A stretch of DNA of 52,435 nucleotides from an uncultured Erysipelotrichaceae bacterium (GTDB taxonomy: Bacteria > Bacillota_I > Bacilli_A > RF39 > UBA660), in the NCBI GenBank assembly GCA_948439995.1, contig CAOJNP010000007.1, positions 1 through 52,435 of the forward strand, written 5' to 3'. Position 1 is the first letter of the stretch. Each line of letters starts with the position of its first letter. Position numbers and translations under genes: made by a program. Below are positions 1-52,435 of this stretch, in pieces. The notes beneath the pieces are model-generated. The model saw nothing but the letters and a program-made list of their open reading frames with translations. It had not been told where the DNA came from and made no database searches.

Positions 1-72
1 AACTAGGGTTTAATTAATGCTTTTTTAAAGTCTACTTTTTATTGACAAGTTCATTAATATCTAACTTGCTTT

Positions 73-1575
73 TTATTTTAAAATATTTTTTATTGCTGCA
101 ACAGATTCTTTTACTGAATCCATATTAGGATTCATGACATAACTTGTTAAATTCGATAAATGAACATAATTACTACTATCAGACCCATTTAAAGATTGTT
201 CTTTCATTTCCCAATTTGCTCCATCTATCGTTTCCTTTATTAAATCTGTAATCATTTCTTTTGGAATATTCGTATCATATAAATCACTTAACGCATTTAA
301 AATATTATTATAATTTGTAATAGTATTAGTACTAATTAATTGTTTTAAAATTGCTTTCATAATTTGCTGACAATTTTTTTGACGTTGACGATCTCCATCT
401 TTAAATGCCAGACGTTCTCTAGCTACTGTTAAAGTCTCAATTCCATTTAAATGTTGACATCCTTTTTTTACTTGTAATTTTTTCCCTTGTCGATCATCAT
501 AACTATCTAAAATGGTTGCATGAGTGGTAGTATAAGCTTGGTCAGAGCAATATTCAATTCCCCCAACTTGATCTACAATTCCTACTAAACTTTTGGTATT
601 AATTTTAATAAAATAATCTAAATTAATTTCTAAAAATTCTGCTAGTGATTTTCGATTCGTTTCAATTCCTCTTGCTCCCATAAAACTTAAGGTATCCTTT
701 TTACCATTATATCCAGAAACAGGAATATAATAATCTCTTGGAACACTCGTCATTAAAACTTGATGAGTATTAGAATTAATGGTAACAATCATATTAAAAT
801 CCATTAAACTATTAGTAAAGTCATTTCCTCCAATATAAATATTATATTTACCTTCTTCATTAGCATCAGCATTATGATCTAATTCAATACTTACTTCAAA
901 TTCATGAATTACTTTAAAATCATTTTTTTCAAATCCTTGTTTCATTTGCATTGCTAAATCATAAGATGTTTGTTCTACTAGAATACTCATAATCGTTTCA
1001 TTTTTTAAATCCGTAAACATTTTAATTACATCATCATAAGGTATCATTTCCATCTTTTTTTCTTGATTTAAAGTATTCATGGCTTCCTCAATTAAAGTTG
1101 CACCAGATAAATACATAATAGAACCATTCATATCCTGAAATGATTGCATAGAAGAATTTTCTTTTGTAACAATGTAATAATTGGCAGATACTTTCATTTT
1201 TCCACTTCGAAAAGAACGATTTAAAAATGTATCAGTATGATATGTATAATAAGATCCCACAGTACCAAAAAGAATGAAAAAGCAAGCAATGACTAATCCA
1301 AAAATCTTAAGAGGTTTTTTGAAAAAATGAATTGCAGCAACTGCCCCTCCATCTAGCAAAAATAATATCAATAAAATAGGAATCAAATACTTCATTGGCA
1401 AGATATTTAATCGAAATAAAAAATAACTAAAAATGAATAATACTAAAATACTAAAATACCCAATTATTTTAAAATTTTTTAAAGTTCTTGTATTTATTTT
1501 TTTTACTTTTTGATTCGGTTCTTCTTTCTTTTTAGAATTCTTTGAAATCATTTTATGTTTTTTTATCGTTGTCAT
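73..1575 (-). CDS. LytR-CpsA-Psr (LCP) family glycopolymer attachment protein, CpsA type
   Basis: LCP enzymes move undecaprenyl-linked glycopolymers such as capsule or teichoic acid onto peptidoglycan at the outer membrane face. A basic N-terminus is followed by three membrane segments (about residues 36-54, 61-82, 90-110), an accessory extracellular domain and the LCP domain (about 245-412). The LCP domain shows VPRDYY with an active-site-type Arg near 280, the VDQVGGIE segment and a basic stretch ARERLAF..DGDRQRQ near 385-399. The three-helix plus accessory plus LCP layout is that of streptococcal CpsA. The start at 1575 is chosen because AAAGG lies 9 bases upstream; the in-frame ATG nine bases earlier would abut that site. 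It closes the polysaccharide locus and probably attaches its product. The polymer itself is not identified. Confidence 0.9.
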   Translation of the reverse strand: MTTIKKHKMISKNSKKKEEPNQKVKKINTRTLKNFKIIGYFSILVLFIFSYFLFRLNILPMKYLIPILLILFLLDGGAVAAIHFFKKPLKIFGLVIACFFILFGTVGSYYTYHTDTFLNRSFRSGKMKVSANYYIVTKENSSMQSFQDMNGSIMYLSGATLIEEAMNTLNQEKKMEMIPYDDVIKMFTDLKNETIMSILVEQTSYDLAMQMKQGFEKNDFKVIHEFEVSIELDHNADANEEGKYNIYIGGNDFTNSLMDFNMIVTINSNTHQVLMTSVPRDYYIPVSGYNGKKDTLSFMGARGIETNRKSLAEFLEINLDYFIKINTKSLVGIVDQVGGIEYCSDQAYTTTHATILDSYDDRQGKKLQVKKGCQHLNGIETLTVARERLAFKDGDRQRQKNCQQIMKAILKQLISTNTITNYNNILNALSDLYDTNIPKEMITDLIKETIDGANWEMKEQSLNGSDSSNYVHLSNLTSYVMNPNMDSVKESVAAIKNILK

Positions 1576-1642
1576 TACTACCATCCTTTATTTATAAATC
1601 AATCTTATCAAAAAAAAAAAGAAAAAGCAATTTTTTAAAAAT

Positions 1643-3097
1643 CTATCTTCCTGTCTTAAAAGTTGCACTACTAAATAAGCGATTTAATTTTTCATCCATT
1701 TTTGGAATAACAAGAGAATTACTAGAAACCAATTGTTTGATCATTTCTTTACTATAGCGAACAATACCTAATACTTTATTGAATACATAAAATACAGTTC
1801 CATAATTTATGTCTTCTAATAAAAACATATAACTTGCAACATAATCATCATTATTTTTAAAATATGTAATATAAAAATGTAATTCTTTTAGCTCTTTTGG
1901 TGAAAAAATTCTTCTCATGATGGTAACTAAATAACTTACATATTCTGTACTTACTAAGGATGTAGTCCTTCCTTTATTACTTAAAATAGCGATTTTTTCA
2001 TCAAAAGACATATTTGATAAATTTGGATATTGAAAAAATAGCATTTCTAATTCTTTCATAAAAGAAAATTCTTCTAATTTTGAATCATGATACAATTGAT
2101 CTAGTAAAGGATTAATATTATAGTTCTCATTTAAACATATAATTCCAGCCAAGGGCATATTTAATTTGCTTCTTGTAAAATCATTAAAATAAAATCCATC
2201 TTTTCCAACAATCTGCTTTGTAGCATCTGCCTGTAAGATAACACCTTCGCAATCAAATACAACCACTTTATGAAAATCGCCACATACCCTTGCTTTATAA
2301 CCATGTTGAATTAAGAAAGTAGCAAATAAATCAGCCCAAGTAGTACAAATCATTTTTGTATTGTTTAAATTAATTTCAGAAATAGATTTATCATAAATAT
2401 TTTTTGCAATTGGATTGGAAAGGTCTTGCTTTAAAGCAAAAAAAGTAGCATCATACAATGATATTTTACAAATTTCTCGATAAATTTGAATTGCAATAGA
2501 AAATTTAGAAGCTGAATAATTAATTTTAGATGAAATACATTTCTCCAAATCAGAGTCTAAAACTCCTTTTGGCAAATCCCCAAATAAAGCATTGCTTAAT
2601 TTTAAATCAATAGAAAACCGCTCAGAAATTTTTTGAAAACGAAACGATACGATTTCAGAAATTGGAAGTTGTTTTGATTTTAAAAATTTAATATAATTGA
2701 CAATTAAATATAAATAATAATCCAATGAAGCTTCTTTAAAGTAATTAGAATATTTATCAAAATTCATAAACATTTGAAAATAATTTTCATCTTCTAAAAT
2801 CATTTCTATTACATGAATATCTACTAAACATGAATGATTGGAAGTACAAATAGATGGATCATAATAATTATTTCTTGAATATTTTTCATTAATAAAATTA
2901 ATTCGCTCAAAAACAGCTTTATCAATCATTGAAAAATTAAAAGTGATCAATAAACTCATGTAGTGATTAAGAGGTTCTACCAACTCACTACACTTTATTA
3001 AAGAAAATTTTTCTTGTCCTGTAATATAATTCGTAAAAGTTTGGTTATCAAATAAAATATTACGTAATAAAAAAATAGAAATAGAATGATCATACAT
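1643..3097 (-). CDS. hypothetical protein with a transglutaminase-like Cys-His-Asp core
   Basis: I do not recognise the full 484-residue family. Residues about 249-295 resemble the core of the transglutaminase/papain-like fold: Cys251 at the start of a helix (MICTTWADLF), then GYKARVCGDF before His276, then an Asp at 291 (QADATK). His-to-Asp spacing of 15 is normal for that fold; Cys-to-His at 25 is short. There is no signal peptide or clear membrane segment, so it is probably cytoplasmic. The N-terminal 240 residues are predicted helical and unlike anything I know. GGTGA precedes the ATG by 7 bases. It lies between the small membrane peptide and the LCP gene. It could be a peptidase, an amidase or an inactive relative. 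Confidence 0.6.
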   Translation of the reverse strand: MYDHSISIFLLRNILFDNQTFTNYITGQEKFSLIKCSELVEPLNHYMSLLITFNFSMIDKAVFERINFINEKYSRNNYYDPSICTSNHSCLVDIHVIEMILEDENYFQMFMNFDKYSNYFKEASLDYYLYLIVNYIKFLKSKQLPISEIVSFRFQKISERFSIDLKLSNALFGDLPKGVLDSDLEKCISSKINYSASKFSIAIQIYREICKISLYDATFFALKQDLSNPIAKNIYDKSISEINLNNTKMICTTWADLFATFLIQHGYKARVCGDFHKVVVFDCEGVILQADATKQIVGKDGFYFNDFTRSKLNMPLAGIICLNENYNINPLLDQLYHDSKLEEFSFMKELEMLFFQYPNLSNMSFDEKIAILSNKGRTTSLVSTEYVSYLVTIMRRIFSPKELKELHFYITYFKNNDDYVASYMFLLEDINYGTVFYVFNKVLGIVRYSKEMIKQLVSSNSLVIPKMDEKLNRLFSSATFKTGR

Positions 3098-3159
3098 AAT
3101 AACTTCACCATTACTATTATAACATTAAAATTTCTATCTTAATTTAAAAATTACAAACA

Positions 3160-3282
3160 TTAACTAATGTGATCTTCTTTTTTTATTTGTTCTAAAGTTT
3201 CTTCTCTTCTACCACTCTTTGATGCAGAAACACATGCGGAATAGCAAATTAAAAATCCAATTAAAAGTACAAAAAATAACAT
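3160..3282 (-). CDS. small single-pass membrane peptide, 40 aa
   Basis: This short reading frame encodes 40 residues: a hydrophobic N-terminal helix (about 2-20, beginning MLFFVLLIGFL) followed by a charged tail ending EDHIS. It is credible because GAGGTGG sits 5 bases before the ATG (3288-3294) and a TATAAT-like -10 lies at 3303-3308. It fills the gap between the VanZ-like gene and the transglutaminase-like gene on the same strand. The helix could be a membrane anchor or an uncleaved signal; the Cys residues do not form a convincing lipobox. Function unknown. Confidence 0.5.
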   Translation of the reverse strand: MLFFVLLIGFLICYSACVSASKSGRREETLEQIKKEDHIS

Positions 3283-3389
3283 CAGTACCACCTCGTCCCA
3301 CTATTATAAAGATAATTTTTTTAAGAACTATCTTTAATTGTCGACAAATTTTGCACCTAATGTTATTTTATGTGAAAGGAATAAAAATA

Positions 3390-3845
3390 TTATTTTTTTA
3401 ACGCTCTTTTTTGATGAAAATAAAAACAAACAAAAAAGAAAAAAATGCCAAAAAAAGAACCACTAGTATCGATCAAGACATCAAAAAATTTTCCGCTTCT
3501 ACCAGGGATAAATAGTTGATGAATTTCATCACTACAGGCATAAAAGAAGCAAAAAAGAAAGGAAAAGAATACTTTTTTGGAAAAAGAAACAGGATACTCT
3601 AGGAAAAGGTTCATAGTTATCATTCCCAAAAAAAAGTAAAGAAAAAAATGAGCAGACTTTCTTATAAAATAAGAAAAATCAATAAATAAATTTGAGAACC
3701 ATGAAGCTAGAAAAGAATGTTCTATCCATAAAACAAAATGATCTGATAAATTTTGGCTGTCACTTCCTTCTTGACTGGATAAATAAAAAATAAGACCCAG
3801 CCAAAAGAAAAAGAAAAACCATTTGATTAATTTTTTCAAGTTCAT
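3390..3845 (-). CDS. VanZ-like family membrane protein
   Basis: A small integral membrane protein of 151 residues with about four membrane segments. It carries the VanZ-family features: WLGLIFYLSSQ near the N-terminus, RKSAHFFLYFFLG in the middle, and a CSDEIHQLFIPGRSG loop followed by DVLIDTSGS. VanZ relatives are linked to teicoplanin resistance and envelope phenotypes, but their biochemical activity is not known. AAGGGTGA precedes the ATG at a good distance. It follows cpsD on the same strand, separated by a terminator-like hairpin, so its expression may depend partly on read-through from the polysaccharide genes. Confidence 0.85.
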   Translation of the reverse strand: MNLKKLIKWFFFFFWLGLIFYLSSQEGSDSQNLSDHFVLWIEHSFLASWFSNLFIDFSYFIRKSAHFFLYFFLGMITMNLFLEYPVSFSKKVFFSFLFCFFYACSDEIHQLFIPGRSGKFFDVLIDTSGSFFGIFFFFVCFYFHQKRALKK

Positions 3846-3861
3846 ATTTAATCACCCTTAA

Positions 3862-3888
3862 AAAGAAAAAATTGGTTTTTTACCAATT
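3862..3888 (-). terminator. rho-independent terminator after cpsD
   Basis: On the minus strand AATTGGT pairs with ACCAATT around a short A-rich loop and is followed by a T run. The stem begins at the cpsD stop codon and lies just before the VanZ-like gene's ribosome binding site. Confidence 0.65.
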
Positions 3889-4573
3889 AATCATTTTGAT
3901 AATAATGTCCATAGTATCCTCCATAATAACTACTATAAGACTCAGGTATTTTATTAACAATTACTCCCGCAATATCAGCACCAATATTTTCTAATGTTTT
4001 TTGCGTATTAACTAATTGTTCTACTTTGGTATAATTAATTGCACATACAACTACTACTTTATCGACATATTTCGACATAATAACAGAATCTGTAAGACCT
4101 CCAACTGGAGTTCCATCAAAAATAACATAATCGAATTTTTTACTCAATAATTGAATTAATGTTTTATTCTTTTTGGAATCCAATAATTCACTTGGATTTG
4201 GTGGAACACTACCACTGGATAATAAAAATAAATTTTTAATATTGGTTTTCTTTAAATAACCTGAAAAATCTGCTTGAATATCAGAAATTAATAAATTGGA
4301 TAAACCTTTATCATTTTCAAGACCAAAAATTTTATGAAGTCTTCCTCTTCTTAAATCACAATCAATTAATAAAACACGTTTGCCATTTTGTGCAAAAGCA
4401 ATGGCTAAATTTGAGCTCGTAAAGCTTTTACCCTCCCCAGCAATGGAAGATGTTACCAATATGGTTTTAACTTCTTTATCTGCTGAAGAAAATTGTAAGT
4501 TCGTACGAATAATACGAATGGCTTCTGCAACAGAAGACTTAGGATTCGTATCTAAAATTAATTCATTTTTCAT
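3887..4573 (-). CDS. cpsD: CpsD/CapB-type bacterial tyrosine kinase (BY-kinase)
   Basis: Cytoplasmic autophosphorylating tyrosine kinase that works with a CpsC-type membrane activator to control polysaccharide polymerisation and export. Visible features are the EX2RX2R oligomerisation motif at 17-23, Walker A SSIAGEGKS (42-50), Walker A' LLIDCD (68-73), Walker B around YVIFD (149-153), and a C-terminal Tyr cluster with seven Tyr between 213 and 225, the usual phosphorylation tail. At 228 residues it has normal family length. The start overlaps the cpsC stop (ATGA), so the pair is translationally coupled. No CpsB/Wzb-type phosphatase gene lies in the window. Confidence 0.93.
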   Translation of the reverse strand: MKNELILDTNPKSSVAEAIRIIRTNLQFSSADKEVKTILVTSSIAGEGKSFTSSNLAIAFAQNGKRVLLIDCDLRRGRLHKIFGLENDKGLSNLLISDIQADFSGYLKKTNIKNLFLLSSGSVPPNPSELLDSKKNKTLIQLLSKKFDYVIFDGTPVGGLTDSVIMSKYVDKVVVVCAINYTKVEQLVNTQKTLENIGADIAGVIVNKIPESYSSYYGGYYGHYYQND

Positions 4574-5280
4574 GAGTTTTTCCTCCGATTTTTTCTCTTA
4601 CTTTTTTTACTTCGATCACTATGAAGAGGAACTCCTCCTAACACAATCATACCAAGTTGATTCGAAACTTGCTCCAAACTTTTTACTGTTTTATCTAAAT
4701 AGAACACAATAAATAAAGATCCAAAAGCAAAGAAGAAACTACAAAAAACACTAATAACTCCAAACTTTACTTCATTAATATTAATTGGTATTTCATTTAC
4801 AATCGCAGAATCTAAAAACGTAATATTTTGAATATTATATAATTCTTGAATTTCCTTACTAAATACCTTTGCCACTTCATTTGCAATATTTTTTGCAACT
4901 TTTGCATTAGAATCTGTAACTTGGATTGTTAAAACCATAGAATCTGTAACTGCAGATATTTTAATATTACTTGCAAGACTTTCAATACTTCGATTCAATC
5001 GTAAATCCAAAATTACTTTTTCCAATACTTTTCGACTCGTAATCACTTCTTGGTAGGTTGGAATCATCTTAGTATTAAGAGCAATATCGTTTGTAGTAAT
5101 TTTTTCTTCTTCTCCTTTAACTCCTGTTAAAGTTAATTGAACATTAGATGAATATATTGGTTTTTTAATGATAAAAAAGTAAAGAAAACAAATCAAAAAA
5201 ACCATGATAATCATAAATAATAAAAATAAAATATGTTTTTTCAAAAAATGAAAAAATTCCCCTAAGTTAATTTCATTCAT
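4570..5280 (-). CDS. cpsC: CpsC/YveK-type chain-length determinant (Wzz family), BY-kinase activator
   Basis: Polysaccharide co-polymerase of the Gram-positive type: a membrane segment near residues 18-43, an extracellular domain of about 120 residues, a second membrane segment (about 166-190) and a short basic cytoplasmic tail that would activate CpsD. The ATG at 5280 is chosen because AAGGGA sits 7 bases upstream; the in-frame ATG at 5310 would place that site inside the coding region. A TGn-extended -10 (TGATATAAT, 5364-5372) lies upstream. The TGA stop overlaps the cpsD start. The gene opens the cpsC-cpsD-vanZ segment. Confidence 0.9.
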   Translation of the reverse strand: MNEINLGEFFHFLKKHILFLLFMIIMVFLICFLYFFIIKKPIYSSNVQLTLTGVKGEEEKITTNDIALNTKMIPTYQEVITSRKVLEKVILDLRLNRSIESLASNIKISAVTDSMVLTIQVTDSNAKVAKNIANEVAKVFSKEIQELYNIQNITFLDSAIVNEIPININEVKFGVISVFCSFFFAFGSLFIVFYLDKTVKSLEQVSNQLGMIVLGGVPLHSDRSKKSKRKNRRKNS

Positions 5281-5363
5281 AAAAAATTCCCTTCTATTCT
5301 TTTTGCTCAAAATTATTGAATAAATCAGAATAATTTGAACTTTTCATTCCCCTATTTTCAAAT

Positions 5364-5372
5364 ATTATATCA
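5364..5372 (-). promoter_or_regulatory. candidate extended -10 promoter for cpsC-cpsD
   Basis: On the minus strand TGATATAAT is a TGn-extended -10 element about 84 bases upstream of the cpsC start. No good -35 is present at 17 bases, as can occur with extended -10 promoters. The 266-base gap between 5281 and 5546 holds no other convincing feature. Confidence 0.4.
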
Positions 5373-5546
5373 TATTTACTTTTAGAACGGAAAGAAAATT
5401 TATAAAAATTTGCATATTGCTTACTTTCCACTATAAAACTTAAATTTTTAAAGAATATAAGAAATAGCCATCTATTTTTTATACCACAATTTATCATAAT
5501 ATAAAAATCAATTTAAAATGATTATAGTTTATCAGTATAACAATAT

Positions 5547-6674
5547 TTATTGATAAAAGCATTGGATCCATTTCGATAATAAATTCTCTAATTGATGAAA
5601 AAATAAACTGATTTTTTCTTTCATGCGCTTCCAGTTATGATTCAAAAAAGTGCAATAATACTTTTCAAAAGTAATTTGTCTTAAAAAATCGATGCCACTA
5701 CAAACCATAAAAATGAAGAAAATAGATAAAATCGCATGAATGATTAAAAATGGAGATGAATAAAAAATGGGTGCTTTTATAATATTACGCCATAAATAAG
5801 GTCTTAAAATACGATTATCATGGATCAAATAAATCCCTAAAGTTGTACTACTAATAAGATTTACCACTTTACTTTGAAACGGTTTACATTTCAAAAATCC
5901 AAGAAATAATGAGATTGCAGCAAATAAAATAAAAGGACTATTTATTTTCATAAAATAATTACTAGAATCAATTAACATATTTTTGTTAAAAAAATACCCA
6001 ATACACATCAATGCAATATCTGTAAGTATCAATAAAACATAGAGTAAAAAAGCCATCATAAAATGCTTTTTGGCATTTTGCTTTTCAAAATTAACATATT
6101 TTTTAATATATCCTGCAATAAAATATAACACAACAAACCATACTAACTTATTAAATTCAAAGCTTGCTCCTAAAAAAACAGAAAAAAATGACCAAATAAG
6201 AATGGAAAAGAAAATAATATTTCGATGACATTTTTGATTAATTTCTTTCATAATGATATTAATAAATGGAGAAAAAAGCATTAATAAAATGTAGTTTGTA
6301 ATAAACCAATAAGAAACGTAACCAACTGGAAAAAAAGTTTGTAATAGATTAAATACAGAAAGAGACTCTACTGGTTTCAAACAAAAAATAAAAAGAAGTC
6401 CAATTCCAATTGAATAAAATAAAACTTCACCTATAATTTTACATAGTTTTTGAAAAGTAAATTTTGAATTTATCATAAAATAACCAGATATTAAAACAAA
6501 ACAAGATACTCCCAATTGTCCACCTAAAGATAAAAAATCAATCAAAAATTTATTTAACGTAAAACTGAATTTTATTGTGGCAAAACCATGAATTGCATAA
6601 TGATGAGCTATAATAAGAAACATACTAATAATGCGTAAAAGTTCTAAATTTGAATTTCTAACTTCTCTTTTCAT
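5547..6674 (-). CDS. acyltransferase 3 family membrane protein
   Basis: Multi-pass membrane O-acyltransferase, usually adding acetyl groups to sugars of surface polysaccharides. It has about ten membrane helices and the typical N-terminus with LELLRI followed by AHHY, the family His pair near residues 24-25. At 375 residues it is a membrane domain only, without the extra esterase-like domain seen in some OafA proteins. The start at 6674 is chosen for AGGTGG 4 bases upstream; an ATG 18 bases earlier would lie before that site. A TTAAAA-N16-TATAAT promoter candidate lies directly upstream. In context it probably acetylates the polymer or its lipid-linked repeat unit. Confidence 0.85.
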   Translation of the reverse strand: MKREVRNSNLELLRIISMFLIIAHHYAIHGFATIKFSFTLNKFLIDFLSLGGQLGVSCFVLISGYFMINSKFTFQKLCKIIGEVLFYSIGIGLLFIFCLKPVESLSVFNLLQTFFPVGYVSYWFITNYILLMLFSPFINIIMKEINQKCHRNIIFFSILIWSFFSVFLGASFEFNKLVWFVVLYFIAGYIKKYVNFEKQNAKKHFMMAFLLYVLLILTDIALMCIGYFFNKNMLIDSSNYFMKINSPFILFAAISLFLGFLKCKPFQSKVVNLISSTTLGIYLIHDNRILRPYLWRNIIKAPIFYSSPFLIIHAILSIFFIFMVCSGIDFLRQITFEKYYCTFLNHNWKRMKEKISLFFHQLENLLSKWIQCFYQ

Positions 6675-6691
6675 AAGACCACCTAAGGTCA

Positions 6692-6719
6692 ATTATAACA
6701 CTAAAATATTATTTTTTAA
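6692..6719 (-). promoter_or_regulatory. candidate promoter before the acyltransferase gene
   Basis: TTAAAA-N16-TATAAT on the minus strand, with TGT just before the -10 as an extended element. It sits in the 34-base gap after the flippase stop, so the acyltransferase could be transcribed separately as well as from the upstream operon. Confidence 0.35.
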
Positions 6720-8133
6720 TCATATTTTTAAAATATTCCTTATTTATAAATAACATAAAAAGAAAATAAATGATAATACTTCCTAAAAAAATAAAAAGTA
6801 TATTCAATAACAAACCAAGATGAAACATGTGAATCAATTTAGAATAACTATAAATGAAAAAGCAACCAAAAAGACTTGAAAGCAAAAGTTTAATATTCCG
6901 ATTTGGTTTAAAATATTTTCGAGCATAGAAAGTACTCATGGCTGCTGCAACAATTTCTGCTATTAAAGTTGTAAAAGCAGCACCCTGCTCTTGAAAAATA
7001 GGAATGAAAATAAAATTTAAGACAAGATTTAAGATGGCAGCAGAAATAGTAGAAATAAGAGACTTGGTTTCTTCTTTATGTGTTATTAAAATTAAATTAG
7101 AAGAAAAGTTTGCTAATACTGCAAATAAAAGTGCAAAAGACAAAAGAAACAAAGAAGAAGATGCTCTAATATATTCTTCACCAGAAATGAGTAAAATAAT
7201 TTCATGATTCAATGAAATCATTCCAACAATAAAAGGTAAAATAAATATCATAATAAAATAAAATAGTTTATTCAATAATTCTACTTTTTCTTTTTCTTTC
7301 TCTTTGGAAACAAAATATGAAATCCTTGGAATGGCCACCGCAATAGCAGAATTTAATAATTGCTTTGCAATACTATAGATTTTGGTACCAATATAATAAA
7401 TTCCAACAATATAATCCGTACAGATCATTCCTAACATTGTAATATCAGATGAATTATAAACTGTAGTTGCCAAAGAAGCAGAAAATAAAATTAAAATTGG
7501 TTTAATATGTTTTTTAATATTCATATGAAAAGTAAAATGAACTTTGATATACTTTTTTACATAAAAATAATTTAAAATATTCGCCCCTACACTTGATATA
7601 ACCAAAATAATTGCATAAATATAATAATCTGAGTTGCCTTTAATTAGCAAAAATGTCAAAATAAGAGTAATAATTTGAATAAACACATTTCGAAGTGTAA
7701 TATATAAATAATCTTCAAAAATAGAATTGATCCAATCTACCCCTAAAGTGGTAAAAATCATAGTTAAACTTTGAATAATAATTAAATACTTATATTCAAT
7801 AGCCTTATTCATAAACAGTAACGTAATAAAAAGAAATACATAAGAAATAATAGTTGTGAGTAAATTAAAAGAAAAAACTTGATTGCAAAATTCTTTTAAT
7901 TTATTCATATCATTTTTTAAAAAAGAACCTTCTCTAATTGCATAGGTAGAAATTCCTAATGATGCAAGAAGTAAAAAATAACTTACAATGGAAGTAGCAA
8001 ATTGTACTTTTCCAATACTATCTGCTTGCAATATTCTAGAAACATACGGAAATGTAATTAAAGGAAAAACAATTGACAAAAAAGTTTTTATAATATTTAA
8101 TATGATATTTAATTTTACTGATTTTCGTTTCAC
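6709..8133 (-). CDS. Wzx-like polysaccharide flippase (MATE/MOP superfamily)
   Basis: A 474-residue protein with about 12-14 membrane helices and the N-terminal pattern of polysaccharide biosynthesis proteins (ILNIIKTFLSIVFPLITFPYVSRIL, quoted only in part of its run: LITFPYVSRIL). These transporters flip undecaprenyl-linked repeat units across the membrane. The start is GTG, 4 bases after the stop of the upstream glycosyltransferase, with an AAGTGA-type ribosome site inside that gene's end. Together with the Wzy-like polymerase it indicates a Wzx/Wzy-dependent pathway. Substrate unknown. Confidence 0.88.
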   Translation of the reverse strand: MKRKSVKLNIILNIIKTFLSIVFPLITFPYVSRILQADSIGKVQFATSIVSYFLLLASLGISTYAIREGSFLKNDMNKLKEFCNQVFSFNLLTTIISYVFLFITLLFMNKAIEYKYLIIIQSLTMIFTTLGVDWINSIFEDYLYITLRNVFIQIITLILTFLLIKGNSDYYIYAIILVISSVGANILNYFYVKKYIKVHFTFHMNIKKHIKPILILFSASLATTVYNSSDITMLGMICTDYIVGIYYIGTKIYSIAKQLLNSAIAVAIPRISYFVSKEKEKEKVELLNKLFYFIMIFILPFIVGMISLNHEIILLISGEEYIRASSSLFLLSFALLFAVLANFSSNLILITHKEETKSLISTISAAILNLVLNFIFIPIFQEQGAAFTTLIAEIVAAAMSTFYARKYFKPNRNIKLLLSSLFGCFFIYSYSKLIHMFHLGLLLNILFIFLGSIIIYFLFMLFINKEYFKNMIKK

Positions 8134-8137
8134 TTAA

Positions 8138-9022
8138 TCACTTTTCTTTCTTCAATTCTAAAATTAATAACTGTGTTGATTGAATTAAATTTTTTCCAAT
8201 AAATAATCTTTTTCTTCGCTTCTTTTTTGTCAAAGCATTAGTAGAACTATCCTCATTATGAAACACAAAAACTTTTGGATTATAAACATTTTTTAAATTA
8301 TTTTTTCTAAGTCTTAAAAACAATAACTCTTCTTCACGATATAAAAATGTTCGATCATCTAATCCATCAAAACATTCAATATATTTCTTAGAAAAAATTA
8401 AAGCCGAACCATGTAATACTATATTTTCATATCTTTTATTTACATCCACAGAAATCTTTTCTTTTTTTAACCCTAATAAAATAAACAATTTTCGAATCCA
8501 ATTTCGAATTTTTTTATAACATGGATAAATATATATTTTATTTAGAAAATATTCATACTTTAAAATAGTTAAATCTTTTTGATAATGTTCAACAGTTTGC
8601 AATTGCAAATATATTTCATTTACTTTATTATTTTTTAATATAATCTTTGGCCCCAATACTGCAAAATTACTCATTTCATACTCCGAAATAATTTGTTCTA
8701 AAAAATCATTTTGCATTAAAAAAACATCATTATTAATCATGATAATAAAATCGGCATTCCACTTTGTTTTAGCGAATTGAAAACCAACATTATTGCCTTT
8801 TGCAAAACCTAAATTTTCTTTCAATAAAAGAATAGCAATTCGTTCGTTTTTCTCATAATCTTGCAATAACATTTCACCAGAACCATTATTAGAGCAATTA
8901 TCGACAATTACAATTTTAACATTATTTTGTGAATAACGACTTAAAATTGATTCAACACATTTTTTTGTGTCTTCATAAGTTAAATAATGTAAAATTAAAA
9001 ACACAAAATTAAAATTATTCAT
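8138..9022 (-). CDS. glycosyltransferase family 2 protein
   Basis: GT-A fold transferase of 294 residues. The N-terminal half shows the nucleotide-binding IVIVDNCSNNGSGE motif, NLGFAKGNN, and a metal-site variant MINNDVF in place of DxD. The C-terminal half has FLYREEELLFLRLR, a typical acceptor and catalytic region of rhamnosyltransferase-like GT2 enzymes. No membrane helix is obvious. It lies between the GT4 gene and the flippase, with an AAGG site before its ATG. It should add one sugar to the lipid-linked repeat unit; donor and linkage cannot be read from sequence. Confidence 0.88.
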   Translation of the reverse strand: MNNFNFVFLILHYLTYEDTKKCVESILSRYSQNNVKIVIVDNCSNNGSGEMLLQDYEKNERIAILLLKENLGFAKGNNVGFQFAKTKWNADFIIMINNDVFLMQNDFLEQIISEYEMSNFAVLGPKIILKNNKVNEIYLQLQTVEHYQKDLTILKYEYFLNKIYIYPCYKKIRNWIRKLFILLGLKKEKISVDVNKRYENIVLHGSALIFSKKYIECFDGLDDRTFLYREEELLFLRLRKNNLKNVYNPKVFVFHNEDSSTNALTKKKRRKRLFIGKNLIQSTQLLILELKKEK

Positions 9023-9055
9023 ATTTACACAACCTTATCTTAGCAATCAAAAACA

Positions 9056-10228
9056 TTAAACTTTTTTTAATAGATCATTCCATTCTTCTTTAATATTTTC
9101 TATTTTAAAATCTTTTCTTCTCTTTTCCGAACATTTTTTATAATGTTTTAATTTTTCTCTATCATTCATAAATTCTAAAATCGCTTGCGATAATAATAAT
9201 TCTTGTTGAGTTAAAGGTTCTTGATAAGATCTTTTTTTCCCATCACAAGTAGGAACTAAAACTCCATATTCAGCCCAATCAATTTGATCTTTCACTTTTA
9301 TATTATAATTCGTAGATGGAGCTAAAATTTCACGAGACCCTGAAATACAATCTGAAGAAATAATAGGTACTTGACAAGTCAGCGCTTCTAAAAGAGAATT
9401 TCCCAATCCTTCATATAAAGACGAAAACAAAAAACAATCTGATTTTTTCAAATAATCATAAGGATTATCAACAAAACCAACCAAAATCACATTTTCTGTC
9501 ATTTGATAACCCTCAATTAATTCTTGTAAATCATTACGCAATGGCCCTTCTCCCAATATTAACAATTTTGCTTTGGAATTAATTTTAACTACTTCTGAAA
9601 ATGCTCGAATCAAATGCCACTGCCCTTTTTGTTCAACTAATCTTCCTATATTAATTGCAACAAAATTAGACAAAAAGAGATTTTCATCTATAGGTGAATT
9701 TCCAAATTGAATTTGCAAAGCTGGATTATAAATCGTTGTTATTTTATCTTGGTTAACTTTAAAATTATGAATTAAATCATCTTTCACTTGTTCTGATATG
9801 GAAACGATGTGATCACACTTTTTACATGAAATGAAAGTAACCAATTTCAATAATTTATTTTTCATTAAAATAGAATCAGTATTTCGAATGGAAATAATTG
9901 TTTTACATCCTTTTACTTTTGAAAAAACATTTAATGAATCTGCTGGTGTCACAAAACTAATTGCATAATTTATTTTTCTTTCTTTCTTTAATTTTCTTAA
10001 TTGAAAGATAGATCGAATCGTAAAAATAATTTTTTTTATAATATTGCTATTCTTTTTCTTTGCAAGAACAATCAAATTTCCAGAATAAGAATATTTTAAT
10101 TCCGTTTCTTTAAAAGTTACAATATCAATATTATAATCTTCAATTAAATAATTAGATAAATTGGCAACCGTTTTTTCGGCTCCTCCTCCACATAACGTAG
10201 GAATAATAAACATCAAATTTTTTTTCAT
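9056..10228 (-). CDS. glycosyltransferase family 4 (GT-B) protein
   Basis: A 390-residue GT-B transferase. It has the N-terminal glycine-rich loop (PTLCGGGAEKTVANL), INIGRLVEQKGQ at the start of the C-terminal domain, and the E-x7-E type EGLGNSLLEAL followed by VPIISSD. The ATG at 10228 is preferred to an in-frame GTG at 10237 because AGGTGA lies just upstream of the ATG and the GTG would overlap it. It starts 5 bases after the Wzy-like gene and belongs to the same operon. Sugar specificity unknown. Confidence 0.88.
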   Translation of the reverse strand: MKKNLMFIIPTLCGGGAEKTVANLSNYLIEDYNIDIVTFKETELKYSYSGNLIVLAKKKNSNIIKKIIFTIRSIFQLRKLKKERKINYAISFVTPADSLNVFSKVKGCKTIISIRNTDSILMKNKLLKLVTFISCKKCDHIVSISEQVKDDLIHNFKVNQDKITTIYNPALQIQFGNSPIDENLFLSNFVAINIGRLVEQKGQWHLIRAFSEVVKINSKAKLLILGEGPLRNDLQELIEGYQMTENVILVGFVDNPYDYLKKSDCFLFSSLYEGLGNSLLEALTCQVPIISSDCISGSREILAPSTNYNIKVKDQIDWAEYGVLVPTCDGKKRSYQEPLTQQELLLSQAILEFMNDREKLKHYKKCSEKRRKDFKIENIKEEWNDLLKKV

Positions 10229-10233
10229 ACTAA

Positions 10234-11622
10234 TCACCTATGAAAAATAAGACCTTTCTTTTCAATTTCTGTTTCAAGAAAATAAAGCAAAAATACGAGT
10301 AACATAACTTTTTCAAATTCTAAATAATTTTCGATAAAACAACTAAATAGAAAAAATAAGATAAATATTTTAGAATTCATTTTTGAATTTCTGAATAGCT
10401 TCCAAATAATAATTAGAAAAAGAAGTAACCCAATGATACCGAATTCACCTTGAAGCGATATTATTGTTGAAAAAGGAGAATATAATGTCCCTTGACCTTG
10501 TTGAAGATTATATTTAATATAACGATTTAAAATATAATCGTTTGTATATTCAGAAATCGATGGTTCAAAAAACTTATTATAAAAATTAACATACTTTCCT
10601 GTACAAGTTAGAGCTGCTCGAGAAGAATATCTTCCAATACCATTTCCGATCAAAAAAAACTTATAATCATTTTGGGGAATATTAACATAAGTATCTTCGT
10701 AAACTTCCAACTTCGCTACTGTTTTAATTAAATATTCATAGTTCGTTAATTTTACCAAATATCCTTTTATCCAATTAGGAGTAAATAAAAAGAAAAGAAT
10801 AATAACCACTACTAATAATACTGCATCTCTCAATTTTTCTCGAAAAGAAGATTTAAAAATTGTTACTAAAAAATAAGATGCGATAAAAAACAAAATCAAA
10901 GCAATAGAATTGGTAGAAATTGCTAAAACTAAAGAAAGAAAAATATAAACAATATTACTTTTCATTTTACTTTCATCATAATCTTTTTTAAAGATTAAAC
11001 ATGAAAATAACATAAAGTAAAGAAAAATATTTCCTTGATGATAACCAAAAGTTCCTGTAATCCAATCGTTTGCATTTCCACCTAATTTTAAAATATTATA
11101 ATTTGCAATAAAAGAGAAAATGACGCTCAATATTTCTAAAAAAAGAATATTTTTTAGTAAAAATGTTAATGAATGAAAGTTTTCTTTTAACTGATTTTTT
11201 TCTTTTTCAAAAAGAGAAAATAGCATAATAATCGGTAATAAATAAATGATACTAAAGCTAACATTAACCAAAGGACTCCAATTTAAGACAGCATTACAAA
11301 TGAGCAATAATACAATAATACACAAATTAAAATTAACAGTCTTTTTATTTTTTAATGAAAATAAATAAAAGAGCGTAGTTATGAAAATAATAATATAATT
11401 ATTTGGGATAATAATACTTGCTAATAATATTTTTAAAATACAAAAAAAATTATTTGTTTGAAAAAATTTTCTAGTTTCCAAGAAAAAAGTAGAAAGAAAA
11501 GCTCCATAAAGAACATTTGCATTATGAAAAAAAGCCAAAACAAATGCTCCACAAACATATAATATCTTTTCCAAAAAATCTAAATTAAATCTTTTCTTAA
11601 AAATTGAAAATCTAGCACTCAT
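10234..11622 (-). CDS. Wzy-like O-antigen/capsule polymerase
   Basis: Integral membrane protein of 462 residues with about 11-12 helices and a large extracellular loop (roughly residues 285-375), the layout of O-antigen polymerases and ligases. A late segment GEFGIIGLLLFLIIIW is also typical. Sequence in this family is poorly conserved, so the call rests on topology and neighbours. The start at 11622 is chosen because GGAGG lies 7 bases upstream, inside the preceding glycosyltransferase gene; the two genes overlap by 11 bases. A longer reading frame extends further upstream but has no ribosome site. Confidence 0.78.
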   Translation of the reverse strand: MSARFSIFKKRFNLDFLEKILYVCGAFVLAFFHNANVLYGAFLSTFFLETRKFFQTNNFFCILKILLASIIIPNNYIIIFITTLFYLFSLKNKKTVNFNLCIIVLLLICNAVLNWSPLVNVSFSIIYLLPIIMLFSLFEKEKNQLKENFHSLTFLLKNILFLEILSVIFSFIANYNILKLGGNANDWITGTFGYHQGNIFLYFMLFSCLIFKKDYDESKMKSNIVYIFLSLVLAISTNSIALILFFIASYFLVTIFKSSFREKLRDAVLLVVVIILFFLFTPNWIKGYLVKLTNYEYLIKTVAKLEVYEDTYVNIPQNDYKFFLIGNGIGRYSSRAALTCTGKYVNFYNKFFEPSISEYTNDYILNRYIKYNLQQGQGTLYSPFSTIISLQGEFGIIGLLLFLIIIWKLFRNSKMNSKIFILFFLFSCFIENYLEFEKVMLLVFLLYFLETEIEKKGLIFHR

Positions 11623-12784
11623 GATATTCCTCCAAATCAATATATATTTTTGAAACTTTTTCAATAAAATGATTGGTAGTAAAAAAATGATTGAAAATAC
11701 GTTTTGCTTCTTTTTCTGCTCTTTCATATTTTTCCGCATTTGTTAAAAACGATTCTATACTTCTACTAAGTTCTTCTATATTTCCTTGTTCCACTAAAAT
11801 ACCATTTTCTTCTTGAGTAATCATTTCTTCCACTCCACCACAACGATATGCGACCGTTGGAATACCGCAAGACATTGCCTCTAATACAACAGTAGGAAAT
11901 GAATCATATTGAATACTACTCAAAACTAAAAGATCGATTATTTGATATATTTGTAAAATATCTTTTCGAAAACCGCACAACTTAATAGAATCATCAAGCT
12001 TTTTTTCATGAATGACTTTTAATAATTCATCCATTCTCCATTCTTGACCTTGAAAAGCATCTCCAATAATTATACCATAAACATTATTCTTTTTTTGAAT
12101 TAATTTTTCCATAGCTAGGATAAAATGCTCTTGGCCTTTAATAGCATTAATTCTACCAACAATTGCTACAACTTTTGCATCACGTGGTAAACCAAATTCT
12201 TGATAATATTTCTCTTTTAAAGATTCATCAAATGAAACAGGATTAATTCCATTATGAATTATAACAATTTTTTTACTCTGATGTTTGGTAATCGCTTCAA
12301 TATATGACTTTACAGCTTTTGAAACTACAATCATTTGAGTACAATATTTTAAATGAATCTGATATAAGAACTTGGCAATTAATTTAGGATGTTCAATCAT
12401 TTCATGCACATGCGTAATCAACTTAACATTTGTTTTTTTCTTCAAATAAATGCCTTCTAATACAGCAACAGTATTATTGTGAATAAGATCTATTTTTTCT
12501 GTTTCCACAAACTTTAATAATGACTTACAAGACGAAAAATATTCTTTCAAGTAATGATATATACCTTTTAAATTAAAATACTTTCTACGAATAATAGGAT
12601 AAAACATGATTTGATATCGAATATGATTTTCTTCTAATTTTTTTACTAATGGTCCATCATTTGGTAATAATACAATTGGTTCAAATATATTTTTATCTAA
12701 ATTACTAACAATTGTTAACAAAATTTGATCTGCGCCATAAAGTTCTGCACCAGTATGTAAAAAAAGAATTTTAATTTTTTTCAT
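11612..12784 (-). CDS. glycosyltransferase family 4 (GT-B) protein
   Basis: A 390-residue GT-B enzyme with the N-terminal donor/acceptor loop HTGAELYGADQIL, the domain junction VVAIVGRINAIKGQEHFI, and the C-terminal SSIQYDSFPTVVLEAMSCG signature with the E-x7-E-like pair shifted to D..E. AGGAG precedes the ATG. The gene ends over the Wzy-like start, suggesting coupled translation. It is one of four sugar-adding enzymes in this operon besides the initiating transferase, so the repeat unit may have about four or five sugars. Specificity not assignable. Confidence 0.88.
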   Translation of the reverse strand: MKKIKILFLHTGAELYGADQILLTIVSNLDKNIFEPIVLLPNDGPLVKKLEENHIRYQIMFYPIIRRKYFNLKGIYHYLKEYFSSCKSLLKFVETEKIDLIHNNTVAVLEGIYLKKKTNVKLITHVHEMIEHPKLIAKFLYQIHLKYCTQMIVVSKAVKSYIEAITKHQSKKIVIIHNGINPVSFDESLKEKYYQEFGLPRDAKVVAIVGRINAIKGQEHFILAMEKLIQKKNNVYGIIIGDAFQGQEWRMDELLKVIHEKKLDDSIKLCGFRKDILQIYQIIDLLVLSSIQYDSFPTVVLEAMSCGIPTVAYRCGGVEEMITQEENGILVEQGNIEELSRSIESFLTNAEKYERAEKEAKRIFNHFFTTNHFIEKVSKIYIDLEEYHEC

Positions 12785-12820
12785 CCTGCAGTCATCTCCT
12801 TTCTTTTCATGAAAAGAACA

Positions 12821-13975
12821 TCATTTCATAAAAATAGTTTCATAAGTTTCGATAATTTTTTCCCAACTATAAGATTTTTCTATTCTTTGAAGTGCTTTTT
12901 CAGATAACTGTTTTATTTCTTCATTTGAGAATTCATCTGCTTGATTAATTAAAGTAGACAAGTTATTTTCTTCTTGATTCCAATATAATGCTCCATCTAT
13001 TGCTACTTCGCGATTAAATCCGACATCATATAATAAATTTAATTTTGTAGAAGCAAGTGCTTCAATTAAAGAAGGATTGGTTCCTCCAACTGAATGACCA
13101 TGTAAATATCCATAAGCATTTTCTCGAATCTTTTTGATTAATTCTGAATGGTAAACTGTTCCAACAAATTTAATTCTCTTATCTTTCTGAAAATGGGTTA
13201 TTTCTTTTAAATGATCAAAAAACTTATTTTCTTCTACATTGGTAATGATAACCAAATCTTTTTTAGTTTTGCTTTTCATAAATTCTTTTAACATGGTCTC
13301 ATAATTATTCTCAGGAACAAAACGACCCACGATTAAATAATATTCATTTTGATTTAATTTAAATTTAGAATACCAATTTTTAAGCATCTCATCATCATCC
13401 GCTAATTGACTACTTTTTAAATCTGCACCATAAGCAATAAATGTGGTATTAGGCTTATATTTTCCATATTCTGTTTTAATATACTGTTCTATATTAATGG
13501 AATCACAAATTAATAAGTCAGCATGTTTTACCATTAGTTTTTCGGAATATTTCCAATATTTCTTTATAAAATAATTCCATTTTGATCGTTTCCATTCATG
13601 ACCATCAGGATTTACTAAAAGCGAAACATTCATTTTTTTTAATATTTTTTTATAGTGTCCAATAAAAGGCCCAATTCGACAAGCTAAAATGTAAACAATA
13701 CAATTAGTTAAATGTTTCTCTTTGATATAATTTATAGTTTTTTTGAGTGCTAAAAGATCGTAATATACAGCTTTAGCAGGACCTAATTCAGGTACATTCA
13801 CATGAAAACAAATAGAATCATTATATTCTAATATTTTTTCATCCTTTGCCATACATGCAACATAATACTTTATATTTTGAGAAACTTTTTTTTGCGTCAA
13901 ATTTTCTACAAAAGTTTCAAAACCACCATAATTAGCAGGTATTCCCTTCGATCCTATAATAAAAATATTCTTCAT
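12821..13975 (-). CDS. DUF1972-type glycosyltransferase (Cps2T/WchF rhamnosyltransferase-like)
   Basis: The N-terminus GSKGIPANYGGFETFVENL is the hallmark of the DUF1972 group, which includes streptococcal Cps2T/WchF enzymes that add the second sugar (often rhamnose) to lipid-linked glucose. The C-terminal half has the GT4 features YLIVGRFVPENNYE and GTNPSLIEALAS. At 384 residues it has family length. AGGTGA precedes the ATG. It is the first gene of the operon led by the promoter at 14022-14050, directly downstream of the initiating phosphoglycosyl transferase, which fits a role as second enzyme. Rhamnose specificity is inference from the family. Confidence 0.88.
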   Translation of the reverse strand: MKNIFIIGSKGIPANYGGFETFVENLTQKKVSQNIKYYVACMAKDEKILEYNDSICFHVNVPELGPAKAVYYDLLALKKTINYIKEKHLTNCIVYILACRIGPFIGHYKKILKKMNVSLLVNPDGHEWKRSKWNYFIKKYWKYSEKLMVKHADLLICDSINIEQYIKTEYGKYKPNTTFIAYGADLKSSQLADDDEMLKNWYSKFKLNQNEYYLIVGRFVPENNYETMLKEFMKSKTKKDLVIITNVEENKFFDHLKEITHFQKDKRIKFVGTVYHSELIKKIRENAYGYLHGHSVGGTNPSLIEALASTKLNLLYDVGFNREVAIDGALYWNQEENNLSTLINQADEFSNEEIKQLSEKALQRIEKSYSWEKIIETYETIFMK

Positions 13976-14021
13976 TTACTCACCTATTTTATTTAAAATT
14001 TTCATACAATTCTTGGTATAA

Positions 14022-14050
14022 ATTATATCAAATGACAAAAAGTATTTCAA
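14022..14050 (-). promoter_or_regulatory. promoter of the glycosyltransferase operon
   Basis: TTGAAA-N17-TATAAT on the minus strand, a near-consensus housekeeping promoter 47 bases upstream of the DUF1972-type gene and downstream of the terminator at 14065-14092. Confidence 0.75.
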
Positions 14051-14064
14051 TAGAAGTCAAAATT

Positions 14065-14092
14065 AAAAAAAGGTAAAACATTTTTTTACCTT
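14065..14092 (-). terminator. terminator after the phosphoglycosyl transferase gene
   Basis: AAGGTAAAA pairs with TTTTACCTT on the minus strand across a short loop, followed by T residues, starting 7 bases after the stop codon at 14099. Confidence 0.75.
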
Positions 14093-14098
14093 ATACTT

Positions 14099-14779
14099 TT
14101 AAACTGCTCCATCATGTTTAAATAGTTGCAATATTGTTCTTGCAATAATTTTCACATCTAATTTTAAGCATCGAATATCACTATACTTTTTTTCCATTTG
14201 TAAACGATATAAAAAGCTAGTATTACTTCTTCCACTTGTTTGCCAATAACCAGTAAGTCCAGGTTTTGTAGATACAATATATTTATAATAATTTCCCATG
14301 TCATCTTTTTCTCGAGGTAAATATGGTCGATTTCCAACAAAACTCATATCTCCTTTAAAAATATTAATAAACTGTGGAAATTCATCCAGTGACAATTTTC
14401 GTATCACTCTTCCAACTTTTGTCACACGTGGATCATGCTTCATTTTTTTATTTTCTTCATACTCATTTCTTAAAGCTTCATCATTTTCTAATATTTTTAA
14501 TAAAATCTCATCTGCATTTGGTTTCATAGTTCGAAATTTATATAATTGAAAATGAATTCCAAAAAGACCTATTCTTTCTTGTTTATAAAAAATACTATGA
14601 AAGTCACCTGTTAACATATAAGCGATTTTTATTAAAATAGACAATGGTAACAAAAATAAAATTCCAAAAATACTAATTAAAACATCAAAAGTACGTTTAC
14701 TTAATCGATAAGACATATATTTAAACTTAGACGATTTAGTCATTTCTACTTTATCAAATAGAGTTTTCTCTTGATCCAT
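14099..14779 (-). CDS. initiating sugar transferase (monotopic phosphoglycosyl transferase, CpsE/WbaP C-terminal type)
   Basis: Transfers a sugar-1-phosphate to undecaprenyl phosphate, the first committed step of polymer assembly. It has one membrane-entering helix after KRTFDVLIS, then YKQERIG, LYKFRTM, VIRKLSLDEFPQ with the catalytic Asp-Glu pair, GDMSFVGNRP and PGLTGYWQ. It is the short form without the multi-helix domain of full WbaP. The ATG at 14779 has GAGGAG 9 bases upstream; an in-frame ATG at 14800 and GTG at 14818 have weaker sites, so the protein may be 7-13 residues longer. It forms its own transcription unit. Confidence 0.9.
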   Translation of the reverse strand: MDQEKTLFDKVEMTKSSKFKYMSYRLSKRTFDVLISIFGILFLLPLSILIKIAYMLTGDFHSIFYKQERIGLFGIHFQLYKFRTMKPNADEILLKILENDEALRNEYEENKKMKHDPRVTKVGRVIRKLSLDEFPQFINIFKGDMSFVGNRPYLPREKDDMGNYYKYIVSTKPGLTGYWQTSGRSNTSFLYRLQMEKKYSDIRCLKLDVKIIARTILQLFKHDGAV

Positions 14780-14826
14780 CGTAAGATTCTCCTCTTTCAT
14801 ATTTTCAACCCCCAACACACGAATAA

Positions 14827-14940
14827 ATTATATCATCTATCTAATTTACTTTCTACATAATAGCACTAACTTAACATGAATATGTAAAATTTCAAGTCAC
14901 ATTTTGTCAACCAATTAACCTCTTTAAAGATGAATGGTTG
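14827..14940 (-). promoter_or_regulatory. promoter region of the phosphoglycosyl transferase gene with a candidate operator
   Basis: The minus strand shows a consensus -35 TTGACA at 14905-14910 and TATAAT at 14827-14832, too far apart to pair; a TGC-extended TATTAT lies between them. More than one promoter may exist. An imperfect palindrome (14908-14940, arms CAACCA and TGGTTG around a CTTTAAAG centre) covers the TTGACA and could be an operator. The rest of the gap up to 15006 shows nothing else. Confidence 0.4.
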
Positions 14941-15006
14941 TTATTTTATCACAAATTTTCAAAATGTATAGTACCAAATTGAGGAAATTAGCCAAAAAAT
15001 AGATTT

Positions 15007-17127
15007 TTAACCCAAATTTATCTCCATAATTCCATTTAAATCAATAATACTTCCAGCAGGTATATTGGTGTTCATTACTTTTCCATAACCATTTAACTGA
15101 TAAGGAAGTCCTATCATATTACAAAAGCGAATGATTTCATTGGTACTCCAGCCCACTACTTCTGGCATTTTGTATTCTAATCCATTTGTTAATAAAAAGA
15201 TTTTAGCATGTTCCACTACTGTCATATTTTTATTTGGATACTGCCCAATTACATATTTTCCTTCTCCTAAAACAATCGGACTTAGTTTTAATTTTTGTAA
15301 ATCTGCTATCGTTTCATCCACGCTTTTCGAAATATAACTATTCATTGCAATAATTTTTGTTAAATCTTGATCTTTTAATGGATCACCTATACTCATTACT
15401 TTAGCAATTTCACCAATTGCAGAAGAAATTACTTTGGTAATATCTGTAGTACTACTGACCAATCGTTGAGTAGAAAAATAAATGACATATCTAGGTTCTT
15501 CATAAGGAAAAAATCCCGCAAAACTTTTTACATAATCATATTCACCAGTTAAATATCCACCACTTTTAGAAGCCATTTGTGCCGTTCCCGTTTTACCAGC
15601 AATTGTAACATTATCTGGTGCATATCCTCGATTATAAGAAAAACCATTATAAACTACATCGTACATCATTTTTTTCATTCTCTCAATGGTAGTCACACTG
15701 GCAATTTGATTTAACTCAGTTTTCTCTCCTTGCATCACAATTTCTCCATTAGAATTCACAATTTTAGAAATAATGTATGGTTTCATCATGACCCCGTTAT
15801 TCACAAGAGCAGATAATGCTTGAAGCATTTGAATGGGAGTTACCGTCATACCTTGACCAAAACTCGCATTCGCAAGCTCACTTTCATAAGTAAAATTGAC
15901 AACTCCTTCTGATTCATTTGGTAAAGTAATTCCAGTTTTTTTACCAAATCCACAATTTTCATAAAATTCTTTTAATCTTTTTACCCCTAATTTTAAAGCC
16001 AGTTTTGTCGCTGCAACATTAGAAGAATAAGAAAAACCTGTATCATAATTTATGGTACCCCAACCAACATTATTAAAATCGTTAATAATCGTTCCATCTG
16101 ATAATGTAATATTACCAGATTGAAACAATTCATCTCCTTTATAAATTCCTTGTTCAATGGCACTCATAAAAGAAAATATTTTCATCGTGGAACCTGGTTC
16201 AAATTGATAACTAGTTAAAGGATTTAAATAAGACGTAATTCCATTTAGAGTATTTAAATCAAAGTTCGGTACCGTTGCACTACCTACTATTGCACCGGTT
16301 TTAGCATCCATCACGGATATTTGTGCCCAATCCAAAGGATGCTCATTTTTTAATTTTGCTAAAACATTTTCTAAAATCAACTGTACATTATTATCAACTG
16401 TTAAATAAATATCTGAACCACTTTCCGCTTCTTTGGTAATTTGAGAATTCGGCATCGGATATCCATAAGCATCTTGTTGATATTCTGTATATCCATCCGT
16501 TCCTTTTAAAATATCATCATAATAAGCTTCAACACCCATTTCACCATGAATTTCTCCATTTTCATCTGCTCTAGCATATCCTATTAAATAAGATGCATAA
16601 CTTTTATTTTTATAAAAACGTTTTAAGCTAGATATAAAACTAATTCCAGGCAATTCTAAAGCTTCAATACTTTTTTTCTTATCTTCTGTGATTCCTCTTC
16701 CTCCAGGACCTAATTCCACTTGATATAAATTTTGATTTAATAAATTTAAAATACTTTCTTCACTCATATTAATAATAGGAGAAAGTTCTTTTGCTGTTCT
16801 TTCTTTATCTACTACATGTTTTGGATCACTTTCTTTTTTGGTTCTACTTTTAGAAAGATAAGCAATCACAGTATAAGATTTAATGTTCTTAGAAAGCTCA
16901 TCCCCATTCACATCATAAATAGAACCTCTTGAAGCATGTAATATTTCTTTGGTTGTATTTCGATTATTGGCAAATTCAGTTAAATTAATATGATCTACTT
17001 GATCACTCAATACAACATATGAAAGTTTTATTACGATCAGAAAAAATAAAAAAGAAAAGATAAGCAAAGTTATCTTTAGGTTAATATTCATTGTAATTCG
17101 AAATTTACCTAGTTTCTTTTTTTTCAT
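15007..17127 (-). CDS. class B penicillin-binding protein with C-terminal PASTA domains (PBP2x/PbpB/SpoVD type)
   Basis: Peptidoglycan transpeptidase for septal or spore cell wall. It has a short cytoplasmic basic end, one membrane helix (about 20-40), a dimerisation/pedestal region starting at SRGSIYD, the transpeptidase domain with S313-T-M-K316, S368-S-N370 and K512-T-G, then two PASTA repeats (about 580-706). At 706 residues it matches PASTA-bearing PBP2x/SpoVD enzymes. Position directly after mraZ-rsmH-ftsL is the ftsI/pbpB slot of the dcw cluster. The later dcw genes (mraY, murD, ftsW, murG) do not follow; a polysaccharide gene does. Confidence 0.93.
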   Translation of the reverse strand: MKKKKLGKFRITMNINLKITLLIFSFLFFLIVIKLSYVVLSDQVDHINLTEFANNRNTTKEILHASRGSIYDVNGDELSKNIKSYTVIAYLSKSRTKKESDPKHVVDKERTAKELSPIINMSEESILNLLNQNLYQVELGPGGRGITEDKKKSIEALELPGISFISSLKRFYKNKSYASYLIGYARADENGEIHGEMGVEAYYDDILKGTDGYTEYQQDAYGYPMPNSQITKEAESGSDIYLTVDNNVQLILENVLAKLKNEHPLDWAQISVMDAKTGAIVGSATVPNFDLNTLNGITSYLNPLTSYQFEPGSTMKIFSFMSAIEQGIYKGDELFQSGNITLSDGTIINDFNNVGWGTINYDTGFSYSSNVAATKLALKLGVKRLKEFYENCGFGKKTGITLPNESEGVVNFTYESELANASFGQGMTVTPIQMLQALSALVNNGVMMKPYIISKIVNSNGEIVMQGEKTELNQIASVTTIERMKKMMYDVVYNGFSYNRGYAPDNVTIAGKTGTAQMASKSGGYLTGEYDYVKSFAGFFPYEEPRYVIYFSTQRLVSSTTDITKVISSAIGEIAKVMSIGDPLKDQDLTKIIAMNSYISKSVDETIADLQKLKLSPIVLGEGKYVIGQYPNKNMTVVEHAKIFLLTNGLEYKMPEVVGWSTNEIIRFCNMIGLPYQLNGYGKVMNTNIPAGSIIDLNGIMEINLG

Positions 17128-17135
17128 ATTCTATC

Positions 17136-17432
17136 TTACTCATTTATTACTTTAATATTTTCATTATTATAACTCAATCCTTTTTCACTTGCAACTTCTT
17201 GAATTTTATCAAGACTTGCTAGTTCATCAATCTGCATACTTAAAGATTCATTCACATTCGATTGTTTCTCAATTTTTGATTTTACTTGCTCTACTTCAAT
17301 ATTACTTTCTGATAAAAGAGCTTTCGTAAATACTGTACAAATTGGCATAGATAAAATTAAAATAAATATAAAAATATAAATCAATTTTTCTCCTCTTAAT
17401 AATTTATTATTTTTGTTCTTTTTCTTCATCAT
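17136..17432 (-). CDS. ftsL: FtsL-like cell-division protein
   Basis: A 98-residue bitopic protein: basic N-terminus, one membrane helix (about 18-40) and an extracellular coiled coil with leucine/isoleucine heptads (IEVEQVKSKIEKQSNVNESL, then IDELASLDKIQEVASEKGLSY). This is the FtsL/DivIC plan. FtsL is poorly conserved, so the call rests on topology and on position between rsmH and the PBP. The gene overlaps the end of rsmH by 26 bases and ends 8 bases before the PBP start, so the cluster is one operon. FtsL would bridge the divisome to FtsW and the PBP. Confidence 0.85.
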   Translation of the reverse strand: MMKKKNKNNKLLRGEKLIYIFIFILILSMPICTVFTKALLSESNIEVEQVKSKIEKQSNVNESLSMQIDELASLDKIQEVASEKGLSYNNENIKVINE

Positions 17433-18360
17433 GCTCTTTTATCCTTTCTATCACCCGAAGTTTAGCGCTTTTACTTCGCGTATTTTCTTTTAATTCTTGT
17501 TCACTTGCTAAGAATGGTTTGGAATGAATTAATTTGATTAAAGGTAGATATTGTTCTGGTATAGAAGGCAATCCTTTTACCATTTCGTCCACTTTACTAT
17601 ACTCCGAAAATATTTTTTTTACAATGCGATCTTCTAAGGAATGAAATGTAATTACAGCGATACGTCCTTCTTTTTTTAAAAGAGAAATAGCATCTGGTAA
17701 AACTTGTTTTAAAACATTCAATTCTTCATTCACTTGAATTCGGATGGCTTGAAAAATTTTTCGCTCAGGATGGGTTTTATAAAAATAATTTGCTCCAACT
17801 GCTTGTTGAATTACATCTACTAATTCCAAGGTAGTAGCAATTTCTTTTTGCTTTCTAGTTTCGATTATTTTTTTTGCAATGAACTTACTTCTTTTTTCTT
17901 CTCCATATTGAAAGAAAATCTTAGTAAGTTCTTCTTCTGAATAAGAGTTCACCAATGTCTTAGCAGAAAAAGTTTGCTCTTGATTCATTCGCATATCTAA
18001 AAGTTCATCTCTCATAAAAGAAAATCCACGACTAGGAGTATCAATTTGAGGACTGGAAACACCTAAATCAAATAAGATTCCATCTACATGAGTCACATTA
18101 CGTTTTTGTAGTTCTTCTTTTATATTCACAAAATTACTATGAATAATTTCATAATTTGAATTTACACTTTTTAATATTTGATCGGCATATAAAATTGCTT
18201 CTTTATCTTGATCAAAAGCATATAAATATCCATTTGGGATTCTTTTTAATATTTCTTTCGAATGACCTGCATATCCAAGTGTTGCATCGACATAAACACC
18301 ATCCGATTTTAAATTTAAAAATTCTAATACTTCCGCTTTTAAAACGGGATAATGTTTCAT
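17407..18360 (-). CDS. rsmH: 16S rRNA (cytosine-1402-N4) methyltransferase RsmH (MraW)
   Basis: SAM-dependent methyltransferase acting on C1402 of 16S rRNA in the decoding centre. Seen are the SAM-binding VDATLGYAGHSKEIL, the acidic FDQDKEA, ILFDLGVSSPQID, RGFSFMRDELLDMRMN, FQAIRIQVNEEL and FHSLEDRIVK, all in family order. Length 317 is normal. The ATG follows the mraZ stop directly (TAAATG), so translation may be coupled; it has no strong ribosome site of its own. Confidence 0.97.
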   Translation of the reverse strand: MKHYPVLKAEVLEFLNLKSDGVYVDATLGYAGHSKEILKRIPNGYLYAFDQDKEAILYADQILKSVNSNYEIIHSNFVNIKEELQKRNVTHVDGILFDLGVSSPQIDTPSRGFSFMRDELLDMRMNQEQTFSAKTLVNSYSEEELTKIFFQYGEEKRSKFIAKKIIETRKQKEIATTLELVDVIQQAVGANYFYKTHPERKIFQAIRIQVNEELNVLKQVLPDAISLLKKEGRIAVITFHSLEDRIVKKIFSEYSKVDEMVKGLPSIPEQYLPLIKLIHSKPFLASEQELKENTRSKSAKLRVIERIKEHDEEKEQK

Positions 18361-18792
18361 TTAAGTCACATCCATAAATAAATTTTCTGCAATATCAGAT
18401 AAGTTTTCTTCATTATATTGTAAAACCTCTTCCCATGCATGTTGTTCCCATATTTCAATCCGATCATTTGCGCCGATTATAACGCATTCTTTTGTTAAAC
18501 CGGCGTAATTGATCAATGGGGAGGTTATGCAAGTTCTTCCTTGATTATCGAACTCGCAGAAAGTAGCACCTGAGAAAAAAGATCGGACAAATGCTCGAGC
18601 ATCTTTTTTTGTAAAAGGTAGAGTATTCAGTTTACTAACTAGCTTATTCCAATCGTCTAAAGAATAAACATATAAACATTTTTCAAGACCGCGTGCAATA
18701 ATAAATTTATCTTTTAATTCTGTTCTAAATTTTGAAGGCATTACAATACGACCTTTCTCATCAATATTATGATGATATTCACCCAAGAACAT
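18361..18792 (-). CDS. mraZ: transcriptional regulator MraZ
   Basis: DNA-binding ring protein of the dcw cluster, with two SpoVT-AbrB-like repeats: DEKGRIVMPSKFR and DNQGRTCITSP, each with the D-x3-R pattern. The second repeat has Ser where Pro is usual. Start MFLGEYHHNIDEKGR at 18792 is the family start and has GGGGGA 4 bases upstream; earlier in-frame starts would run through the operator. Product 143 residues, the normal length. It probably represses its own operon through the repeat array upstream. Confidence 0.96.
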   Translation of the reverse strand: MFLGEYHHNIDEKGRIVMPSKFRTELKDKFIIARGLEKCLYVYSLDDWNKLVSKLNTLPFTKKDARAFVRSFFSGATFCEFDNQGRTCITSPLINYAGLTKECVIIGANDRIEIWEQHAWEEVLQYNEENLSDIAENLFMDVT

Positions 18793-18796
18793 GTAA

Positions 18797-18836
18797 TCCC
18801 CCACTTTCTTCCACCTCGTACCACTATCTACCATTA
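18797..18836 (-). promoter_or_regulatory. MraZ-box array (four 10-base repeats)
   Basis: Read on the minus strand, four consecutive 10-base units each contain TGG at the same place: TAATGGTAGA, TAGTGGTACG, AGGTGGAAGA, AAGTGGGGGA. MraZ proteins are known to bind direct repeats with a (A)AGTGG-like core at about 10-base spacing upstream of mraZ. The array runs from the -10 to the ribosome binding site. Confidence 0.8.
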
Positions 18837-18864
18837 TATTACATGCTTTTTTTAAAAATGTAAA
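18833..18864 (-). promoter_or_regulatory. mraZ operon promoter
   Basis: TTTACA-N17-TAATAT on the minus strand, with an overlapping TATAAT 3 bases further on (18833-18838). The start of transcription would fall inside the MraZ-box array, as expected for autorepression. Confidence 0.6.
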
Positions 18865-18920
18865 GTATTTTTATCCAAAAATTCAAGAATTTTGACAATT
18901 TAAATTTAAAATATGTCTGC

Positions 18921-18949
18921 TTTTCATTTTTGGAAACATAAGTTATAAT
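18921..18949 (+). promoter_or_regulatory. murC promoter
   Basis: TTTTCA-N17-TATAAT on the plus strand, 22 bases before the murC start and divergent from the mraZ promoter. Confidence 0.6.
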
Positions 18950-18971
18950 AAAGCAGAAAAGAGGTTTATAT

Positions 18972-20357
18972 ATGACATTAGAAACAATCAAAAATTACAA
19001 GAAAATTCATATGATTGGCATTGGTGGAGTTAGTATGAGTGGTCTTGCAGAACATTTAACTCATTTTGGATTTACAATTACTGGAAGTGATGCCCATGAA
19101 AGTGAAAACACAAAACATTTAAAAGATTTAGGAATAGAAGTTTATATTGGACATAATATCCATGCCATTGACAATGCTGATTTAATCGTTTACACAGCAG
19201 CAATACCAGAAAGCGATGAAGAACTAATCTATGCCAAAGAAAACAACAAAATCATGATGGAACGAAGTGTTTTTTTAGGAAAAATCACCAAATGCTACAA
19301 AGAATGTATTTGTATAAGTGGAACTCATGGAAAAACAACCACTACTTCCATGATTTCTCTTTGTTTTTTAGAAGCAAATTTAGACCCTACTATCGAGGTA
19401 GGAGCTTATTTAAAACCCATAAAAGGTAACAATAAAACTGGAAATAGTGAATACTTTATTTTAGAAGCATGTGAATATGTAGATTCATTTTTACAATTCT
19501 CTCCACATGTAGAAATCATTTTAAATATTGACAACGATCATTTAAATTATTTTAAAAATATTGAAAATATCAAAAAATCATTTTTAAAGTTTACGGAATG
19601 TCTAACAGAAAATGGAATTCTTATTGTAAATAAAGATGATTCTAATACAATGGAAGTAATCAATCAAGCGAATCATCCATTTTTAACTTATGGTATAGAT
19701 GATGAAAACACAAATTACCATGCAACCAAGATTTGTTTTAATTCCTATGGATACCCTACTTTTGATTGTTTAAAAGATGGAAAGTATTTTGACACATTTA
19801 CTTTAAATGTTCATGGTCGTCATAACATTTTAAATGCACTGGCAACAATTGCAACTTGCGATTATTATGGCATACAAAAAGAACAAATAAAACATGGATT
19901 AAAAAGCTTTACTGGTGCTAACCGAAGATTTGAAAAAATCGGTGAATATAAAGAAATTCCAGTCATTGACGATTATGCACATCATCCTACTGAGATTCAA
20001 GCAACACTAGCTTGTACCAAAGAAATTCCTCATCAAAAAACTTGGGCCATTTTTGAACCACATACTTATACCAGAACTTTAGAACATCTAGAAGAATTTG
20101 CTCATGTTTTATCACAGTTTGATTATATTATTCTTTCAGAAATCTATGCTGCAAGAGAAGAAAATATAAATGGAATATCTTCAAAAGATTTAGAAAAAAG
20201 AATTTTAAAAACCAATCCAAATTGTATTTTTTTAAATAGTTACCAAGAAATCATTGATTATATTAAAAGCAATGCAAAAAAAGGTGATATTATTATCACC
20301 ATTGGAGCAGGAACAATTAACCAAGTTGGTTATCAATTAATCAAAGAAGAAACATAA
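18972..20357 (+). CDS. murC: UDP-N-acetylmuramate--L-alanine ligase MurC
   Basis: Cytoplasmic ligase that adds L-Ala to UDP-MurNAc using ATP. It has the N-terminal dinucleotide-like GIGGVSMSGLAE (about 16-26), the ATP loop GTHGKTTT (117-124), EACEYVDSFL (165-174, the variant seen in Gram-positive MurC), NIDNDHLNYF, the central GANRRFEKIG and the MurC-specific DYAHHPTEI. Length 461 is normal. GAGG lies 7 bases before the ATG. It is divergent from the mraZ cluster and appears monocistronic, with a terminator overlapping its end. Confidence 0.97.
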   Translation: MTLETIKNYKKIHMIGIGGVSMSGLAEHLTHFGFTITGSDAHESENTKHLKDLGIEVYIGHNIHAIDNADLIVYTAAIPESDEELIYAKENNKIMMERSVFLGKITKCYKECICISGTHGKTTTTSMISLCFLEANLDPTIEVGAYLKPIKGNNKTGNSEYFILEACEYVDSFLQFSPHVEIILNIDNDHLNYFKNIENIKKSFLKFTECLTENGILIVNKDDSNTMEVINQANHPFLTYGIDDENTNYHATKICFNSYGYPTFDCLKDGKYFDTFTLNVHGRHNILNALATIATCDYYGIQKEQIKHGLKSFTGANRRFEKIGEYKEIPVIDDYAHHPTEIQATLACTKEIPHQKTWAIFEPHTYTRTLEHLEEFAHVLSQFDYIILSEIYAAREENINGISSKDLEKRILKTNPNCIFLNSYQEIIDYIKSNAKKGDIIITIGAGTINQVGYQLIKEET

Positions 20358-20373
20358 TCATTTCTTCTTTTTT
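20346..20373 (+). terminator. murC terminator
   Basis: GAAGAAA pairs with TTTCTTC around an 8-base loop and is followed by six T. The left arm is inside the last murC codons and the T run reaches the stop codon of the convergent CDF gene. Confidence 0.65.
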
Positions 20374-21247
20374 AATGCTTCGAATTCAAAAGAGGATTAA
20401 CATGTATTGTTACGGAAAAAACATTTGGAAATTGTTTTAACATTTTTTTCTTTAATCGATCTGCTATTTTATGACTTTCTAAAGTTGTTAAATTTCCATC
20501 TACCAAGATGGATAAAACTACTAAATATTGATTTCCAGTTGGAACCGTTTCAAATTTTGTAATACCTAGTACCCCTTTTTGTTTTGATATAAAAACTTGA
20601 AGATGATTTGCACTATCTATATCCATTGCTTGATCCATTAAAATGTGATAACTTTCTAGAAAAATATGAAAACCAGAAAAACCAATCCATAATGAAATTC
20701 CAACTCCCACAATACTATCCAATATGAAGATATGGTAATATGAAAATACAATAGACAATAACGTAAAACATGTAATAATAATATCATTTCTATGGTCAAC
20801 CATATTAGAATAAACCAATAAGCTTTTTGTTTCCAAATAGACATATCTTGCATAAAAATAAAGACAGAATTTAACAAGAATCGTAATCACACAAACAAAA
20901 CACAAAAGATAAGAAAAAACGACTTCATGACCATTCCAAATTGTTTTAAGAGAATTGATAAAAATTAAAAAAGCACTAAAAATCATAGATAAACTAACAA
21001 ACAAAGAAAATAGAAATTCTGCTTTTCCATGTCCAAAAGGATGATCCTCATCTTTTGGACGTGTTGCAAGCTTACCTCCTAATAAAGTCATAAAAGAAGA
21101 AAAAATATCCATGAAACTATTGACGGCATCTGATATCATCGCCTGACTAGAAAATACAATGCCACTGAAAAATTTCAGAAGCATTAAAAAAAAATTTCCT
21201 ATCACTCCAAAAAAACCAACTTTAGATATTTTTTGTAACTGATTCAT
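20372..21247 (-). CDS. cation diffusion facilitator (CDF) transporter, probably manganese-type
   Basis: Proton-coupled metal exporter with six membrane helices and a C-terminal cytoplasmic ferredoxin-like domain (about 205-291). The membrane metal site is read as N43-x3-D47 in helix 2 (NSFMD) and D151-x3-D155 in helix 5 (DHRND). An Asn-Asp/Asp-Asp tetrad is known from MntE-type Mn exporters, while zinc-type members use His in one or both motifs. HPFGHGKAEF between helices 2 and 3 is the family loop. GGAGG precedes the ATG. It is convergent with murC. Metal choice is inference. Confidence 0.9.
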   Translation of the reverse strand: MNQLQKISKVGFFGVIGNFFLMLLKFFSGIVFSSQAMISDAVNSFMDIFSSFMTLLGGKLATRPKDEDHPFGHGKAEFLFSLFVSLSMIFSAFLIFINSLKTIWNGHEVVFSYLLCFVCVITILVKFCLYFYARYVYLETKSLLVYSNMVDHRNDIIITCFTLLSIVFSYYHIFILDSIVGVGISLWIGFSGFHIFLESYHILMDQAMDIDSANHLQVFISKQKGVLGITKFETVPTGNQYLVVLSILVDGNLTTLESHKIADRLKKKMLKQFPNVFSVTIHVNPLLNSKH

Positions 21248-21463
21248 AGATCCTCCTTTTTAAAGTCCAAATAAACATAACATGAAACAATTTAAATTTC
21301 AAGCAAAATGGAAATTTATGTCATTTAAATGATTTAACATGGAATTAGATTCATATCTTTATAACCTTTTCTTAAGAATCATTTTATTTTTTATTTTCAT
21401 AAAACTTCTTTAAATTATAGCTGTATAAACAAAAAATTTTGTAATAATAAATATACTATGATT

Positions 21464-21500
21464 AAAAAAAATGCTTTTTTATTCAAATAGCACTTTTTTA
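21464..21500 (-). terminator. terminator after the ABC-like gene
   Basis: Hairpin with AAAAAxTGCT/AGCAxTTTTT arms around an AT-rich loop; T runs occur on both strands, so it may work in both directions. It follows the ABC-like gene's stop. The remaining gap up to 21247 is AT-rich with no other clear feature. Confidence 0.45.
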
Positions 21501-23168
21501 TTTTTCTTTCTTTTTCAAAAATTTAGTTACCTTACCACGTTCTACTTCAAAGATTTTATCAGAAACATCCGCTAATTCATCATTTGCTGAAAATACAACA
21601 ATAGTTTTAGACCCATGAAGTTTTAGTAAAGTTTTCTTAATATATTCTTTATCTTTTCCACTTAAATAATTTGGAAATTCATACAAAACTAGGATTTCAC
21701 TATTCATCAGTAATAATCGCGCCAATCCTAATAAATATTGTTCTCTTTTTGGTAAAGCATTTGCTTCGGTTTTTAATTCATCTGGTAATTCTTTAATATA
21801 ATCATAAATTCCAACTTGTTTTAATACTTCGATAATCCGCTCTTTTTTCGGATCAATTAACTGTAAATTTTTCATAATAGATCCATGATAGAAAAAAGGT
21901 TTCGTTGTTAAATAATTTAAATTTTTTAAAAATATTTTTTCTTTATAATCTTGTATTTTTATTTTATCAATATACACATCACCCGTATCTGCTAAAATCA
22001 TTCGGCGAAGTAAATAAAAAATGGTTCGTTTTCCACTACTTCTTGTTCCATGAAATAACACAGTTTGATTCGATTCAATATGAAAACTCACATCACGTAA
22101 ATCATTTAATTCAAAATCATCAAAATGAGAAGCATCCACATTAACATTAACAAAATCAATTTCACCAGAAATATCATCAAGTTTAATATTTCCAAATTGA
22201 ATCTCATTTTTCTCATCAAAATTCAAAATGATATTTACTCGATTACAAGTCACATAAGCGTTTTTTAACTCGGTTAAAATTCCCATAAAATCTTTACTAT
22301 TGGTAATACTATCCGTTAAATAAGAAACCACAATCAAATATACTGTTAAAGAAAGATTTCCAAGCGAAAGCAAATAAATCAAAACTAACGTAACAAGATA
22401 AATAACGGTTTTATAATAACCAAAAAAACTATTATCAAGCATACTACTAGCCATCGTCTTTTTTTGTTGATGAATCATAAATTGTTCATTTTTTTTCAAA
22501 AATTCTTTTTCCATTTTTTTGGTTAAATCATAAGAATCAATCATATTTTTTGATAAAATAATTTCTGAAAACGTTTCAAATTCAGAATCAACAGCTTCTT
22601 TTGTCTCTTTTGTTGCAATGCTAATTTTTGAGTTAATCCAATTTAATATTTTATAATTCACTCCGATAATAAATAAAATAACAATTCCAATCGGAAAAGA
22701 TACAGAAAAAACATAAGAAAGTGTTAATATAGTAGATAAGAAATAACGAAATCTAGAACATATCTGATCACTAAACTTTGCTGTTTCATAAGCATCACTA
22801 TGAAAAATATTAATTAACTTTTCTTTCGAAATCGCTTCAAAGTTTTTTTCTTTCCCACGAATAATTTTATGAAAAATTTTGTTTTCCAATCGTTTATAAA
22901 TATCTCCAACAAGATTATATGTATTTTTATAATTTAAAATCCAAGAAAATTGACGAAGTAAAATAAATAAAAGACCCAGTGTCAAACAAAAAATTGCCAT
23001 TTTAAAATTGCCATCTGCTAAACTGGTCGTAACTTTTGCCACGTACATCGATTCACAAACCAAACAAATACTAACCACAATTACAGTTGCAAATTGAAAA
23101 AACCAATAAGCCTTATTCGGCTTACATAAATGATACCACTCTTTTAGCATCCGAATATTTTCTTTCAT
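21498..23168 (-). CDS. ABC exporter-like protein with a degenerate nucleotide-binding domain
   Basis: Laid out like an ABC exporter half-transporter: six membrane helices (about 20-290) then a nucleotide-binding domain (about 335-550). Every catalytic motif is altered. Walker A reads G374-TRSS-G379-K380-R381, with Arg for Ser/Thr. The Q-loop position has LTTKPFF without Gln. The signature LSGGQ is LPKRE (472-476). Walker B is ILVLYE with Tyr496 for Asp and Glu497 kept. The H-loop His is absent (FSAND, 526-530). The reading frame is intact, so this is not simple decay. It may partner a functional half-transporter encoded elsewhere or act without ATP hydrolysis. Confidence 0.85.
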   Translation of the reverse strand: MKENIRMLKEWYHLCKPNKAYWFFQFATVIVVSICLVCESMYVAKVTTSLADGNFKMAIFCLTLGLLFILLRQFSWILNYKNTYNLVGDIYKRLENKIFHKIIRGKEKNFEAISKEKLINIFHSDAYETAKFSDQICSRFRYFLSTILTLSYVFSVSFPIGIVILFIIGVNYKILNWINSKISIATKETKEAVDSEFETFSEIILSKNMIDSYDLTKKMEKEFLKKNEQFMIHQQKKTMASSMLDNSFFGYYKTVIYLVTLVLIYLLSLGNLSLTVYLIVVSYLTDSITNSKDFMGILTELKNAYVTCNRVNIILNFDEKNEIQFGNIKLDDISGEIDFVNVNVDASHFDDFELNDLRDVSFHIESNQTVLFHGTRSSGKRTIFYLLRRMILADTGDVYIDKIKIQDYKEKIFLKNLNYLTTKPFFYHGSIMKNLQLIDPKKERIIEVLKQVGIYDYIKELPDELKTEANALPKREQYLLGLARLLLMNSEILVLYEFPNYLSGKDKEYIKKTLLKLHGSKTIVVFSANDELADVSDKIFEVERGKVTKFLKKKEK

Positions 23169-23237
23169 AACTTCACACTTCCCTATTCTTTCTAGTTAAG
23201 TATACCAAAAAATAAAAAAAATGAAAATTAAAAAATG

Positions 23238-23259
23238 AAAAAAAGAGCTTTTAAGCTCT
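23238..23259 (-). terminator. efp terminator
   Basis: AGAGCTT pairs with AAGCTCT on the minus strand, followed by a run of T. The efp stop codon TAA falls in the hairpin turn. Confidence 0.75.
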
Positions 23260-23811
23260 TCCAGAATACTTTCCATCACTTGTAGAAATTACTATTTTTT
23301 CTCCTTGATTAATAAACAAAGGAACTTTTACCACATATCCCGTTTCAATGGTGGCATCTTTCATTGCATTATTGGTGGTATTTCCTTTTACAGCAGGTTC
23401 TGTTTCAATAATTTCAAACTCTACTTTTTCTGGTAAACTAACACCAAGAATTTCTCCTTCATATTGATCAATTTGAATTTCCATTCCTTCTTTAATAAAC
23501 TTTGATTCATTCTCTAATTTTGAAGCAGGTATTTCTAATTGTTCATAGGTTTCTGTATTCATAAATACATAGTTAGATCCATCGATGTATAAAAATTGCA
23601 TAGGCATTTTATCAACATGTGCACGTTCAATTTTAATATTTGTATTATAAGTATTTTCTACTATACTACCAGTTCTTAAATTTTTTAATTTAATTTTAAT
23701 AAAAGGACTTCCTTTTCCTGGTTTAACATGTTGAAATTCTTGAATTAAACATAAATTTCCATCGACAATAACCGTCATTCCATTTTTGATATCATTAATA
23801 TTAATAAGCAT
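23251..23811 (-). CDS. efp: elongation factor P
   Basis: Ribosome-binding factor that relieves stalling at proline runs. Three beta-barrel domains are evident: an N-terminal KOW-like domain with HVKPGKGSPF (modification-loop Lys at residue 33), the central OB domain and the C-terminal domain with ATIETGYVVKVPLFI and the final ISTSDGKYSGRA. 186 residues, normal length. The ATG at 23811 is preferred; an in-frame GTG 9 bases earlier is possible. It lies 14 bases after rpmG and shares its promoter. No EF-P modification enzyme is in the window. Confidence 0.96.
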   Translation of the reverse strand: MLININDIKNGMTVIVDGNLCLIQEFQHVKPGKGSPFIKIKLKNLRTGSIVENTYNTNIKIERAHVDKMPMQFLYIDGSNYVFMNTETYEQLEIPASKLENESKFIKEGMEIQIDQYEGEILGVSLPEKVEFEIIETEPAVKGNTTNNAMKDATIETGYVVKVPLFINQGEKIVISTSDGKYSGRA

Positions 23812-23825
23812 TAAACTCACTCTTT

Positions 23826-24002
23826 CTAGCTTCTATTTAATTTAACTTCTTTAAATACAGTTACTTGCTTACAAGCAGGACAAAATTTATTTAGTTCCAA
23901 TTTGTCAGGAGTATTTTTCTTATTTTTAATAGTTGGACGAATTTGTTTTCCACATCTACTACATTTTAATCCGACATATTGTCTATTTTCATTTTTAGCC
24001 AT
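23826..24002 (-). CDS. rpmG: 50S ribosomal protein L33
   Basis: A 58-residue protein beginning MAKNENRQYVGLKCSRCGK and containing FCPACK, giving two CxxC pairs of a zinc ribbon, so this is the zinc-binding (C+) form of L33. It ends VKLNRS. AGGAGG lies upstream of the ATG and a strong promoter is at 24033-24060. It forms a two-gene operon with efp. Genomes of this kind often carry a second, zinc-free L33; none is in this window. Confidence 0.93.
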   Translation of the reverse strand: MAKNENRQYVGLKCSRCGKQIRPTIKNKKNTPDKLELNKFCPACKQVTVFKEVKLNRS

Positions 24003-24032
24003 TTTTTCTTGCCTCCTTTTAAATCCATATGT

Positions 24033-24060
24033 ATTATAACAAATAAAATTGCATTTTCAA
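24033..24060 (-). promoter_or_regulatory. rpmG-efp promoter
   Basis: TTGAAA-N16-TATAAT on the minus strand, 30 bases upstream of the rpmG ATG. Confidence 0.75.
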
Positions 24061-24153
24061 AGAAAAAATAAAACACATTTTAAACTAAAAATAAATTTAA
24101 TCTTTTTATTTTCTTTATATTAAAATTCTTTTCTTCTAAAAACGAGGTGTCTT

Positions 24154-25788
24154 TTAATCATTCAAAACTTTGTTTCGAATTTTAGGATTATGATTTTTTA
24201 ATACTTCATCATTCTTATTTACTTGATAACTACTCGCAAAAACAATCGATGAAAGAATGGGAAACCGATACGATAAATCATACACTGGCTCAACATAATA
24301 AAAAAGAACATCAGAACAAGATGAATTTATCATTCGAAATGTTTCCATTTCTTCTAATTTAGTATACATCGGATTTCGAATGTTATCCCAAACAGAATCT
24401 ACAGGTCTTTGATAAAAATTTTCTAAAAAAGAAAAATAATCTTTTTCCAACAATTCCATTTGATAAAGAAATCTCTCATCCACAATTTTTTTATCTTCTT
24501 CATAATAAAAAGAATCATTCACTAAAATTTGTTGGATCAAATCAAATAAATATACATTCTCTTCCAAAGAAAAATCTGTTTGATTACTTGTATATTCTTT
24601 CATTTGAGCTAAAAACCTTTTAAAAATTAATATTTTAAAATCAAATCCTACTGCTTTTTTGGAATCATTGTAACTAAGTGAGTCCAGTGTATTATAATAT
24701 AAAAAACTCGAATCATTATCAAAAAGAATGGTATCCATAGAAGATAAAATAAAATACATTTCTCTTTTATCTTCTTCATGAAAAGCACCCAAAAAAGAAA
24801 ATAATTGATTGATATCACTATCAAATAAGGCATTATAATAATCATTTAATGAAACATCATCTCTACCTAACGTTAAGATAAATAACATTGCCTCATATTT
24901 CCGTTCTAATTTATAATTTAATAAACCAGTTTCATATTTATATTCATTAATCATGGGCATATCCCAAACATTAAATACTTCTGATTCTGCAGAAGATTCA
25001 ATCAAAAATGAAGAATATTCACTTTGAAGACTAATTCTTGGATACAATAAAAAAGATTTTCTACAATCACAAGCATATTGTCTTAAATGATTTAGTTCAT
25101 GCCTTAAAATATAAGCAAATTCTTCCCATAATAAGATGGATTCATTTTTTGATTTTTGAATCGCATCAATATTTAAAACAATTAAGTTACACCTTGGAAC
25201 ATAATATGCAAGAGTAACAATTTTATTTTCACTTGGCAAATATTTCTCCAAAGGATTCACAAAAGAATCAGCTATCACACCTTGTTTTCCAAAAACAATT
25301 TTAAGTGATTGCATTTTGCAAAAATCCTCATTTATATCGTTAGTATGATCCAGATAATAATCTGTTAATACAGTAGATAGTGCTACTTCTAAATCTTTAT
25401 TTGCTACTTTATCACTATAAAAAGCATTCTGATAAGTTGTATTTTTTTCTAAAAAGATCGAAGAATTATCACAAATTTTCGAAATTAGATTTTCAATATT
25501 TCCGTCAAATTTAAAATGACATGTTTCAATATCTCTTATTTGATTTAAAATTTCCATCGATTCTTCATAATCAGGAAAAAAAGAAGAGCAAGGAGAATGA
25601 TAAGCAAAATTGTTAGAAGTAGAAAATAAAGAATTAACATTTCGCTCTATTAATTCATCCATTATTTGGTTACCATTTGAAAAATTGCCATCCGATTCTT
25701 TTGAAAATTTATGATTGGAAGAACCATTTAAAATAATTGAAAGAGACATCAATAAACTAAATATTTGAATCCTTTTTCTTGATTTCAT
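24154..25788 (-). CDS. putative secreted zinc metallopeptidase-like protein (HELNH)
   Basis: I do not recognise the family. The 544-residue protein has a basic start and a hydrophobic segment (about 8-20) that could be a signal peptide. Residues 221-238 form a helix with H230-E-L-N-H234, the HExxH zinc motif, preceded by WEEFAYIL; ESSAE at 264-268 could give the third zinc-ligand Glu. Several Cys (67, 90, 106, 157, 200, 240, 242) might form disulfides. The C-terminal 200 residues look helical without known motifs. It lies between rpmG and a PBP gene on the same strand. Peptidase activity is inference from one motif. Confidence 0.6.
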   Translation of the reverse strand: MKSRKRIQIFSLLMSLSIILNGSSNHKFSKESDGNFSNGNQIMDELIERNVNSLFSTSNNFAYHSPCSSFFPDYEESMEILNQIRDIETCHFKFDGNIENLISKICDNSSIFLEKNTTYQNAFYSDKVANKDLEVALSTVLTDYYLDHTNDINEDFCKMQSLKIVFGKQGVIADSFVNPLEKYLPSENKIVTLAYYVPRCNLIVLNIDAIQKSKNESILLWEEFAYILRHELNHLRQYACDCRKSFLLYPRISLQSEYSSFLIESSAESEVFNVWDMPMINEYKYETGLLNYKLERKYEAMLFILTLGRDDVSLNDYYNALFDSDINQLFSFLGAFHEEDKREMYFILSSMDTILFDNDSSFLYYNTLDSLSYNDSKKAVGFDFKILIFKRFLAQMKEYTSNQTDFSLEENVYLFDLIQQILVNDSFYYEEDKKIVDERFLYQMELLEKDYFSFLENFYQRPVDSVWDNIRNPMYTKLEEMETFRMINSSCSDVLFYYVEPVYDLSYRFPILSSIVFASSYQVNKNDEVLKNHNPKIRNKVLND

Positions 25789-25845
25789 TAAAATTCCTTC
25801 TTTTTAAAAAAAGATTATAACACTAAAATTAAAAAAATCAATTTC

Positions 25846-27819
25846 TTATATTAAAAAATTCAACATGTAATCTGCCATATCTGTACTAATATATCGATTA
25901 AAAGGAGCTGTATAATCTTTTTTTCCATCATAATGGCTCAAATGAGGGGTTACCAATACCAAACTATAGTCTGCATTTTTAGCTGGACCAACCATGGCCA
26001 AAGTAGAACTAATGGTTTTCGTATCTACTTTTCCATCTAAATCTTGATCATAAAAAGATTCACTGGTTCCTGTTTTACCATATGCATTAATGTCTTTTCT
26101 AACATAACCAGAGCCAGTACCATTATATAATACTTGTCTAAAACCTTCCTTAATTCGATCATAATAACCAACATCTAAATCAATTTTCGATAATGTTTCT
26201 GGCTCAAAATTCATCAAAAGTTCATTTTCAGGACTTCGAATTTCTTTTAACAAACTTAATTTTTTTCTTTCTCCATTTGTATGTATCGTATTAATATATT
26301 GTAATAATTCAACAGGTGTATAAGTATCATACTGTCCAATTGTTAAATTGAGCAATAAATCATCACTAATGGTTTTTCCAATTACTCCAATTTGTTCATT
26401 TGGTAAATCAATTCCTGTTTTACTTCCAAGACCATACATAGAAAAGACATCACGATACTTTTGAAAAACTTCTTCACTCGCATCTAATTTCATATCATAA
26501 GTATAATTTTTTCCAGCTAATTTAATGGCAGTTAAAAATTGATAATAATTACTTGACCATTTTAAAGCAGTAATATCATCTAATACTCCTAATTTTTTAT
26601 AAGAGCATTTTTCTGGAACCAAATAAAGTTTTACACAAGAATCTTGAATTTTTTTATGAATATCAATTACTCCATTTAAATAACCTACAGTATGACTCGC
26701 CCCTTTTACAATACTTCCTGATGTAAAAGAAGATAAAATAACATTTGTAGTAATTTCTTGGAATGTAACATTATGACCATTTTCTAACATGCGTCTTCCA
26801 CTAAGTGCTAATATAGAGCCAGTATTTGGATCACTCATCAAAGCATAATTTTCTTTTAAAAATTCTGTATTGGGCATTTTTTTTACTTCTAGTAAAGTTT
26901 TTTCTACTAACTCATCTAATTTTTGTTGCAAAGAAATATCTATAGATAAATAAACATCATTTCCTCTTTTTGCTTCTTTTACAAGGGTAAGAGATTTATC
27001 TGGATTTACAAAATAAACTGCTTTTGATCCTTGTAAATAAGAATCATATTGTTCTTCTAAATAACTTACTCCAACCACATCGGTAATTTTATAACCTTTT
27101 TCTAAATATTCATCTTTCTTCTCACTAGGAATTCCCTCACTCAATGATCCAAAAATACTTCGTAATGTCTCGTGATAAGGATAACTTCTTTTCCAAAATG
27201 AATCAATAAATACACCTGGAATATTTGCTTCCAAAATTTTTGCTACCAAAGATTCATCAGCTTCTTTTTCTATTATTTTTGTTTGATAAGAATAACCTTC
27301 ATTCATGACAGCATAAAATTTTGCTAAAATTTTTTCTTCTTTCGACATGGATTGTAACACATCTTCTTCAATTCTTTCTCTTTTTAATTTTTCTAAATCT
27401 TCATTTGTTAATTTTCTTGAAGCAACTAGTTCTTTTTCTTCCTCGGTAATCAATTTTGATACGATATCAGGATTGGAAAGAGCATAAAAATTACGGCACT
27501 CATCTTCATTTGCTTCTTCTAATAAAACATATTGCATTAATTGTTTTGCAATTTCAATTTCTTCTAAAAAATTAGGATTTTCAATCTTTCGATAAGTAAT
27601 CCGTTTGACTAATTCATTATCTACCAAAACATTCCCATTTCGATCTAAAATACGACCTCTCGGAGCACTATCTCCTTCGATATAAATTTCAGTTTTTTGT
27701 TTTAATAAATCAGAATATAATTCATGATTTTGAACATTTAAATATATAATTCTTCCAAAAATAATAGAAAATAGAAAAAAAAGTAATCCATAATAGGGCC
27801 AAAGTGTTTTTTTACTCAT
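25846..27819 (-). CDS. class B penicillin-binding protein (PBP2 type, no PASTA)
   Basis: Transpeptidase with one N-terminal membrane helix (about 9-27), the pedestal motif SAPRGRILDRNGNVL (51-65), a long charged helical insert (about 85-195) and a transpeptidase domain with S369-I-V-K372, S422-S-N424 and K582-T-G. Just after the KTG strand comes DQDLDGKVD (591-599), an EF-hand-like D-x-D-x-D-G loop. There are no PASTA repeats, unlike the PBP at 15007-17127, suggesting a side-wall or other non-septal role. The ATG at 27819 has GGTGA 6 bases upstream; longer in-frame starts run past it. No rodA-like partner gene is adjacent. Confidence 0.9.
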   Translation of the reverse strand: MSKKTLWPYYGLLFFLFSIIFGRIIYLNVQNHELYSDLLKQKTEIYIEGDSAPRGRILDRNGNVLVDNELVKRITYRKIENPNFLEEIEIAKQLMQYVLLEEANEDECRNFYALSNPDIVSKLITEEEKELVASRKLTNEDLEKLKRERIEEDVLQSMSKEEKILAKFYAVMNEGYSYQTKIIEKEADESLVAKILEANIPGVFIDSFWKRSYPYHETLRSIFGSLSEGIPSEKKDEYLEKGYKITDVVGVSYLEEQYDSYLQGSKAVYFVNPDKSLTLVKEAKRGNDVYLSIDISLQQKLDELVEKTLLEVKKMPNTEFLKENYALMSDPNTGSILALSGRRMLENGHNVTFQEITTNVILSSFTSGSIVKGASHTVGYLNGVIDIHKKIQDSCVKLYLVPEKCSYKKLGVLDDITALKWSSNYYQFLTAIKLAGKNYTYDMKLDASEEVFQKYRDVFSMYGLGSKTGIDLPNEQIGVIGKTISDDLLLNLTIGQYDTYTPVELLQYINTIHTNGERKKLSLLKEIRSPENELLMNFEPETLSKIDLDVGYYDRIKEGFRQVLYNGTGSGYVRKDINAYGKTGTSESFYDQDLDGKVDTKTISSTLAMVGPAKNADYSLVLVTPHLSHYDGKKDYTAPFNRYISTDMADYMLNFLI

Positions 27820-27881
27820 AGAATTCACCATTACTAGTATTCTTTTTTTTCCATATTTCATACAATAGGATAGGTGATAAT

Positions 27882-28142
27882 ATGTTTAATATAATAGAAA
27901 GATTTATGAATAAAATGACCAAAGAAGATATTCAAAATTTTGCAATAAAGAACAATGTAATTTTAAGTGAAGCAGAATTAGCATTTACTTATCAATTCGT
28001 AAAAAAGAATTGGAAAATTGTTTTAAGTAATCCGAATGCGTTTAATCTAGAACGTTACAAAGACAAATTCTCGGAAGAAAACTACTCCAAAATGAATCGT
28101 TTATTAAAAGAATACATGACTCGATATCAATCTTTTTTATAA
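27882..28142 (+). CDS. yqfT: DUF2624 (YqfT-like) small protein
   Basis: 86 residues, helical and charged, beginning MFNIIERFMNKMTKEDI. The pattern of an N-terminal helix, a central AIKNNVILSEAEL helix and a C-terminal NYSKMNRLLKEYM helix resembles DUF2624 proteins such as Bacillus YqfT. The gene lies beside endonuclease IV, as yqfT lies near yqfS (nfo) in Bacillus, though here the two are convergent. AGGTGAT lies just before the ATG. Its last 16 bases overlap the end of nfo on the other strand. Function unknown. Confidence 0.65.
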   Translation: MFNIIERFMNKMTKEDIQNFAIKNNVILSEAELAFTYQFVKKNWKIVLSNPNAFNLERYKDKFSEENYSKMNRLLKEYMTRYQSFL

Positions 28143-29035
28143 AAAGAAACAATATCTTCATATAAATTTTGATTCAACGTTTGATTTTTTAAACTCATAA
28201 TTTCAAATCGATATGGTGGATAAATTCGAGTTTTATCTTCTTTGTTATTTCCTACATAAGGAGTTTCTAAAATAAAAGGAACTTCTTTTAATTTTGGATG
28301 ATTTAAAATACTTAGAAGAACATCAAATCCAATGGTTCCAAATCCTATATTTTCATGACGATCTTTATGAGTTCCACATTCATTTTTACTATCATTTAAA
28401 TGAACACATTTTAAACTATCTAGACCAATTAGTTCATCCAATTGTTGTAAAAAAGAATCAAAGTTTTTTAAAGAATAACCCGCATCATTTAAATGACATG
28501 TATCAATACAAACACCAACATGTTCTTTTCCAACTTGATCAAGTATTTGTTTTATTTCTTCTAAATTACAACCGCATTCCGTTCCTTTACCAGCCATTGT
28601 TTCTAAAAGAATGTTACACGTTTGATCTTTTCTTAGAACGAAATTTAAAGCTTCAATAATATTTTGAATTCCTTCTTCATGAGTTAATCCAACTGCACTT
28701 CCAGGATGAAGAACAATATTTGTAATTCCCATCGATTCACAACGATCAATTTCATTTTTCAAAAATTGAATACTAAATTCCCATTTATTCTTATCTTTTT
28801 TATTGGCTAAATTAATGATATAAGGTGCATGACAAATAACATGAGAAAGATCCATTTGATGCTCTTTCATGTAAGTTTTTGCTTCTAAAATCAAATTTTG
28901 ATCCAATGGTTTTCTTATTGTATTTTGTGGAGCGCCTGTATAAAACATAAAAGTATTCGCTCCATATTCAGTTGCTTGTTTTGCACACCCAAGCAACTGT
29001 TCAATACCAAAATTAACATGACATCCTAAAATCAT
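28127..29035 (-). CDS. nfo: endonuclease IV (AP endonuclease)
   Basis: Zinc enzyme that cuts 5' of abasic sites in base-excision repair. Metal ligands can be followed through the TIM barrel: H69 (ICHAPY), H110 (VLHPGS), E145 (LLETMAGKG), D178 and H181 (CIDTCHLNDAG), H212 (VHLNDSK), D225 and H227 (KDRHENIG) and a late Glu in FILETP. Length 302 is typical. It ends tail-to-tail over the YqfT-like gene by 16 bases. Confidence 0.96.
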   Translation of the reverse strand: MILGCHVNFGIEQLLGCAKQATEYGANTFMFYTGAPQNTIRKPLDQNLILEAKTYMKEHQMDLSHVICHAPYIINLANKKDKNKWEFSIQFLKNEIDRCESMGITNIVLHPGSAVGLTHEEGIQNIIEALNFVLRKDQTCNILLETMAGKGTECGCNLEEIKQILDQVGKEHVGVCIDTCHLNDAGYSLKNFDSFLQQLDELIGLDSLKCVHLNDSKNECGTHKDRHENIGFGTIGFDVLLSILNHPKLKEVPFILETPYVGNNKEDKTRIYPPYRFEIMSLKNQTLNQNLYEDIVSFYKKD

Positions 29036-29069
29036 AGCATCACTCTTTCTAAAGAAAATTATAACAAAG

Positions 29070-29091
29070 AAAAAAAGACTTTCAAAGTCTT
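29070..29091 (-). terminator. terminator after the pseudopilin gene
   Basis: AAGACTTT pairs with AAAGTCTT on the minus strand, followed by T residues, a few bases after the pseudopilin stop codon. Confidence 0.75.
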
Positions 29092-29095
29092 ATTT

Positions 29096-29557
29096 TTATC
29101 TTAAAGTAACTCCTTCTCCTCCACAAGTATCCGAATTATTTCCAGATAATTCAGAAGGAGGATTTCCAGGATCCAAAGAACTGGCATTAAAACCACTTAA
29201 CGTATACTTTCCATTACTATACCAAATTCTATAAGTTGCAGTAGCACCACTTGCATCCACTAATACACTTCCATTTGCTTCTCCTGCTTTTTCTAAATAC
29301 CCATTTGCCCTTAAATAACTAACACTCATACAAAATTTATTTCCATTTGCTTTATTATTTAATAACGCATCTGTATAAGCAAGTTTTGCTGTCTCAACTA
29401 TGCTTTGTGCATCAATTATAAATGCTTTTTTTTGAGAATTAGTTAATACCGTTGTTACATTTGTCGCTGCAAATAACATAATAATTGCTAGTATTGTAAT
29501 AACTGCTAAAAGTTCGATCAATGTAAAACCTTTTTTATTTAACACTTTGCTACCCAT
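29096..29557 (-). CDS. type II/IV (pseudo)pilin-like protein
   Basis: 153 residues with a class III signal: a short basic leader ending KKG, then FTLIELLAVITILAIIM, where cleavage after Gly10 would leave N-methyl-Phe and the conserved Glu at +5. The rest is a long helix and a small globular head with two Cys near the ends (CMSVSYLRANG and DTCGGEG). It resembles ComGC/GspG-type major pseudopilins. No pilus ATPase, inner-membrane platform or prepilin peptidase gene is in the window. AGAGG precedes the ATG and a terminator follows, so it may stand alone. Confidence 0.88.
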   Translation of the reverse strand: MGSKVLNKKGFTLIELLAVITILAIIMLFAATNVTTVLTNSQKKAFIIDAQSIVETAKLAYTDALLNNKANGNKFCMSVSYLRANGYLEKAGEANGSVLVDASGATATYRIWYSNGKYTLSGFNASSLDPGNPPSELSGNNSDTCGGEGVTLR

Positions 29558-29621
29558 AAGATTAACCTCTTTCTACTAATAATACCATTATAGCTCATTC
29601 TTAAAAATGAAGTCAATCTAT

Positions 29622-29846
29622 TTATGCTTTAAATGCACTTAGAAAGCTACTAACTAAGTCAATATTGTCAATCGCATCATTTATTTTATCTGTGGTTCTT
29701 AAATGATACATGTCTTTCATCGCTTCAAAAAATTCTTTTGTTAGATCTTGATTTCGATTTAAATTTTTAAACCAATATGAATTTTCTTTTAAATATTGAT
29801 ACATATTTTTTTCATTTTTAATTTTCATTTGTGCTTCTAATTGCAT
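29622..29846 (-). CDS. ylbE: YlbE-like protein
   Basis: 74 residues, helical. The segment YLKENSYWFKNLNRNQ followed by a helical tail (SSFLSAFKA) matches the Bacillus YlbE family, a short protein of unknown role found next to ylbD. GAGG lies upstream within the end of ylbD, and the ATG is 2 bases after the ylbD stop, so the two are coupled. Confidence 0.72.
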   Translation of the reverse strand: MQLEAQMKIKNEKNMYQYLKENSYWFKNLNRNQDLTKEFFEAMKDMYHLRTTDKINDAIDNIDLVSSFLSAFKA

Positions 29847-29848
29847 AT

Positions 29849-30214
29849 TTAATCCTCGAAAAATTTATTTAAAGGTCTTGGAGTAATTGGCCCCTTAGCC
29901 AAGTTACTGACCCCTTCTGTTCCTTTTTGTGTTAATTCTTGAACTAAATTCAATGCTTTTTGTGCTGTTTTAATATGTTCTTGAATAGAATTCATATCAA
30001 TATTTTTTAATTTTTCTGCCAAACCTGCTACATTTGTGGTATCTGTATTTTCTATACGATCCGTTTTAAGATATCCATTCCAAGCATCCTCTTTCTCACC
30101 ATAAATATCATAAATCTCGTAAAATTTTTGCCATGACATACTTCCATCTCTCACATAAGAAACAAGTTCTGGGTGATTGCTTGCAAATAATTTAAATTCC
30201 TCTTTTTTACCCAT
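29849..30214 (-). CDS. ylbD: YlbD-like putative spore coat protein
   Basis: 121 residues. The N-terminal half (FKLFASNHPELVSYVRDG then WQKFYEIYDIYGE...W) matches the YlbD family, annotated as putative spore coat proteins in Bacillus. The C-terminal half is a predicted helix followed by a Pro-rich end. It is followed directly by ylbE, as in Bacillus. Its AGGTGA ribosome site lies in the right arm of a hairpin (30216-30256) after parC, which may limit its translation or transcription. Confidence 0.75.
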   Translation of the reverse strand: MGKKEEFKLFASNHPELVSYVRDGSMSWQKFYEIYDIYGEKEDAWNGYLKTDRIENTDTTNVAGLAEKLKNIDMNSIQEHIKTAQKALNLVQELTQKGTEGVSNLAKGPITPRPLNKFFED

Positions 30215-30256
30215 AAAAAATCACCTATTACATTGTAATCGTAACAAGTGATTTTT
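30215..30256 (-). terminator. hairpin between parC and ylbD (terminator or ribosome-site-masking leader)
   Basis: On the minus strand AAAAATCAC (30248-30256) pairs with GTGATTTTT (30216-30224), with a nested ATTACA/TGTAAT element in the loop. A T run follows. It begins 4 bases after the parC stop and its right arm contains the ylbD ribosome site. Confidence 0.65.
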
Positions 30257-30260
30257 ATGA

Positions 30261-32771
30261 TTAAAGTTTAAAATCATCTATAAAATCATCAATGGTAAAT
30301 TCTTTGGTCTCTGATTTTTTTTCTTCGATTCGATTTTCTTTTTCTTCCTCTATTTTTGCTTCTTTTTTAAATAAACATGGTTTTATGAAAATCGCATCAA
30401 TTGGATATTTTGAAATATTAGATCCTGTACTAGCCAAGTCCATGATGGTAATATCACTATTTTTGATTTCCTTTAATTCACTATCTGATTTAATAATAAC
30501 ACTATCTTTAGAAATAGTTGGAAAAGCAGTAAAAATCTCATAAGAAACTGATTTCACTTTTTTTATCAAAGAATTTCCTCTTTTTGCACGACCCGTTTCT
30601 ACAATTTCTTCTATTTTAACTCGTTTAGCCGTTTTTTGAGTAGTAAAAAGGTTTAAATAATCTGAAGATTCAAAAGCAAATGCTGCAACAGCAACGTCTT
30701 CTTTTAAATTAATCCCTTTGACTCCACTTCCTTTTACTCCCACTAAAGGAATTTCTTCAGGAGAAAAAGAAACATAATAACCATTTTTGGAAACAATCAT
30801 AATTTTCTTTTTTTCTTCAAAAACAGAAATAACTTCATCTTCTTCTTTTAATTTCATAGCTAACATTGCTTTTGAAGTACGTGTAACCTCGTAATCACGA
30901 GCAAGTGTTTTTTTAATCATCCCATTTTTGGAAACTGTAATGATTCTATTTTCTGGTTCATACAAGAAACTTTGAACTACAGTTTCTCCTGTTTGTAACA
31001 TAACAATACTATTAATATGCTTACCTAAATCTTTCCATTTCACTTCTGGAATTTTATGGACAGGAATAAATAAATAATTTCCTAAATTTGTAAAAATAAG
31101 TAGAGAATCTAAAGTAGTAGTTTGATAAAGTCCCAAAACATAATCTCCTGGTTTCATAGTAGTTTCTTCTTCATTACTAGAAGAATAACTTTTTAAATTA
31201 ACACGTTTGATATATCCTTCTTTTGTTACCACTACCACAACATTTTCTTTTGGGATAATACTTTTCATATCCAATTTAATTTCTGTCACTTCATCATGAA
31301 TTTCCGTTCTTCTAGGACTTCCGTATTCCTTTTTAATCACTTTTAATTCTGTTTTCATAACATGTTTCAAAGCTTCTTCATTATTTAAAATTTCGCCCCA
31401 TAAATACATATTTTTTTCAAGTTTTTTCATTTCTTCTTCAATTTCAGCAATATCCGTATTGGTTAAACGATATAATTGTAATTCAACAATTGCTTTGGCT
31501 TGTTCAAAAGTAAAAGAAAATTCTAAAACTAAATTATCAATCGCATTGCTTTTATTTTTACTAGCTCGAATCACACGAATGACTTCATCTAAAATACCAA
31601 TCGCTTTAACCAAGCCTTCTAAAATATGATATCTTGCTTTGGCATGATCAAAATCAAATTGCGTTCTTCTTGTTACTACTTCTTTTTGATGAGCAATAAA
31701 GGCATCCAATATTTCTAAAATACCTACTAATTTTGGACGACGATTTACAATTGCCACCATATTAAAATTATAATTAATTTGTAAATCAGTGTTTTTAAGA
31801 AGGTAATTTAATACTAATTCAGAATTCGCACCACTTTTTAAATCAATGACAATTCTTGCCATATGATCATGATCCGATTCATCGATTACGTCATTAATTC
31901 CTTCTACTTTTTTATCCAGTTTAATTTCTGTAATCTTTTTAATTAATTGTTCTTTTACAACTTCATAAGGAATGGAATGCACAATAATTTGTTCATGATT
32001 TCCCGATTTGATTAACTCTGTTTTTGCTTTTAAAACAACTTTTCCTTTTCCAGTTTTATAAGCTTCTTGTAAGCCGCTTTTTCCTTCCAATACTCCAGCG
32101 GTTGGAAAATCGGGTCCTTTTAAAATCTCTAAAATCGTTTCTAGTTTACAATTTTGATTTTCAATTCTTTTAATTGTAGCATCAATTACTTCACTTAAAT
32201 TATGTGGAGGAATATTAGTAGCATAACCAGCACTAATTCCAGTAGAACCATTGATTAGTAAATTAGGAAAAGAAGCTGGTAAAACGGTTGGTTCTAATTC
32301 GGTATCATCAAAATTATAAGTCATCTTAACCGTATTTTTATGAATCGAATCAAGCATAACTTCAGCAAATTTTGAAAGACGGGCTTCGGTATAACGCATA
32401 GCAGCTGGTCCATCTCCATCAATACTACCATTATTACCATGAATATCAATAAATATTTCACGCATTTTCCATGGCTGACTCATACGAATTAAAGCATCAT
32501 AAATAGAAGAATCACCATGAGGATGATATTTTCCCATAATATCACCAACTGCTCGAGCACTTTTTCGGTAAGGTTTATCATAAGTAAAGTGAGAACTATA
32601 CATACCATATAAAATACGTCTTTGAACTGGTTTTAAACCATCCCTTACATCAGGTAAAGCACGTTCTTGAATAATCTCTTTGGCATATCTTCCAAATCCT
32701 GTTCCCATAATCTCTTCTAAACTATAATCATATATTTTTTCAATGATTGTTTTTTCTGTTTTCTTTGACAT
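30261..32771 (-). CDS. parC: DNA topoisomerase IV subunit A
   Basis: Breakage-reunion subunit that decatenates chromosomes with ParE. The catalytic Tyr127 lies in AAMRYTEARLSK. The segment HGNNGSIDGDGPAAM is the Gram-positive ParC form rather than the GNFGSVDGD form of GyrA. GKYHPHGDSSIYD is the quinolone-resistance region, with Ser at the usual Ser positions. The C-terminal beta-pinwheel follows (about 495-800) and ends in an acidic tail, giving 836 residues, a little long for ParC. Order parE-parC with a 163-base gap is standard. Confidence 0.93.
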   Translation of the reverse strand: MSKKTEKTIIEKIYDYSLEEIMGTGFGRYAKEIIQERALPDVRDGLKPVQRRILYGMYSSHFTYDKPYRKSARAVGDIMGKYHPHGDSSIYDALIRMSQPWKMREIFIDIHGNNGSIDGDGPAAMRYTEARLSKFAEVMLDSIHKNTVKMTYNFDDTELEPTVLPASFPNLLINGSTGISAGYATNIPPHNLSEVIDATIKRIENQNCKLETILEILKGPDFPTAGVLEGKSGLQEAYKTGKGKVVLKAKTELIKSGNHEQIIVHSIPYEVVKEQLIKKITEIKLDKKVEGINDVIDESDHDHMARIVIDLKSGANSELVLNYLLKNTDLQINYNFNMVAIVNRRPKLVGILEILDAFIAHQKEVVTRRTQFDFDHAKARYHILEGLVKAIGILDEVIRVIRASKNKSNAIDNLVLEFSFTFEQAKAIVELQLYRLTNTDIAEIEEEMKKLEKNMYLWGEILNNEEALKHVMKTELKVIKKEYGSPRRTEIHDEVTEIKLDMKSIIPKENVVVVVTKEGYIKRVNLKSYSSSNEEETTMKPGDYVLGLYQTTTLDSLLIFTNLGNYLFIPVHKIPEVKWKDLGKHINSIVMLQTGETVVQSFLYEPENRIITVSKNGMIKKTLARDYEVTRTSKAMLAMKLKEEDEVISVFEEKKKIMIVSKNGYYVSFSPEEIPLVGVKGSGVKGINLKEDVAVAAFAFESSDYLNLFTTQKTAKRVKIEEIVETGRAKRGNSLIKKVKSVSYEIFTAFPTISKDSVIIKSDSELKEIKNSDITIMDLASTGSNISKYPIDAIFIKPCLFKKEAKIEEEKENRIEEKKSETKEFTIDDFIDDFKL

Positions 32772-32934
32772 ATTTGTTACCTCATTTCTATTTCCTAAAA
32801 TAATGTTATTTTTTGGTAATATTTTTACAAGTCTTAAATAAAATTACTGAACTTTAACTTATTTTAGGTAAGATCAAATTTTTGACAACACGAAAACATA
32901 CTATTTGAATGTTTCTTCTTTTAAATTATTACAA

Positions 32935-34836
32935 TTATTTTCGAAAATCATCCTCTAGTGTAAAATCAACATTTTCATTAATCCATTCTTTTCTTGGCTC
33001 CACATGATCTCCCATTAACACATGAATTCTTTTTTCTGCAAGAGCAGCATCTGTTAAATTAACACGCATAAGTCTTCTATGTGCTGGATCCATTGTTGTT
33101 TCATAAAGTTCTTCTGCATTCATTTCTCCTAACCCTTTAAATCTTTGAATTTTATAAGAACCTTTCATTTTTTGTTTCATTTCTTCTAATTCTTCATCAT
33201 CTGCAATATAAATCGTTTCTTTATTATTACTAATGGAATATAAAGGTGGAGTAGCAATATAAAGCATACCTTCTTCAATTAAGGGACGCATAAAACGATA
33301 AAAGAATGTAATCAAAAGAATTTGAATATGACTTCCATCTACATCGGCATCGGTCATGATAATCACTTTTCCATAATTGCTATCACGTGGATCAAAATCA
33401 CTTCCAAGCCCTGCTCCAATTGCATATTCAATCTGCTTTAATTCTGCATTACTAGCAATATCATTTTGACTTGCTTTCTCACAATTTAATACTTTTCCAC
33501 GAAGTGGTAAAATAGCTTGGGTTTCACGATTTCGATAAAGTTTTGCAGAACCTCCTGCACTATCTCCTTCCACTAAAAACAGTTCATTTTTTTCATAATT
33601 TTTTCCCGTTGCTTTAGCAAGTTTTTCACTTAACACTCGTTCTTTACTATTTTTTCCCATTCCTTTTCTTACTTGTTCTCTTGCTTTTCTTGCTGCTTCT
33701 CGAGCATTTTTACTTTGAATTGCTTTATTTAATATCATCAAAGAAATCTCTTTATTTTCTTCTAAAAAAAATTTTAAATGTTCATAAGTAACACTTTCTG
33801 TAATACTTCTTGCTTCTGGCGTTCCAAGTTTTCCTTTGGTTTGTCCTTCAAATTGTAATAAACTTTCTGGAACTTTTAATGAAATGACTGCAGTTAATCC
33901 TTCTCTTACGTCACTTCCTTCTAAACTTTGACCATTTTTTAAGATTCCATTACTTTTGGCATATTCATTAAATGCTTTTGTAATTCCAGTTTTAAAGCCG
34001 ACTTCGTGAGTTCCACCATCACCTGTTTTTACATGATTCACAAATGACTCAATATTTTCATTAAAAGATTCTGAATATTGCATGGCAACTTCTACTTCAA
34101 TTCCATTTTTACTTCCGTTAAAATGAATCACATTATGAAGTGTTTTTTTATTTTCATTCATGTATTCTACAAAATTAATAATTCCATCTTCATAATGAAA
34201 TTTTGCTTCTTTTTTATCTTCTTCATCAACAACTTCAATGGTTAACCCTGATAATAAAAAGGCACTTTCTTGCATTCTTTCACAAATGGTTGTATAAGAA
34301 AAACTACAGTTTTTAAAGATTTCATAATCTGGTAAAAAAGTAACCATCGTTCCCGTTTTTTTTGTGTCTCCAATTACTTTAAGCGGAATTTCTACATTAC
34401 CACCATTCGAAAAACGAATATTGCAGATTTTTCCATCTTTATAAATCGTTACATCCATCCATTTGGATAGTGCATTTACAACACTTGCTCCAACTCCATG
34501 AAGTCCTCCACTTACTTTATATCCGCCTTCTTCAAATTTCCCACCAGCATGTAAAATCGTATAAATTACTTCTGGAGTACTTTTTCCACTTGCATGCATT
34601 CCAGTTGGAACTCCTCTTCCATTATCCAAAATGGTAACACTGCCATCTTTGTGTAATGTAATTTTAATAGCATCTCCATAACCATTAATGACTTCGTCCA
34701 TAGAATTATCGACAATTTCCCATATTAAATGATGTAACCCGCGTTTATCTGTAGATCCTATATACATTCCAGGTCTTTTTCTTACTGCTTCTAATCCTTC
34801 TAAAATCTTTATGGATGTCTCATCATATTTTGCCAT
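32935..34836 (-). CDS. parE: DNA topoisomerase IV subunit B
   Basis: GHKL-type ATPase subunit. Seen are RKRPGMYIGS (20-29), catalytic Glu40 in WEIVDN, DNGRGVP (71-77), GGLHGVG (110-116), and the Toprim motifs EGDSAGG and TDADVDGSH followed by RFKGLGEM. Product 633 residues, ParE-sized. ATG at 34836 (MAKYDETS) has AAGGTGA 6 bases upstream; a longer in-frame extension to 34932 has no ribosome site and an unlikely hydrophobic sequence. ParE rather than GyrB is based mainly on pairing with a ParC-type gene. Confidence 0.92.
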   Translation of the reverse strand: MAKYDETSIKILEGLEAVRKRPGMYIGSTDKRGLHHLIWEIVDNSMDEVINGYGDAIKITLHKDGSVTILDNGRGVPTGMHASGKSTPEVIYTILHAGGKFEEGGYKVSGGLHGVGASVVNALSKWMDVTIYKDGKICNIRFSNGGNVEIPLKVIGDTKKTGTMVTFLPDYEIFKNCSFSYTTICERMQESAFLLSGLTIEVVDEEDKKEAKFHYEDGIINFVEYMNENKKTLHNVIHFNGSKNGIEVEVAMQYSESFNENIESFVNHVKTGDGGTHEVGFKTGITKAFNEYAKSNGILKNGQSLEGSDVREGLTAVISLKVPESLLQFEGQTKGKLGTPEARSITESVTYEHLKFFLEENKEISLMILNKAIQSKNAREAARKAREQVRKGMGKNSKERVLSEKLAKATGKNYEKNELFLVEGDSAGGSAKLYRNRETQAILPLRGKVLNCEKASQNDIASNAELKQIEYAIGAGLGSDFDPRDSNYGKVIIMTDADVDGSHIQILLITFFYRFMRPLIEEGMLYIATPPLYSISNNKETIYIADDEELEEMKQKMKGSYKIQRFKGLGEMNAEELYETTMDPAHRRLMRVNLTDAALAEKRIHVLMGDHVEPRKEWINENVDFTLEDDFRK

Positions 34837-34908
34837 ATCATTCACCTTAAAAAGTATATCATGAAAGTCAATCATTTCGCAAAAAAAATATGTCAAAAAA
34901 ATGCCAAG

Positions 34909-34946
34909 AAAAAAAGAGTTAGAATCTTTCAAAATTATTCTTTCTC
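34909..34946 (-). terminator. terminator between the membrane protein gene and parE
   Basis: On the minus strand the last codons of the membrane protein gene (GAG...AGAAT) pair with ATTCT...CTC, followed by seven T, so the stop codon lies inside the stem-loop. Confidence 0.6.
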
Positions 34947-35606
34947 TTTTTTTCGATTTGTTTTTTCTCTTGGTTCAAAGAAATAAGGAAAAATTCCTAG
35001 TTTTGATCCACATAAATGAGCAATGGGAAAAACAATCAAAACAGTTAAAATCTGTACAATCATTTTTGGAACTTCTGTATAATCTTCTTCGCTTAACTTT
35101 CCACCATTTCCTAACATGTCAATATAAAAATCAGTCCGAGTTAATTTTTCTTTATATTCAATTTGATGAAGAAAATAAGTATCAGTTGTAAGATCTTCGT
35201 AAACTATTTTACCTACAGGTAAAATAGAATCTCCAGAATAAATATCACCAGTAGTATGAATAACTGATTCTTCATTGATCTTTGCTGCTATGATTTCTCC
35301 AGATGGAAGGATCAAAGCCTGAAAATAATAATTGTCATGATATCCTCCACCACGATTTCGATATTGAATTCCTTTTGATACAACAGAAAATGTCTCATGA
35401 GTTAATAAATCGTTTACTGATTCAGCTAAAAAAATATTTTCTGTCGCCTTTCCTCCAATCATTCCTTCTTCCACGGTGTGTTCTTCCCGATAATTTTCAT
35501 AAGCTTTTGGCATAACCAATAAAACGATTTTAGTCGTTCCAAAGCTTATGAGAACTCCCAAGCACAAACATAACCAAATATCAAAGCGTAAATGATGATA
35601 TCTCAT
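34935..35606 (-). CDS. hypothetical membrane protein, two transmembrane segments
   Basis: 223 residues with one membrane helix near the N-terminus (about 9-31), an extracytoplasmic domain of roughly 145 residues and a second helix near 183-205, then a basic tail. The outer domain has repeated beta-like segments (YYFQALILPSGEIIAAKI, IYSGDSILPVGKIVYEDL) recalling a small beta-barrel. I do not recognise the family. ATG at 35606 is chosen for AAAGGGAG upstream; 22 more in-frame codons lie before it. It sits between ylbL and parE on the same strand and ends in a terminator. Confidence 0.7.
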   Translation of the reverse strand: MRYHHLRFDIWLCLCLGVLISFGTTKIVLLVMPKAYENYREEHTVEEGMIGGKATENIFLAESVNDLLTHETFSVVSKGIQYRNRGGGYHDNYYFQALILPSGEIIAAKINEESVIHTTGDIYSGDSILPVGKIVYEDLTTDTYFLHQIEYKEKLTRTDFYIDMLGNGGKLSEEDYTEVPKMIVQILTVLIVFPIAHLCGSKLGIFPYFFEPREKTNRKKEKE

Positions 35607-35684
35607 ATTAACTACTCCCTTTCTATAAGCTTCTTCATTTACTATAATTATTGAATGTAGAAAAAAGATCATAACAAAAAATTG

Positions 35685-36698
35685 TTAAATAAAAGATAGC
35701 TCTCGTATAGCTTGTTCTAATGTTTTAACGGAAATCACTCGAATTTCTAAATCTTTTTCCTTTTTCACTTTCACTACTTCATCATAGTTTTCTTCAGGTA
35801 CCAAAAAGATATCTGCTTTCTTTTTTACAGCACCTAAAAGTTTATATTTTACGCCTCCAATTGCTCCAACAGTACCATCTTGATTGATCGTTCCAGTTCC
35901 TATAATTTTTTTTCCTTTTGTAATATCTTCTGGAATTAGCGAATTATAAATAGAAAGTGCCATCATAAGTCCGCCACTAGGACCAGATTCACTAGATTTT
36001 GATAAAATTTCAACATGAGGATCTGTTTCATATTCATAAGTAGTTGCAATAGAAATTCCAATTTTTAAACCATCTTTTGTTTCATAAACTTCTGCTGTTT
36101 TTAAAAAAATCTCATCATTTCGTCTAATCTGAATTTTTACGGTTTCTCCAAGCTGACAATTTGAAATGAGGTTTTGAATATCTTTTAATTCATCAATTTT
36201 TTTGTCATTAATTGAAATTAATTCATCAAATAGTTTTAAATCAGTCTTTGCTTCTTCACTAATATAAATGATATGATTGGTTTGATTTTTCACGTTTACT
36301 TCTTTACCTGCATGATGAAATGCGGATAATATCGCATTATTTTGAGCTTGCAAAAGAGAAATTTGATCTGCTTTTATCATATCATCTATACTTTCGTTTT
36401 CTGGCTTAATATCATCTTCTGGGACAATATCCCAATTAGGCATGAAATAAGAAAATATCAAAAATGGAATATTTCCTCTTATCATAGATACATAAGCCAT
36501 TGATAATGATCCTGTTGTTTCATATCCATTTTCAATTTCGATACGTTCACTTAAATCGATTGATCCTCCAGGAGTATAAATAACATATGGAAGTTTCAAT
36601 TGAAAAAAGAAAATCACAGCAACAATCGAAAATAAAAATACTAGATTTTCTTTCATGAATGTTTTCAGTTTGACATAAACTTTATTAAATGAGATCAA
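35685..36698 (-). CDS. ylbL: YlbL/SepM-like membrane protease (PDZ and Lon-like domains)
   Basis: Membrane-anchored serine protease with one N-terminal helix, a PDZ domain (about 135-210) and a Lon-type proteolytic domain with Ser241 in SGPSGG and the partner Lys284 in GGVKYK. B. subtilis YlbL takes part in the DNA-damage checkpoint recovery by degrading the division inhibitor YneA; streptococcal SepM processes a competence peptide. A TTG start at 36698 is proposed because AGGTGA lies 5 bases upstream; GTG at 36707 overlaps that site and ATG at 36656 has none. It is divergent from the YlbJ-like gene. Residue numbers count from the TTG. Confidence 0.9.
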   Translation of the reverse strand: MISFNKVYVKLKTFMKENLVFLFSIVAVIFFFQLKLPYVIYTPGGSIDLSERIEIENGYETTGSLSMAYVSMIRGNIPFLIFSYFMPNWDIVPEDDIKPENESIDDMIKADQISLLQAQNNAILSAFHHAGKEVNVKNQTNHIIYISEEAKTDLKLFDELISINDKKIDELKDIQNLISNCQLGETVKIQIRRNDEIFLKTAEVYETKDGLKIGISIATTYEYETDPHVEILSKSSESGPSGGLMMALSIYNSLIPEDITKGKKIIGTGTINQDGTVGAIGGVKYKLLGAVKKKADIFLVPEENYDEVVKVKKEKDLEIRVISVKTLEQAIRELSFI

Positions 36699-36738
36699 AT
36701 AAATCACCTAACATATTATATCAAAAAAAGAGGCATTT

Positions 36739-37650
36739 ATGAAGAAAGCAAAAAAAAATTTTATCATTTTATGTGGTATTTTATTTCTATTACTTTTGGT
36801 TTTAAAAAATAGTATTCGTGTCAAACAAAACATGATAACTTCAGTAGAACTATGGTTGACACAAGTATTTCCTTCTTTATTTCCTATGTTCATTATAAGT
36901 GATTTACTAATTCAATACAATTTACCACATTATTTAGCCAATTTATTTGGACCTCTTTTTACAAAAATTTTTAGGACTTCTCCCAATGGTATTTTTATTT
37001 TTATCATGTCTATGCTATCTGGAACTCCATCAAGTGCTTTCCTATTGAAAAACTTTGTTGAAAAAAAATTAGTAAATGAAACAGAAGCAAGCTTTCTTTT
37101 GACATTTACTTTCTTTTCCAATCCCTTATTTTTAATCAATATGCTTTCTATTTTATTTCCAAATCAATATTCCATAGTCTGGAAAATTATTTTCATCCAT
37201 TACGGAGTTAATATTATTATTGGAATCTTATTACGACCAAAAGAAAAACAAGTATATCAAAAAGTAGAAATGAAAAAAATGAATCTTGATTTTGGTTCTG
37301 TTTTAAGTAAATCTTTAAAAAAAGCAATGGATACTTTATTAATCATTTTAGGAACGATTTCTTTTTATTATATGATTGCTAATTTATTTACCATTGAAAA
37401 TCCATTTTTCCAAAATATTTTTTGTGGTTTGTTAGAATTAACACAAGGATTAAATCAATTAAAAATACATCATTTTCCTTTAATATGGAAAGAAATACTT
37501 GCAATTAGTTTCATTTCTTTTGGAGGATTCAGTATTCATACTCAAATAAAAAGTATCATCAATGATACTAATATTTCTTATTATCCTTTTTTAAAGGGAC
37601 GAATCCTTCATGTATTCTTTTCTATTTTATTTATTGTATTACTTTCCTGA
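36739..37650 (+). CDS. ylbJ: YlbJ-like sporulation integral membrane protein
   Basis: 303 residues, about eight membrane helices, with the nucleoside-recognition/gate-domain pattern: NSIRVKQ..., LWLTQVFPSLFPMFIISDLL, MLSGTPSSAFLLKN, TFFSNPLFLINML, and later LGTISFYYMIANLF. This is the YlbJ/SpoVV-like layout; such proteins act in spore-envelope transport of dipicolinic acid or assembly in spore formers. AGAGG lies 5 bases before the ATG. It is next to ylbL, as in Bacillus, but here the two diverge. Its last 43 bases overlap the convergent pseudopilin gene. Confidence 0.82.
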   Translation: MKKAKKNFIILCGILFLLLLVLKNSIRVKQNMITSVELWLTQVFPSLFPMFIISDLLIQYNLPHYLANLFGPLFTKIFRTSPNGIFIFIMSMLSGTPSSAFLLKNFVEKKLVNETEASFLLTFTFFSNPLFLINMLSILFPNQYSIVWKIIFIHYGVNIIIGILLRPKEKQVYQKVEMKKMNLDFGSVLSKSLKKAMDTLLIILGTISFYYMIANLFTIENPFFQNIFCGLLELTQGLNQLKIHHFPLIWKEILAISFISFGGFSIHTQIKSIINDTNISYYPFLKGRILHVFFSILFIVLLS

Positions 37651-38228
37651 TAACAAGATGAACTTTGATAACCCAAATATGATTTTTCTGGAAATGCATC
37701 TTCACTTAAATCTGCCTTTTTACCAATATAGAAAAACTCCAAATCATCAATAATATTTTCATTTTGATATTTGATAGTAACTGGTATTTGAAAATGAACT
37801 GAAAAATAATCAGAACATTCAGATTCATCACAAGAATTCATGTTACTAATATATTCATATGGGATACATCTTACTTGGTAACGAGTATGAGAATTTTTAC
37901 TTTTCATACTCCATAATTCATCACCATAACGCACTTTTTTCTCTTCTACTAGTAATGATTTTTCACTTCCATCTTGAAAAAGAAAAATTAGTTCCAAAGT
38001 ATTTTCATCAATGTTACCTTCTCGAATTCCTACTAATCCTAAATTATTAAAATCATCCATTACATTTCTTAAAATGCTAGCACGATTTAATTGATTATCA
38101 ATTGCAAAATTATTATTATTGGAAGTGTATTGAACATCCAATAATAAATTAAATAAAAAAAGCAAAACAATGGAGATCAAAGCGATACTGACAATAAATT
38201 CTACTAAAGTGATTCCTCGTTTATTCAT
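37608..38228 (-). CDS. pseudopilin-like protein with class III leader
   Basis: 206 residues. The leader MNKRG is followed by ITLVEFIVSIALISIVLLFLF, with Glu at +5, the type II secretion/type IV minor pilin signature. The C-terminal 150 residues contain four or five Cys, two near the end. It overlaps the upstream pilin-like gene by 4 bases (ATGA) and the YlbJ-like gene tail-to-tail by 43 bases. Minor-pilin role is inferred. Confidence 0.82.
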   Translation of the reverse strand: MNKRGITLVEFIVSIALISIVLLFLFNLLLDVQYTSNNNNFAIDNQLNRASILRNVMDDFNNLGLVGIREGNIDENTLELIFLFQDGSEKSLLVEEKKVRYGDELWSMKSKNSHTRYQVRCIPYEYISNMNSCDESECSDYFSVHFQIPVTIKYQNENIIDDLEFFYIGKKADLSEDAFPEKSYLGYQSSSCYQESNTINKIEKNT

Positions 38229-38815
38229 AAATCTTCACCTACTTTAATAGTCGCAAAATAGGAAATACAATGTTCATCATTCATACAAGATTCTCCTTGT
38301 TCATTACTTTTATATTCCACTATTAATCGATAACCGGAAATTCCTTTTCCTCCTAGTGTTTTTAAATAATTGCCAAGATCCACACTAACGGTGGATAAAA
38401 TATTACAAAGTCCGTCTCGTGATTGATCACAATCTTGTAAAATAGAAAGATCATAATATGTCATATAAAAATTGGAAATATGTAATTGTTGACTCATAAT
38501 TTCACAAAAAGCTTTTTCTTTTTGGTATTGATCAAATATATCAATATTATTACAACCAAAAGAAATAATAAAGTTAGAATTATCACTGCGATTGGAAGAA
38601 TCCAAATGAGATATAATACGATCTAGTCTTTGACTTACTAAATATTTTTTGATGGAATAAGTTTTATACAAATTTGCTACATCGTCATAAGTAACACGCC
38701 TTTTTTCATTATTTCTCAATGCTACAAAAGTAGAATAAAGATATAATAAAGAAGACATTAAAACGACAATGACAACAATTGTTTCTACAAAAACAAAACC
38801 CTTTTTATTCTTCAT
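38225..38815 (-). CDS. pseudopilin-like protein with class III leader
   Basis: 196 residues with leader MKNKKG followed by FVFVETIVVIVVLMSSLLYLY, Glu at +5, so it fits a prepilin-peptidase substrate. The body has several Cys (SFGCNN, FCEIM, QDCDQ, LCNIL, SCMND, HCISY). ATG at 38815 is chosen for AGGAGTG upstream. First gene of a two-gene unit with a good promoter at 38835-38863. The assembly machinery is not in the window. Confidence 0.78.
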   Translation of the reverse strand: MKNKKGFVFVETIVVIVVLMSSLLYLYSTFVALRNNEKRRVTYDDVANLYKTYSIKKYLVSQRLDRIISHLDSSNRSDNSNFIISFGCNNIDIFDQYQKEKAFCEIMSQQLHISNFYMTYYDLSILQDCDQSRDGLCNILSTVSVDLGNYLKTLGGKGISGYRLIVEYKSNEQGESCMNDEHCISYFATIKVGEDL

Positions 38816-38834
38816 GATAAACACTCCTATTTTC

Positions 38835-38863
38835 ATTATAAAAGATCAGAATGAATTATTCAA
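38835..38863 (-). promoter_or_regulatory. promoter of the pseudopilin pair
   Basis: TTGAAT-N17-TATAAT on the minus strand, 20 bases before the ATG. Confidence 0.7.
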
Positions 38864-38945
38864 TGAGAATAATTTTTTTCATTTGATTTGTATGGAACAA
38901 AATATCAGAAAAAACGAGTTTTGCACGTTTCTATTTAATCCTAAA

Positions 38946-40499
38946 TTACCATTCAGTATATTCTTTTTCTTTGAAAGGACTACTTTTATACTCATTAATA
39001 ATAAGACTTGTTGTCGTAAGAAGCATTCCAGCAATCGAACAAGCATTCATTAAAGCATTGGCAACAACAAAATAAGGATCAACTACTTTCGTCTCATCTA
39101 TTGTTTCCCACTTTTCCGTAATAAGATTGTATATCATTTGATAATTTTCTTTTTTTAATCTTTCTTCTTTTTTGGAATAATCAATTCCTGCATTTAAAAG
39201 AATTTGCTCCCATGGTTTTTTTAAAGCTTTTTTCCATATTTGAAAAGATTCTTGATTCGATTCTAACATCTGTTCTATTTGCAAAAGACTAATACCACTT
39301 CCAGGTAATAATCCTTTTTTGGAAACCGCTGTAGCGCACAAAGCATCTTCTAAACGCATTCTTTTTTCCAAACATTCGATCTTAGTTGGAGCTCCCAATT
39401 TTATTTCTACTATACCATGAGTAAACATAGCAATTCTTTTTTGATAAAAAGATTCATCAAATTCAGCTTGTATTTTCTTGGCTTCTTTTTTCATTTTTTG
39501 GATATATTTTTTAATATGAGAATCCATGTTAAAATCAATTTTTGTTTGATCTTTATCAATGATTACACTTTTTACTTTACCAATCAATACATTAGAAAAA
39601 TCATTTAAATCATTGATCATCTTCGCGTTCGAAATTACTTCAATATCTTTCATAATTTGATTTGTTTTAAGTCCATATTCTAAAATTTTAATTAACGCAC
39701 AAGATAAGTTTTCTTGTTTTGAAAGTGCCAATATTTCTTGTACTATTAAATCATCAAATTCATTTGCTAGAATAACAAATGCTTTTTTTTGCTGACATAC
39801 TTCATTGATAAAAAAACTAATGCTATTTAAATCTTGTAGTGTATCATGAATAAGAAGTAAAAAAGCATCTTGTAATATTAATTCTTGATTCTGAGCTAAA
39901 AAATGATAAGATGCCAAATGAGATGAGAAACAATATCCTTTTAAATAAGTTACATCAATCGTATTTTCTGGAATTTCTTGAATGGAAACAGCAAGTGGCG
40001 ATTTTACTTTTTTTAAGACTTCATATGCAATGGTTCCTAATGTTTTATCATTTGCAGAAGAAATAGCCATATCTTTTATTCTGATTTCGGTTGGTTTTAT
40101 TATTTTATCTTGTAATAAATTTAAAATAATTTCTAATGTTTTTTCTAATTCTTTTTTTAAAATAACAGGATGGATTCCTTTTTTAATCGATTTTCTACTT
40201 TCCAAAAAAAGACTTTGTAATAAAACTAAGGTGGTAGTAGTTCCATCTCCAACTACCTCATTCGTTTTAATAGAAGCCTCTTTAGCAATTTCTAAAATAG
40301 CTCCCATTACTTCATCTTCACTTTCGATATTTTTTGCAATGGTAACTCCGTCATTTGTGATAAAAGGAGAATAACTAGAATGATCAATAATTGCATTTTT
40401 TCCAATCGGTCCTAAAGTTTGTTTGACAGTGTCACATAATAATTGAATACTCTCTTCCATTTTTGCTTCTAATTCTACTCCACTGATTACTTTTTTCAT
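38946..40499 (-). CDS. divergent GroEL-like chaperonin
   Basis: 517 residues over the whole type I chaperonin fold. The nucleotide site is kept: TLGPIGKNA (28-36), NDGVTIAK (49-56), GDGTTTT (84-90), and D385 in MRLEDAL, matching the catalytic Asp398 of E. coli GroEL; GGG of that region is GSG. The apical domain is strongly changed: the canonical RGYLSPYF is KGYCFSSHL (187-195), where GroES and substrate bind. The C-terminus ends EYTEW without the usual GGM tail. No groES or CIRCE element is adjacent. Its ATG overlaps the stop of the DUF4130-type gene (ATGA). It may be a specialised paralog; whether a standard groEL exists elsewhere is not visible. Confidence 0.85.
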   Translation of the reverse strand: MKKVISGVELEAKMEESIQLLCDTVKQTLGPIGKNAIIDHSSYSPFITNDGVTIAKNIESEDEVMGAILEIAKEASIKTNEVVGDGTTTTLVLLQSLFLESRKSIKKGIHPVILKKELEKTLEIILNLLQDKIIKPTEIRIKDMAISSANDKTLGTIAYEVLKKVKSPLAVSIQEIPENTIDVTYLKGYCFSSHLASYHFLAQNQELILQDAFLLLIHDTLQDLNSISFFINEVCQQKKAFVILANEFDDLIVQEILALSKQENLSCALIKILEYGLKTNQIMKDIEVISNAKMINDLNDFSNVLIGKVKSVIIDKDQTKIDFNMDSHIKKYIQKMKKEAKKIQAEFDESFYQKRIAMFTHGIVEIKLGAPTKIECLEKRMRLEDALCATAVSKKGLLPGSGISLLQIEQMLESNQESFQIWKKALKKPWEQILLNAGIDYSKKEERLKKENYQMIYNLITEKWETIDETKVVDPYFVVANALMNACSIAGMLLTTTSLIINEYKSSPFKEKEYTEW

Positions 40500-41242
40500 A
40501 ATTCATCTCTCACTTCCGTAATATATTTCCAATATTTTTTAGGCATAAAATTCATTCGACAACGATCGTTTTTTCGTTCTTGAATTCCTATGGTGTTATA
40601 AAATGTTTTCCATAAATCTTCAATCATTTTTTCTTGGTCATTTTCTTTTTCAAGAGATAGTTTAAATTCCCTTTCAGAAAGAATCACAAACTTTTTTTTA
40701 TCATATATACTTATTATTTTTCTTTTGACATCTTTTATAATCCAAAATTCATTTTTTAAGCGTTTTGAAAAATGACAAGATAGCAAAAATAAAATATCAT
40801 TAGTAGGACTCATTTCAGCATACAAAAGATGATTTTGTAACTCTTGAAATCGAAGAAAGCCCTTCAATTTATGAGATTCATGTAATACATAGTTAGAAAT
40901 TCGAAGAACTTCACGAACACATTTTAAATTTCTTTGATACATAATTTTTTTGCGATACTTTAATGCATAATAAACAAAATAATATAACAAGAGTTCTTTT
41001 TTTTCCTCCTCCGACAAAAAAACATAATACATTGCTCGTGCCACAGAAATTCCAAAGCTTTGAATGATCTGGTCCAACAAATGGTCCTGTTTGGGAATGT
41101 TAAAATGGATTATATTCTCAAAAAGTGTAGGTGAATAATTCTCAGGTTTAATATTTTCCACTTTTTGATTTGTTTTTAATAAATAAAAAATGGTATTTAA
41201 AAGACTTAAATAATCTCCATCATATACATAAACGTGATTCAC
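40496..41242 (-). CDS. DUF4130/TIGR03915-type putative DNA metabolism protein
   Basis: 248 residues. The start (VYVYDGDYLSLLNTIF) and the end (YNTIGIQERKNDRCRMNFMPKKYW) are the hallmarks of the family that accompanies the TIGR03916 radical SAM proteins and that is fused to a uracil-DNA-glycosylase-type domain in other bacteria. No catalytic residues can be named. The GTG start shares a base with the radical SAM stop (TAGTG) and the stop overlaps the chaperonin start, so all three are translated together. A role in DNA repair or modification is inferred from family and partners. Confidence 0.88.
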   Translation of the reverse strand: MNHVYVYDGDYLSLLNTIFYLLKTNQKVENIKPENYSPTLFENIIHFNIPKQDHLLDQIIQSFGISVARAMYYVFLSEEEKKELLLYYFVYYALKYRKKIMYQRNLKCVREVLRISNYVLHESHKLKGFLRFQELQNHLLYAEMSPTNDILFLLSCHFSKRLKNEFWIIKDVKRKIISIYDKKKFVILSEREFKLSLEKENDQEKMIEDLWKTFYNTIGIQERKNDRCRMNFMPKKYWKYITEVRDEL

Positions 41243-42453
41243 TAAAATAACCTCAATTGTTCCATATTATTTTCTTCTTTCTCGATTTTTTCTTCTAACA
41301 CTAAATTTTTTTCAATCCATTCTTTTTGAAACCATTTATGATTTATAAAATATTTTCCATTGCATAAAATAAAATATTTTGCTCTTTTTAATACTACACC
41401 CATTCGTTTTAAATCTTCAAAATGAATCGTAAAATGTTTTCGTGCAGTAAGAATACGTTTTGCACTTTTGACACCAATTCCTGGAATTTTTAATAAATCA
41501 TAATAAGAACAAGTACTAATTTCTTTAGGAAATTCATCAAAATGTCTTAAAGCCCAATCCGCTTTCGGATCAATCATAGTATTAAAATTAGGATGTTTAA
41601 AATCTAATAAATCTTTTACTTGAAAATGATAAAAACGAAGTAACCAATCGGCTTGATAAAGCCTATTTTCTCGTGTTAAGGGAGGACATATAATACTTGG
41701 CAAATAAGAATCTTTATTAATAGGCACATATGCAGAATAAAAAACACGTTTTAAATGGAATGATCGGTATAAACTAGCACTTTTATTCATAATGTCCAAA
41801 TCACTTTCTTTTGTTGCTCCAATAATCATTTGAGTGCTCTGACCAGCTGGCACATATTTTTTACTTTGATTTTGATTTACATAATTCATAATACTAGAAA
41901 CATTTTGACTCGTTTTATTTGGTGCCAAACGTTTTAATTCATTTTCTGTAGGAAGTTCGATATTGGCACTTAATCGATCCACTAAAAGTCCTAATTCTTT
42001 CACTAATTTTTGACTGGATCCAGGAATTGCCTTCGCGTGAATATATCCATGAAAATGATACTTATGTCGCAATAATGAAACTGTTTTAATAATCAATTCC
42101 ATCGTGTAATCTGGACTTTTTAGAATACCAGAACTTAAAAATAAACCTTCAATATAATTTCTTCTATAAAAATTTAAAGTAATGCTACACACTTCTTCTG
42201 GAGTAAATATCGCTCTTTTAATAGAATTACTTCTTCTGTTTAAACAATATTTACAATCAAAAATACAACAGTTGGTAAATAAAATTTTTAAAAGAGAAAT
42301 ACATCTTCCATCAGAAGCAAAAGAATGACAAATTCCAGATAAAGCAGTATTTCCAACTCCATGTTTGCTTTTTCTATTACTTCCACTAGAAGAACAAGAT
42401 GCATCGTATTTTGCACTATCGGCTAAAATTTTTAATTTTTCTTGTAAATCCAT
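41242..42453 (-). CDS. radical SAM protein, putative DNA modification/repair (TIGR03916 type)
   Basis: 403 residues. The [4Fe-4S]-SAM motif is C63-x3-C67-x2-C70 in CIFDCKYC. The N-terminus has KYDASCSSSG and GICHSF, typical of the family. A helix-hairpin-helix LLKIPGIGVKSAKRI begins near residue 320, a DNA-binding element also found in repair proteins. ATG at 42453 is chosen because GGTGA lies upstream; a TTG 12 bases earlier overlaps it. First gene of an operon under a LexA-like box. The reaction has not been established for this family, as far as I know. Confidence 0.9.
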   Translation of the reverse strand: MDLQEKLKILADSAKYDASCSSSGSNRKSKHGVGNTALSGICHSFASDGRCISLLKILFTNCCIFDCKYCLNRRSNSIKRAIFTPEEVCSITLNFYRRNYIEGLFLSSGILKSPDYTMELIIKTVSLLRHKYHFHGYIHAKAIPGSSQKLVKELGLLVDRLSANIELPTENELKRLAPNKTSQNVSSIMNYVNQNQSKKYVPAGQSTQMIIGATKESDLDIMNKSASLYRSFHLKRVFYSAYVPINKDSYLPSIICPPLTRENRLYQADWLLRFYHFQVKDLLDFKHPNFNTMIDPKADWALRHFDEFPKEISTCSYYDLLKIPGIGVKSAKRILTARKHFTIHFEDLKRMGVVLKRAKYFILCNGKYFINHKWFQKEWIEKNLVLEEKIEKEENNMEQLRLF

Positions 42454-42469
42454 TTTTTTCACCAAGATT

Positions 42470-42499
42470 ATTATATAATAAATGCTTTTGCTTTTCCAA
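42470..42499 (-). promoter_or_regulatory. promoter of the radical SAM/DUF4130/chaperonin operon
   Basis: TTGGAA-N18-TATAAT on the minus strand, 17 bases before the ATG. The -35 overlaps the SOS-like box. Confidence 0.5.
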
Positions 42500-42510
42500 A
42501 CATTCGTTTG
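42497..42510 (-). promoter_or_regulatory. LexA/DinR-like operator (SOS-like box)
   Basis: CAAACGAATGTTTG on the minus strand compares with the Gram-positive DinR/LexA consensus CGAACRNRYGTTCG: the two symmetric G/C positions are A/T, all others fit, including RNRY. It overlaps the -35 of the operon promoter. It could also act on the divergent small membrane gene. No LexA gene is in the window. Confidence 0.5.
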
Positions 42511-42535
42511 TAATTTTGTTTGGAAATTTTTGCAT

Positions 42536-42559
42536 AAAAAAATATCATTTTAAAAATGA
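42536..42559 (-). terminator. terminator downstream of the ysxE-like transcript
   Basis: TCATTTT/AAAATGA hairpin on the minus strand followed by seven T with one break. It would stop transcription from the spoVID-ysxE-like pair before the radical SAM operon. Confidence 0.45.
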
Positions 42560-42624
42560 CATTTCTTAGGCTGGATACCTATATCAAGTTTTCTTATTAT
42601 CATAAACTAATAATAGGTGATATT

Positions 42625-42828
42625 ATGAATCCAAATCATTGTCCCAGACCTTGCAAAAGAGGGCCTGGTGGTTTCTTTACCGTTTTTGCTATTTTAATTT
42701 TATGTGTTTTGATTTTTTATCAAGTAATCATCACACTCATACTACCATTTCGCTTTAATATTTTTATCTTATTTGTAGAAATTCTTATTTTATTGTGCTT
42801 GCTCTATCGCATAGTATGGCCTTATTAA
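42625..42828 (+). CDS. small two-helix membrane protein with N-terminal CPRPC
   Basis: 67 residues beginning MNPNHCPRPCKRGPGG, then two hydrophobic helices (about 17-39 and 45-63) and ending VWPY. The two Cys in CPRPC could bind metal, pair, or be acylated. ATG at 42625 is chosen for AGGTGATATT immediately upstream; the frame is open 69 bases further 5' but without a ribosome site. It is divergent from the radical SAM operon and its last 39 bases overlap the ysxE-like gene on the other strand. Family not recognised. Confidence 0.6.
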   Translation: MNPNHCPRPCKRGPGGFFTVFAILILCVLIFYQVIITLILPFRFNIFILFVEILILLCLLYRIVWPY

Positions 42829-43683
42829 TTCTTCTGTTTTATAAAGATAATCTAAACACTTTCGTAATTCATGGCAATTCTCAAATTCTGATTTTGTAAA
42901 ACTAATTTTTTGTGGCAAAGAAATTAGAATGAAAAACAGTTTTTTTTCATGTTCATTCCATGGAAATTTTGATTGATATATTTGAAACAATCCATCAAAA
43001 TCCAAATCAAAATATTCTCTTTGATAAAATGTTACAAGATCCAAAACCGGACTATCAATTTTACTATGATCCCAACTAATAAAATAATCTTTATCACTTT
43101 TCAAATAATGATCTAATGACAAATTATTGTGAATGAAACAAACACGTTGCTTTTTCTCATCTTTAACTAAAGAAAACCATTCATCTAACTCTTTTTTGGA
43201 AAACTCCAAACTAGATAATATCTTGGAAAGATTGCGCATCAAAAAATAATGACTTGGAGACATATAAATTTCAGCAAAATAAAGATCAAATAATCCCTCA
43301 TAATATTGTTTTAAATAAATAATATTTGATTCAATTGCTTCGTAAATTTCTTGATAAGTATCTTGACTTACTGTTTTATAGTAAGTTGTTTTTTGATGAA
43401 GAGAGACAATAGACTGAATTAAATCTTGCGCTTTTTGTTCTTTTGGAGATTGAATTTCTGCAATATATGGAAAAACATGAACTCCATCTCTACTATCATC
43501 TATAATTTCTGGAAATTCATAAAAATTACGACTTTGTAAATATCGATAAACATCTTTTAAATCTTTTTCTTTTGTCTTTACTACAAAATTTCCACTCGTT
43601 GTTTCCAAAATCATGACTTTTCCTTTTATCGTATAACGATACGGTTTATAAATATCTTTTAATATTTCAAATGATCTATTCAT
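42790..43683 (-). CDS. ysxE: YsxE/CotS-like protein of the aminoglycoside phosphotransferase fold
   Basis: 297 residues of kinase-like fold: a beta lobe with Lys36 in FVVKTKEK, then the loop at 185-192 where the usual HxDxxxxN is HNNLSLDH (Asp replaced by Asn), then ISWDHSKIDSPVLDL with the metal-binding type Asp205 and D210. Members of the CotS/YsxE/YutH group are spore-coat associated and often lack catalytic residues. The gene overlaps the end of the SpoVID-like gene by 8 bases; spoVID and ysxE are neighbours in Bacillus as well. Probably a structural coat or coat-assembly protein. Confidence 0.78.
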   Translation of the reverse strand: MNRSFEILKDIYKPYRYTIKGKVMILETTSGNFVVKTKEKDLKDVYRYLQSRNFYEFPEIIDDSRDGVHVFPYIAEIQSPKEQKAQDLIQSIVSLHQKTTYYKTVSQDTYQEIYEAIESNIIYLKQYYEGLFDLYFAEIYMSPSHYFLMRNLSKILSSLEFSKKELDEWFSLVKDEKKQRVCFIHNNLSLDHYLKSDKDYFISWDHSKIDSPVLDLVTFYQREYFDLDFDGLFQIYQSKFPWNEHEKKLFFILISLPQKISFTKSEFENCHELRKCLDYLYKTEELIRPYYAIEQAQ

Positions 43684-44413
43684 CTTCTTTTGGAATAATA
43701 ATTTTATCTCCTGTATTTAATTCATTGAAATCATTGTAATCTGTTAATAAGTTTAAATTGGATTGATACATTGTACAAATCGTTTCAATATTTTCTCCTT
43801 CTTTTACAATATGGATATGATAAGTTGCATAAGAATCATCAGAAGGATTGATATGATTAATTACAGTTTCTTCACTTTCTTTCATATCTTCATTTCTTTC
43901 TTCTTCGACTTCATCTGGTTCTATAAAATTCTCTACTTCTTCTTGCTTTTCCTCTTGTAACGTTTCTATTTTAGGTTCTACTAAATCCATTACATTAGAA
44001 ATCGGATCTTCTACTTTAGTAAAAATAGTTCGTTCTTCTTCTGTACTAGGTTCTAATATTTCCTCAATTACTTCAGGAACGACATCTTCTTTTACTTCTT
44101 CTGCTTCAATGGAAAATTCTATATCTATTTCAACCGTCTCATCATTTACCACATCATAAGAAAAATCAGTAATTTCAAATTGAACAGAATCCAAATCAAT
44201 TTGATCTGTTATTTCAATGGAAAAAGGAAGTTTATGTAAAAAAGGTTCGCGATTCACACTCACTTCATGACTACGATATTCTCCAGAAATAATAAAATTT
44301 CCCTTAATCTCCTCTTGGCTTTTTTCTAATTCATATTCCAAAGACATACTAGTAATTTCTGCTATCTTAGATCCAAACGAAATCGTTTTTGTATAAGGTA
44401 TTATACTTTTCAC
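43676..44413 (-). CDS. spoVID: SpoVID-like spore coat assembly protein with C-terminal LysM
   Basis: 245 residues. The N-terminal domain (about 1-105) is beta-rich, with ITSMSLEYELE, FIISGEY and LPFSIEIT, like the SpoVID N-terminal domain. A long Glu-rich low-complexity linker follows (about 106-190), then a LysM domain (about 198-245: YHIHIVKEGENIETICTMY ... GDKIIIPKE). In Bacillus, SpoVID drives encasement of the forespore by coat proteins. GTG start with GGGTGA upstream. The partner YsxE-like gene overlaps its end. This protein is shorter than Bacillus SpoVID, mainly in the linker. Confidence 0.78.
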   Translation of the reverse strand: MKSIIPYTKTISFGSKIAEITSMSLEYELEKSQEEIKGNFIISGEYRSHEVSVNREPFLHKLPFSIEITDQIDLDSVQFEITDFSYDVVNDETVEIDIEFSIEAEEVKEDVVPEVIEEILEPSTEEERTIFTKVEDPISNVMDLVEPKIETLQEEKQEEVENFIEPDEVEEERNEDMKESEETVINHINPSDDSYATYHIHIVKEGENIETICTMYQSNLNLLTDYNDFNELNTGDKIIIPKEDE

Positions 44414-44548
44414 TTTCTCACCCTTTCTACTCCTTTATATGAAAGTTTAAGAAAAAAAAGAACTATTAGAATTTGTAAATGACAAGATTTTTCTTTTTTT
44501 AAAATAAAATTCTTATGATAAACTTATTATAGTAGAAAGAGTGATAAT

Positions 44549-45910
44549 ATGAATCAAACCATTTTTAAAGAATATGATATAAGAGGAACTTATCCAAATG
44601 AAATAAATGAACAAGATGCTTACAAAATAGGAAGAAGTTATGGTAGTTACTTACAAGAAATATTAGATAAAAATAAATGTGTAGTAGGTCATGACAATCG
44701 TCTTTCCAGTCCACTACTTTATAAAAATTTAATAGAAGGAATTTTAGATAGTGGTTGCAATGTCATTGACTATGGTTTAATAACTACTCCAATGCATTAT
44801 TATACAAGACATTTAAATCATGCATATGGAATCATGGTAACAGCAAGTCACAATCCAAAAGATGATAATGGTTTTAAATTTTCGTTTGATGAATGGGCAA
44901 ATGCACGCGGAAATATGATATATGAATTTCGAGATTATACATTAAAAGAAAAGTTTAAATCAGGACATGGCTTCATAGAAAAAAGAAATATTCTAGAAGA
45001 TTATTTAAAATATATGAAAGATAATGTTCAAATGGGGTCAAGAAACTTAAAAGTAGTAATTGATCCAGGAAATGGAGTTACTTCTACAGTAGTAAAAGAA
45101 TGTCATCATTTATTTCCAAATTTAGATATCACGTACATTTGTGATGAAAACGATGGCTCTTTTCCAAATCATCATCCAGATCCTGCAGTAGAAGATAACT
45201 TACAAATGTTAAAAGACACGGTAAAAAAAGTAGAAGCTGACATCGGAATTGCTTACGATGGTGATGGAGATCGTGTGGGATTTGTCGATGAACAAGGACA
45301 ATTTATTCCTGCCGATAAAATTATGATCATTGCAGCACGTGCTTTAATGAAAACATTTCAAAACAAAACAGTTTTATACGATGTAAAATGCACAAAAGCA
45401 TTAGAAGATGAAATTAAAAAACTAGGAGGTTCTTCTTATATGGAACGGACTGGTACTAGTTATACAGAAAGCTCTACCAAACAAAAAAACATCCCCCTTG
45501 GTGGAGAATTATCTGGTCACTTATTTTTTAACGACCGTGGTATTGAAATTTGTAGTGGAATTTATGATGGTTTAAGAATATTGGAGATCTTATCCAAAAC
45601 AGAAAAAAAGGTTTCAGAATTATTAGAAGGTATTTCTAATTATCTTTCTACTCCAGAAATTAAAATTCCTTGTTCCAATGAATCAAAATTCGATATAGTT
45701 GAAAAAGTAAAAAACTATGTAATAGAAAAAAATTATCAATTTCATGATATTGATGGAGTTCGTGTCCATTTTGAAGATAGTTGGGGCCTTATTCGTGCAA
45801 GTAATACGGGACCTAATTTAACGCTTCGTTTTGAAGCAACAACAGAAGAAAGATTAAATCATATTCAAAAAGAATTTACCGATTTAGTAAATAATCTACT
45901 AAAAAGGTAA
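44549..45910 (+). CDS. manB: phosphomannomutase/phosphoglucomutase
   Basis: Interconverts hexose 6- and 1-phosphates for sugar-nucleotide synthesis. Four domains of the alpha-D-phosphohexomutase family are marked by YDIRGTYP, the phosphoserine loop TASHNP (Ser100), the metal loop DGDGDRVG, the sugar-binding GGELSGH and the phosphate-binding RASNTGPNLTLRFE. 453 residues. PMM/PGM specificity is suggested by GGELSGH, not proven. GAGTGATA lies before the ATG. It is alone on the plus strand, divergent from spoVID, and may supply the polysaccharide locus. Confidence 0.92.
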   Translation: MNQTIFKEYDIRGTYPNEINEQDAYKIGRSYGSYLQEILDKNKCVVGHDNRLSSPLLYKNLIEGILDSGCNVIDYGLITTPMHYYTRHLNHAYGIMVTASHNPKDDNGFKFSFDEWANARGNMIYEFRDYTLKEKFKSGHGFIEKRNILEDYLKYMKDNVQMGSRNLKVVIDPGNGVTSTVVKECHHLFPNLDITYICDENDGSFPNHHPDPAVEDNLQMLKDTVKKVEADIGIAYDGDGDRVGFVDEQGQFIPADKIMIIAARALMKTFQNKTVLYDVKCTKALEDEIKKLGGSSYMERTGTSYTESSTKQKNIPLGGELSGHLFFNDRGIEICSGIYDGLRILEILSKTEKKVSELLEGISNYLSTPEIKIPCSNESKFDIVEKVKNYVIEKNYQFHDIDGVRVHFEDSWGLIRASNTGPNLTLRFEATTEERLNHIQKEFTDLVNNLLKR

Positions 45911-46096
45911 ATTCTTTTCTTCTTTCTTTAATGAAATTTTGTTGTTCAACCATGATTGATTTAAAAGATCTTAGCTTCTTATAACATCTGTTTTAATAAA
46001 ATTATTAAATGAAAAACTTGTTTTAAAGAACGAATTTTCTTTTTTGAATTTTAAATGAAGTTTCTTAATATCTTATAATCTTAGATTTATTGCAAC

Positions 46097-46128
46097 AAAA
46101 AAGATCAGTTTTAAAACTAATCTTTTTT
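46097..46128. terminator. bidirectional terminator between manB and deoD
   Basis: A near-perfect palindrome: AAAAAAGATCAGTTTT faces AAAACTAATCTTTTTT, giving A/T-flanked stems on both strands. It lies 6 bases after the deoD stop. The 186 bases between manB and the hairpin hold no clear feature. Confidence 0.75.
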
Positions 46129-46134
46129 AAGTCT

Positions 46135-46881
46135 TTAATCTAATATTGCTGCATCTAGTGCCAGCAAAATCATTTCATCCAAAGACTTTTCCCTTTCTTC
46201 GATTGTCATAAATGTTTCTTTAAATTTGCTGTCTACAACCGTTAATAAACAAGCAGACTCTAAACCAAAACTAGAAGCAATATGGAATAACGCAAATGAT
46301 TCCATTTCCTCTCCTATGATGTTCGTCTCGCTTGGAACACGTGAAAGGACATGTTCATTAAGAGAATAAAAACCAAATTGTTCCGTACTCATAACGGTAC
46401 CTAAAAATAATTTTTTACCCTTTTCTTGTGCTACCTGCTGAATTTTGTCATTTAATTCTTTACTTGGATATGCATAATGCGTTGGATCACCATTGTAAGA
46501 ATATGCAAAATTTCCTTCGTTGTAACTTTCTGTAGCTAAAATAATATCTGGGACATTCATTTCTGGTATTAGTCCGCCACAAGTTCCTATTCTTATGATT
46601 CGTTTCACACCAAAGAAATAAAATAATTCAAAAGCATAAATACTCATAGAAGGCATTCCCATGCCAGATCCCATCACACTAACCCTTTTTCCTTGATAAG
46701 TACCAGTATAAGCAAACATATTCCTTGCTCGACTTACTAATTTTGCATCCTTTAAATATTTTTCTGCAATATATTTTGCTCTTAAAGGATCACCAGGCAT
46801 AATAACAGTTGGTGCCAAATCATCTTTTGTGCACTCAATATGAGCTGGTTTAATATGTTCCATCACAACAGGTGGTTTCAT
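46135..46881 (-). CDS. deoD: purine-nucleoside phosphorylase, DeoD type
   Basis: Hexameric phosphorylase of purine (deoxy)nucleosides in salvage. PTVIMPGDPLRA near residue 25 carries the phosphate-binding Gly/Arg, VMGSGMGMPSMSIY and RIGTCGG are the family core, and EEMESFALFHIA holds the ribose-binding Met-Glu. The usual SDH-like catalytic Asp segment appears as TVVDSKF. 248 residues against the common 235 because of a short N-terminal extension. GGGAGG precedes the ATG at 46881; an internal ATG 18 bases in is the more usual family start. Confidence 0.94.
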   Translation of the reverse strand: MKPPVVMEHIKPAHIECTKDDLAPTVIMPGDPLRAKYIAEKYLKDAKLVSRARNMFAYTGTYQGKRVSVMGSGMGMPSMSIYAFELFYFFGVKRIIRIGTCGGLIPEMNVPDIILATESYNEGNFAYSYNGDPTHYAYPSKELNDKIQQVAQEKGKKLFLGTVMSTEQFGFYSLNEHVLSRVPSETNIIGEEMESFALFHIASSFGLESACLLTVVDSKFKETFMTIEEREKSLDEMILLALDAAILD

Positions 46882-46965
46882 TCTACATCCCTCCCTAAAA
46901 TTATTATAACAAAGAAAAGAAAGAAGTTTACATCTTCTTTCTTATATTGACATTTTTTCTACATT

Positions 46966-49200
46966 TTATACTTGTAAAGAACAAAGAACTGAATTTATAA
47001 TTTGTTCGATCTCTTCATCTGTTTCATCCAAAAATTCCAAACGAAATTTACGAATCCCTAATTGGTAATACAAATTAAGTTTTGAAATATCATTTTTAAT
47101 ACTATGATAAAAAATATGAGTATGATGAAAAGAATCCATGATCATTGGATACATCGCTCCATTTCGATCTTTTAAAGTATATTGATCTTTCCTTTTACAA
47201 ACTTGACACTTCTGTTCTTGGTTGACATTCATTTTTAAAATACAATGATTTAACACCATGACTTCTAATCTTCCATAAAGAATAATTTCAAAAGGATTTC
47301 CTTGAGGATAAAATTCCAATAATCTTCTTAATTCTTCCTCTTTCATTTCAGGAGATAAACAAATTCTTTTTGCATGATTTTTGATTAGTAGATCACTAGC
47401 AGCATGATTCGCAATATTAAAAAAATAATCCGTACTTTTTTCACAATCATAAGAAATAAAACTTCCCGTTTCACCTGCCAAAATAGAAGAGACATTTTCT
47501 TTTTTGATATGATGCTGAACTCGATTCGTACGATAAATCACATTCTTATTTTGATATTTTTGATACAACTTCAAGTCTTCTACATAAATTCCCGAAATAT
47601 GAAACGATAACAGTTTTTTTAGCTGGCTTTCCTTTCTCACTGTTGCATAAACTTCCACTTTAGAATCAAAAGCAGGAGTTTCTCTCCGCTCTCTACCAAA
47701 TGTTATTTCTTTTCGTTCTACTCTTTTTTTTATAAAAAGATCAATTGCTTCTCTTCGAAAATCATTTAAATCTTTAATGGAAAGAAATAAATGATCTTCC
47801 AATTGAATTTCAATGGACTGGACATAAAATGGAGTATTTCCAAGCTTTGTTAATTGAGCTTTTACTTTTGACTCCGTAATCGGACAATTTTTCGCAATCG
47901 TTACGATATCTTTTGATAAAGTAATACTTTTTTCACCATCAAAAATCCAAAGAAAAATTCCGTTTAGAGTAATATTTGCTCTCATTTGAAGAGGAATTTT
48001 TGATTCTTTTTGATTTAATATTTCTTTTTCTAATATCGAATCCATAGTTTTCATAACTTTACATTTTTTAGTTAAATGAATTTTATTATCAACAAAAACA
48101 ATTTCTCCTCGTTTGGCATTTGATATCAAAAGATCTTTTTCATTATATAAAAAATTAACAATCATACCTTTCTCTTCTTCCAAAAAACGAATGCCATCTT
48201 CTTGGTGTAAATCTTGTTGCAACAAGATTTTAATTTTTTGATTTGAGATAGATAATACTTCTCCGATTAAAATACCTTGATGATTACTTGTACTTTGATT
48301 CATAAAATCTTGATCACTTTTACAATCAATTTTACCTTCCGTAAAACCACGATGAAACAACACTGCTGCAGATTGAACCATTTTGTTTGTTACAAAACAG
48401 CTTTTCTTTTCATCAAATTCATTCATTAAACTTCGATACATTTGCGTAATATATCCTACATAAGCAGGACTTTTCATTCTTCCCTCAATTTTAAAGCTAG
48501 TTATATTAGAAGAAAGCAATTGAGAAAAAATAGTGGAAGTATTTAAATCTTTAGTTGAAAGTAAATAATTTCCATTTGTTTTTATTTCAGCGCCATTTTT
48601 ACAAAGAGAAAAAGGAAGTCGGCAAATTTGAGCACAAGACCCACGATTTCCACTTCTATCTAATAAAAGTGACGAAAACAAACACTGCCCAGAATATGAA
48701 ATACATAAAGCTCCATGAATAAAAACCTCATACTCCATAGACTTAGGAAACAAATTGATTTCTTTTAGAGAGAGCTCTCTTGCTAATACAACACGTTTTA
48801 CACCTAATTTTTCGAATAGTTTAATCTGTTCGATATTATGAGTATGAGCTTGCGTTGAAGCATGAATTTCTAAATCTGGAAACATATCATGACATAATTT
48901 CATAAGGCCCAAATCTGCCATAATGATCGCATCAACATGATTTTGATATAAAAATGAAATATAAGCTAAAACAGATTCTAATTCAGATTCATAAATCATC
49001 GTATTCACAGTAACATACAATTTTACACCATGCAAATGACAATAAAATATTGCCTCTAACATTTCTTCATCCGAAAAATTAGTGGCAAAAGCTCTTGCAC
49101 CAAATTTCTTACCACCTACATAAACAGCATCCGCTCCATGAATAACAGCCATTTTAAGTGCATCAAAGTTTCCTGCTGGACTTAATAATTCCTTTTTCAT
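46966..49200 (-). CDS. U32 family protein, RlhA/TrhP-like RNA hydroxylation enzyme
   Basis: 744 residues. The N-terminal TIM-barrel has ELLSPAGNFDALKMA, GADAVYVGG and the U32 signature ALCISYSGQCLFSSLLLDRSGNRGSCAQICRLPF (cut here to its key parts: SGQC, NRGSCAQICR), whose Cys residues can hold an Fe-S cluster. A DUF3656-type region and a second Cys cluster (CILKMN..KCQVCKRKDQ) follow. Long members such as E. coli RlhA hydroxylate 23S rRNA and shorter TrhP acts on tRNA wobble uridine; the exact RNA is not decided here. ATG at 49200 has AGGTGATAATT upstream; the UDG-like gene runs 38 bases into it. Confidence 0.9.
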   Translation of the reverse strand: MKKELLSPAGNFDALKMAVIHGADAVYVGGKKFGARAFATNFSDEEMLEAIFYCHLHGVKLYVTVNTMIYESELESVLAYISFLYQNHVDAIIMADLGLMKLCHDMFPDLEIHASTQAHTHNIEQIKLFEKLGVKRVVLARELSLKEINLFPKSMEYEVFIHGALCISYSGQCLFSSLLLDRSGNRGSCAQICRLPFSLCKNGAEIKTNGNYLLSTKDLNTSTIFSQLLSSNITSFKIEGRMKSPAYVGYITQMYRSLMNEFDEKKSCFVTNKMVQSAAVLFHRGFTEGKIDCKSDQDFMNQSTSNHQGILIGEVLSISNQKIKILLQQDLHQEDGIRFLEEEKGMIVNFLYNEKDLLISNAKRGEIVFVDNKIHLTKKCKVMKTMDSILEKEILNQKESKIPLQMRANITLNGIFLWIFDGEKSITLSKDIVTIAKNCPITESKVKAQLTKLGNTPFYVQSIEIQLEDHLFLSIKDLNDFRREAIDLFIKKRVERKEITFGRERRETPAFDSKVEVYATVRKESQLKKLLSFHISGIYVEDLKLYQKYQNKNVIYRTNRVQHHIKKENVSSILAGETGSFISYDCEKSTDYFFNIANHAASDLLIKNHAKRICLSPEMKEEELRRLLEFYPQGNPFEIILYGRLEVMVLNHCILKMNVNQEQKCQVCKRKDQYTLKDRNGAMYPMIMDSFHHTHIFYHSIKNDISKLNLYYQLGIRKFRLEFLDETDEEIEQIINSVLCSLQV

Positions 49201-49624
49201 AATTATCACCTATTTCAAAATAAGAATTGACTTTTTTGATCGTTTCATTGATATAAGAATTCAAACAATTCCGCTTGTATATTAAAATATAAGATGGATG
49301 ATAAATAAAAAGAGAAGGACAAAAATTCCAATTCTTTTTTTTCAATTCTTTTTGAATGATAGTTCCACAAACTACAATCAAATCTGGATTTATCCTTTTT
49401 ATTTTTTCTTGAAAGTCAAAAAAAGAATGAGATAATTCTTCTTTCGTAGGATACCTTAATTTTCCTTTTTTATCTTTCGGAACAAACGATACATAATTCA
49501 TTTTAATGCATGAAAAGGAAAGACCTTGAATGATTTGATCAACAATCGCACCAGATTTAGTAGAAGAATCAAACGGTTGTTTATTCTCTTTGTCTGAAAT
49601 TCCTACAAAACAAATCGTTTTCAT
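49163..49624 (-). CDS. uracil-DNA glycosylase superfamily-like protein
   Basis: 153 residues. It begins with FVGISDKENKQPFDSSTKSG, which resembles the first motif and phosphate-contact region of the UDG superfamily, continues with a strand IVVCGT in the core, and has IYHPSYI (109-113 for HPSYI), matching the second UDG motif HPS. The activating Asp/Asn of classical UDGs is not obvious, so it may be a non-canonical or inactive member. The ATG overlaps the nudix stop (ATGA), and the 3' end overlaps the U32 gene by 38 bases. Confidence 0.65.
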   Translation of the reverse strand: MKTICFVGISDKENKQPFDSSTKSGAIVDQIIQGLSFSCIKMNYVSFVPKDKKGKLRYPTKEELSHSFFDFQEKIKRINPDLIVVCGTIIQKELKKKNWNFCPSLFIYHPSYILIYKRNCLNSYINETIKKVNSYFEIGDNYEKGIIKSSRKL

Positions 49625-50232
49625 ACTTGTGATAATTCAATGATTTTTTTTAAAATATCACCATATTTTGATAGTGCCGTTTCATGAGCATTTACCAAAA
49701 AATCTTGAAAATATATTTCTTTTTCTATGACTGCACCTTCTCTTATTATTTTTCCCATAACACTTCCACTACCATTGATAAACAAACGTAACGTCTCTTC
49801 GGCATTCACTAAAACCAAACCATCTACTTCCGTTTCATCAAATTTAAAATCTTGATAGTTTCCTTCATATAAATCTACATATACATTAGCAAATGCTCGA
49901 TCACGAAAAACACTACCGTCTTTCAAAGGCTTATCCATAACAAATGGCACGACTGCTACTAATGTAGCATCATTTGCATCAATATTAATTCCAATTTCTT
50001 CAAAAATTTCTCGTTCAAAACCTTCTGGAATTGATTCTCCTTTTTGTAAATGACCAGAAGCAGTGGTATAAAGCGTATTACTGTCTTTTCGGATTTGAAA
50101 AAAAACATTGCCAAATTTATCATACAACCAGCAATGAATCGTTTTATGCCACAAAGCATCACGATGTACAATTGCTCGTTCTTCGGAACCTAAAAAATTT
50201 CCTTGTTCATCATAAATATCCAATAATTCCAT
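49621..50232 (-). CDS. nudix hydrolase
   Basis: 203 residues. The nudix box G-x5-E-x7-REUxEExGU is complete at 60-82 (GHLQKGE...REIFEEIGI). The N-terminal part DIYDEQGNFLGSEERAIVHRDALWHKTIHCWLYD is of the YfcD/isopentenyl-diphosphate-isomerase-like branch (key residues: D..G...G, H..WHK..H.W). Substrate unknown. ATG at 50232 has GGTG 8 bases upstream; an in-frame ATG two codons earlier is too close to the site. First gene of a three-gene operon with the UDG-like and U32 genes. Confidence 0.9.
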   Translation of the reverse strand: MELLDIYDEQGNFLGSEERAIVHRDALWHKTIHCWLYDKFGNVFFQIRKDSNTLYTTASGHLQKGESIPEGFEREIFEEIGINIDANDATLVAVVPFVMDKPLKDGSVFRDRAFANVYVDLYEGNYQDFKFDETEVDGLVLVNAEETLRLFINGSGSVMGKIIREGAVIEKEIYFQDFLVNAHETALSKYGDILKKIIELSQV

Positions 50233-50254
50233 TTTCATATCACCTTTCTTTTTC

Positions 50255-50284
50255 ATTATATCATAGAAAAAAAAATAATTTTAA
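50255..50284 (-). promoter_or_regulatory. promoter of the nudix-UDG-U32 operon
   Basis: TTAAAA-N18-TATAAT on the minus strand, 22 bases before the start; the -10 is preceded by TGA, giving an extended -10. Confidence 0.5.
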
Positions 50285-50316
50285 GAAAATATGATAAAAT
50301 AAACATGGTGATTCAA

Positions 50317-51246
50317 ATGAAAAAAATATTTGAAATAAAAAACGATCAAATTATAGAAAGAAAAAAATTAAGTAAAAACAATTGGATTCATTTGATTAAC
50401 CCTACAGAAGAAGAAATTGTAGAAATTAGTAAAAAATTAAAAATAGATATTGATACAATTCAAAAAGCGCTTGATCGTTCCGAACTTCCTCATATTGAAA
50501 CGGAAGAATTTGGAGTTGCTTACATTATTGGTATACCATACGTCATTCGTTTCAATGAAAAAAAGAAATATCGAGTACTTCCCTTAGGAATTTTCTTTCA
50601 TAATGATGGAATTTTAACAGTATCTTTAAATTCTCATCCATTATTAAAGGATGTCAAACATGGAAATATTTCAAATTTATCGTTTCAAAATAAAAACAGT
50701 TTTCCAATTAAAATCATTGGTAAAAGTGTAGAATATTATTTGAAATACTTAAATGAAATTCAAGATGATATTTTAAAAAAAGAAAAAACACTAATCAAAT
50801 CTACAAGTAATAAAGATTTAGAACAAATGTTAACTTTACAAAAAAGCTTATTATATTTTACAACTGCACTACAAGGAAACAGGAGTGTTTTAGAAAGAAT
50901 TGAAAACAATAAAGATTTAAAAAAAGAAGATCTAGAATTATTAAAAGATGTAGAAATTGAAATCCGTCAAGGAATTGAAATGGCTAAAACATATCGAGAT
51001 ATCTTAGAAAACACAATGGCGACTTATAGTTCTATTATTTCTAATAATCTAAACGATGTAATGAAATTTTTAACGTCCATTACTTTAATAATTTCTATTC
51101 CTACTATGATTTCATCATTTTTAGGAATGAATGTTTTTCTAGGAGATTTTGGAAATAATCCACATTCGTTTCTTCTTATCATTTTACTTGCTTTTTTAAT
51201 ATCTTTCATCTTAACAATCATTTTAAAAAGGAAAAATTTATTATAA
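50317..51246 (+). CDS. corA: CorA family magnesium/divalent cation transporter
   Basis: 309 residues. A cytoplasmic alpha/beta funnel with long helices is followed by two C-terminal membrane segments; the pore signature GMN appears in SSFLGMNVFLG at the end of the first, and the protein ends with a basic tail. Low-length CorA of Firmicutes type. Mg2+ is the usual substrate, but Co2+/Ni2+ or Zn2+ cannot be excluded. ATG at 50317 has GGTGATTCAA upstream. It is divergent from the nudix operon. Confidence 0.93.
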   Translation: MKKIFEIKNDQIIERKKLSKNNWIHLINPTEEEIVEISKKLKIDIDTIQKALDRSELPHIETEEFGVAYIIGIPYVIRFNEKKKYRVLPLGIFFHNDGILTVSLNSHPLLKDVKHGNISNLSFQNKNSFPIKIIGKSVEYYLKYLNEIQDDILKKEKTLIKSTSNKDLEQMLTLQKSLLYFTTALQGNRSVLERIENNKDLKKEDLELLKDVEIEIRQGIEMAKTYRDILENTMATYSSIISNNLNDVMKFLTSITLIISIPTMISSFLGMNVFLGDFGNNPHSFLLIILLAFLISFILTIILKRKNLL

Positions 51247-51261
51247 AATCTTTCCTTTTTT
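51225..51261. terminator. bidirectional terminator between corA and the TetR-type gene
   Basis: AAAAAGGAAA and TTTCCTTTTT form a 10-base stem across a 16-base AT-rich loop. The left arm is in the last corA codons and the right arm ends at the tetR-type stop codon. Confidence 0.65.
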
Positions 51262-51790
51262 AATTTGCTTTACAAAATTTCTTTATCATATTTTTCAAAA
51301 GTTTTTTGATTTCTCGTTCAGTTGTAGTAATTTCTTTGCAAGCGATTTGACATGACAAACCATGAACATAAAATTGAACATCATAAAAAATCCGCTCTGC
51401 TTCTTTTTTTGTATATTTATATTGCTTCGAAAAAAAAGATAATTCTTCTAAATTTAATATCGAATCAATCTTTTCTCCTGTCATAAAAAGAGCTTTAAAA
51501 AGATTTGGCTCATCTAAAGAAAATAAACAATATGCTAAACTCTTTGTAAATAAATAATCACTTTTTTCGACAATTTCTTCAATAAATTCTTCATAATAAT
51601 GATAAAGATAATTTTTAAGATTCATTTTAAATTCATCCATATTATTAAAATTTTTAAACAAAGGCTGCGTAGAACAACCAATAAATTCACACAAACTTCT
51701 TACATTTAAAGATTCAATTCCCTTTTCTTGTATAAACAATAAAGCTTTTTCAAAAAACATATCTTCTTGAAAAATAGTAGTTCTTGCCAT
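51260..51790 (-). CDS. TetR/AcrR family transcriptional regulator
   Basis: 176 residues. The N-terminal helix-turn-helix is seen in ALLFIQEKGIESLNVRSLCEFIGCSTQPLFKNFNNMDEF (key residues: G, S, V, A/C, G-S, F-NF, K), with IGCSTQPLFKNF as turn and recognition helix. The C-terminal helical domain would bind a ligand; it is not recognisable. ATG at 51790 is chosen for GGAGTG upstream. Its target is unknown; the neighbour on its 5' side is gene-poor DNA. Confidence 0.82.
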   Translation of the reverse strand: MARTTIFQEDMFFEKALLFIQEKGIESLNVRSLCEFIGCSTQPLFKNFNNMDEFKMNLKNYLYHYYEEFIEEIVEKSDYLFTKSLAYCLFSLDEPNLFKALFMTGEKIDSILNLEELSFFSKQYKYTKKEAERIFYDVQFYVHGLSCQIACKEITTTEREIKKLLKNMIKKFCKAN

Positions 51791-52435
51791 AATAATCACT
51801 CCAACTTGAAAAGATACATGTTTTTTTATTCTATAATATTTTTTCAAAAAAAGCAATCAATAAAATAACGTTTGTTATCTAGAAGTAACTATATTTTTTC
51901 ATGATAAATCGGAAATTTATTAATTTTTTTTCAGCTTTTTTCTCTTAATGATCTTTTAAACCTTACTAAATGTATTTTTATTTATAAAGTACTAATTCTA
52001 GTTACTACACATTTACTTAACTTGAATAACATGATGAATAGTTAAACTTGATATGTTTTTTTTAGCTTAGGATGTCATAATATACATATTAAATAGGTAC
52101 AATGTTTATTATGAATATATCATTTCTCTGCTTCTACTCTTACCCTTATTTTAGTTTGTAATTTTTTATAAGTTTTTTCCATTTTCATCTTATAAAATAG
52201 ATAATATTCCTAATTACTATAAAAGTCAAATACATTTGCAAAGGTTTCACGATTAGAAAGATTATTATTTGATAATAAAACATCTTTTTTCAATTTTCCG
52301 TGTACTAGGTGTTGCCATTACTCTTTCCTATCAAAAAAAGAGCATATTTTTTATTGATAAGACTTACATAACATAATCGTTAAATTGACTATCTAAGTTT
52401 TGTCAATACTAAATTTATATAAATATTATATCACG
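51791..52435. other. gene-poor AT-rich stretch at the right edge
   Basis: About 640 bases with no intact gene that I can support. It holds homopolymer runs, a TTGACA on the minus strand near 52397-52402 without a good -10, a loose hairpin near 52328-52362 and the gene fragment at 52210-52318. A short minus-strand frame near 52119-52187 (MKMEKTYKK...) is probably part of the same decay. No tRNA-like fold was found. Confidence 0.5.
52210..52318 (-). pseudogene. frameshifted remnant resembling the start of a PD-(D/E)XK (Rpn-like) transposase protein
   Basis: A minus-strand ATG after GGAAAGAG opens MATPSTRKIEK and then leaves frame at a run of six A. Removing one A gives KDVLLSNNNLSNRETFANVF before a stop. 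That pattern (KD-LLS-N--FA-VFN) is typical of the N-terminus of Rpn-like PD-(D/E)XK transposase-family proteins. No catalytic region follows. The match is by eye and short. Confidence 0.3.

Follow-up and report, generated by a model that had tools for sequence, protein, structure and literature searches.

The active site of an ABC transporter is composed of the Walker A and Walker B motifs of one subunit and the signature motif of the other. BmrCD and TAP retain one complete site despite a degenerate one, and to our knowledge the signature by which a degenerate subunit completes its partner's site is retained. The degenerate-site exporters known to us keep one working site, and the ATP-free relatives known to us (SbmA) have no nucleotide-binding domain. 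In degenerate heterodimers one site stays complete (PMC7756269). SbmA is a transporter that evolved from ABC exporters and is driven by protons (PMC13316013), and ion movement by LmrA persists when the nucleotide-binding domain is removed (PMC2704374, PMC6155054). The literature searched, which came mostly from outside subscription journals, yielded no bacterial exporter in which both sites are dead. A conserved exporter that has kept the domain, with both sites dead, would close the gap between degenerate-site exporters and SbmA. It would also be a naturally occurring case in which to test whether the membrane domain of an exporter functions when ATP is not hydrolysed.

A gene that may be of this kind lies in a stretch of 52,435 nucleotides from an uncultured Erysipelotrichaceae bacterium (hereafter, the window). 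On the minus strand, positions 21498-23168 form an open frame of 556 codons without internal stop, and the plus strand is full of stops. The frame, Pfam, an AlphaFold2 model, and Foldseek identify the product as a degenerate half-size type IV ABC exporter of 556 amino acids, with one membrane domain (residues 1-330, 22179-23168, minus strand) and one nucleotide-binding domain (residues 331-556, 21501-22178, minus strand); as a half-transporter, it must dimerise to form a pathway. Pfam matched ABC_tran (3.8e-12) and ABC_membrane (1.9e-9), and none of the best 25 NCBIfam matches reached the cut-off. A sequence-only reading had described an open 556-codon frame with a retained fold and all ATPase motifs degraded. 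The open frame and the fold stood, the strand being the minus strand, and the motif tables agreed with each substitution. Walker A reads G374-T-R-S-S-G-K380-R381-T382 (22023-22049), with Arg381 in place of the Mg-ligand Ser/Thr; the Q-loop region L420-T-T422-K-P424 (21897-21911) has Thr422 where Gln is expected; L472-P-K-R-E476 (21741-21755) stands instead of LSGGQ; Walker B is V494-L-Y496-E497 (21678-21689), with Asp changed to Tyr and Glu kept; and the H-switch region F526-S-A528-N-D530 (21579-21593) has lost its His, all on the minus strand. Only 4 of 11 key catalytic residues are kept, short of the motif set of an active pump.

The fold of a type IV exporter, a six-helix membrane domain followed by a C-terminal ABC domain, was recovered by Pfam, a PDB profile search, the model, and the fold search. 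The AlphaFold2 model (pLDDT 87, pTM 0.71) was built from an alignment of 44 sequences, mostly exporters from viral contigs and most of them with canonical motifs; a model from two sequences had a pLDDT of 35 and was discarded. Six long helices were predicted (2-51, 55-104, 115-156, 158-205, 216-268, and 274-315), together with both coupling helices (107-111 and 207-212) and a complete nucleotide-binding domain. The best solved matches in Foldseek were TM287/288, TmrAB, and MsbA (E about 1e-26), and fold comparison reached a VIA Z of 30.4 over 547 aligned residues at 2.7 A, a match that is partly built in because the alignment behind the model consists mostly of such exporters. The model indicates that the sequence fits the exporter fold, and nothing beyond.

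Nine orthologs were identified; together with the window gene they all belong to one family, where they cover ten species and four genera. A search of relatives yielded those of the same genus: G005 (88% identity), G006 (76%, its contig being partial), and G004, which matched on two contigs at 77% and 64%. G269 and G345 (44%), G105 (39%), and G497 (53%) came from profile searches at the level of the family and the order, and G785 and G788 (41%) from genus searches. The substitutions are conserved, as degenerate motifs recur in G004, G005, G006, and three more genera. Canonical motifs in close relatives, which the sequence-only reading had named as the sign of recent decay, were not encountered, all nine orthologs being degenerate. 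The Walker A Ser/Thr position holds Arg or Lys except in G788, from which the whole P-loop has gone; the Walker B Asp is Tyr in nine carriers and Asn in G788; and the Q-loop, signature, and switch His are degenerate in every carrier. The signature appears as LPKRE, LPNRE, LPEGK, ISQRD, LSLRE, LNKRD, or LSERN, none of which preserves the form that would complete the site of a partner. This degeneracy is not due to chance, because 79 of 81 other exporters keep at least 9 of the 11 key residues and members of the clade keep 1-5. Outside the clade there is a second, separate, partly degenerate exporter lineage, comprising L017 (G022:C6:41024-42625; 4 of 11) and L131 (G269:C48:66-1706; 7 of 11).

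A full-length phylogeny of 89 exporters placed all eight complete orthologs in one clade with support of 100, on a long stem of 1.31 changes per site, nested inside the radiation of exporters of the same family. A tree of the membrane domain alone returned the same clade with support of 1.0, so the grouping was not made by shared motif loss. These alignments and trees show that the dead motifs are ancestral to the clade, with a single old origin. Sampling 385 genomes of the order and 296 of the class turned up no ortholog beyond the family. A search of the genome collection with the window protein returned G005 and, as short matches of 25-33% identity, three further loci; other ABC ATPases reside at two of these. 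Viral contigs scanned with sister exporters yielded none, and no plasmid record covered 80% of the query at any one place. Within the family, carriers make up 4 of 7, 1 of 22, 2 of 5, and 3 of 9 species of the four genera, counts that include incomplete genomes; this patchy distribution makes the function look dispensable and counts against the explanation that we favour below.

Purifying selection acts on the gene. For the closest pair of species, the window's and G005, dN/dS was 0.075 overall, 0.046 in the membrane domain, and 0.130 in the nucleotide-binding domain, for which such an estimate had been proposed beforehand. The value was 0.031 for G269 against G345 and 0.12-0.26 for more distant ortholog pairs, in which synonymous sites are near saturation; across all tested pairs it was 0.03-0.26, with no sign of the relaxed selection of a pseudogene. 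Surrounding genes compared with G005 had values of 0.025-0.14, apart from one fast-evolving neighbour at 0.35. This neighbour (24154-25788, minus strand) encodes a protein of 544 amino acids, 52% identical to that of G005, with no Pfam match and an RHELNH stretch that resembles the HExxH of zinc peptidases.

Constraint on this gene is inverted: its membrane domain is the better conserved part, the reverse of what most working exporters in the same set of genomes show. In two active, full-length exporters of the same genus, amino-acid identity was higher in the nucleotide-binding domain in 8 of 8 comparisons; in a third, for which part of the membrane domain was compared, this held in 1 of 5. 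The seven orthologs compared for invariant positions (clade identity 49%) have 58 in the membrane domain versus 39 in the nucleotide-binding domain, and twelve random sets of seven sister exporters (38-46% identity) have 12-36 versus 49-73. With selection centred on the membrane domain, an ATP-independent function is the simplest reading. Our preferred explanation, to which we give about an even chance, is that the exporter was reassigned in a common ancestor to ATP-independent work of its membrane domain, with the nucleotide-binding domain serving as a scaffold. Two positions that never vary in the clade, E39 of helix 1 and R72 of helix 2, are mostly Ile and Tyr in the sisters, and the alignment makes these two residues candidates for a functional role, nothing more. 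E300, invariant like E39, may correspond to E314 of LmrA, which is a lead only.

Selection also persists in the nucleotide-binding domain and the coupling region, which counts against the preferred explanation and could mean that the protein has a regulatory rather than a transport role, binding or sensing a ligand or a membrane protein somewhat as SUR does on a channel. The 14 invariant residues within positions 101-134 (the first intracellular loop and coupling helix), together with the newly conserved residues Y478, P499, N418, and Y419 of the nucleotide-binding domain, have the pattern that an interface between proteins or between domains would give. We nevertheless regard such a role as unlikely, though worth keeping in view, since the entire six-helix domain is conserved and no constant neighbour presents itself as a client. 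In the window's genus, and in G497 of another genus, the exporter follows the conserved upstream neighbour efp (elongation factor P, named from its sequence; 23251-23820, minus strand in the window), with a cation transporter or an MFS gene as the other neighbour. In the window, the downstream gene encodes a cation diffusion facilitator (Cation_efflux, ZT_dimer; 20372-21247, minus strand), which is a neighbour in most of the genus even where the exporter is missing. In G269 and G345 the exporter lies in a surface-glycan cluster and adjoins an O-antigen ligase-like gene, and in G105, G785, and G788 its neighbour is a DUF5698/DUF2179 membrane gene that overlaps it or abuts it. Two carriers have additional frames between efp and the degenerate exporter: a transposase-like frame of IS30 style in G004 (L165, G004:C133, 829-1689), and, in G005 only, a frame of 245 amino acids with no Pfam match (L059, G005:C26, 7374-8111).

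The exporter gene has a putative promoter of its own. A scan of the window revealed TTTTCA and TATACT separated by 17 nt, with a TG extended -10 (23199-23227, minus strand), and scan and sequence revealed an intrinsic-terminator-like hairpin with a T run after efp (23241-23262, minus strand), which would separate the two transcription units. Every ortholog whose upstream region could be read, nine in number, carries TGnTATAnT roughly 27-39 bases ahead of the ATG; these nine are not all independent of one another but span four genera and three neighbourhoods. The chance expectation of the element is 0.2-2.7% per ortholog, and an extended -10 precedes 8 of the 45 ATG-started frames of the window.

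It is also conceivable that the protein is the inactive half of a heterodimer, pairing with an intact half-transporter encoded elsewhere and giving the second half of the membrane path. Exporters with one degenerate site are common, and the sister group holds adjacent pairs of that kind. A partner half-transporter, for which the sequence-only reading had suggested a search, is not adjacent in any carrier with readable context: no half-exporter lies next door on either side in G000, G005, G004, G497, G269, G345, G105, G785, and G788, nor on the one readable side in G006. The signature that would complete the site of a partner has been lost, and the gene has its promoter-like element and three different neighbourhoods. 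C51, the nearest intact exporter of the same genome, was ruled out as an obligate partner, since close orthologs of it are lacking from the other carriers. We therefore consider a heterodimer rather improbable. Elsewhere in G000, one half of an exporter pair (G000:C4:47305-48837, beside L068) carries three internal stops and its neighbour half is intact; in G005 both are open.

Nucleotide could alternatively act by binding alone, Lys380 and Arg381 holding ATP without Mg and thereby switching the membrane domain. In keeping with this, the P-loop glycine and lysine are kept in 9 of 10 carriers with Arg or Lys alongside, but the signature that closes over ATP is gone, and G788, which has neither the glycine nor the lysine, is still under selection, so nucleotide gating seems very unlikely.

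Loss of the gene can be followed within the genus. In G002, the space between efp and the cation transporter comprises 655 bases without a gene, and in it fragments match the exporter C-terminus and residues 26-37, in the expected order and strand (E 5e-6; none of 200 shuffles was as good). From these matches, it is most likely that the ancestor of the genus had the gene and that G002 lost it by fragmentation. In G003, a glycosyltransferase-like gene occupies the exporter's place. Recent decay of the window gene was ruled out by dN/dS and by motifs common to four genera. That the gene is in decay at all, its frame open by accident, is hardly credible: all motifs are degenerate, some species lack the gene, and G002 has only fragments, but dN/dS is low throughout, complete orthologs have no stops down to 35-46% identity, the same substitutions occur across genera, the promoter element is kept, and the genuine remnant, that of G002, is short and broken and looks nothing like the window gene.

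Reassignment of the exporter to ATP-independent work would account for these observations as follows. ATP hydrolysis would have been lost in the common ancestor of the clade, and the gene then kept for a job of the membrane domain that does not need it. The protein would form a homodimer in which the nucleotide-binding domains act as a cytoplasmic scaffold holding the coupling helices, and the membrane domain would move its substrate passively or, in the manner of SbmA-type transporters, by an ion gradient. The most likely activity of the membrane domain is facilitated or gradient-driven transport, the transport step itself being inferred. The Walker A Ser/Thr and the Walker B Asp, which are the two Mg ligands, have been lost along with the signature, so no consensus site would form even with an intact partner. 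The suggestion that loss of all motifs points to a non-hydrolytic role is thus supported, as far as sequences can tell, by the degenerate motifs of all orthologs, the low dN/dS, and the lack of an adjacent partner. Against our explanation, the Walker A Lys and Walker B Glu persist in most orthologs, which makes ATP binding possible. It is possible, although we lean against it, that the protein is a natural intermediate between ATP-driven exporters and gradient-driven transporters, run by ions with its dead domain as a scaffold and independent of the SbmA lineage. Annotation from Pfam domains alone would label it an ATP-driven pump, which serves as a warning.

Among known systems, the type IV exporters TM287/288, TmrAB, MsbA, and Sav1866 resemble the window protein over the whole fold, with six long helices, coupling helices, and a C-terminal nucleotide-binding domain; unlike them, it has no catalytic motifs and its selection pattern is inverted. 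BmrCD, TM287/288, TAP, and CydDC likewise possess a nucleotide-binding domain without catalytic residues that has been kept by evolution, but in each of their dimers one site is complete and their genes usually come in pairs, whereas the window protein has no signature and no partner nearby. With the SLiPTs SbmA and BacA it shares the membrane domain of an ABC exporter and, presumably, a mode of work that needs no ATP hydrolysis (PMC13316013). The SLiPTs have neither nucleotide-binding domain nor coupling helices, whereas the window protein has the full domain and both predicted coupling helices; an extra TM0 region and a conserved glutamate ladder in the cavity are SLiPT features. The proposal is also akin to truncated LmrA, in which an exporter membrane domain runs on ion gradients without ATP hydrolysis (PMC2704374, PMC6155054), but that truncation is an engineered fragment of an active pump, not a pump that is inactive by nature.
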